Shown: positions 1 to 32,040 of the stretch, one piece after another | Numbering within the stretch: the stretch's first letter is position 1 | Layout: each line of letters opens with the position of its first letter | Program-made: the position numbers and the translations under genes | Notes under the pieces: model-generated | Seen by the model: the letters and a program-made list of their open reading frames with translations, nothing else | Databases searched by the model: none | What the model was told of the DNA's origin: nothing | Assembly (NCBI GenBank): GCA_903876865.1 | Contig: CAIRBY010000442.1 | Span: 1-32,040 of the forward strand | Length of the DNA stretch: 32,040 nucleotides | Direction: 5' to 3' | Origin: an uncultured Acidobacteriia bacterium | GTDB lineage: Bacteria; Acidobacteriota; Terriglobia; Bryobacterales; Bryobacteraceae

Positions 1-65
1 GAAAATCGATTCAAGGCGACACCTTCGACTGGTTAATTGCGTTCTTCTCAGGGAACCGCTATTAA
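1..65 (+). CDS. 3' end of an unidentified protein gene (partial)
   Basis: The third forward frame is open from the window edge to a TAA at 63-65 and encodes about 20 residues ending FDWLIAFFSGNRY. The aromatic, hydrophobic composition and a hairpin followed by T residues just downstream suggest a true gene end. The fragment is too short to assign a family. Frame 2 is also open across this stretch (to about 140), so the call rests on the terminator-like hairpin and composition. Confidence 0.4.
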   Translation, partial: KSIQGDTFDWLIAFFSGNRY

Positions 66-74
66 TCAGTATCG

Positions 75-91
75 GAGGGGTCGCCCCTTTT
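75..91 (+). terminator. Short intrinsic terminator-like hairpin
   Basis: An AGGGG arm, a TCG loop and a CCCCT arm are followed directly by T residues. It lies 10 bases after the stop of the partial gene, as a Rho-independent terminator would. The stem is short (5 bp), so strength is uncertain. Confidence 0.5.
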
Positions 92-105
92 CAAAAAACT
101 AATTT

Positions 106-139
106 GGACAAGTGTGGCCTCCCGGCCTGTCCTCTAACT
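106..139. repeat. Dispersed GC-rich hairpin repeat, copy 1
   Basis: GGACA (106-110) and GGCC (116-119) pair with GGCC (124-127) and TGTCC (128-132), followed by TCTAACTT. The copy at 9151-9188 shares GACAAGT, the GGCC-TCC-GGCCTGTCC core and the CTAACTT tail. It lies between the end of the partial + gene and the end of the - strand ATPase gene. It has no T tract of its own, so it is either a bidirectional 3'-end structure or a small dispersed palindrome. Confidence 0.6.
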
Positions 140-165
140 TAAGCCGTTGTTGTTGTTTCTCTCCC

Positions 166-1680
166 CTACCTCGCCCCCACCGGACGCGGCGAAGCCCGCA
201 CCGCGCGTTCAAACGCCCAATCGCGAATCTTATTAATCTGCGTCTCCATCGTCCGCGAAAGCGGCACGATCTTCACCGCCGTCAGCACCAGATCCTGCGT
301 CGTAATCGTCGTCTCCGCCAGCCGCGCCTTCGTGATCGCCGCCACCACGCACTGCTCGATCTCCGCGCCGCTCCAGCCCTTCGTGAACTCCATCAACTGC
401 CCCAACTCCAGTTGCGCCGTAGCCACCCCGCGCCGCTCCAGGTGGATCTTGAAGATCTCCACGCGCTCGGCTTCAAGCGGCAGGTCCACAAAAAACACCT
501 CGTCGAAACGCCCTTTGCGGATCATCTCGGCGGGCAGCAGGTCGATGCGGTTGGCGGTTGCCGCCACGAACAGCCCGCGCGCCTTCTCCTGCATCCAGGT
601 CAGGAAGAAGGCGAAGATGCGCCCCTGCTCGCCATCGCTCGCGGCCGAGGTGACGCCCATTTCAATTTCATCGAACCACAGCACCGCCGGCACCAGATCT
701 TCCATCATCTTGCAGGCCGCGACGAACGCTCCTTCGGGCTTGCCGTGCCTGCCGCTGAAGATCTCGATCATGTCTACGCGATACAGCGGCAGTTGGAAGC
801 ACGAAGCGATCGCCTTCACCGCCAGACTCTTTCCGCAGCCCGGGATGCCCATCATCAGCAGTCCCTTGGGCACGATCTCGGCCGCCACGCTATCGCCCAT
901 CAGGAAAAGTTTGCGCCGCTCCAGCACCCAGTTCTTGAGCCCGTCCAGACCGCCGATTTCGCCGATCTGCGTGCCATCGGAAATGTACTCGATCACGCCG
1001 CTGCGATTCACCAGCAGGCGCTTCTCCTCCAGCATCGCGGGCAGCGAATCCGCTGAGAGCGGGCCAAGCATCAGCGCCCGCCGCAGCGCGTAGCGCGCTT
1101 CATCCAGCGTCAACCCCTGCAGCGCCGGAGCCAGTTGTTGGATCACCGCTTCGCTCGCCGGCCCTCCTTCTTCGCGAAGGAAGTCAGACAACTCGATCAG
1201 ATCCGGCGGACGCAATTCCAGGAACAGCAGGCTGCGGTCCACCTCTTCGGGAATCGTGCGTACCGGCGAACTGATCACCACGAACTTGCCCCGGTCGCGG
1301 CAGCTTTCGTAAATATCGCGCAGCCGTCGCCGGATGTCCGGAAACTCGCGCAGCGCCTCGTGAAAATCCTTCAGGTGAAAGATCGCCCCATCCGCGTGCG
1401 CCGCAATGAAATCGAGCGCCGCCCGCGGGTCTTGCGACCCCGGCACGGCTGGGCCGCCTGCGCTGCGCATGCCCTCCGTGAGGCTCCACGTCCACACCGG
1501 CACCACCTTCGGCACCGGCGCGGAGGCCAGCAGCCGCTGCCCCACTTCGCGCAGAATGTTGCCCACGCGCTGCTCTTCGCTGGTATGTACGTAGATGAGC
1601 GGGCGGCCCGATTCGAAGGCCTCCCGCAGCACCTTGGCCGCGCGGCTTTCCGCGGACGGGGACTTCGTCGCCTTCCCCAT
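166..1680 (-). CDS. AAA-family ATPase, Ycf46-like
   Basis: The 504-residue protein has an N-terminal half (about 20-225) that opens with RPLIYVHTSEEQRV, as in the Ycf46 family of cyanobacterial/plastid AAA proteins. A C-terminal AAA module (about 240-460) follows, with Walker A GIPGCGKS at 278-285, Walker B AVLWFDE at 332-338, sensor-1 ATAN at 374-377 and RKGRFDE near 388-394 carrying the arginine-finger candidate. It should bind and hydrolyse ATP to remodel protein clients, but Ycf46 clients are not established. It is cytoplasmic, with no signal or membrane segment. Its ATG overlaps the TAA of the upstream isomerase gene by one base (TAATG), so translation is probably coupled although the two products look unrelated. 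Confidence 0.88.
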   Translation of the reverse strand: MGKATKSPSAESRAAKVLREAFESGRPLIYVHTSEEQRVGNILREVGQRLLASAPVPKVVPVWTWSLTEGMRSAGGPAVPGSQDPRAALDFIAAHADGAIFHLKDFHEALREFPDIRRRLRDIYESCRDRGKFVVISSPVRTIPEEVDRSLLFLELRPPDLIELSDFLREEGGPASEAVIQQLAPALQGLTLDEARYALRRALMLGPLSADSLPAMLEEKRLLVNRSGVIEYISDGTQIGEIGGLDGLKNWVLERRKLFLMGDSVAAEIVPKGLLMMGIPGCGKSLAVKAIASCFQLPLYRVDMIEIFSGRHGKPEGAFVAACKMMEDLVPAVLWFDEIEMGVTSAASDGEQGRIFAFFLTWMQEKARGLFVAATANRIDLLPAEMIRKGRFDEVFFVDLPLEAERVEIFKIHLERRGVATAQLELGQLMEFTKGWSGAEIEQCVVAAITKARLAETTITTQDLVLTAVKIVPLSRTMETQINKIRDWAFERAVRASPRPVGAR

Positions 1681-2537
1681 TACACCGTGAAGATGTCGAT
1701 GGCCTGCTTCAAACTGGCCACCGCATCCCGTCCCTGCGCCGGCGAATATTCGTGGCCCACGTACCCCGTGTATCCCAGGTCCGCGATCGCCTGCGCGATG
1801 AAGCGATAGTTCAGTTCCTGCGAGTCGTCAATGTCGTGCCGGCCGGGATTCCCGCCCGTATGGAAGTGGCCGATCCACTGGATGTGATCGCGGATGTTGC
1901 GCACGATGTCGCCATCCATGATTTGCGCGTGATAAATGTCGTAGAGAATCTTCACCCGCGGCGAATTGACCCGCTTCATCACGTCCACACCCCAGGCGAT
2001 GTGGTCGAACATGTAGTCCTTGTGATTGACCTTGCTGTTCAGGTACTCCATGCAGATCGTGATGCCTTTCTCCTCCGCATGGGCCTTCACTTTATTCAGG
2101 AACGCGACGCAGTTGTCCGCGCCTTCCGCATCCGGCATTCCCTTGCGATTGCCGCTGAACGTGATGATGTTGGGTACGCCGTTGACCTTGGCTTCGTCGA
2201 TGGCCGCGTGCATCAGCGGTTCCAATTTCTCGTGCAGGTCATTGCGGTTCAGCGAATCGGAAATCGAACCGCCCGGCCCCGGAGGGTACATGGTCGGCGT
2301 GAGCCCGTATTGCTTCAGCATGGGCCAATCCGCCGGCCCCTTCAGGTCATAACCAACAATGCCGAGCGACGCGGCAAGCTTGCATCCATCCTCGAGGCTG
2401 GTACCCTTGGCGAAGACTCCGCCGGTCACACACTGCTTCAATCGCCCCTTTTTCACGGCAGCCACGGGCGTCTGGGCGGAGACCCGGGCAAGCCCGGCGG
2501 TGGCCGCTAAAGCGGGAAGAAACTCTCTACGTCGCAT
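1680..2537 (-). CDS. Tat-exported TIM-barrel sugar isomerase, hydroxypyruvate isomerase-like
   Basis: The 285-residue protein begins MRRREFLPALAATAGLARVSAQ, a probable twin-arginine (RRREF) leader cleaved near residue 22. The rest matches the AP-endonuclease-2/xylose-isomerase-like TIM barrel. Likely metal ligands lie in CMEYLNSK, ILYDIYHAQ, the HFHTGGNPGRHDIDD stretch and GHEYSPA. The fold and order resemble hydroxypyruvate isomerase (Hyi), but in acidobacteria such exported paralogs are numerous and their substrates unknown. It is the first gene of a two-gene unit with the AAA ATPase. A TATGAT hexamer sits 11 bases upstream of the ATG. Confidence 0.85.
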   Translation of the reverse strand: MRRREFLPALAATAGLARVSAQTPVAAVKKGRLKQCVTGGVFAKGTSLEDGCKLAASLGIVGYDLKGPADWPMLKQYGLTPTMYPPGPGGSISDSLNRNDLHEKLEPLMHAAIDEAKVNGVPNIITFSGNRKGMPDAEGADNCVAFLNKVKAHAEEKGITICMEYLNSKVNHKDYMFDHIAWGVDVMKRVNSPRVKILYDIYHAQIMDGDIVRNIRDHIQWIGHFHTGGNPGRHDIDDSQELNYRFIAQAIADLGYTGYVGHEYSPAQGRDAVASLKQAIDIFTV

Positions 2538-2554
2538 GTTGCATAGTTATCATA
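2538..2554 (-). promoter_or_regulatory. Candidate -10 box for the isomerase/ATPase unit
   Basis: On the minus strand TATGAT (2554-2549) lies 11 bases before the ATG. A start site about 7 bases downstream of the hexamer would leave a leader of only about 4 nt. There is no recognisable Shine-Dalgarno sequence and no convincing -35. Confidence 0.4.
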
Positions 2555-2620
2555 GGGCCACCGGAAGTGCAACAGGACCGGCAACGGGTCGCGCCACTCT
2601 GCGCGCCTTGGCGCACTCGC

Positions 2621-2633
2621 TATAATGCCCCAT
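2621..2633 (+). promoter_or_regulatory. -10 box of a probable leaderless transcript (amidohydrolase)
   Basis: A perfect TATAAT (2621-2626) ends 7 bases before the ATG at 2634, placing transcription start on or next to the start codon. An in-frame ATG at 2625 overlaps the hexamer and is therefore unlikely to be transcribed as a start. No good -35 is seen. Confidence 0.6.
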
Positions 2634-3872
2634 ATGAACCTCTCGCGCCTCGTATTTCTGCTCGCGTTCGCCGCTCAGGCGCAGGAGTACACCGTGCTCA
2701 AGCCCGCCCGCGTCTTCGATGGTGAAGCCACTCGCGAAGGCTGGGCCGTGCGCGTCCGCGGCAACCGCATCGAGTCCGCAGGCCCCGCCGCGAACATCGA
2801 TGCCGCCAACGCCAAGGTCATCGACCTGCCCGGCGCCACCCTGCTCCCCGGCCTCGTCGAGGCGCACTCGCACATCCTGCTGCACGCCTATAACGAAACC
2901 CCGTGGAACGATCAGGTGGCCAAGGAGGGCATCGCCCTGCGCGCCGCCCGCGCCGTGAATCACCTCCGCTCCACCCTGATGGCAGGCTTCACCACCATCC
3001 GCGATCTCGGTACCGAAGGTGCGGGCTATGCCGATGTGGAACTGAAGCAGGCCGTCAATCAGGGCATCGTGCCCGGACCGCGCGTGCTCGTCTCCACCCG
3101 CGCCATTGTCGCCACCGGCAGCTACGCCCCCAAAGGCTTCGCCCTCGAATGGCGCGTGCCCCAGGGCGCCGAAGAGGCCGATGGCGTGGATAGCCTGATC
3201 CGCACCGTCCGCGACCAGATCGGCCACGGCGCCGATTGGATCAAGCTCTACGCCGATTACCGCTGGGGCGCCGGTCCCGCTGCGCGCCCCACCTTCTCGC
3301 TCGAGGAATTGAAACTTGCTGTCGAGACCGCTAAGAGCGCCGGCATCCCCGTCTCCGTCCACGCCAGCACGCCCGAAGGCATGCGCCGCGCCGTGCTCGC
3401 CGGGGTGGAGACCATCGAACACGGCGACGCCGGCACGCCCGAAGTCTTCAAGCTGATGGCGGAACGCCACGTGGCCCTCTGCCCCACCCTCGCCGCCGGC
3501 GACGCCACCGCGCAGTACGCCGGATGGCGCAAGGGTGAATCGCCCGAACCGCAATCCCTCCAGCGCAAGCGCGCCAGCTTCAAAGCCGCGCTCGATGCCG
3601 GCGTCACCATCCTGAGCGGCAGCGATGTCGGCGTCTTCCCGCATGGCGACAACGCCCGCGAAATCGAAATGATGGTGGCCTATGGCATGGCGCCCACAGA
3701 CGCGCTGAAATCGGCCACGTCGATTGCGGGCCGCGTGCTCCACATGGATATCGGTACGGTGAAGCAAGGCATGTTCGCGGACCTGATCGCCGTCGATGGC
3801 GACCCCACCAAAGACATCGCCGCCCTGCGCAAAGTGAAGTTCGTGATGAAGGCGGGCACCGTCTATCGCTAG
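2634..3872 (+). CDS. Secreted amidohydrolase, imidazolonepropionase/prolidase-like
   Basis: The 412-residue protein (start at the second ATG) begins [16 protein letters not shown], a signal peptide. A metal-dependent amidohydrolase core follows. EAHSH supplies the HxH metal pair (H78, H80), DWIKLYAD a candidate carboxylated lysine, PVSVHAS and IEHGD the next histidines, and LSGSDVG the catalytic aspartate. This order is typical of the imidazolonepropionase-related family that includes Xaa-Pro dipeptidases and uncharacterised hydrolases. It probably acts in the periplasm on a cyclic amide or dipeptide, with substrate unknown. It stands alone, divergent from the isomerase unit, and ends 17 bases before the convergent membrane-protein gene. 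Confidence 0.88.
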
Positions 3873-3889
3873 AGCGGTCTTCCGCGGCG

Positions 3890-5683
3890 CTACGGCCCGA
3901 GGATGAAGAGTAGGTCCTGCACCCGCGCACGCAGGTGCCACCGGCGCGGCAGTGCCGCGTAGAACGGGGACGCGGAGGCCAGGTAGTTCGTGTTCAGGCT
4001 GCTCGGGTACACCGCCACGCTTTCGATCTTCAGCGCCCGCAACTGCCGCTCCGCTTCTTCAGGCGATACGGAAAACAGGAATCGCACTTCGGGGCTCCAC
4101 ACCGGCACCACGTCGATACCCTTTTCCGCCAGGCCCGCATGCAGGTAGGCGCTGTCGGCAAGCACGCGCGTTCCTGCCGGAATCACCTGCGGCAGTTGAT
4201 CCCCGATCTGAAATTCCAAAGGCTGGGCGACCGGCTGAAATGCGTTTTGTGCCCACTGGCTCACGTTCATATCCATCGGGCTCGAGGGGTACAGCGCGCC
4301 GTGAGCCACCGTCAGCAACTGGCAGCTCACGATCGCCGCCACCATCACGTTTCGCCATTCGGCCTTACGGGCCAGGGATTCCAGCAGGCCCGCGCCCGTG
4401 ATGGAGAGCAGCACCAGCACCGGCGCCAGTACGCGCGTGGATGCGACCAGCCCGCCGCTGGTATAACCCACCGATTGCAGCCATACCGCCGTCAACACCA
4501 GAGCGATTGCCGTCAGGTAGCCGTGCTTGCGGAATTGGATGAAGCTACCCGGAATTCCCGCGAACATCTGAAACGTCGCGTAGACCGCCAGTTGTCCGAA
4601 GAATCCGCTCCAGGCGCTCAACGTCCAAATTTCGGAGCCAACCGATTTCTGGTAGAACGCGAGAATGGCCGCGTGAATCGGGTTCACGGTGAAGCTCAGG
4701 AAATTCAGGCTGTAAAACGGATTGCCCGCGATTCCCCAATTGCGAACGTACCAGGGCGCGGCGACCACTCCGGCCACCGCGACGAAGACGGCAATCTGTT
4801 TCACCGCGCGGCCTCTCCACACCAGCGCGATCACGCCCGCGATCAGGGCGATCCAGCCATACTCGCGCGAGAGAGCGCACAACGCCGCAGCCAGACCGGC
4901 GGATACCATTGCTGCGACGTCGTCAGACTCCTTCGCGGTCACGATGAAGTACAGCATCGCCGCGATCGCGAGCGCGGTCAGCCCCGTCTCCTGCCCGATC
5001 ACCACCGACCGGAAGAAAAGCGGGCACGCCGCGAGCATCCCGGCAGCCAGCACGCCCGCGCGCCGCGAAAACATGGCGGACGCCGTGCCGTACACGAAGG
5101 CCAGCGTGCAGGCGAACTGCGCGGCCACCAGCACACAGATCAGCGCCGGCAGGTACCGGCCCGCCGAGGCATAGAGCCACCAGTTCGTGAAAGAGACCAG
5201 CGGAGGAATGCCATCGACAAAAAAATAGGTGTGAAAATCCGCCGCCGTGAGCGGGGGATAGAAATCGAATTTCCCGCTGGCAAATAGTTTCTGCGCCAGA
5301 AAATCCCAGCGGAAGCGCGTGTCGCCGCCAATCAGCGGAGAGATCGCACTGCGCGCGAGCAGGGCGAGGCCGACCGCGCCGCTAGTGCCAAGCAGCAGCA
5401 GTTCATGGCCGGACCACGGTGGCGCAGCTTCGCTCCGCGGCGTTGTCACCGTCTTTCTGGCCAGCCAGCCCGCCGCGGCGCTGAATCCGACCAGGCACGG
5501 CAAGATGCTCCACAGCGTGATCGGGATATGCAGCATCCCCATCCAGAAGATGCAGTGAAACAGCACCAGCAGCGACATCGGGAAGGCGGAGGCCCACCAC
5601 AACGAATGGCGCATGCCCTTCGCCACCAGAAAGCCCGGCACAAACAGGCCAAGCGGAAGAATAACCGGCAACAGCAGTAGCAT
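3890..5683 (-). CDS. Polytopic membrane protein, GT-C/GT39-like
   Basis: About 597 residues with many hydrophobic segments (roughly 12 membrane spans) and a soluble C-terminal tail of about 130 residues. Family hints are GGDTRFRWDFLAQ in the first large loop, where GT-C enzymes carry an acidic catalytic motif, and APWYVRNWGIAGNPFYS, a pattern common in ArnT/PMT-like glycosyltransferases. It may transfer sugars from a lipid carrier at the outer face of the membrane. Acceptor and donor cannot be told. The start is ATG 5683 or the preceding in-frame TTG at 5686, with GGGGA upstream. It is the last gene of the DUF423-RNB-DinB operon and starts about 15 bases after the DinB stop. Confidence 0.7.
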   Translation of the reverse strand: MLLLLPVILPLGLFVPGFLVAKGMRHSLWWASAFPMSLLVLFHCIFWMGMLHIPITLWSILPCLVGFSAAAGWLARKTVTTPRSEAAPPWSGHELLLLGTSGAVGLALLARSAISPLIGGDTRFRWDFLAQKLFASGKFDFYPPLTAADFHTYFFVDGIPPLVSFTNWWLYASAGRYLPALICVLVAAQFACTLAFVYGTASAMFSRRAGVLAAGMLAACPLFFRSVVIGQETGLTALAIAAMLYFIVTAKESDDVAAMVSAGLAAALCALSREYGWIALIAGVIALVWRGRAVKQIAVFVAVAGVVAAPWYVRNWGIAGNPFYSLNFLSFTVNPIHAAILAFYQKSVGSEIWTLSAWSGFFGQLAVYATFQMFAGIPGSFIQFRKHGYLTAIALVLTAVWLQSVGYTSGGLVASTRVLAPVLVLLSITGAGLLESLARKAEWRNVMVAAIVSCQLLTVAHGALYPSSPMDMNVSQWAQNAFQPVAQPLEFQIGDQLPQVIPAGTRVLADSAYLHAGLAEKGIDVVPVWSPEVRFLFSVSPEEAERQLRALKIESVAVYPSSLNTNYLASASPFYAALPRRWHLRARVQDLLFILGP

Positions 5684-5698
5684 CAAAAATCTTGTCCC

Positions 5699-6163
5699 CT
5701 AAAATTCCTTCACCGGCGGCGCCTGCTCTTCACCCGCGCGGCCGGCCACAATCTCCGCTACGTAATAATTCTCCCCGCGCACCGGGCATCCCGCCATGCG
5801 CCGCAGCATCGCAATCTGTCCCACGTGCGTCAGCGCATCCGCTATCGGACCTTGAAACAGCTTCTCCGCCTGCACCGCCAGCGGGACTCCGCTCGCCAGC
5901 CTGCGGTCGAACGCCGTCAGCCCCGCGAAGAGACGCGCCACCTCCGCGTCCCACGCCTGCGGGGTCGAATCGCGCCAGCCGTACTTGCCATCGGCCATGC
6001 CCAGCGCCCAATCGAGCAGGTCGCAGAGGTGCGCCAGAATCTGCCCGGGCGTGCGCGTCCCGTACGTGGCGAACTCCGGCGGAGCCCCGCGCAGCGCCTT
6101 CCCGGCGCGATACGCGAGCGTTGCCACAGTGTGGCGCAAGAGTGCGATTTTGCCTTCGTCCAT
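5699..6163 (-). CDS. DinB-superfamily protein
   Basis: A 154-residue four-helix-bundle type protein. Helix signatures are TPGQILAHLCDLLDW near 38-52 and IADALTHVGQIAMLRRMAG near 107-125, with the typical C-terminal ENYYVAEI. DinB-like proteins usually hold a metal with three histidines. Only two clear histidines (in LAHLCD and LTHVGQ) are in the expected places, so metal use is uncertain. It may be a thiol-dependent transferase or stress protein. It starts 9 bases after the ribonuclease stop, with GGAAGG in the preceding codons as ribosome site. Confidence 0.75.
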   Translation of the reverse strand: MDEGKIALLRHTVATLAYRAGKALRGAPPEFATYGTRTPGQILAHLCDLLDWALGMADGKYGWRDSTPQAWDAEVARLFAGLTAFDRRLASGVPLAVQAEKLFQGPIADALTHVGQIAMLRRMAGCPVRGENYYVAEIVAGRAGEEQAPPVKEF

Positions 6164-6172
6164 ACTCAGAGC

Positions 6173-7630
6173 CTACCTTCCGAAATCGATAAAGCCGCGC
6201 TGCGGGTCCGTGCTCAACAGCGTCACCGTTACCCGGTCGCCCACGTCCACGCCTGCTTCGCCGCGCATCAGGCGGCCTTCCACGGGCGGGTCGGTCAGGC
6301 GCACGAACACGCCCTTGGGCGTGACGCCGGTAACCACGCCGTGAAACTGCTGCCCCACGCGGTCCGCCATCGCCACGGCCGCGATGCGCTTGGTCATGTC
6401 GCGCTGCACCTTGCGCGCCGCGTCTTCCATCAGCGTGCAGTGCCTCGCCGCCGCGTCCAGTTCTTCGAACGTGTAGGGCTGTGTGACGCCCGCCAGTTGC
6501 GCCTTCACCAACCGCTGCGTCACCATGTCCGCGTATCGCCGGTTGGGCGCGGTGGAGTGCGTGTAGTCCGCCGCCGCCAGGCCGAAGTGCCCCTCTTCCG
6601 CGGCGCCCGGACGCGTGGCTACATACTCGCCCGGTCCCATCAGTTTCAAGACCGTGAGCGAGACGTCGGGGAAGTGCACCGGGTCCGCCGCCTTGCGCCG
6701 CAACAGCACCGCGTTCAGCGCGCCCGCATCCGGCTCCGCCGGCAGATGCTCGCCATAGTGGGCCGCCAGTTCCACAATCCGCGCCCAACGCTCCGGCGCC
6801 TTGACCACCCGTCGGATCGCCGCCACTCCCGCCGCGCGCAGCGTCTCCGCCATCACTTCGTTCGCGCCGATCATGAAATCTTCAATCAGCCGCGATGCCG
6901 TGTTGGCCCTGCGCCCCTCGATGCCAGTCACGTGTCCGTCCACCACCGTGGATTGCAACTCCGCGCGGTCGAAGTTGAGCGCGCCCTTCTTGTCCCGCGC
7001 CGCGCGCAGCAGATGCGCCGCCTCGTCCTGCAACCGAAGTTGCGCCTCCAGCTCCTTCGACGCCGCCACCTTCGCGGGAATTGCCGCCGCCTGCCCCGCC
7101 GCCTGCCCCGCGAGCCATGGACCCACTCCCGAATACGTCAGCTGCGCGCGATTGCGCACCAGCGCGCGAAAGATGCGATGCGCCGCCGTGCCCCCATCCG
7201 CCGCCACCGTCATCTCGATCACCACCGCCACCCGGTCCTGCCCCTCGCCGAGCGACGTCTGGTCTGTGGAGAGCCGCTCCGGCAGCATCGGATACGTGTG
7301 GATTCCGGCATACACCGTGGTCGTCTCCTGCGCCGCATACGCATCCACGGGCGAGCCCTTGGGCACCGCGCTATCCACATCCGCGATCCCCACCAGCACG
7401 CGGATTCCCGCGGCCGTGCGCTCCGCCCACTCGATCTGGTCGAGGTCGCGCGAATCGTCGTTATCGATCGAAGACCAAAGCAGCGCCGTCAAGTCCTCCA
7501 GCCCCGTCTGGTGCTGCTGCTTCGCCGTCGCGGCCTGTGCCACCGCCGCCGCCGGCAGGTCTGGCGCGAAGCCGCGCTCGGTCATCTCTTGCCGCGCCAA
7601 TGCGGTCAGGTCTATCGGAATGTGGTTCAT
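6173..7630 (-). CDS. RNB-domain exoribonuclease (RNase II/R family), short form
   Basis: The 485-residue protein carries the RNB active-site stretch SIDNDDSRDLDQIEW at 54-68. D56, D62 and D64 align with the first three of the four metal-binding aspartates of RNase II, and the fourth is Gln65. A long helical RNB core follows, including STAPNRRYADMVTQR, the conserved RNA-contact region. A C-terminal S1/OB-like segment (about 420-485, GVVTGVTPKGVFVRL) completes it. There are no N-terminal cold-shock domains. It should degrade RNA 3' to 5' in the cytoplasm. The ATG lies 4 bases after the DUF423 stop, with AAAGG inside the end of that gene. Confidence 0.88.
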   Translation of the reverse strand: MNHIPIDLTALARQEMTERGFAPDLPAAAVAQAATAKQQHQTGLEDLTALLWSSIDNDDSRDLDQIEWAERTAAGIRVLVGIADVDSAVPKGSPVDAYAAQETTTVYAGIHTYPMLPERLSTDQTSLGEGQDRVAVVIEMTVAADGGTAAHRIFRALVRNRAQLTYSGVGPWLAGQAAGQAAAIPAKVAASKELEAQLRLQDEAAHLLRAARDKKGALNFDRAELQSTVVDGHVTGIEGRRANTASRLIEDFMIGANEVMAETLRAAGVAAIRRVVKAPERWARIVELAAHYGEHLPAEPDAGALNAVLLRRKAADPVHFPDVSLTVLKLMGPGEYVATRPGAAEEGHFGLAAADYTHSTAPNRRYADMVTQRLVKAQLAGVTQPYTFEELDAAARHCTLMEDAARKVQRDMTKRIAAVAMADRVGQQFHGVVTGVTPKGVFVRLTDPPVEGRLMRGEAGVDVGDRVTVTLLSTDPQRGFIDFGR

Positions 7631-7634
7631 GTCG

Positions 7635-8009
7635 TCAGGACCTTTGCACGATAAAGTAGTACGCCAGCAGCAGCCACCCCGCGATAAAGCCGACGCCGCC
7701 GATCGGCGTGATCGCGCCCAGCGTGCGTACGCCCGTCAACGCCAGCGTGTAGAGGCTGCCGCAGAAAATCAGCACGCCCGCCGAAAGCAGCCAGCATACC
7801 GTCGAGGCCGAGTTGGCCGTGAAGGTCCCGGTGCGCGGCAGCAGCGACACAATCAGCATGCCCAGCGAATGCATGAACTGGTAGAATACCGCCTTCTCCC
7901 AGATCCCCATCTCGTAAGCGCCCAGCTTGTCGCGCAGCCCATGCGCGCCGAACGCTCCCGTGCCCACTGCCAGTGCCAGGAAGATGGCACTAATCGCGCT
8001 CCAGTTCAT
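7635..8009 (-). CDS. DUF423 family small membrane protein
   Basis: A 124-residue protein with four hydrophobic segments. The N-terminus is characteristic of DUF423: a first span followed by GAFGAHGLRDKL, then EKAVFYQFMHSLGML. The family is widespread in the inner membrane and has no firm function. It is the promoter-proximal gene of the four-gene minus-strand operon. A strong GGAGGAGA ribosome site sits 4 bases before the ATG, unlike the divergent cyclophilin gene, which has none. Confidence 0.92.
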   Translation of the reverse strand: MNWSAISAIFLALAVGTGAFGAHGLRDKLGAYEMGIWEKAVFYQFMHSLGMLIVSLLPRTGTFTANSASTVCWLLSAGVLIFCGSLYTLALTGVRTLGAITPIGGVGFIAGWLLLAYYFIVQRS

Positions 8010-8032
8010 CGCGTCTCCTCCGTCCCATTATC
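8010..8032 (-). promoter_or_regulatory. Ribosome site and -10 candidate for the DUF423 operon
   Basis: Minus-strand GATAAT (8032-8027) is a -10 candidate and GGAGGAGA (8021-8014) is a strong Shine-Dalgarno sequence 4 bases before the ATG at 8009. The two overlap the expected start of transcription, so the real promoter could lie further upstream, in the gap shared with the divergent gene. Confidence 0.4.
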
Positions 8033-8075
8033 CACTTACGCTCACTCCACCGCTCACGCTTGCTCGCGCAATAGT

Positions 8076-8088
8076 TAAGATAGAGTCG
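8076..8088 (+). promoter_or_regulatory. -10 box of a probable leaderless transcript (cyclophilin)
   Basis: TAAGAT (8076-8081) is followed by seven bases (AGAGTCG) and then the ATG. The geometry is the same as at 2621 and 10176, with no ribosome-binding sequence. Confidence 0.55.
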
Positions 8089-9159
8089 ATGCGTTGTCCG
8101 CTGCCTCTCGCCCTCCTCTTCCTTCCCCTCGCCGCCGCGCTGGCACAGCCCGCCGCCGAGCTCGAAGCCGTGGTCACCACGGATATGGGAGTCTTCCGCT
8201 TCGAATTCGCGCCCGGCAAGGCGCCCAAGCACGTGGAGCACTTCCTCACCCTCGCCCGCCAGGGCTTCTATGACGGCAGCGCCTTCCATCGCGTCGTGCC
8301 CTACGGCATCATTCAGGGCGGCGACCCGCTGCTGAAAGATGCCAAGACCCCGCGCAAACTCTGGGGCAGCGGCGGACTCAGCCAGCTCGCCCCGGAGTTC
8401 AGCGATCTGAAGCACGAGCGCGGCATCGTCTCCACCGTCAGCATCCCCGGCAAAGCCGATAGTGACGGCGCGCAGTTCTTCGTCTGCATCTCCCCGCAGC
8501 CCCCGCTCGATGGCAAGTTCAGCGCCTTCGGCCGCGTCAACGAAGGCATGGACGTGGTGGAGAAAATCTCCCAGGCGGCCCTGAATGCCGATGGCATGGC
8601 CGAAAAGCCCGTCCGCATCCTGACCGTCACCATCGAGAAAAAGAAGGTCGAGCCCTTCGTCACCGCCACCGTGGAGGAGATGCGCCGCACCGTGACCATG
8701 AAGACCACCCTCGGCGCCATCAAGATCAAAATGGAACCGGACTGGGCGCCCAACACCGTGCGCAATTTCCTCAAGCTCACCTCCACCGGATGGTTCAACG
8801 GCACCGGCTTTCACCGCCTCATCAAAGGCTTCGTGGCCCAGGGCGGCCAGCCCAACACGCGCCCGAACGGTGCGCCGCATCCGGCCGATCGCTGGGTGGT
8901 CAACCTCAAAGGCGAGTTCCGCAAAGACGTGGAACACGTGCGCGGCATCGTCTCCATGGCGCGCACGGACGATCCCGATTCCGCCAGCACCAGCTTCTTC
9001 CTCATGCTCGGCCCCGCCCCCCATCTCGATGGCCAGTACGCCGCCTTCGGCCGCATCATCGAGGGCCTCGAAGTCCTCGACGCTTTCGAAAAAGAAGAAG
9101 TAGACGGCGAAACCCCCAAACGCCGCCTCGAAATCCTCGAAATGGCAATCGACAAGTAG
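8089..9159 (+). CDS. Secreted peptidyl-prolyl isomerase with two cyclophilin domains
   Basis: The 356-residue protein has a signal peptide (MRCPLPLALLFLPLAAALAQ) and two tandem cyclophilin domains. Domain 1 (about 28-185) has GFYDGSAFHRVVPYGIIQGGDP, GAQFFVC and LDGKFSAFGRV. Domain 2 (about 200-355) has GWFNGTGFHRLIKGFVAQGGQP, STSFFLML and LDGQYAAFGRI. The FHR arginine, QGG and FF pocket motifs are present in both, so both may be active. It should catalyse proline isomerisation during folding of exported proteins in the periplasm. The start is the ATG after the leaderless -10; the open frame runs further upstream without a signal peptide. The stop codon lies inside a hairpin repeat. Confidence 0.92.
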   Translation: MRCPLPLALLFLPLAAALAQPAAELEAVVTTDMGVFRFEFAPGKAPKHVEHFLTLARQGFYDGSAFHRVVPYGIIQGGDPLLKDAKTPRKLWGSGGLSQLAPEFSDLKHERGIVSTVSIPGKADSDGAQFFVCISPQPPLDGKFSAFGRVNEGMDVVEKISQAALNADGMAEKPVRILTVTIEKKKVEPFVTATVEEMRRTVTMKTTLGAIKIKMEPDWAPNTVRNFLKLTSTGWFNGTGFHRLIKGFVAQGGQPNTRPNGAPHPADRWVVNLKGEFRKDVEHVRGIVSMARTDDPDSASTSFFLMLGPAPHLDGQYAAFGRIIEGLEVLDAFEKEEVDGETPKRRLEILEMAIDK

Positions 9160-9188
9160 GCCAGGCCTTCCGGCCTGTCCACTAACTT
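9151..9188. repeat. Dispersed GC-rich hairpin repeat, copy 2
   Basis: AGGCC (9161-9165 region), TTCC and GGCCTGTCC form the stem, flanked by GACAAGT upstream and ACTAACTT downstream, as in copy 1. The copy starts inside the cyclophilin gene and supplies its last codons and stop. It lies between two convergent genes. Confidence 0.65.
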
Positions 9189-9239
9189 CTCTTTTCAAAC
9201 TCGCCCCAGCACTCGCGTCTCTCCGGGAAGAAGCGCCCC

Positions 9240-10097
9240 TTAGTGCGACATCGAATACACCACGTAATTCAACGCAATCCGAATCCCCAGCGCCGAGTAC
9301 TTCTCCGGATACTGCGGATCGTCCGCATGCTCCCAGCTATCCCCCAGATCCATGTTGTGGCAGATCGCCACCATCAGCCGCCCGTGATCGTCATAGATGC
9401 CCCGCCAGTGCGGCACCTTGCCCGTGTTCCCCTTCTCATACGTCTGGTGCGTCTCCAGGAATAGTGCGCCCGGCACCTGATACCGGTCGTCCAGATCGTA
9501 CACCGTATGAAAGATCGGGTCGCCGTTCGGAATGTCCACGATCGGCTTATCCGGGAACACCCGCGCCATGCTCTCGATGAACACGTCCCACTCGATCTGG
9601 CCGTGAAAATCGTCGCACATGAAGAACCCGCCGCGCAGCAGAAATTCGCGCAGTTGCTTCGCCTGCGCATCGGTCAGGTTCCAGTGCCCCACCTCCACGC
9701 CATACAGAAACGGCCAGTCGAACTGATCGTGATCGTCCAGGTTGATCGTCTGCTCCACGCTGCGCGCGTGCACCCGCGTCAGCCGCCGGATCGCCTGCGA
9801 AAGGTGCCGGTCGCTGCGCGGGTAGTCCATCGTCCAGTTGGACCCGCCCTCGGTCCAGTTCCCCTGCATCTCGAAGCCGCCGTAACTGCGCCCCACCGGC
9901 GGATACATCAGCCGCCCGAACGTCCACTCCCCCGCATCCCGGAAATCCCGCGGCAGCGGGAACTTCTCGTACTCCACCCCCGGAAATTCGCGGAACGGAC
10001 GCTGGAACGCGTACATCGCCGAGAAGATAGCCAGCGTACCGATCGTGATGGCTCCGGCCCTGCGGAGTTGGCGTGGAAGATGCACGAAACTACCCAC
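9240..10097 (-). CDS. DUF4159 domain protein
   Basis: The 285-residue protein has one N-terminal hydrophobic segment (about 13-31) and then a DUF4159 domain. Typical features are the FTFGRLMYP-like stretch (WTFGRLMYPP), the LRRGGFFMCDDFHG-like segment and GDPIFHTVYDLDD. DUF4159 proteins resemble the class-I glutamine-amidotransferase-like/ThuA fold and often accompany MoxR-VWA membrane complexes, but none is next to it here. The likely site is the periplasm, membrane-anchored, with unknown activity. The frame opens with GTG at 10097, 3 bases after a TAGTAT hexamer, so the real start may be slightly downstream. Confidence 0.8.
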   Translation of the reverse strand: MGSFVHLPRQLRRAGAITIGTLAIFSAMYAFQRPFREFPGVEYEKFPLPRDFRDAGEWTFGRLMYPPVGRSYGGFEMQGNWTEGGSNWTMDYPRSDRHLSQAIRRLTRVHARSVEQTINLDDHDQFDWPFLYGVEVGHWNLTDAQAKQLREFLLRGGFFMCDDFHGQIEWDVFIESMARVFPDKPIVDIPNGDPIFHTVYDLDDRYQVPGALFLETHQTYEKGNTGKVPHWRGIYDDHGRLMVAICHNMDLGDSWEHADDPQYPEKYSALGIRIALNYVVYSMSH

Positions 10098-10175
10098 AGG
10101 ATACTACGCGCCCACGCCGAATTCGTTTCGCGGTCCTCACCACCCCATGTCCGTGGCCCTCCCCGCGCCGCGTGT

Positions 10176-10188
10176 TATGTTCTTGATC
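10176..10188 (+). promoter_or_regulatory. -10 box of a probable leaderless transcript (TIM-barrel isomerase)
   Basis: TATGTT (10176-10181) lies 7 bases before the ATG at 10189, and no ribosome site is visible. An in-frame ATG at 10177 overlaps the hexamer and would put extra residues before the Tat leader. Confidence 0.5.
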
Positions 10189-11049
10189 ATGGCTTTAAAC
10201 AATCCCGTCTCCCGCCGCTCTTTCCTCGCCGCTGCCGCCGCCGCGCCGCTCGCGTTTGCCTCGCCTGCCGGCAAGTCCATCCCCGTCGGATTGGAACTCT
10301 ACTCGGTCCGCGACGAAATGGCCAAGGATACCGTCGCCACCGTCCGCGCCGTCGCCAAAATGGGCTACGAAGTCGTCGAGTTCTATGGCCCCTACTATGC
10401 CTGGACTCCCGAACTCGCCAAAGACATCCGCAAGGTGATGGATGACACCGGCATCCGCTGCAACTCCACCCACAACGACATGAAAAACTTCCTTCCGGAC
10501 AACATCCAGAAGGCCATCGATCTCAACAGGATCCTCGGCGCCAGGTACGTCGTGATGGCGAGTTCCGGCAATCCCGCGGGCCTCGCCGGCTGGAAGGCCG
10601 TGGGCGAAACCCTGACCAAGGCGATGGAAAAGTTGCGCCCCGCCGGCCTGCGCGCCGGCTATCACAACCATCAGACCGAGTTCAAAACGCTCGAAGGCAA
10701 GCGCCCCATCGAAGTCATCGCCGCCAACACGCCCAAAGACGTGATGCTGCAATTGGACCTCGGCACCTGCGTCGAAGTGGGTGAAGATCCCATCGCGTGG
10801 ATCAACGCCAACCCCGGCCGCATCAACAGTTGCCACCTCAAGGAATGGGCGCCCGGCAAGCCCGAGGATCAGAAGGGCTACCGCACGCTCTTCGGTGAAG
10901 GCGCGGTGCCGTGGCAGAAGGTCTTCGCCGCCGCCGAAAAAACCGGGGGCGTGGAATTCTACCTGATCGAACAGGAAGGCAGCCGTTTCCCGAGCCTCGA
11001 ATCGGCCCAGCGCTGCCTCGAGTCCTACAAGAAATTGCGCGGCGCGTAA
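10189..11049 (+). CDS. Tat-exported TIM-barrel sugar phosphate isomerase/epimerase
   Basis: The 286-residue protein starts MALNNPVSRRSFLAAAAAAPLAFA, a clear twin-arginine leader (SRRSFL). An AP-endonuclease-2 TIM barrel follows: GLELYSVRDEM at the first strand, YHNHQTEF, LQLDLGTCVEVG and SCHLKEW give the usual His/Glu/Asp metal ligands, and LIEQEGS lies at the last strand. This subgroup is commonly annotated sugar phosphate isomerase/epimerase, with substrate unknown. It is a single gene. Its last 25 bases overlap the end of convergent purK. It is distinct from the isomerase at 1680-2537. Confidence 0.87.
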   Translation: MALNNPVSRRSFLAAAAAAPLAFASPAGKSIPVGLELYSVRDEMAKDTVATVRAVAKMGYEVVEFYGPYYAWTPELAKDIRKVMDDTGIRCNSTHNDMKNFLPDNIQKAIDLNRILGARYVVMASSGNPAGLAGWKAVGETLTKAMEKLRPAGLRAGYHNHQTEFKTLEGKRPIEVIAANTPKDVMLQLDLGTCVEVGEDPIAWINANPGRINSCHLKEWAPGKPEDQKGYRTLFGEGAVPWQKVFAAAEKTGGVEFYLIEQEGSRFPSLESAQRCLESYKKLRGA

Positions 11050-12176
11050 AACGCCGCGGCACGCGCATCCACCGCGTTTTTCAGGGCTGTGACGGCATCC
11101 ATGCCCAGTGCCGTCACATGCCCCATCTTGCGTCCCGGGCGCGCCTGCGCCTTGCCGTAGAGGTGCAGTTTCGCCTCCGGGAAGCCGCACACCGCGTTCC
11201 AGTCCGGTTCGCCATTCGCCCACAAATCGCCCAGCAGATTCACCATCGCGGCCGGCGCAATCTGCCGCGTCGATCCGAGCGGCAGCCCGCACACCGCCCG
11301 CAACTGCTGCTCGAACTGGCTCGTCACGCACGCGTCGATCGTGAAGTGCCCCGAATTGTGAGGCCGCGGCGCCAGTTCGTTGACCATCAACTCTCCCGCG
11401 CGCGTCACGAAGAACTCCACGCACAGTACGCCCGTCACGTCCAGCCGCTCCATCACCGCCCGCGCGATTTCCACCGCCCGCTCCGCGATCCCCGCTGCCA
11501 CGCCCGCCGGTGCAATCGTGATGTCCAGAATGTGCCGCTGATGGCGATTCTCCACCACCCCGTAATGCCGGAACGTGCCATCCACGCCCCGCGCCGCTAC
11601 CACCGAAACCTCGCACTCGAAATCCACGAAGGCTTCGAGCACCGCATCCACCCGCCCGATCGAATCCCACGCCGCCGCCGCCGCTTCCGGCGTCAGAATC
11701 CGTACCTGCCCGTGACCGTCGTACCCGAACCCCGCCGTCTTCAGCACCGCCGGGCAGCCAATCTCCAGCACCGCCCGCACCAGCCCCTCCTCCGACCGCA
11801 CAATCCGGTAAGGCGCAATCGGTATCCCCGCGCCATCCAGAAACGCCTTCTCGCGGATGCGGTGCTGCGTGGTGTGCAAAACCGCCCCATCCGGACGCAC
11901 CGGCGCTGCCTCCGCCGCCGCCGCCGCCGTGGGCGCGGGCACGTTTTCAAACTCGAACGTCACCACATTCACCGCCCGCGCAAAGCTGCGCACAGCATCC
12001 AAATCGTCGTACGGCGCGCGGATCTCCACGTCGGAGATCTGCCCCGTCGGCGTGTCCGCGTCCGGGGAAAAAGTGTGCACGCGGTAGCCCATCCGCCGCG
12101 CCGAAATCGCGAACATCCGCCCCAGTTGCCCGCCGCCCAGAATCCCGATGGTGGACCCGGGCAGAACCGGTTTCAA
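11025..12176 (-). CDS. purK: 5-(carboxyamino)imidazole ribonucleotide synthase
   Basis: The 383-residue ATP-grasp enzyme carboxylates aminoimidazole ribonucleotide with ATP and bicarbonate to N5-CAIR in purine synthesis. The N-terminus [13 protein letters not shown] is diagnostic, followed by the ATP-grasp core with [16 protein letters not shown] and the C-terminal [18 protein letters not shown]. The start is TTG at 12176, where its TTGA overlaps the TGA of purE and AGGAG lies just upstream. The frame extends further upstream but there reads through purE. It is translationally coupled to purE, whose product uses the CAIR made here. Confidence 0.95.
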
Positions 12177-12661
12177 AGCGTCTCCTGCAACACCCGGTCC
12201 GTCTGCCGCTGCCGGTATTCCCGCAGCTTTTCGCGCAACTCCGGCCGCGAGTTGCTCAGAATCGCCACCGCCAGGAGCGCCGCGTTGATCGCCCCCGCCC
12301 GCCCGATCGCCAGCGTGCCCACCGGAATCCCCGCCGGCATCTGCGCGATCGAAAGCAGCGAATCCATCCCGTGCAGCGCCTTCGATTCCACCGGCACCCC
12401 CAGCACCGGCACCGGAGTCTGCGCCGCCACCATCCCCGGCAGATGCGCCGCGCCCCCCGCCCCCGCGATGATCACTTCCAGCCCGCGCCCCTCCGCCCCC
12501 GCCGCGTATTCGGCCAGCAGCCCGGGCGTGCGGTGCGCCGATATCACGCGGCACTCGTGCGCCACGCCGAAGCCCTCCAGCGTCTCCGCCGCATGCCGCA
12601 TCGTCTCCCAATCCGACTTACTGCCCATGATGATTCCGACCCTGATGCTCATTTCAGCCAT
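12173..12661 (-). CDS. purE: N5-carboxyaminoimidazole ribonucleotide mutase
   Basis: The 162-residue protein converts N5-CAIR to CAIR, the step after PurK. It has [13 protein letters not shown] (substrate phosphate loop), [37 protein letters not shown] and [13 protein letters not shown], the full set of class I PurE motifs. The start is ATG 12661 with GAGGG upstream; ATG 12652 (MSIRVG) is the alternative. It is first in the purE-purK operon, with a TACACT -10 candidate about 30 bases upstream. Confidence 0.96.
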
Positions 12662-12898
12662 TGATGCCCTCGCCTGCCGCCGCACTTCTGAGTGTATCAA
12701 TCTGCCCTCCCGCGCCGCCTGTCACAAACACCGCCCGCGCGACGTTATCTCCCTATCCCGCGTTCGAACCCGCCGGAAATGAATCTACTCAAAAAATGAA
12801 ATCTTTGCGAACGCTTCCACCCTTGCCATCGTCTTATTTGTTGACCCATTGCTAATGCCGGACCGCGCCAAACGTCGTCTTCCCAGGGGGCTGTTCCC
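12662..12898. promoter_or_regulatory. Divergent regulatory gap between purE and the TIGR03435 operon
   Basis: This 237-base gap is the longest in the window. On the minus strand TACACT (12696-12691) fits a purE -10, leaving a leader of about 20 nt with a GAGGG ribosome site. On the plus strand AGGGGG precedes the TIGR03435 ATG by about 9 bases. The A/T-rich stretch at about 12777-12855 probably holds the rightward promoter, but no clear -35/-10 pair can be chosen. No riboswitch or operator was recognised. Confidence 0.4.
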
Positions 12899-13672
12899 AT
12901 GAAGATGCCGGTCGTGTGCCTAATCGCTGTGTTTGTATCGGGTTGTGCCTGTTTTGGGCAGACTTTCGAGGTCGCCTCGGTCAAGGTAAACCATGCCCAG
13001 GAACCGGCGGGGCGGGGAATGCACGGCCCCCCCAAGTCTCCCGTGGATTACTCCCCCGGCACGCTTTCCCTGCGCAACGCCACCCTCAGCGCCGCCGTTC
13101 AGTACGCCTACAACGTGAAGGAATACCAGGTCACCGGCCCGGCGTGGCTCACGTCCGAGCGTTACGACATTGTCGGCAAGGCCGCCAGTGCGGCGGCGCA
13201 ACCGGAAATGCGCGTCATGCTCCAGAACCTGCTCGCCGAACGCTTCAAACTTGCCTTCCACCGCGATACCAAAGAGATGCCCGTGTTTGTGCTGGTGCCG
13301 GCTCCGGGCGGCATCAAAATGCAGGAGTCGCAGGGCGATGGCGAGCCCAGTTTCTCCGGACGCGGGCCTACTGCCACCGCCAAAAACCAGACCATGTCGG
13401 CGCTCGTGGACATGATGATCGGGCCGATCATGATGATGCTCGGGCGGCCCATCATCGACCAGACCGGCCTCACCAAACGCTACGATATCTCCATCGACAT
13501 GTCCGCCATGATGGGCCCCGGCATGATGGGCCCCGGCATGCAGCTTGACGAACTGGTCACCGCTCTGCCCAAGCTGGTGCAAGACCAGTTGGGGCTCAAA
13601 CTGGAGCCGAAGAAGGTCCCGGTGGAGCTTCTGATCATCGACCACGCGGAAAAAATTCCTACTGAGAACTAG
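12899..13672 (+). CDS. TIGR03435 family protein
   Basis: The 257-residue exported protein fits the acidobacterial TIGR03435 family. It has TFEVASVKVN just after the signal peptide, then LRNATLSAAVQYAYNVKEYQV, ERYDIVGKA, MLQNLLAERFKLAFHRDTKEMPVFVL and PIIDQTGLTKRYDI. The family is highly expanded in Solibacter-type genomes and has no known activity. The leader ends VFVSGC, which fits a lipobox with Cys19, so it may be a lipoprotein. A Met/Gly-rich MMGPGMMGPGM insert lies near 203-213. The stop TAG is followed directly by the ATG of the barrel gene, so the pair is almost certainly cotranslated. Confidence 0.88.
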   Translation: MKMPVVCLIAVFVSGCACFGQTFEVASVKVNHAQEPAGRGMHGPPKSPVDYSPGTLSLRNATLSAAVQYAYNVKEYQVTGPAWLTSERYDIVGKAASAAAQPEMRVMLQNLLAERFKLAFHRDTKEMPVFVLVPAPGGIKMQESQGDGEPSFSGRGPTATAKNQTMSALVDMMIGPIMMMLGRPIIDQTGLTKRYDISIDMSAMMGPGMMGPGMQLDELVTALPKLVQDQLGLKLEPKKVPVELLIIDHAEKIPTEN

Positions 13673-16600
13673 ATGGCACCACAGCGAACTCTTACCACTC
13701 TTCTCTATTGCGCTCTCGCCTGGGCCGCCTGCGGGCTGCTGCCGGCCTCGGAACACCACGGCATCGTCCGCTTCGGCGGACTTCCCGTTCCCGGCGCCAC
13801 CATCACCGCTGCCCAGGGTGACAAGAAACTGACCGCCGTCACCGATCCGCAGGGCGTCTACACCTTCCCCGATCTGGCCGATGGCACCTGGACCATCCAG
13901 GTGGAGATGCTCTGCTTCACCACCCTCTCGCAGGAAGTGGCGATCGTGCCCAACGCTCCGAGCCCGGAGTGGGAACTGAAGATGATCTCCTTCGACGCCA
14001 TCAAAGCCTCCGCCCCCCCGCCCCCCGCGCCCGCGCCGAACGCACCCGCCACCGCCAACACCGCGCCCGCGGCCAATCCCTCCGCCGCAGCGCCCCCCAC
14101 CCCGTCCCTCGTGGCCTCCGTAGCGGCAGCCGGTAAGAAGAACTCGAAAAAGACCCCGGCGCCCGCCGCCACCACCCGGCCCGGCTTCCAGCGCGCCGAT
14201 CTGAACGCCTCCAGCGCGCCCCCGCCCCCCGATAACGGCGCAAGCGGTATCGATGAAGCCGCGCCCGGCGCAGCCGATGGGCTCATGGTCAACGGTAGCG
14301 TCAGCAACGGCATCGAGCGCCGCGCCATCGGCAATACCCGCAAGGGCCCCGGCTTCGGCTACCGCGGAGATCTCAGCGCGATCCTCGGCAATTCCGCGCT
14401 CGACGCCCACAACTTCTCCCTCACCGGCCAGAACACCTCCGCCGCCTACAACCACCTCCGCTTCGGCGGCTCCCTCGGCGGCCCCCTCGCCATTCCCCAC
14501 CTCTTCCGCACCCAGAACGGCAACTTCTTCGTGGGCTACCAGTCCATGCGCAATCGCAACGCCAACGTGATTCCGACCATGATGCCCACCGCCGCCGAAC
14601 GCGCCGGAGATTTCACCCAGGCCGTGAACGCGCTCGGCGCCCCGGTCACCATCATCGATCCCACCACCGGCTCGCCCTTCCCCGGCAACGTCATCCCCGT
14701 CTCGCGCATCTCCGCGCAGGCTAAGGCGCTGATCAATTTCTATCCGCTCCCCAACTTCACCCCCACCGCGCGCTACAACTACCAGGTGCCGCTCATCGCC
14801 GTCTCCAATTCCGATGCCGTGCAGACCCGCCTCAATAAAATGTTCAACCAGAAGAACTCCGTGAACGGCACCTTCGCCTTCCAGCGGACCTCCGGACGCA
14901 ATCCCAACCTCTTCAGCTTCGTGGATACCAACAGCACCCTCGGCATGCGCGGCAACGCCAGCTGGCGCCACACCTTCACCCGCAGCCTCTATGGCACCGC
15001 GGGCCTGGAATACAGCCGCTCTTCTTCCCGCAACACCCCGTTCTTCGCCAACAAAACCAACGTCTCCGGAGACGCCGGCATCACCGGCAACAATCAGGAG
15101 CCGGGCAATTGGGGCCCCCCCGGCCTCTCCTTCAACACCGGCATCGCCACCCTCGGCGATGGCCAGCAATCCTTCAATCGCAACCAGACCACCGCTCTCT
15201 CTTACAGCCTGCTCTGGCTGCGCCGCCCCCACAACATCACCATCGGCGGCGATTACCGCCGCATCCAGAGCAACGTGCTCGCGCAGCAGGATCCGCGCGG
15301 CAGCTTCTCCTTCACCGGCGTCGCCACCGGCCTGGATTTTGCCGATTTCCTGCTCGGCGTCCCCAGCACCAGCTCCCTCGCCTACGGCAACGCCGACAAG
15401 TATTACCGCTCCGGGATGTATGACGCCTACTTCACCGACGATTGGCGCGTCAGCGCGGGCTTCACCCTCAATTGGGGAGCGCGCTGGGAATACTCGAGCC
15501 CCATCACCGAACAGCAGGGCCGCCTCGTCAATCTGGATATTGCGCGCGGCTTCGCCTCCGCCACACCGGTGCTCGCCAATTCGCCCACCGGCGCGCTCAC
15601 CGGCCTGAAGTATCCCGATTCTCTGGTCCATCCCGATAAGCACGGCATCCAACCCCGCATTGGCCTCAGCTGGCGCCCCATCTTCGGCTCGTCGCTCCTC
15701 GTGCGCGGCGGCTACAGCGTCAACTTCAACACCTCCGTCTACCAGACCATCGCCTCGCAAATGGCCCAGCAGTCACCGTTCTCCAAAAGCCTGAGCGTCG
15801 CCAACACCCCGCAGAATCCCCTCACTCTCGCCAATGGCTTCAAGGCCGCGCCCGGCGGCATCCCCAACACCTTCGCCATCGACCCCGATTTCCGCGTGGG
15901 CTATGCGCAGACGTGGCAGGTCTCGGCCCAGCAGGATCTCCCCGGAGCCTTGGTCGCCACCGCCACATTTCTGGGCGTGAAGGGCACCCGCGCCGTGCAG
16001 GTCTTCCTGCCCAATACCTATCCGACCGGCGCCGCCAACCCCTGCCCGCTCTGCCTGCCCGGCTATGCCTTCATGAGCTCCAACGGCAACTCCACCCGCC
16101 AGAGCGGACAGATGCAGTTGCGCCGCCGCCTCCACAACGGACTCACCGCCACCGCGCTCTACACCTACGCCCGCAGCTTCGATAACGCCGCGCTCGGCGG
16201 CGGTTCCCCCGGCAGCGTGATCGCCCAGAACTGGCTCGACCTCAGCGCCGAACGCGGCCCCTCCCGGTTCGAGCAGCGCCATCAGTTCACCCTCCAATCC
16301 CAATATTCCACCGGCGTCGGCGTGCGCGGCGGAACCCTGCTGCATGGCTGGCGCGGCGCCCTCGTCAAGGGCTGGACCATCACCAGCAACCTCACCACCG
16401 GTACCGGCCTGCCGCTCACCCCGGTCTATGGCGCCACCGTCGCGGGCACCGGCGTCACCGGCCCCATCCGTCCCGATGTCACCGGCCTCTCTCTCACCGC
16501 CGCGCCCGCCGGACGCTTCCTCAATCCGGCCGCGTACGCCGCGCCCTCCGCCGGCCACTGGGGCAACGCCGGCCGCAACTCGATCGTCGGGCCAAGCCAG

Positions 16601-16789
16601 TTTCAATTGGGTGCGTCCATGGCCCGCACCTTCGAAGAGAAGCTCGACCTTCGCTTCGATTCAACCAATGTCTTGAACCACGTGACCTACCAGAGTTGGA
16701 TCACGTCGATCAGCAGTTCGCAGTTCGGCCTGCCCTCGGCGGCCAATGGCATGCGTACCGTGCAGGCGACCCTGCGGTGGAGATTCTGA
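13673..16789 (+). CDS. Outer-membrane barrel with carboxypeptidase-regulatory domain (TonB-receptor type)
   Basis: The 1038-residue protein has a signal peptide (1-28) and a carboxypeptidase-regulatory-like beta-sandwich (about 29-100; HGIVRFGGLPVPGATITAA, DPQGVYTFPDL). A Pro/Ala-rich linker (about 112-185) follows, then a long beta barrel to a terminal aromatic residue in LRWRF, a typical outer-membrane assembly signal. The barrel opens with FSLTGQNTSAAYNHLRFGGSLGGPLAIP, as in Oar-like receptors of acidobacteria. I see no plug-domain motifs between linker and barrel. It is probably an outer-membrane channel or adhesin-like receptor for large substrates, with ligand unknown. It sits between TIGR03435 and VWFA genes with no gaps. 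Confidence 0.88.
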   Translation: MAPQRTLTTLLYCALAWAACGLLPASEHHGIVRFGGLPVPGATITAAQGDKKLTAVTDPQGVYTFPDLADGTWTIQVEMLCFTTLSQEVAIVPNAPSPEWELKMISFDAIKASAPPPPAPAPNAPATANTAPAANPSAAAPPTPSLVASVAAAGKKNSKKTPAPAATTRPGFQRADLNASSAPPPPDNGASGIDEAAPGAADGLMVNGSVSNGIERRAIGNTRKGPGFGYRGDLSAILGNSALDAHNFSLTGQNTSAAYNHLRFGGSLGGPLAIPHLFRTQNGNFFVGYQSMRNRNANVIPTMMPTAAERAGDFTQAVNALGAPVTIIDPTTGSPFPGNVIPVSRISAQAKALINFYPLPNFTPTARYNYQVPLIAVSNSDAVQTRLNKMFNQKNSVNGTFAFQRTSGRNPNLFSFVDTNSTLGMRGNASWRHTFTRSLYGTAGLEYSRSSSRNTPFFANKTNVSGDAGITGNNQEPGNWGPPGLSFNTGIATLGDGQQSFNRNQTTALSYSLLWLRRPHNITIGGDYRRIQSNVLAQQDPRGSFSFTGVATGLDFADFLLGVPSTSSLAYGNADKYYRSGMYDAYFTDDWRVSAGFTLNWGARWEYSSPITEQQGRLVNLDIARGFASATPVLANSPTGALTGLKYPDSLVHPDKHGIQPRIGLSWRPIFGSSLLVRGGYSVNFNTSVYQTIASQMAQQSPFSKSLSVANTPQNPLTLANGFKAAPGGIPNTFAIDPDFRVGYAQTWQVSAQQDLPGALVATATFLGVKGTRAVQVFLPNTYPTGAANPCPLCLPGYAFMSSNGNSTRQSGQMQLRRRLHNGLTATALYTYARSFDNAALGGGSPGSVIAQNWLDLSAERGPSRFEQRHQFTLQSQYSTGVGVRGGTLLHGWRGALVKGWTITSNLTTGTGLPLTPVYGATVAGTGVTGPIRPDVTGLSLTAAPAGRFLNPAAYAAPSAGHWGNAGRNSIVGPSQFQLGASMARTFEEKLDLRFDSTNVLNHVTYQSWITSISSSQFGLPSAANGMRTVQATLRWRF

Positions 16790-18939
16790 TGATGATGAAA
16801 CTGATTTCGATCGCTCTCGTGCTTGTGCTGCTCGTCGGCGCGCAAGCCCCCGTGCAAACGCCCCCGGCCCCTCAGGCCGCTGCCGGCGCCACCGTGAAGT
16901 TCCAGGCCAGCACCCAGCTGGTGGTGGAAACCGTCACCGTCCGCGACAAGAACGGCAACCCCGTCGAAGGCCTCACCGCCAAGGACTTCACCATCACCGA
17001 GGACAACATCCCGCAGACCATCAGCTTCTGCGAATTCCAAAAGCTCACCGATACCCCGATCCCCGCCTCCGCACCCGCCTCCGTACCCGCTGCTGCGCCC
17101 GCCGCTGCCCCCGCAACTCCGGCCACGCCGCCCTCTGGCGCCCTCACCGCCGTCGCCGCCGTCACCAATCACCAGATCACCCCCGAGCGTCCCGGCGATA
17201 TCCGCTACAAAGACCGCCGCCTCATGGCCATGTACTTCGACATGAGCGCCATGCCCGTCCCCGATCAGGTGCGCGCCGAAGCCGCCGCCCTCAAGTTCAT
17301 CAAAACCCAGATGGCGCCGCCGGACCTCATGGCCATCCTCTCCTTCGATGGCGCTTCCGTCAAAGTCCTGCAGGATTTCACAGACCATCGCGACGAGTTG
17401 GAGAACGTCATCAACAAGCTCTTCATCGCCGAATCCGGCCTCGATGAGAATGCCGCCGACGATAGCTCCGCCGATACCGGCGCGGCCTTCGGCGAAGACG
17501 ATAGCGAGTTCAATCTCTTCAACACCGACCGCCAGCTCTCCGCCCTCCAGACCGCCGTCAAAATGCTCGGCACCCTGAACGAAAAGAAGGTGATGGTCTA
17601 CTTCGCCAGCGGCCTCCGCCTCAATGGCATCGATAACCAGGCCCAGTTCCAGGCCACCACCAACGCCGCCATTCGCGCCAACGTCTCCTTTTACGCCGTG
17701 GATGCCCGCGGCCTCGTGGCCCAGCCCCCCATGGGCGATGCCAGCCACGGCTCCCCCGGCGGCGCCGCCATGTATTCCGGCGCTTCCGCCATGGCCATGA
17801 GCAACAGCTTCCAGAAATCGCAGGATACGCTATACGCCCTCGCCACCGATACCGGAGGCAAGGCGCTGCTCGATAACAACGATCTCTCTCAGGGCGTGGT
17901 CAACGCCCAGAAGGCCATCACCAGCTACTACATCATCGGCTACTACTCCCAGAACGCCGCCCTCGATGGCCGCTTCCGCCGCATCAAAATCACCCTCGCG
18001 GACGCTTCCCTGAAATTGGATTACCGCCAGGGTTACTATGCCGGCAAGCAGTTCAACAAATTCACCAGCGTCGATAAAGAGCGCCAGTTGATCGATGCCC
18101 TGATGCTCGGCGACCCCATCACCGAACTCACCATCGCCATGGAAGTGAACTACTTCCAGCTCAATTCGGCCGAGTATTTCATCCCCGTCGTCGCCAAGAT
18201 CCCCGGCAGCGAACTCGCCCTCGCCCGCAAGGGCGGCGCCGAACACACCCTCATCGATTTCATCGGCGAGGTCAAGGACGAGTACAACGTCACCGTCGCC
18301 AACGTGCGCGACAAAGTCGACATCAAACTCACCGGCGCCACCGCCGCGCAGCTAGCCAAGCAGCCCGTGATCTATGACACCGGCTTCACCCTGCTCCCCG
18401 GCACCTACAGCATGAAGTTCCTCGCCCGCGACGATGAAACGGGCCGCATCGGAACCTACATGAGCAAGTTCGTCATCCCGAACCTCAACAAGGAACTGAA
18501 GCGCATCCCCATCAGTTCCGTCGTGCTCAGCGGACAGCGCATGGATATGCGCGACTCCGTCTTCACCGCCGGGAAAGACAAGACTCCCACCGTGAACCCG
18601 CTCATCCAGAACGGCCAGAAGCTGGTCCCCAGCGTGACGCGCGTCTTCAGCAAGACCCGCGATCTCTACGTCTACCTGCAGGCCTACGAACGTGGCGCGG
18701 CCACCATGCAACCGCTGGTCGCCTTCGTCACCTTCTACCGCGGCCAGACCAAGGCCTTCGAAACCGCGCCCCTGCCCGTCACCGAAGGCATGGACCCCAA
18801 GTCCAAAGCCGTGCCCCTCGGCTTCAGCCTCGCCCTCAGCAAGTTGCAGCCCGGCAAATACAACTGCCAGGTCACCGTGGTGGACCCCGCCAGTCAAAAA
18901 GCCTCCTTCTGGCAAGCCCCCGTGATGCTGGTCCCGTAA
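16789..18939 (+). CDS. Secreted VWFA-domain protein, acidobacterial TIGR03436-like
   Basis: The 716-residue protein has a signal peptide (MMMKLISIALVLVLLVGAQA). It then shows the family's entry segment ETVTVRDKNGNPVEGLTAKDFTITED (about 47-72), a Pro/Ala linker (about 88-120), a von Willebrand A domain (about 143-350) and a long C-terminal beta-rich region. The metal site is degenerate: DMSAM at 151-155 lacks the second serine of DxSxS. The ATG overlaps the TGA of the barrel gene by one base (TGATG), with GGTGGAG upstream, so it is translationally coupled. Likely a periplasmic or outer-surface protein-protein interaction partner of the barrel. Confidence 0.88.
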   Translation: MMMKLISIALVLVLLVGAQAPVQTPPAPQAAAGATVKFQASTQLVVETVTVRDKNGNPVEGLTAKDFTITEDNIPQTISFCEFQKLTDTPIPASAPASVPAAAPAAAPATPATPPSGALTAVAAVTNHQITPERPGDIRYKDRRLMAMYFDMSAMPVPDQVRAEAAALKFIKTQMAPPDLMAILSFDGASVKVLQDFTDHRDELENVINKLFIAESGLDENAADDSSADTGAAFGEDDSEFNLFNTDRQLSALQTAVKMLGTLNEKKVMVYFASGLRLNGIDNQAQFQATTNAAIRANVSFYAVDARGLVAQPPMGDASHGSPGGAAMYSGASAMAMSNSFQKSQDTLYALATDTGGKALLDNNDLSQGVVNAQKAITSYYIIGYYSQNAALDGRFRRIKITLADASLKLDYRQGYYAGKQFNKFTSVDKERQLIDALMLGDPITELTIAMEVNYFQLNSAEYFIPVVAKIPGSELALARKGGAEHTLIDFIGEVKDEYNVTVANVRDKVDIKLTGATAAQLAKQPVIYDTGFTLLPGTYSMKFLARDDETGRIGTYMSKFVIPNLNKELKRIPISSVVLSGQRMDMRDSVFTAGKDKTPTVNPLIQNGQKLVPSVTRVFSKTRDLYVYLQAYERGAATMQPLVAFVTFYRGQTKAFETAPLPVTEGMDPKSKAVPLGFSLALSKLQPGKYNCQVTVVDPASQKASFWQAPVMLVP

Positions 18940-18944
18940 AGTAG

Positions 18945-18964
18945 GGCAGGCGTTTCCGCCTGCC
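18945..18964. repeat. Perfect 8-bp hairpin after the VWFA gene
   Basis: GGCAGGCG (18945-18952) and CGCCTGCC (18957-18964) flank a TTTC loop, 5 bases after the VWFA stop. The stem-TTYC-stem layout resembles the repeat at 9151-9188, but the arm bases differ. It is a probable second family member or 3'-end mRNA structure. Confidence 0.6.
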
Positions 18965-18993
18965 ACTCTTGTTCTAAGATCCCGCCCCCCAAC

Positions 18994-19029
18994 AAAAAAG
19001 GCCGCCCCCTTCCGAGGGCGGCCCTTTTT
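18994..19029. terminator. Bidirectional intrinsic terminator
   Basis: An A run (18994-18999), stem GGCCGCCC (19000-19007), an 8-base loop, stem GGGCGGCC (19016-19023) and a T run (19025-19029). It has a T tract on either strand and lies between the convergent VWFA and M28 genes, so it should stop transcription from both sides. Confidence 0.92.
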
Positions 19030-19044
19030 CATCTCAACGCAACT

Positions 19045-21261
19045 CTAGAACGGCTGACCCGGCAGCGGTGCAATCACCGGAGTGATCTTCCCCCAGCCCT
19101 GATCCTTCGCCGTCTTCATATCCTTCACCAGTTGCTCCGGCAGATTCGTCTTCAACGCCGGACGGCCCGGTTGAGTCGCCAGCACCCAACCCACCGCCGC
19201 CATCGTCTGCGAAACCACCTGCATTTCCTTGTAGTCGATCTTGTCCGGAGTGTCCGTCGCCCGATGGTAATCGGGGTGCAGCCCGGTCGTGAAGAACGCG
19301 ATCGGAATGCCCATCTTCGCGAAGTTGTAATGATCGCTGCGGTAGAAGATGCGCTGCCCGTTCGGTTGCGGACCCAGGTTATCGTGCGTCGCATCCGGCG
19401 CCGTCGTGTCGTAGAAGTGATTCAGCTGCAACTTCTGGTAACCGCCGTTCACCGTCTCGATCGTCTTCTCCAGATCGTCGCTCGAGATGTTCGGACCCAC
19501 CACCAGAATCTCGCCCGGATTGACCAGCACATGCGTCGCATCCGAATCCGTGAAGCCCGGCCCCTTCGTGCGCCCGATCATATCCATGTTCAGATTCGCC
19601 ACCACTTTGCTGAGGTCGAGGAACGGGAATTGGTTGAAGTACTGCGAACCCCACAGCCCCTTCTCCTCGCCCGCATTCCACAGGAAAACGATGCTGCGCT
19701 TCGGCCGCATCCCCTTCGCCGCGCCCTCCGCATAGGCCCGCGCCACCGCCAGCAGTCCGGCGCTGCCCGAGCCATCGTCGTCCGCGCCGTTGTTCACATT
19801 GTGACCATCCGGGAGCGGCTGCGCCAGCCCGATGTGGTCCAGGTGCGCGCTGATTACCACGTACTCGTTCTTCAGCACCGGGTCGGAGCCTTCCAGAATG
19901 CCGATCACGTTCTCGGCGTGGTTCGGGTCCGTCTTCACGCTCGCCTTGATGCTGATCTTCTTGGCCGCCGTGAGTTCGAAGGAATCCTGCTTGGCGTTGC
20001 TGCCCGCGGCGTAGAAGACCTGCTGCGCGCTCGCCTTTTCACCCTGGAAAATCGCGTTCGTCATGGCCAGTCCCGCCGTGATGCCCGGGGCCGAGGCGCA
20101 CGCCGCCGGAACCTGCAATTTCGGCACCGTATAGTTCGGGCCGTTCAATCCCGCGCGTCCGCCGCCACCGCCGCCGCCAAATGCAGCCAGTGCCGCGTTG
20201 GGGGCGGCGATCGCCGATAACTGCTGGAAGTTCGCGATCGTCACCACGGCCAGCGCGCCGTTCTGCGCCGCGTACTGTTCCGGCGTCAGAAAGTCCGTGC
20301 AAGCCGTGCCCAGCGGATTCGGAGCCGCCGCGCCACGTCCACCACCACCCGCCGCTGCCGCTTCAGCCGGAGCCGCTGCCGCTGCTCCGCCTGCCGCTGC
20401 TCCGCCTGCCGCTGCTCCACCTGCACCTGCTCCACCCGCTGCCGCACCCGCCGCGCCCGCGCGCCCGGCGCGACCGCCCGCACCGCCCGCCCCGCGACCG
20501 CCGCCGCCGCCCGCCGCCGCAGCCTGCTGCGCCGCCAGTTCCGGGGGAAGTCCGGCCACCACGATGATCTTGCCCTTCACGTCGATGCCTTCATACGGGT
20601 TGATCTTCGTCTTGTTGATCACGTACCCGTTGCCCGCGAACACCAGGTTGCCGGTGACGTCGAAGGCTTCCAACGGCGGTCCGCCGCGTCCGCCCGCGGC
20701 CACGCTCCAATCCTTCGTGTATTCAAAATCCGTGGTCCGCGGACCTGCCGCCGCACCCGCGCCGCCGCGAGCGCCACCACCACCTGCACCAGCGCCCGCG
20801 CCGGCGTTCCCTCCGCCGCCACCGCCGCCGCGCGCGCCCCGTCCGCCTGCCGCCGCCGGCGCCGTGATCGAAGCCTTGCTCAACTCCGGCTGGATCGTCT
20901 TCGCCACCAGCTCCATCGGCATCATGTACGGCTGCAGCGGACCGTTCGTGCCCGCCGTGCTCCCGCCCGGCTTCAGGCCCCATTCCGCCAGGTGGCTGGC
21001 CACATACAGGGCTGCCGTGTCGAACCCGCGCGAGGGCAGGTTGCGGCCTTCCAGCTGATCGGACGCCAGGAAATAAAGATAGATCTTCATCTCCGCGTCC
21101 GTGATCGAATTCGAGTTGCCGTAGGTGGCGACTGCCGGTGCTTCGCCCTTCTTCGCGGCTTTCGGTTTTGCCTGTGGAGCGGAATTGCCGGCCCGCACGG
21201 AAACGAATACCGTGAGAGCCGAAACCGCGAGCAGGGTGGTGCTGAGCATTGTTCGACGCAT
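19045..21261 (-). CDS. Secreted M28 zinc aminopeptidase with Gly/Ala-rich insertions
   Basis: The 738-residue protein has a signal peptide (about 1-27), a PA-like domain (about 200-420) and a C-terminal M28 peptidase (about 440-710). Zinc-site motifs are intact: SAHLDHIG (H473, D475), NNGADDDGSGSAG (the bridging Asp near 494), WNAGEEKGLWGS (E532/E533), NMDMIGR (D560) and the HPDYHRATDTPD region with the last histidine. It should release N-terminal amino acids from peptides in the periplasm or outside. Gly/Ala/Arg-rich inserts occupy about 134-175, 242-315 and 359-371, the largest inside the PA-like domain. Such a length (usual core about 450-550) is unusual. Confidence 0.9.
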   Translation of the reverse strand: MRRTMLSTTLLAVSALTVFVSVRAGNSAPQAKPKAAKKGEAPAVATYGNSNSITDAEMKIYLYFLASDQLEGRNLPSRGFDTAALYVASHLAEWGLKPGGSTAGTNGPLQPYMMPMELVAKTIQPELSKASITAPAAAGGRGARGGGGGGGNAGAGAGAGGGGARGGAGAAAGPRTTDFEYTKDWSVAAGGRGGPPLEAFDVTGNLVFAGNGYVINKTKINPYEGIDVKGKIIVVAGLPPELAAQQAAAAGGGGGRGAGGAGGRAGRAGAAGAAAGGAGAGGAAAGGAAAGGAAAAAPAEAAAAGGGGRGAAAPNPLGTACTDFLTPEQYAAQNGALAVVTIANFQQLSAIAAPNAALAAFGGGGGGGRAGLNGPNYTVPKLQVPAACASAPGITAGLAMTNAIFQGEKASAQQVFYAAGSNAKQDSFELTAAKKISIKASVKTDPNHAENVIGILEGSDPVLKNEYVVISAHLDHIGLAQPLPDGHNVNNGADDDGSGSAGLLAVARAYAEGAAKGMRPKRSIVFLWNAGEEKGLWGSQYFNQFPFLDLSKVVANLNMDMIGRTKGPGFTDSDATHVLVNPGEILVVGPNISSDDLEKTIETVNGGYQKLQLNHFYDTTAPDATHDNLGPQPNGQRIFYRSDHYNFAKMGIPIAFFTTGLHPDYHRATDTPDKIDYKEMQVVSQTMAAVGWVLATQPGRPALKTNLPEQLVKDMKTAKDQGWGKITPVIAPLPGQPF
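20381..20425 (-). repeat. In-frame 15-bp minisatellite inside the M28 gene
   Basis: Three consecutive 15-base units (20381-20395 and 20396-20410 identical, 20411-20425 with two changes) encode AGGAA pentapeptides (residues 280-294). The unit length keeps the reading frame, so copy number can vary without breaking the gene. Confidence 0.85.
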
Positions 21262-21310
21262 AGTTTATGTTCTGAACCTTTGAGTTAAGACGACCAATTG
21301 GGGAGAATCG

Positions 21311-21331
21311 TAACATACGGCACGGAGAATC
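21311..21331 (+). promoter_or_regulatory. Candidate -10 and ribosome site for the ACT-domain gene
   Basis: TAACAT (21311-21316) lies 15 bases before the ATG, and GGAGAATC just precedes it. The implied leader is about 9 nt, which is short for ribosome-site use. Confidence 0.35.
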
Positions 21332-21991
21332 ATGGAAAATCAGACGATTGGCCTCGTAATTCACGCGGTGGGCAAAACCGGCGTCCTCCACCAGTTGACC
21401 GGTGTCATCGCCCGCCACGAGGGCGATATCACCTCGGTCGAGATCGTCACCAACTGGCCCGACGAAGCCCGCACCTATTTCGAAGTCGTCCTCCCCGGCG
21501 GCAGCGATCCCCTCGTCGAGGAACTGCGCCAACTCCCCATCGTCCGCGCCGTCGAAGTCGTCAAGACTCTCGAAACCATTTACGGAAAGCGCATTATTAT
21601 CATGGGCGGCGGAGCCCAGGTGGGCCAGGTCGCCATCGGCGCCGTCAGCGAAGCCGATCGCCACAATATCCGCGGCGAACACATCTCCGTCGATACCATC
21701 CCGCTCGTGGGCGAGCAGAAACTCGCCGATGCCGTCCGCGGCGTCGCCCGCCTCCCGCGCGCCAAAGCCCTCGTCCTCGCCGGTTCCCTCATGGGCGGCG
21801 ATATCGAACGCGCCGTCCGCGAAGTGCGCGCCCAGGGCCTCGTCGTGATCAGCCTCAACATGGCCGGCAGCGTCCCCGATGCCGCCGATCTCGTCGTCAG
21901 CGACCCCGTGCAAGCCGGTGTCATGGCCGTCATGATCGTCGCCGAAACCGCCAAATTCACCCTCGACCGCCTCAAACGCCGCGTCTTCTAG
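21332..21991 (+). CDS. ACT-domain protein with DUF5612-like C-terminus
   Basis: The 219-residue cytoplasmic protein has an N-terminal ACT domain (about 5-78; GLVIHAVGKTGVLHQLTGVIARHEGDIT), the ligand-binding fold of amino-acid-responsive regulators. A second domain (about 85-215) contains RIIIMGGGAQVGQVAIGAVSEADRHNIRGE, LVLAGSLMGGDIERAVRE and VISLNMAGSVPDAADLVVSDPVQAGVMAVM. This pairing resembles ACT-DUF5612 proteins that I associate mainly with methanogenic archaea. It has no DNA-binding domain. It may sense an amino acid or bind a nucleotide-like ligand. It is a single gene, divergent from M28, followed by a hairpin and the MFS gene. Confidence 0.7.
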   Translation: MENQTIGLVIHAVGKTGVLHQLTGVIARHEGDITSVEIVTNWPDEARTYFEVVLPGGSDPLVEELRQLPIVRAVEVVKTLETIYGKRIIIMGGGAQVGQVAIGAVSEADRHNIRGEHISVDTIPLVGEQKLADAVRGVARLPRAKALVLAGSLMGGDIERAVREVRAQGLVVISLNMAGSVPDAADLVVSDPVQAGVMAVMIVAETAKFTLDRLKRRVF

Positions 21992-22000
21992 CTTCCAGTG

Positions 22001-22036
22001 GGACAGGCCAGCGTTGTATGTGGCCTGTCGGCTAAT
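22001..22036. repeat. Dispersed hairpin repeat, copy 3
   Basis: GACAGGCCA (22002-22010) and TGGCCTGTC (22021-22029) are perfect 9-bp inverted arms around a 10-base loop, followed by GGCTAATC. The GGCCTGTC core and CTAA tail match copies 1 and 2. It lies just after the ACT gene and before the MFS promoter. Confidence 0.6.
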
Positions 22037-22067
22037 CTATTGTTTTTTGCCCCTCCCCCCACTCCGC

Positions 22068-22083
22068 TAAAATAAAAGGATTC
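22068..22083 (+). promoter_or_regulatory. -10 candidate and ribosome site for the MFS gene
   Basis: TAAAAT (22068-22073) lies 10 bases before the ATG, with AAAGGA between them. If transcription starts about 7 bases after the hexamer, the leader would be about 3 nt and exclude the AAAGGA, so either an earlier start or a near-leaderless mRNA is possible. Confidence 0.4.
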
Positions 22084-23256
22084 ATGCCTCTTTCCTCGCG
22101 CGGATTCAGCGCACAACTCTGGGCTCTGGTGGGTGCGACATTTCTGGGCTTCCTCGGCATCGGGACCGTGCTCCCCATGCTCGCGCCCCACATCCGCTAC
22201 GACCTCAAGGGCACGGATCAGGATGTAGGCCTCGTCATCGGAATCTTCTCCTTCGTCGCCCTCGCCGGCCGTCTGATCTCCGGCCCGCTCGCCGATCGCC
22301 GCGGACGCAAAATCTCCTTCCTCACCGGCCTCGGCTGCTGCGGCTTGGCCGGAGCCATCTACCTGCTCCCCATCGGCATGGCCGGCCCCTACCTCGCGCG
22401 CATTTTTCAGGGCATGGGCGAAGCCTTCCTCTATACCGGCGCCGCTTCCTGGGTGGTGGAAATCGCCGGCGTGCAGCGCAGCGGCCAGGCCCTCGGCTAC
22501 CTGAGCAGCGGCATCTGGGGAGGCATCTCCGCCGGTCCCGTGCTCGGCCAGTGGGTCGGCACCTTCGCCCGCGCCGCCGCCCTGCAGATGCTGCTCGCCG
22601 CCGTCGCCTTCCTCGTCCTCACCCAGGTCAAAGAGGTCTATCACCCCGTGCCGCACCACGGCCCGCGCACCTGGCTGCCGCCCGGCATCCTGGGCCCCGG
22701 CATCGCCATCGGCTTCGTGAACGTGCAATACCCCGTGATTGCCGGCTTCCTGATTCTCCACCTGAAAGCGCACGGCAACTCCGGCCCCGCCGCCTTCTCC
22801 GCTTATGCCGGGACCATCCTGCTCTCGCGCTTCTTCCTCGGCGGCCTGCCCGACCGCATCGCGCCCGCCATCACCTTCTTCGGCGGCCTCAGTTGCATGG
22901 CCGTCGGCCTGCTCCTCCTCGCCAGCGGACCTTCGCCCACGCTCGCCGTCATCGCCGGCGCCATCCTCGGCTTCGGCTTCTCCTTCCCCTGGACCGCCGT
23001 CGTCTCCACCGTGATTCGCCGCACCCACAGCAGCAAACGCGGCTCGTCCGTCGGCGTGCTCACCGCCTTCTACGATCTCTTCGTGGGCGTCAGTTCCTTC
23101 ACCGCCGGAGCCGTCGCGCATCAGTGGGGCTATGGCGCGGCCTTCGTGATGGCCGCGCTCGCGCTCGTCGCCGCCGCCATCGCCGGCCGCTACGTCTTTT
23201 TCGGTCAAGCCGAAGTCGAACTGCCCCGCGTCGCCGCTACCCTGCCGGGTCGATAA
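22084..23256 (+). CDS. Major facilitator superfamily transporter
   Basis: The 390-residue protein has about 12 hydrophobic spans. The MFS loop 2-3 motif is clear: GPLADRRGRKISF near 68-80. A second-half segment (RFFLGGLPDRIAPA, about 251-264) is its degenerate counterpart. It is an inner-membrane, proton-coupled exporter or importer of a small molecule; the substrate cannot be read. Its 3' end overlaps the end of the convergent permuted ATP-grasp gene by 20 bases. It is next to, but transcribed towards, the amidoligase cluster, and could export its product, though only proximity supports that. Confidence 0.9.
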   Translation: MPLSSRGFSAQLWALVGATFLGFLGIGTVLPMLAPHIRYDLKGTDQDVGLVIGIFSFVALAGRLISGPLADRRGRKISFLTGLGCCGLAGAIYLLPIGMAGPYLARIFQGMGEAFLYTGAASWVVEIAGVQRSGQALGYLSSGIWGGISAGPVLGQWVGTFARAAALQMLLAAVAFLVLTQVKEVYHPVPHHGPRTWLPPGILGPGIAIGFVNVQYPVIAGFLILHLKAHGNSGPAAFSAYAGTILLSRFFLGGLPDRIAPAITFFGGLSCMAVGLLLLASGPSPTLAVIAGAILGFGFSFPWTAVVSTVIRRTHSSKRGSSVGVLTAFYDLFVGVSSFTAGAVAHQWGYGAAFVMAALALVAAAIAGRYVFFGQAEVELPRVAATLPGR

Positions 23257-24415
23257 AGCTGGCCGAAGCGCCCACCCAGCGGAAGCCCTTGTTGTGATCC
23301 ACGCCCATCTGGGACCCCCGCCCCATGCGGATGATCGTGTTCACCGCGCGTAGCTCGTCCAGCCACACGTACATGATCCGGACCTCCAGTTTCGTCGCGC
23401 CATACGGCGTCTCGATCACCGGCTGGAAATCCACCCGCCGCTGCAGAATATATTGGCTTCGTTCCGCTTCCGGCACCGCCGCCAGTTGCTCCGCCGTCGG
23501 CCCCACAATCACGCCCGATCCCGCGAACGAATAGAGCGGCTTCAGTACGTAATCCTCCGGCCGCCCGATGTCGCCCGCGCGGTCCAGAAACCGCGTCCGC
23601 GGCACCGCCACGTGGTCCAGATAGGGCAAGGAAAACTTGCTCAAGCGGAAAAACCAGTTCGGGTGCCCGGCCCATTCCACATCCAGCTCGTCGCGGAAGT
23701 CGAACTGCATCGCCACCTGCTTGCGCACCAGTTCGTCCACGATCGCCCGGTTGTAGATCCGCTCGATCCGCACCCGCTCGCCATCGCGCCGGTAGAACAG
23801 CTGCCGGCCCTGCTTCTCCACCTCGCCGATGTCCACCGCGCGCACGCCCCACTCCTGCTCCGTGAGCAGAAAATCGTGCCGCGTCTTCTGGTGCGCCGGG
23901 TCGATTTCGAGCAGCACCACGTGGCGCGGATCGTGCCCCGCCACAACCGCCTGCCGCATCTGCGCCCGGTACTCCGCCGCCGTGAGGCCATTCGGAAACG
24001 CGCTCAGCGAATCCGGAATCCCGTACGCCTCGCGATAACTCTCCGCCAGCAGCGGCTGATATCCGTAGAGCGTCGGGAAGCCCTGAATCTCCACCAGTTG
24101 CGGCTGCAGGTTCTCGTCCAGGCCGAAATCCGCCTGCACGAACATCGGCCGCGGGTCCTCGTTCGGCACCCGGTACGCCTCTGGAATCGCCGCGCGCGAA
24201 TCCGCTTCGTATTGTGGATTCGCCAGCAACTGCTCCACCATTTCGCGCCCGTACCGCGACATCTTCTCCACCAGGCTGCCGGGCAGAAAACACGGCGTCT
24301 CGGAGTGGCGGAAGGGCGTGCCCTCGCCGCACCGCGCCTCCAACAGGCCGAGGAAACGCGCGTACTTGGCTTCGCTGAACTCCTGGTTAAACCACTGGCG
24401 CAGTGAGGGAATCAA
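23237..24415 (-). CDS. Circularly permuted ATP-grasp-like ligase
   Basis: About 392 residues from a TTG at 24415. The metal-ligand-like motif MFVQADFGLDENLQPQLVEI plus QGFPTLYGYQ (91-120) comes before the nucleotide-lysine motif DYVLKPLYSFAGSGV (288-302). This is the reverse of normal ATP-grasp order and fits circularly permuted members such as glutathionylspermidine-synthase-like enzymes. RMGRGSQMGVDHNKGFRWVG ends the protein. It likely joins a carboxylate and an amine through an acyl phosphate. The start is chosen because the frame upstream reads through the M29 gene and GGAG lies about 9 bases before the TTG; overlap with M29 is 29 bases. Last gene of the five-gene minus arm. Family assignment is by motif only. 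Confidence 0.65.
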   Translation of the reverse strand: MIPSLRQWFNQEFSEAKYARFLGLLEARCGEGTPFRHSETPCFLPGSLVEKMSRYGREMVEQLLANPQYEADSRAAIPEAYRVPNEDPRPMFVQADFGLDENLQPQLVEIQGFPTLYGYQPLLAESYREAYGIPDSLSAFPNGLTAAEYRAQMRQAVVAGHDPRHVVLLEIDPAHQKTRHDFLLTEQEWGVRAVDIGEVEKQGRQLFYRRDGERVRIERIYNRAIVDELVRKQVAMQFDFRDELDVEWAGHPNWFFRLSKFSLPYLDHVAVPRTRFLDRAGDIGRPEDYVLKPLYSFAGSGVIVGPTAEQLAAVPEAERSQYILQRRVDFQPVIETPYGATKLEVRIMYVWLDELRAVNTIIRMGRGSQMGVDHNKGFRWVGASASFIDPAG

Positions 24416-25439
24416 GCAGGAACGCTCCGCTGTGCATGATCTGCCGCCCGTCGATCCAAATGTCGAAATTGCGGCCCACCACGTCGATATGCGTGGCCGA
24501 ATACCAGTCCGCGCCCGTGTGCGCGCCATAGGGATTGCCGAATGCAATGTGGATTCCCGGAATCTTCTCGTCCTGCAGAATGTTCCCGATCACATCGTGA
24601 ACTCCGGTGTTGGTCCCGATTGCGAACTCGCCCACCCGGTCGCTGTTTTCATCCGTGTGGCAGTAGCGCCAGAACTCCGCCTCCAACTCCTTGTTCGCGC
24701 TCTGCGCCGACTGCAGCCGGCTGTCCGCCACCTCGATCGTCAGCGGATACTCGCGCAGGTCCCCGTACTTCTCGCACAGGTAATCGCCCACCACCCCATC
24801 GATCACGAAGCGCCCGTCCACCCGTTCCGGCGTCGTGAACGTCTCGCCGCCCGGCAGGTTCCCCCACTTGTTCGGGCTGATGATGCCGCTGGTCTTCAGC
24901 CACTTCAGCCGCGGCGTAAACAGTCCCGTGATGTCCGTGCCCGCCGGATTCGTCGCGCGGATCACCTTCGCCGTGCTCGCCATCTGCCACACCAGCGTGC
25001 TGATGCGGTCCACTTCCGTGAAATCCGCGCGCATCCCTTCCAGCATGATCCGCCGGTCGATGTTCACCATGTGCGCGTGCCGCATCTTGCGCCGGTTCAC
25101 CACGTCCGTCATCTGCATCCGCGTGCGCAATTCGTTGGCCTGCGCCTTCACCGCGAAGATGCTCACGTCGCTCGTCTCCATATCGGCCAGCACTTCCGCC
25201 GGCATGTCCGTCAGCGGCCGCGGCGCCATGTCGTCCAGCACGTAGGCGTGGAACGCGAGCTGCTCGCGCTCCAGTTCCCAGGCCAGCGCCGCGCCAATCT
25301 CCAGGCACGCGCGGTCCGTAATCAGCGTGACCTTTTCGTTCGGCTGCACCCGCAGGCAACTCTCCACCGCATTGCGCGCGCCCTCGCGGAAGGCCGGGTC
25401 GAACGGCGTCCGGTGCAGCAGCGAGTTCATCTCCGTCAT
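24387..25439 (-). CDS. M29 family metallo-aminopeptidase
   Basis: The 350-residue protein matches thermophilic aminopeptidases (M29, AmpS/AmpT). Motifs are NLPGGETFTTPE (E199 in the metal site), GEFAIGTN (E271), LQDEKIPGIHIAFG (E291, H297) and YSATHIDVV (H317, D319), all in the usual C-terminal order. It removes N-terminal amino acids using two metal ions, in the cytoplasm, with no signal peptide. The length is slightly below the common 400 or so. The ATG overlaps the TGA of the GCS2 gene (ATGA), so the two are coupled. Within the cluster it may trim or recycle an amide-linked product. Confidence 0.88.
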   Translation of the reverse strand: MTEMNSLLHRTPFDPAFREGARNAVESCLRVQPNEKVTLITDRACLEIGAALAWELEREQLAFHAYVLDDMAPRPLTDMPAEVLADMETSDVSIFAVKAQANELRTRMQMTDVVNRRKMRHAHMVNIDRRIMLEGMRADFTEVDRISTLVWQMASTAKVIRATNPAGTDITGLFTPRLKWLKTSGIISPNKWGNLPGGETFTTPERVDGRFVIDGVVGDYLCEKYGDLREYPLTIEVADSRLQSAQSANKELEAEFWRYCHTDENSDRVGEFAIGTNTGVHDVIGNILQDEKIPGIHIAFGNPYGAHTGADWYSATHIDVVGRNFDIWIDGRQIMHSGAFLLDSLTAPVV

Positions 25440-26590
25440 TGCAACTCTCCCGAGCCCGCCGCGTGAGAGCTCGCCGAAAAGAGCCCGTGTTCCGTTTCCT
25501 GAATCATGTAATCCACTACTTTCTTAAGATCGCCGGTCTCGTGAAACACCCGCAGTTGGCGGTCCGCGCCATTGCCGTGCTCCAGAATCTGGCGGATGTA
25601 AGAGATCTCGTTCCGGCTGCCGAGTTCGTCCACCACATCATCCACGAAGCCCAGAATCTCTTCGATCAACTGCCGCGCCGGCACCTCGGTCTGCTTGCCG
25701 AAATCGATCATCTTGCCGCCCAGCCCGTAGCGCGCTGCCCGCCACTTGTTTTCCATCAGCAGAGACCGGCTGTAGTGCCGGAAGCTCTGGTTCTGTTCGT
25801 GCAGCCGGTACAGTTTCGCGATGATCGCCTGGCACAGCGCTGCAATCGCAATCGTCTCCTCGTACCGCATCGGCATGTCGCACACGCGGAACTCCAGCGT
25901 CGGAAAGTGCGGATGCGGCCGGATGTCCCACCAGATCTTCTTCGCGTTGTCGATGCAGTTGGTGTGAATCAACAGATTCACATAATTCTCGAATTCGCTC
26001 CAGCTCGCGTACAGGTCCGGAATGTTCGTGCGCGGAAACTTGTCGAAGACCTTGCAGCGGTAAGAGCGCAGCCCCGTCTCCATGCCCATCCAGAAGGGCG
26101 AGTTGGCGGAGAGCGCCAATAGGTGCGGCAGAAAATAGCGCGCGCTGTTCATCAGCTGAATCGCCGTCTCGCGATCCTCCACGCCCACGTGCACGTGCAG
26201 CCCGAAAATCAGGTTCGCCCGCGCCACCATCTTGAGATCTTCCACGATCGTGCGGTAGCGGTCGTCCGGGTAGATCTCCTGCTCGCTCCAGCGCGCGAAC
26301 GGATGCGTGCCGCCCGCCGAAAGCCGCAACCCGTTCTGCTTCGCCAGCGAGACAATGTGCTGGCGAATCATCTTCACTTCCGCCTTGGCTTCCTGAATGT
26401 CCGCGCAAATGCCGGTGCCGATTTCGACCACCGACTGGTGCATCTCCGGCTTCACCCGCTCCGCCAGAATCAACTTGCCCTTCTGCAGGATCTCGGCGTG
26501 AATGTGAGAGCGCAGGTCGCGCGTCTCCGGGTCCACCGTCTGGTACTCTTCCTCGATGCCGAGTGTCAGGCTGGGTCTCAAATTCGCCAT
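25436..26590 (-). CDS. GCS2/YbdK-type carboxylate-amine ligase
   Basis: The 384-residue protein belongs to the glutamate-cysteine ligase type 2 family. Motifs are LTLGIEEEYQTVDP at 8-21, GTHPFARW, LHVHVGVEDRE at 131-141, IWWDIRPHPHFPTLEFRVCDMP at 219-240 and ENKWRAARYGL at 280-290. These enzymes form an amide between the gamma (or other) carboxylate of an amino acid and an amine with ATP. E. coli YbdK has weak glutamate-cysteine ligase activity, but most members have unknown substrates. It follows the D-Ala-D-Ala-like ATP-grasp gene by 7 bases and overlaps the M29 gene. It is a core member of the cluster. Confidence 0.92.
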   Translation of the reverse strand: MANLRPSLTLGIEEEYQTVDPETRDLRSHIHAEILQKGKLILAERVKPEMHQSVVEIGTGICADIQEAKAEVKMIRQHIVSLAKQNGLRLSAGGTHPFARWSEQEIYPDDRYRTIVEDLKMVARANLIFGLHVHVGVEDRETAIQLMNSARYFLPHLLALSANSPFWMGMETGLRSYRCKVFDKFPRTNIPDLYASWSEFENYVNLLIHTNCIDNAKKIWWDIRPHPHFPTLEFRVCDMPMRYEETIAIAALCQAIIAKLYRLHEQNQSFRHYSRSLLMENKWRAARYGLGGKMIDFGKQTEVPARQLIEEILGFVDDVVDELGSRNEISYIRQILEHGNGADRQLRVFHETGDLKKVVDYMIQETEHGLFSASSHAAGSGELQ

Positions 26591-26597
26591 ACGAAGC

Positions 26598-27527
26598 TCA
26601 CTTGCCTAAAAACTGCGCCCAGCGGTATTCCAGCGCCTTCGCCGGAGCCAGCGCGCGTTCGATCGCCATCTGCGCCACCGCGTCCACAATCCAGCGGAAG
26701 TTCTCCGCGCCCACCGATTCCAACCCCGCATCCGGCGCCGGATTCATGAAATCGATCGCGTACGGCACGCCGTCCTCCACCGCGAACTCCACCGTGTTCA
26801 GGTCGTAGCCCAGCGCCCGGCACAGCTTCAGGCAATCGCCCGTGATCCGCGCCCCCATCTCCGCCGAGGGCGGGGGATTGCCCGGCACGTAGCGCAGGTG
26901 CGGCGCCGCGCCCGGGTCGTACCGCATGATGTGGACCTTCTCCTGATTCACCACGTAGCAGCGGAAATACTCCTGGAATTTCACCGCCCCCTGCAACGTC
27001 ATGCAGAGCTGCTCGCTCTCATCGTACGCGGCGAACAGTTCCTCCGGATTATCCACCTTGTACACGGATTTCCACCCGCCCCCATCGTGCGGCTTGAGGA
27101 ACGCGGGGAAGCCCACGTAGCCGAAAATACCCTCCCAATCCAGCGGATATTCCAGGTTCCGCATCGAGCGGTCGGTCGTCCCGGTGGGGTGTTTCTTGTG
27201 CGGCAGCAGCACCGTCGGCGGCACCGCCACGCCCAGTTTCCGCGCCAGCGCGTAGTTGAAAAACTTATCGTCCGCGCTCCACCAGAACGGGTTGTTGACC
27301 ACCCGCGTGCCCGTCAGCACCGCGTTCTTCAGATACGAACGGTAGAAAGGAATATCGTGCGAAATGCGGTCGATGATCACATCGTAGCCGCACGGCTCGG
27401 CCATCCGCACGCCGCCTACTTTCAGGTGCTCCGCCGTCACGCCGCTCACGCCCAGCGCGTTGATGTGGTCCACCAGTGCCGGTGGGAAAGACTCTTCCAT
27501 TCCGTAAAGCACGCCGATCTTCGCCAT
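26598..27527 (-). CDS. ATP-grasp ligase, D-Ala-D-Ala ligase/RimK-like
   Basis: The 309-residue protein has an N-terminal Rossmann-like region (MAKIGVLYG), a central ATP-binding half with FPAFLKPHDGGGWKSVYKV (140-158; K145) and VKFQEYFRCYVV. The metal-binding end is VEFAVEDGVPYAIDFMNPAPDAG (246-268), where Glu, Asp259 and Asn262 would bind magnesium. It should activate a carboxylate as acyl phosphate and couple it to an amine. GGGAGAA precedes the ATG by 5 bases and the esterase stop is 11 bases upstream. The frame stays open upstream through the esterase gene, so this ATG is the only sensible start. Confidence 0.87.
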   Translation of the reverse strand: MAKIGVLYGMEESFPPALVDHINALGVSGVTAEHLKVGGVRMAEPCGYDVIIDRISHDIPFYRSYLKNAVLTGTRVVNNPFWWSADDKFFNYALARKLGVAVPPTVLLPHKKHPTGTTDRSMRNLEYPLDWEGIFGYVGFPAFLKPHDGGGWKSVYKVDNPEELFAAYDESEQLCMTLQGAVKFQEYFRCYVVNQEKVHIMRYDPGAAPHLRYVPGNPPPSAEMGARITGDCLKLCRALGYDLNTVEFAVEDGVPYAIDFMNPAPDAGLESVGAENFRWIVDAVAQMAIERALAPAKALEYRWAQFLGK

Positions 27528-27538
27528 ACCGTTCTCCC

Positions 27539-28252
27539 TTAAAGAAAAAACTTCTGCGCCATCTGGTACCACCACGGCCAATCGTGGCCGAAGCCCTCCC
27601 ACACGTCCATCACGTGCGGAATGTGCTTCGTCCCCATTACGTGAGCCATCTTTACATTCTGATCGAAAAGCGGATCCTGGTTGCCGATCGCGAGCACGTA
27701 ATAATTCCTCGCGAAGCGCTCGAAGAACCACGGGTCGCTCAGGTTCGCCAGGTAATCGAGCGGACTGTGCAGATACGCGTTGGTATCGTAATACCCGTCC
27801 AGAAACCGCCGCGGAATGTCGAACGCGCCCGACATGCTCACCGCATACGTCACCAGGTCGGGATGCCGTAGCGCGAAGTTGATCGCGTGGTAGCCGCCGA
27901 AACTGCACCCCGTGGTGCCGAACTGCGGCCAGCTCGTGCGGTGCTGAATGAACGGCGCCACTTCCTGCGTCAGATATGCGTCGAACGCGTTCTGCCGGTG
28001 CAACCGGTCCGCCGGTGCGATGCCGCGGTTGTACCAGGATTCCTGGTCCACCGCGTCCACGCAGATCACCTGCAACTCGCCCCGCTCGATCTTCGGCGCG
28101 AGCGCCTGAATCATCTTCCGCTCTTCATACTCCCAGAACCGCCCTCCCGAAGTCGGGAAGACCACCACCGGAAATCCCCGCTCCCCGAAGGCGAGCAGCT
28201 CCATGTCCCGGTGCAGGGACGGGCTGTACCACTTGATGTATTCTCTGCGCAT
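27539..28252 (-). CDS. PF00756-type esterase/acyltransferase (minus arm)
   Basis: A 237-residue alpha/beta hydrolase. The start MRREYIKWYSPSLHRDMELL is typical of a bacterial esterase subgroup related to esterase D and mycolyltransferases. Nucleophile elbow GCSFGG at 115-120 (S117), charge-relay candidate in IGNQDPLFD (about 189-197), and H223 in EGFGHDWPWW. It is cytoplasmic, with no signal peptide. It could hydrolyse an ester, thioester or formyl bond, or transfer an acyl group. The longer start at 28267 (five more residues) overlaps a TAGCAT hexamer, so 28252 is preferred. First gene of the five-gene minus arm. Confidence 0.85.
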   Translation of the reverse strand: MRREYIKWYSPSLHRDMELLAFGERGFPVVVFPTSGGRFWEYEERKMIQALAPKIERGELQVICVDAVDQESWYNRGIAPADRLHRQNAFDAYLTQEVAPFIQHRTSWPQFGTTGCSFGGYHAINFALRHPDLVTYAVSMSGAFDIPRRFLDGYYDTNAYLHSPLDYLANLSDPWFFERFARNYYVLAIGNQDPLFDQNVKMAHVMGTKHIPHVMDVWEGFGHDWPWWYQMAQKFFL

Positions 28253-28265
28253 TCCCAAGGCTTTC

Positions 28266-28271
28266 ATGCTA
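28266..28271 (-). promoter_or_regulatory. -10 candidate for the minus arm of the amidoligase cluster
   Basis: Minus-strand TAGCAT (28271-28266) lies 13 bases before ATG 28252, predicting a leader of roughly 6-7 nt. It is in the gap shared with the divergent arm. No -35 is clear. Confidence 0.35.
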
Positions 28272-28343
28272 GCCGTTGCGGCACGTGCGGGGCAAGTCCG
28301 CCGGCGTGGCTGTTCCCATTCGTCTCACCCGCCCCCGATAGCC

Positions 28344-28355
28344 TACACTGGGGAA
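28344..28355 (+). promoter_or_regulatory. -10 box of a probable leaderless TTG-start transcript (plus arm)
   Basis: TACACT (28344-28349) is followed by GGGGAA and then the TTG at 28356. The 6-base spacing matches the leaderless geometry seen elsewhere in the window. Confidence 0.45.
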
Positions 28356-29189
28356 TTGTCCGAAACCCGAGCCAAAGATCAGGGGCGCATCCTTCGCCAT
28401 CCGCGCTTTCCCTCGCGCTATCTCTCCACCCCGCGCGACCTCGTCGTCTATCTGCCCCCAGGCTACGACCCCGCAGGCGCCGCCACCTACCCCGTCCTCT
28501 ACCTCCAGGACGGGCAGAATCTCTTCGACCCCGCCACCGCCTTCGCCGGCCACGATTGGGGCGCCGATATCGCGGCCGACCGCCTCATCGCCGCCGCCGC
28601 AATTCAACCCCTGATCATGGTCGGCATCTATAACGCCGGCATCCGCCGCATCTCCGAATACACGCCCACCAAAGACGACCGCCGCCGCAAAGGCGGCAAG
28701 GCCGAACGCTACGCCAAAATGATGGCCCGCGAATTGAAGCCCTTCATCGACCAGCACTACCGCACCCGCCGCGGACCGCAGGATACCGGCGTCGGCGGTT
28801 CCTCGCTCGGCGGCCTCGTCTCGCTCGAAGCCGGACTGCGCTATCCGCGCGTCTTCGGACGCCTCGCCATCCTCTCGCCCTCCGTCTGGTGGCACAACCG
28901 CTCCATCCTCGATCTGGTCCGCGCCTACACCGCCGATCAGCACGCCCGCATCTGGATCGATGCCGGAACCGACGAAGGCGATTCCCCCGCCCAAGTGCGC
29001 TCCGATCTCGAACTGCTCCGCGCCGCCCTCGTCGAACAGGGCTGGCGCGAAGGCTCCGACCTCCGCTGCGAGGTCGTGCAGGGAGCCGGCCACAACGAGT
29101 GGGCCTGGGGCGCCCGCTTCGGCGATGTGTTGCAATATCTCTTTCCCCTCGAACCCGAGCGCCCCGCTCGTAAAGGAGACCGCCAGTGA
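28356..29189 (+). CDS. PF00756-type esterase (plus arm)
   Basis: About 277 residues from a TTG start. LVVYLPPGYDPAGAATYPVLYLQDGQNLFD (29-58) is the classic N-terminal strand set of the esterase D/enterochelin-esterase family. The nucleophile elbow is GGSSLGG at 147-153 (S150), acid candidates lie in IDAGTDEGD (201-209), and H246 is in GAGHNEWAW. There is no signal peptide with this start. The frame is open further upstream (to about 28203), but that reaches into the divergent gene and lacks family similarity. GTGA overlap with the next ATP-grasp gene. It differs from the minus-arm esterase in length and in the sequence around the nucleophile, so the two are not a recent duplication. Confidence 0.85.
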   Translation: MSETRAKDQGRILRHPRFPSRYLSTPRDLVVYLPPGYDPAGAATYPVLYLQDGQNLFDPATAFAGHDWGADIAADRLIAAAAIQPLIMVGIYNAGIRRISEYTPTKDDRRRKGGKAERYAKMMARELKPFIDQHYRTRRGPQDTGVGGSSLGGLVSLEAGLRYPRVFGRLAILSPSVWWHNRSILDLVRAYTADQHARIWIDAGTDEGDSPAQVRSDLELLRAALVEQGWREGSDLRCEVVQGAGHNEWAWGARFGDVLQYLFPLEPERPARKGDRQ

Positions 29190-30385
29190 ACATTCTCTGC
29201 CTCGCAAGTTACGAAAAAGGACACGACTTCCTCCGCGAAGCCAAGCGCCAGGGCGCGGGCGTCATGCTGCTCACCTCGCAGAGCCTCCAGCACACCGCCC
29301 AGTGGCCGCGCGAAAGCATCGACGAGATCTTTTACATGCCCGATACGGACCACGAATGGGTCCGCGCCGATGTCATCAAGGCCGTCAGTTTCCTCGCCCG
29401 CGAGCGCGTCATCGATCGCATCGTCGCCCTTGACGATTTCGACGTCGAACTCGCCGCCGCCCTGCGCGAACACCTCCGCGTCCCCGGCATGGGCGAGACC
29501 ACCGTCCGCCACTTCCGCGATAAGCTCGCCATGCGCCGCAAAGCCCGCGCCTCCGGCCTCCTCGTGCCGGATTTCGTGCACGTGCTCAATCACGCCGCCG
29601 TCGCGCGCTTCATGGAGCATACGCCCGCTCCGTGGGTGCTCAAGCCGCGTTCCATGGCGGGCGCCATCGGCATCCAGAAAATCCATCAGGCCGCGGACCT
29701 CTGGCCCGCCCTCGAACTCCTCGGCGATATGCAGTCCTTCTATCTGCTCGAGCAGTTCGTCGAGGGCGATATCTTCCACGTCGACACCATCGTCTATCAG
29801 GACGAGATCCGCTTCGCCATCGCCTCCGGCTACGGCCGCCCGCCCATGGAGGTCTCCCACGGCGGCGGCATCTTCACCACCAGAATCCTCGAACGCCAGA
29901 GCGAAATCGCCACCGGACTGCTCGCCGAAAACCGGCGCGTGCTCTCCGCCCTCGGCATGGTGCGCGGCGTATCCCACACCGAATTCATTCGCGGCAAAGC
30001 CGATGGCCGCATCTACTTCCTGGAGACTTCCGCCCGCGTCGGTGGCGCCCACATCGTGGAATTAGTCGAAGCGGCCAGCGGCCTGAATTTGTGGGGCGAG
30101 TGGGCCAAGGTCGAAATTGCCGGCGGCGATCACCCCTACGATCCTCCCTCCGTCCGCGAGGATTACGCCGCGCTCCTCATCTCTCTCGCGCGTCAGGAGC
30201 ACCCCGACACCTCCGCCTACCAGGACCCCGAAATCGTCTGGCGCCTCGTGCAGGACCATCACGCCGGCCTGCTCCTCGCCTCGCCCTCCGCCGCCCGCAT
30301 CCGCGACCTTCTGTCGCAGTACGAGACCCGCTTCATGCACGATTTCAACGCCTGGGCTCCCCCCCGCGACAAACCCAGCCACTAG
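29186..30385 (+). CDS. ATP-grasp carboxylate-amine ligase, PurK/biotin-carboxylase-like
   Basis: The 399-residue protein has a pre-ATP-grasp Rossmann domain (MNILCLASYEKGHDFLREAK, about 1-105), the lid-hinge HFRDKLAMRRKARASGLLVPDF (109-130), ATP-lysine motif PWVLKPRSMAGAIGIQKI (149-166), and EQFVEGDIFHVDTIV (189-203). The metal end is FLETSARVGGAHIVELVEAASG (278-299). It belongs with amino-acid and dipeptide ligases. The start is GTG at 29186, overlapping the esterase stop, with a strong AAAGGAG 7 bases upstream. No partner follows it on this strand. Likely catalyses one amide-forming step of the cluster's pathway. Confidence 0.9.
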   Translation: MNILCLASYEKGHDFLREAKRQGAGVMLLTSQSLQHTAQWPRESIDEIFYMPDTDHEWVRADVIKAVSFLARERVIDRIVALDDFDVELAAALREHLRVPGMGETTVRHFRDKLAMRRKARASGLLVPDFVHVLNHAAVARFMEHTPAPWVLKPRSMAGAIGIQKIHQAADLWPALELLGDMQSFYLLEQFVEGDIFHVDTIVYQDEIRFAIASGYGRPPMEVSHGGGIFTTRILERQSEIATGLLAENRRVLSALGMVRGVSHTEFIRGKADGRIYFLETSARVGGAHIVELVEAASGLNLWGEWAKVEIAGGDHPYDPPSVREDYAALLISLARQEHPDTSAYQDPEIVWRLVQDHHAGLLLASPSAARIRDLLSQYETRFMHDFNAWAPPRDKPSH

Positions 30386-30435
30386 CCCGTTCTAGCGCAG
30401 TCGCTTCCGCCCCAACTTTCGCCGCACCTGGTGGG

Positions 30436-30473
30436 GCGGACGCCCTCGTCCGCGCGGGACCCCCTGGTCCCGC
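30436..30473. repeat. Twin adjacent perfect hairpins
   Basis: GCGGAC / GTCCGC (30436-30441, 30448-30453) is followed without a gap by GCGGGACC / GGTCCCGC (30454-30461, 30466-30473) around CCCT. The pair lies between two convergent genes and has no T tract. It may be a composite dispersed element or a 3'-end structure serving both transcripts. Confidence 0.7.
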
Positions 30474-30499
30474 TATTCCACCGCAGCGTCACCTTCCCC

Positions 30500-30529
30500 C
30501 GCCGCGCGAAAGTCCGCCGCGCGAAAGTC
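30500..30529. repeat. Tandem 15-bp repeat
   Basis: Two identical units CGCCGCGCGAAAGTC (30500-30514, 30515-30529), followed by a decayed third start (CGCTGCG). Intergenic, 27 bases after the twin hairpins. No coding frame is supported here. Confidence 0.8.
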
Positions 30530-30572
30530 CGCTGCGATCGCCGGCCGCGATCCAATTCGCCCCCCGCCCGTC

Positions 30573-31856
30573 CTAGTGCGCGCCCGCCAACTCTTCCGCC
30601 GAAATAAACGGCGTCACCAGATTCCCCGCGCCGTCGAATTCGAAATCGACCACCCCTTCGATTTCCAGCAGCGGATTCGCCTCCACCGCCGCCCTCACAT
30701 TCTCGCTCACGCCCAGTCGCGTCAGCTCCATCGTGTTGCGAATCCACCCGAACGTGATCTTGCTCAAATCCAGATGCCCCACCGTCGGCGCCACCCGCTC
30801 GATGCACTCGCGGTCCGTCGGAAAATGAATCGGCGTCCGGATCGCCGCCGGTGTATTCGCCGTCAGCGAGTTGATCCACGTCGGCTGCCAGTCGATGCGG
30901 TTCACCAACCGGTCCGTCACCACATCCGCCATCCCCATCCCCACCGCGCTGTTGTAGGAGTGCTCGCTCAGATTGCGCACGAAAATGCGCTTGAACTTCG
31001 GCGTGTTCGGCCACGGATTGTACTCGCCGCAGACTCCGCGATTGGCCACCTTCGTATCCATCCCCGCGCCCGAAATGTTCTTCCCGATCTCGTCCATGAT
31101 CAGGATGTCCAGGTCCATCGGGATCGTCCCCATCCAGCTCTTCACCAGCGCCAGATTTTCCTCTTCGCGCTGCTCCATCGCTTCCACCGGCACTGCGTCG
31201 ATCTTGCCCGTGTTGTGGTACGCGTCTTCCAGAATCGCCAGCCCGCCCAGAATCTTGCCGCTCTTCAGCACCTGCCGCCCCACGCTCCGAATCACGTGCT
31301 CCAGCCCCAGCGTGTATGCGTAGTTGTGGTACCGCTGCGCGCCCGCGAACTTGCCCAGGCCGATCGCCATCATCTTGAACAATCCGCTCTCGATCTTGCC
31401 CGCGAAATCCGTGTGCCACTTCACCCGGCCCACCAGCATCACGCCGTCGCTCTCATACGCGGTCTTGTCCATGAAGGCTTCGATGCCGTCATCGGTCTTG
31501 CCCAGCGACACCACTTCCAACTGGCTGATCAGCGGGCAGCCCATCGTCGCTTCCGTGATCCCGTAGTTCGCCAGCACCAGCGCCTGCCCCGCCGCATTTC
31601 CCGCGCCGTGGCTCCCCATCGCCGGGAACAGGAACGGCTTCATGCCCTGTTCCTGCCAGTAGCCCACCACATTGCGCACGATCGTGGCGATGCTGTGGAT
31701 CCCGCGGCTGCCCACGCCGATCGCGACGCTTGAGCCCGGCTTCAATCGCGACGCGAATCCGCTCGCCGCCAGCTGCGCGCGCACCTCCGCGGCCACATCG
31801 GGGATCTTTCGATCGGGGAACTTCTGGCGTACGACGAGCAAACGGGGAAATTGCAT
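30573..31856 (-). CDS. LarA-like (DUF2088) protein, possible nickel-pincer isomerase
   Basis: The 427-residue protein matches the lactate-racemase N-terminal (DUF2088) family. VAIGVGSRGIH (44-54) and PAMGSHGAGNAAGQ (78-91) give H83. VKWHTDFAGKIESGLFKMMAIG (145-166) gives H148 and lysines K154/K161, and FAGAQRYHNYAYT gives H177. Their spacing resembles H108, H174, K184 and H200 of LarA, which hold the nickel-pincer nucleotide and do proton/hydride transfer. It probably isomerises a 2-hydroxy acid. No larB, larC or larE is in the window. It is transcribed towards the amidoligase cluster. ATG start, with AAGG 5 bases upstream and TAAAAT 9 bases upstream. Confidence 0.75.
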   Translation of the reverse strand: MQFPRLLVVRQKFPDRKIPDVAAEVRAQLAASGFASRLKPGSSVAIGVGSRGIHSIATIVRNVVGYWQEQGMKPFLFPAMGSHGAGNAAGQALVLANYGITEATMGCPLISQLEVVSLGKTDDGIEAFMDKTAYESDGVMLVGRVKWHTDFAGKIESGLFKMMAIGLGKFAGAQRYHNYAYTLGLEHVIRSVGRQVLKSGKILGGLAILEDAYHNTGKIDAVPVEAMEQREEENLALVKSWMGTIPMDLDILIMDEIGKNISGAGMDTKVANRGVCGEYNPWPNTPKFKRIFVRNLSEHSYNSAVGMGMADVVTDRLVNRIDWQPTWINSLTANTPAAIRTPIHFPTDRECIERVAPTVGHLDLSKITFGWIRNTMELTRLGVSENVRAAVEANPLLEIEGVVDFEFDGAGNLVTPFISAEELAGAH

Positions 31857-31871
31857 GACGACCTTATTTTA
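31857..31871 (-). promoter_or_regulatory. -10 candidate and ribosome site for the LarA-like gene
   Basis: Minus-strand TAAAAT (31871-31866) directly precedes AAGGTCGTC and the ATG. The spacing (9 bases) is intermediate between leaderless and normal. Confidence 0.4.
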
Positions 31872-31906
31872 ACCCGCAATCCCGGCCCCCGTGTGCCCCA
31901 CTCTTG

Positions 31907-31962
31907 TCTCATACAAGATGAGCCTGAGCAGAGGATTGGATTCTCATACAAGATGAGCCTGA
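31907..31962 (+). repeat. Two 21-bp direct repeats at a probable mobile-element end
   Basis: Identical 21-bp units at 31907-31927 and 31942-31962, each containing the short palindrome CTCAT-ACAAG-ATGAG and each followed 3-4 bases later by GAGGAT. The first is preceded by CTTG, giving CTTGT-CTCAT-ACAAG. Spaced copies like this are typical of transposase- or regulator-binding sites. They lie between the LarA-like gene and an ORF entering from 31999. Confidence 0.75.
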
Positions 31963-31998
31963 AGGCGAGGATCGAGATGCTGGGTATTGATCATCAGC

Positions 31999-32040
31999 AT
32001 GGACGATTCGGAAGCGACGAGCCTGGAGCAGATCCGGGCC
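31999..32040 (+). CDS. Start of a probable transposase/integrase gene (partial)
   Basis: ATG at 31999 opens MDDSEATSLEQIRA and runs off the window. The SLEQIRA opening recalls the N-terminus of DDE integrase-type transposases common in acidobacteria and deltaproteobacteria, and the direct repeats just upstream support an insertion-sequence end. Only 14 residues are visible, so the assignment is tentative. An in-frame TTG at 31987 is an alternative start; the frame is closed by TGA at 31960-31962. Confidence 0.4.
   Translation, partial: MDDSEATSLEQIRA

Follow-up and report, generated by a model that had tools for sequence, protein, structure and literature searches.

Clusters of predicted amidoligases, in which ATP-grasp and GCS2-type ligases lie beside peptidases, were reportedly described by Iyer et al. 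2009 (Mol Biosyst 5:1636), and the module considered here has that general theme in common with them. In composition it resembles the pathway that leads from glutathione to glutathionylspermidine (trypanothione): both comprise a glutamate-amine ligase, an ATP-grasp ligase and a circularly permuted ATP-grasp of the GspS/glutathione-synthetase class, together with a hydrolase able to undo the product. The likeness is one of classes, and the individual members differ: the predicted glutamate ligase of the module (E) falls in the YbdK family, not with GshA; the second ligase (D) is nearest to RimK/LysX; the third (G) is without two residues of the active-site signature of its class; and the module adds esterases and an M29 peptidase. 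Moreover, the host genome (97% complete) has no match to GshB (TIGR01380) and does contain BshC of bacillithiol synthesis; the module is therefore not the ordinary glutathione route of its host. A second point of comparison is the pair YgiC and YjfC of E. coli, which are single enzymes, not known to us from any such module. Both have been reported as peptide-spermidine ligases, and a fungal enzyme of the same fold class as G, Cp1B of the E-64 pathway, couples epoxysuccinate, a dicarboxylate, to an amino acid (PMC12568646). In that pathway, stand-alone ligases take the place of an NRPS, with partners other than those found here (PMC12568646). The idea of amidoligase clusters is thus already known; a description of this particular module was not found in the literature searched. 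Searches for the gene combination returned nothing specific, and a paper on CDC123-type ATP-grasp enzymes does not mention the module's partners.

The window analysed, 32,040 nucleotides from an uncultured member of the Acidobacteriia, is an entire contig of a draft genome of 7.3 Mb (97% complete); among named relatives it stands nearest to Bryobacteraceae / Candidatus Solibacter MAGs (Acidobacteriota). Seven genes, A to G, are all intact at the places assigned to them in a first-pass annotation made from the sequence alone; ORFs, Pfam and NCBIfam bear out the locations, and family scores, motifs and folds agree with the identities it proposed. Five lie on the minus strand, in the order C (PF00756-type alpha/beta hydrolase, 242 aa, 27539..28267), D (putative RimK/LysX-class ATP-grasp ligase, 309 aa, 26598..27527), E (predicted YbdK-family carboxylate-amine ligase, GCS2, 384 aa, 25436..26590), F (predicted M29-family aminopeptidase, 350 aa, 24387..25439) and G (putative circularly permuted ATP-grasp of the glutathionylspermidine/glutathione synthetase class, 392 aa, 23237..24415). 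Two lie on the plus strand: B (PF00756 esterase, ~277 aa, about 28356..29189) and A (predicted ATP-grasp ligase, 399 aa, 29186..30385, GTG start). Between the arms is an intergenic region of 88 nt (28268..28355), presumed to be a two-way promoter from its coordinates only and from the divergence of B and C, a layout also present in relatives. The short junctions noted at first pass hold for B/A (4 nt overlap), C/D (gap of 11), D/E (gap of 7) and E/F (4 nt overlap), but not for F/G, which overlap by 29 nt because G begins at a TTG; the product of this start, MIPSLRQ.., matches the N-termini of relatives. B also has a probable TTG start, with GGGGA in front of it; its longest ORF begins at 28203. 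The nearest relative with all seven genes in identical order is a Candidatus Solibacter MAG (L092), where the order is A-B-C-D-E-F-G-H, as in the window. Measured against it, dN/dS is 0.09-0.23 across the seven genes, all of which are under purifying selection.

The grouping can be judged from other genomes. A set of 169 non-redundant D loci, each more than 5% different in D, was drawn from Acidobacteriota, from Ignavibacteria and other Bacteroidota, and from Cloacimonetes. Nearly all of them keep C>D>E>F>G, in whole or as a sub-order: in loci with both genes, D is ahead of E in 108 of 108, E ahead of F in 54 of 54 and F ahead of G in 35 of 35, with median gaps of 55-118 nt at these three junctions over the 169 loci. 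C stands before D in 78 of the 169 (median gap 60 nt); 32 have no partner adjoining D. For the five proteins C to G, the distance matrices correlate with one another (Spearman 0.69-0.82, a level reached in 0 of 500 permutations), as those of jointly inherited genes should. Beside the module, the neighbourhood survey found no recurrent module-specific transporter, regulator, carrier or peptide gene; the extra neighbours that do recur are generic only (ABC ATPase, response regulator, aldo-keto reductase). The core that is conserved comprises C, D, E, F (or a class-I glutamine-amidotransferase-like protein, here GATase-like) and G (or c3, a distant permuted ATP-grasp that adjoins D in many loci without G). 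Four ligases had been counted at first pass, and the seven genes here do include four; the core holds only three.

Presence and absence tell a similar story. When D is called at ≥40% identity, 78 of 297 Acidobacteriota genomes have it (26% of sampled species), and a distant relative is present in another 10. E, at ≥55% identity, is found in 65 of the 78 D genomes against 2 of the 219 others; for G or c3 the counts are 72 of the 78 against 4 of the 219. G occurs in 36 D genomes and c3 in 42, nearly exclusively: 30 have G only, 36 have c3 only and 6 have both. Co-occurrence persists over distance, as in one genome (G163) with about 0.9 Mb between G and D, and in a family whose D and E usually sit on separate contigs. 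The genes are not strictly interdependent, since 13 of the 78 D genomes are without E, and a small clade (G049, G112, G147, G217) keeps D in genomes in which E, F and G were not found. Fisher tests on the co-occurrence treat related genomes as independent, and their very small values overstate that independence; the conserved gene order is a support separate from these relatedness-affected tests. That homologs would rarely co-occur elsewhere, named in the first-pass annotation as the sign of a chance grouping, is not what the 169 loci and 297 genomes show. The supposition that unrelated genes have merely come together can draw on the accessory status of A and B and nothing more; for C, D, E, F and G it is refuted by co-occurrence, gene order and correlated distances, and its probability is close to nil.

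What the ligases do must be approached through their classes. E scores 230 bits with PF04107 in Pfam and exceeds the curated NCBIfam cut-offs (PRK13515, 563.9 bits against 371; TIGR02050, 325 against 176); its motifs GIExE, HVHVG and WDIRP..E-R, kept in alignment with YbdK (1r8g/1tt4), likewise mark it as a YbdK-family GCS2 carboxylate-amine ligase. D has no match in Pfam. Its AlphaFold model (pLDDT 90) has RimK (5zct) as nearest fold, with Z 23.0 and rmsd 2.8 over 264 of 309 residues, and E247, D259 and N262 are conserved in the alignment with relatives; this agreement over the whole protein places D among the ATP-grasp enzymes of the RimK/LysX class. Against the curated RimK family TIGR00768 it scores 21.3 bits, below the cut-off of 143, and D is therefore filed under the class, not as RimK. 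RimK and LysX/ArgX share the fold class of D (Z about 21-23) but are only 12-19% identical to it, and the S6 or LysW partner is absent from the module.

These fold matches bring in the strongest rival to a small-molecule pathway, namely protein tagging: the ligases would attach one residue, or a few, at the C-terminus or on a side chain of some cellular protein, as RimK does with ribosomal protein S6, and F or the GATase-like protein would remove them. RimK and LysX/ArgX, the nearest folds to D, do act on protein ends or on a carrier protein; a module inherited largely as a unit, with no exporter or resistance gene recurring beside it, would also suit such a role. A target or carrier protein gene does not recur beside the module, however, and esterases and a ligase of the GspS/glutathione-synthetase class are more usual for small molecules. 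We consider tagging unlikely, though not negligibly so.

G, like D, lacks a Pfam match; its AlphaFold model (pLDDT 91) aligns over 343-363 residues, at Z of about 24-26, with YjfC/YgiC (Z 25.9), GspS (Z 25.5) and (homo)glutathione synthetases (Z about 24-25). The model thus supports the earlier call of a circularly permuted ATP-grasp, in the class of YgiC/YjfC, GspS and eukaryotic-type glutathione synthetase. YgiC/YjfC, the top match with about 345 residues aligned, is only 14% identical to G; Cp1B matches at Z 21.9. An active-site signature, R-x-D ... E-x-N, has been described from Cp1B (PMC12568646). All four of these residues are present in the fungal enzyme, but G does not carry the full signature: it keeps D96 and E109, is without the conserved Arg two residues before D96, and has Gln111 in place of Asn; its chemistry may therefore differ. 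c3 retains all four. By hhalign, c3 is distantly homologous to G (probability 95).

Between E and G lies a slot with alternative occupants. In 35 of the 169 loci it is filled by F, in 16 others by the GATase-like protein, and in none by both. F scores 38.3 bits with PF02073 (cut-off 27) and matches AmpS (1zjc) with E 3e-7 in profile comparison. Six of its residues are invariant in 11 relatives: E199, E271, H297 and Y304, which align with AmpS, and H317 and D319, which we take to be metal-site residues from their H-x-D motif. The family score, the set of metal-binding residues (two Glu, two His and Asp) and the Tyr together identify F as a member of the M29 aminopeptidase family. A NicX-type dioxygenase was considered and rejected: the alignment with NicX (7cn3) is weak, and F keeps the M29 Glu residues that are absent in it. 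The GATase-like proteins form two groups, of Bacteroidota and of Acidobacteriota, which are homologous (hhalign probability 99.4) and both retain a Cys motif and an H-x-E motif. As two unrelated hydrolase-type proteins fill the slot, amide cleavage is suggested as its function.

PuuD, too, has the class-I GATase fold, and one may ask whether the module is a Puu-like route of amine use, in which E would add a protecting gamma-glutamyl group, further steps would follow, and F or the GATase-like protein would take the group off again. A YbdK-family ligase and a class-I GATase homolog with Cys and H-x-E motifs speak for such a route. No oxidase, dehydrogenase or amine transporter recurs nearby, however, and D and G, two further ligases, would be left unexplained; we rate this reading as distinctly unlikely.

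The remaining members are two esterase-type genes and a fourth ligase. C (Pfam, 44 bits) conserves a Ser motif, GCSFGG, and a His motif, GHDWPWW; B scores 109 bits with Pfam Esterase. Both are predicted from these scores, and from the Ser and His motifs they carry, to be PF00756-type Ser hydrolases. In 30 of the 169 loci, B is found in divergent orientation to C. A scores 28.6 bits with ATP-grasp_4 in Pfam (cut-off 27) and is linked to D in only six loci: the window, L092 and L093, which are Bryobacteraceae, L132, and the Bacteroidota loci L203 and L204. A and B are accessory members. In L203/L204, the A orthologs are full-length, 43-44% identical and placed directly upstream of C, which makes A a real though optional partner.

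Taken together, the components lend support to the idea, already put forward at first pass, of a pathway to a peptide-like amide. Bacteria with the module probably share a small peptide-like compound that has not been described. The specific proposal, which we think somewhat likelier to be right than wrong, is a cytosolic pathway, independent of carrier proteins and of ribosomes, whose product would be a short peptide or peptidyl-amine with three to four units; it is put forward because the three ligase classes match those by which glutathione and glutathionylspermidine are made. Its substrates, step order and product we infer as follows: E would couple glutamate, probably by its gamma-carboxyl, with an amine or an amino acid, and D would contribute an amino acid; the carboxylate still left would be converted to an acyl phosphate by G (in other lineages c3) and capped with an amine or an amino acid, much in the manner of the synthetases of glutathione, glutathionylspermidine and peptide-spermidine (YgiC/YjfC); amide cleavage, to remove glutamate or to recycle the product, would fall to F or the GATase-like protein; and C, joined by B in loci that have it, would act on an acyl group of the same compound, by hydrolysis or transfer. 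The sequence of steps put forward at first pass, with ligations in succession, then release by an esterase and trimming by the aminopeptidase, is likewise conjecture, as gene order does not reveal reaction order. Free small molecules are the probable substrates of the ligases, since there is no carrier or adenylation domain and no precursor gene fitting inside the arm. The first of these points had been anticipated at first pass and is borne out by Pfam for the seven genes and three neighbours, which also disposes of an NRPS cluster. The second comes from a check for graspetides: the junctions of the C-G arm (-29 to +11 nt) leave no place for a precursor gene, and among genes of ≥90 aa, the size range covered outside the arm, none but the generic ones recurs beside the core.

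A pathway of this composition could also make a compatible solute or storage dipeptide amide, comparable with N-acetylglutaminylglutamine amide, assembled by the ligases and degraded by the linked peptidase. The combination of ligases and peptidase, the wide distribution and the co-inheritance would fit, and the GATase-like protein could supply ammonia for the amide. That protein, however, alternates with a peptidase, and a peptidase is no source of ammonia; salt or osmotic genes do not recur in the neighbourhood; and cyanophycin genes flank two loci only, with cphA not enriched. Such a product seems to us improbable. The two loci are L203/L204, where a full cphA, a cyanophycinase and a beta-aspartyl peptidase adjoin the module; cphA is present in 9 of 72 D genomes against 13 of 126 others, and a cyanophycin link was rejected. 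Two further candidates were set aside: a tagging system of permuted ATP-grasp, alpha-E, transglutaminase and Anbu, none of the last three being among the window genes scanned, and an anti-phage defence system, PADLOC matching none of the seven genes to known systems of that kind.

The module is no local oddity but is widespread in Acidobacteriota and Bacteroidota: in the phylum that contains an Ignavibacteria genome, taken as Bacteroidota in the GTDB sense, D is present in 72 of 198 genomes (36% of sampled species). We would go further only tentatively, to suggest that the small-molecule pathway makes an undescribed peptide-based cofactor or protectant, of bacillithiol-like reach over much of Acidobacteriota and Bacteroidota, with two slots that vary by lineage; this is quite possible, if short of an even chance. 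Three amide ligases and their hydrolases, conserved, largely co-inherited and not assigned to any product, leave an evident gap in the picture of bacterial metabolism. From co-occurrence and replacement a gene set can be defined that consists of C, D and E together with F or the GATase-like protein and with G or c3, and a set so defined is open to deletion or assay in culturable strains; Bryocella elongata DSM 22489 and Silvibacterium bohemicum S15, both culturable, carry the module at least in part.

Parts of the module can be found apart from the whole. Four genomes forming a small group inside one genus (G049, G112, G147 and G217) keep D, the RimK/LysX-class ATP-grasp; the YbdK/GCS2 ligase E, the M29 aminopeptidase F and the circularly permuted ATP-grasp G were not found in them. 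In the one locus read from this group (L041), the gene for the PF00756-type esterase C adjoins D. The pattern suggests that D and C can function in the absence of the other module genes. The distant permuted ATP-grasp that replaces G elsewhere (c3) also exists outside the module: a c3-type gene lies away from it in the window's own genome (G000:C268:940-2271, locus L224), and a c3 homolog is kept in two genomes of the same family that have neither D nor E.

Distant relatives of D, at ~28-34% identity, are present in loci L073, L074, L075, L076, L077, L078, L079, L080 and L081; in nine of nine, the ATP-grasp gene stands third, after one resembling S51-type peptidases and one for a Fes-like esterase, giving the order S51-esterase-ATP-grasp. 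This set is a second ligase-hydrolase operon, and it appears to be uncharacterised.

In two related Bacteroidota genomes (L203:4031-17419 and L204:3715-17465) the module comprises B, an M17 leucyl aminopeptidase, A, C, D, E, a GATase-like protein and G. Genes for a full-length cyanophycin synthetase and a cyanophycinase adjoin it in both, and a beta-aspartyl peptidase gene comes after it. This adjacency is not general, as no enrichment of cphA was found among the genomes carrying D.

In the window, a nickel-pincer-cofactor-dependent isomerase gene (LarA-like, NCBIfam group 22; 30573-31856, minus strand; 443.7 bits against a cut-off of 400) is convergent with the ATP-grasp gene A; it has no match within the stretches of the Bryobacteraceae loci L092 and L093. 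An MFS transporter gene of the window (22084-23256) adjoins one for an ACT domain fused to DUF5612 (21332-21991, plus strand; 227 bits), a regulator-like protein. There is also a 738-aa ORF, M28 peptidase-like by eye (19045-21261, minus strand), its protein broken up by a very long Gly/Ala/Arg-rich low-complexity stretch.
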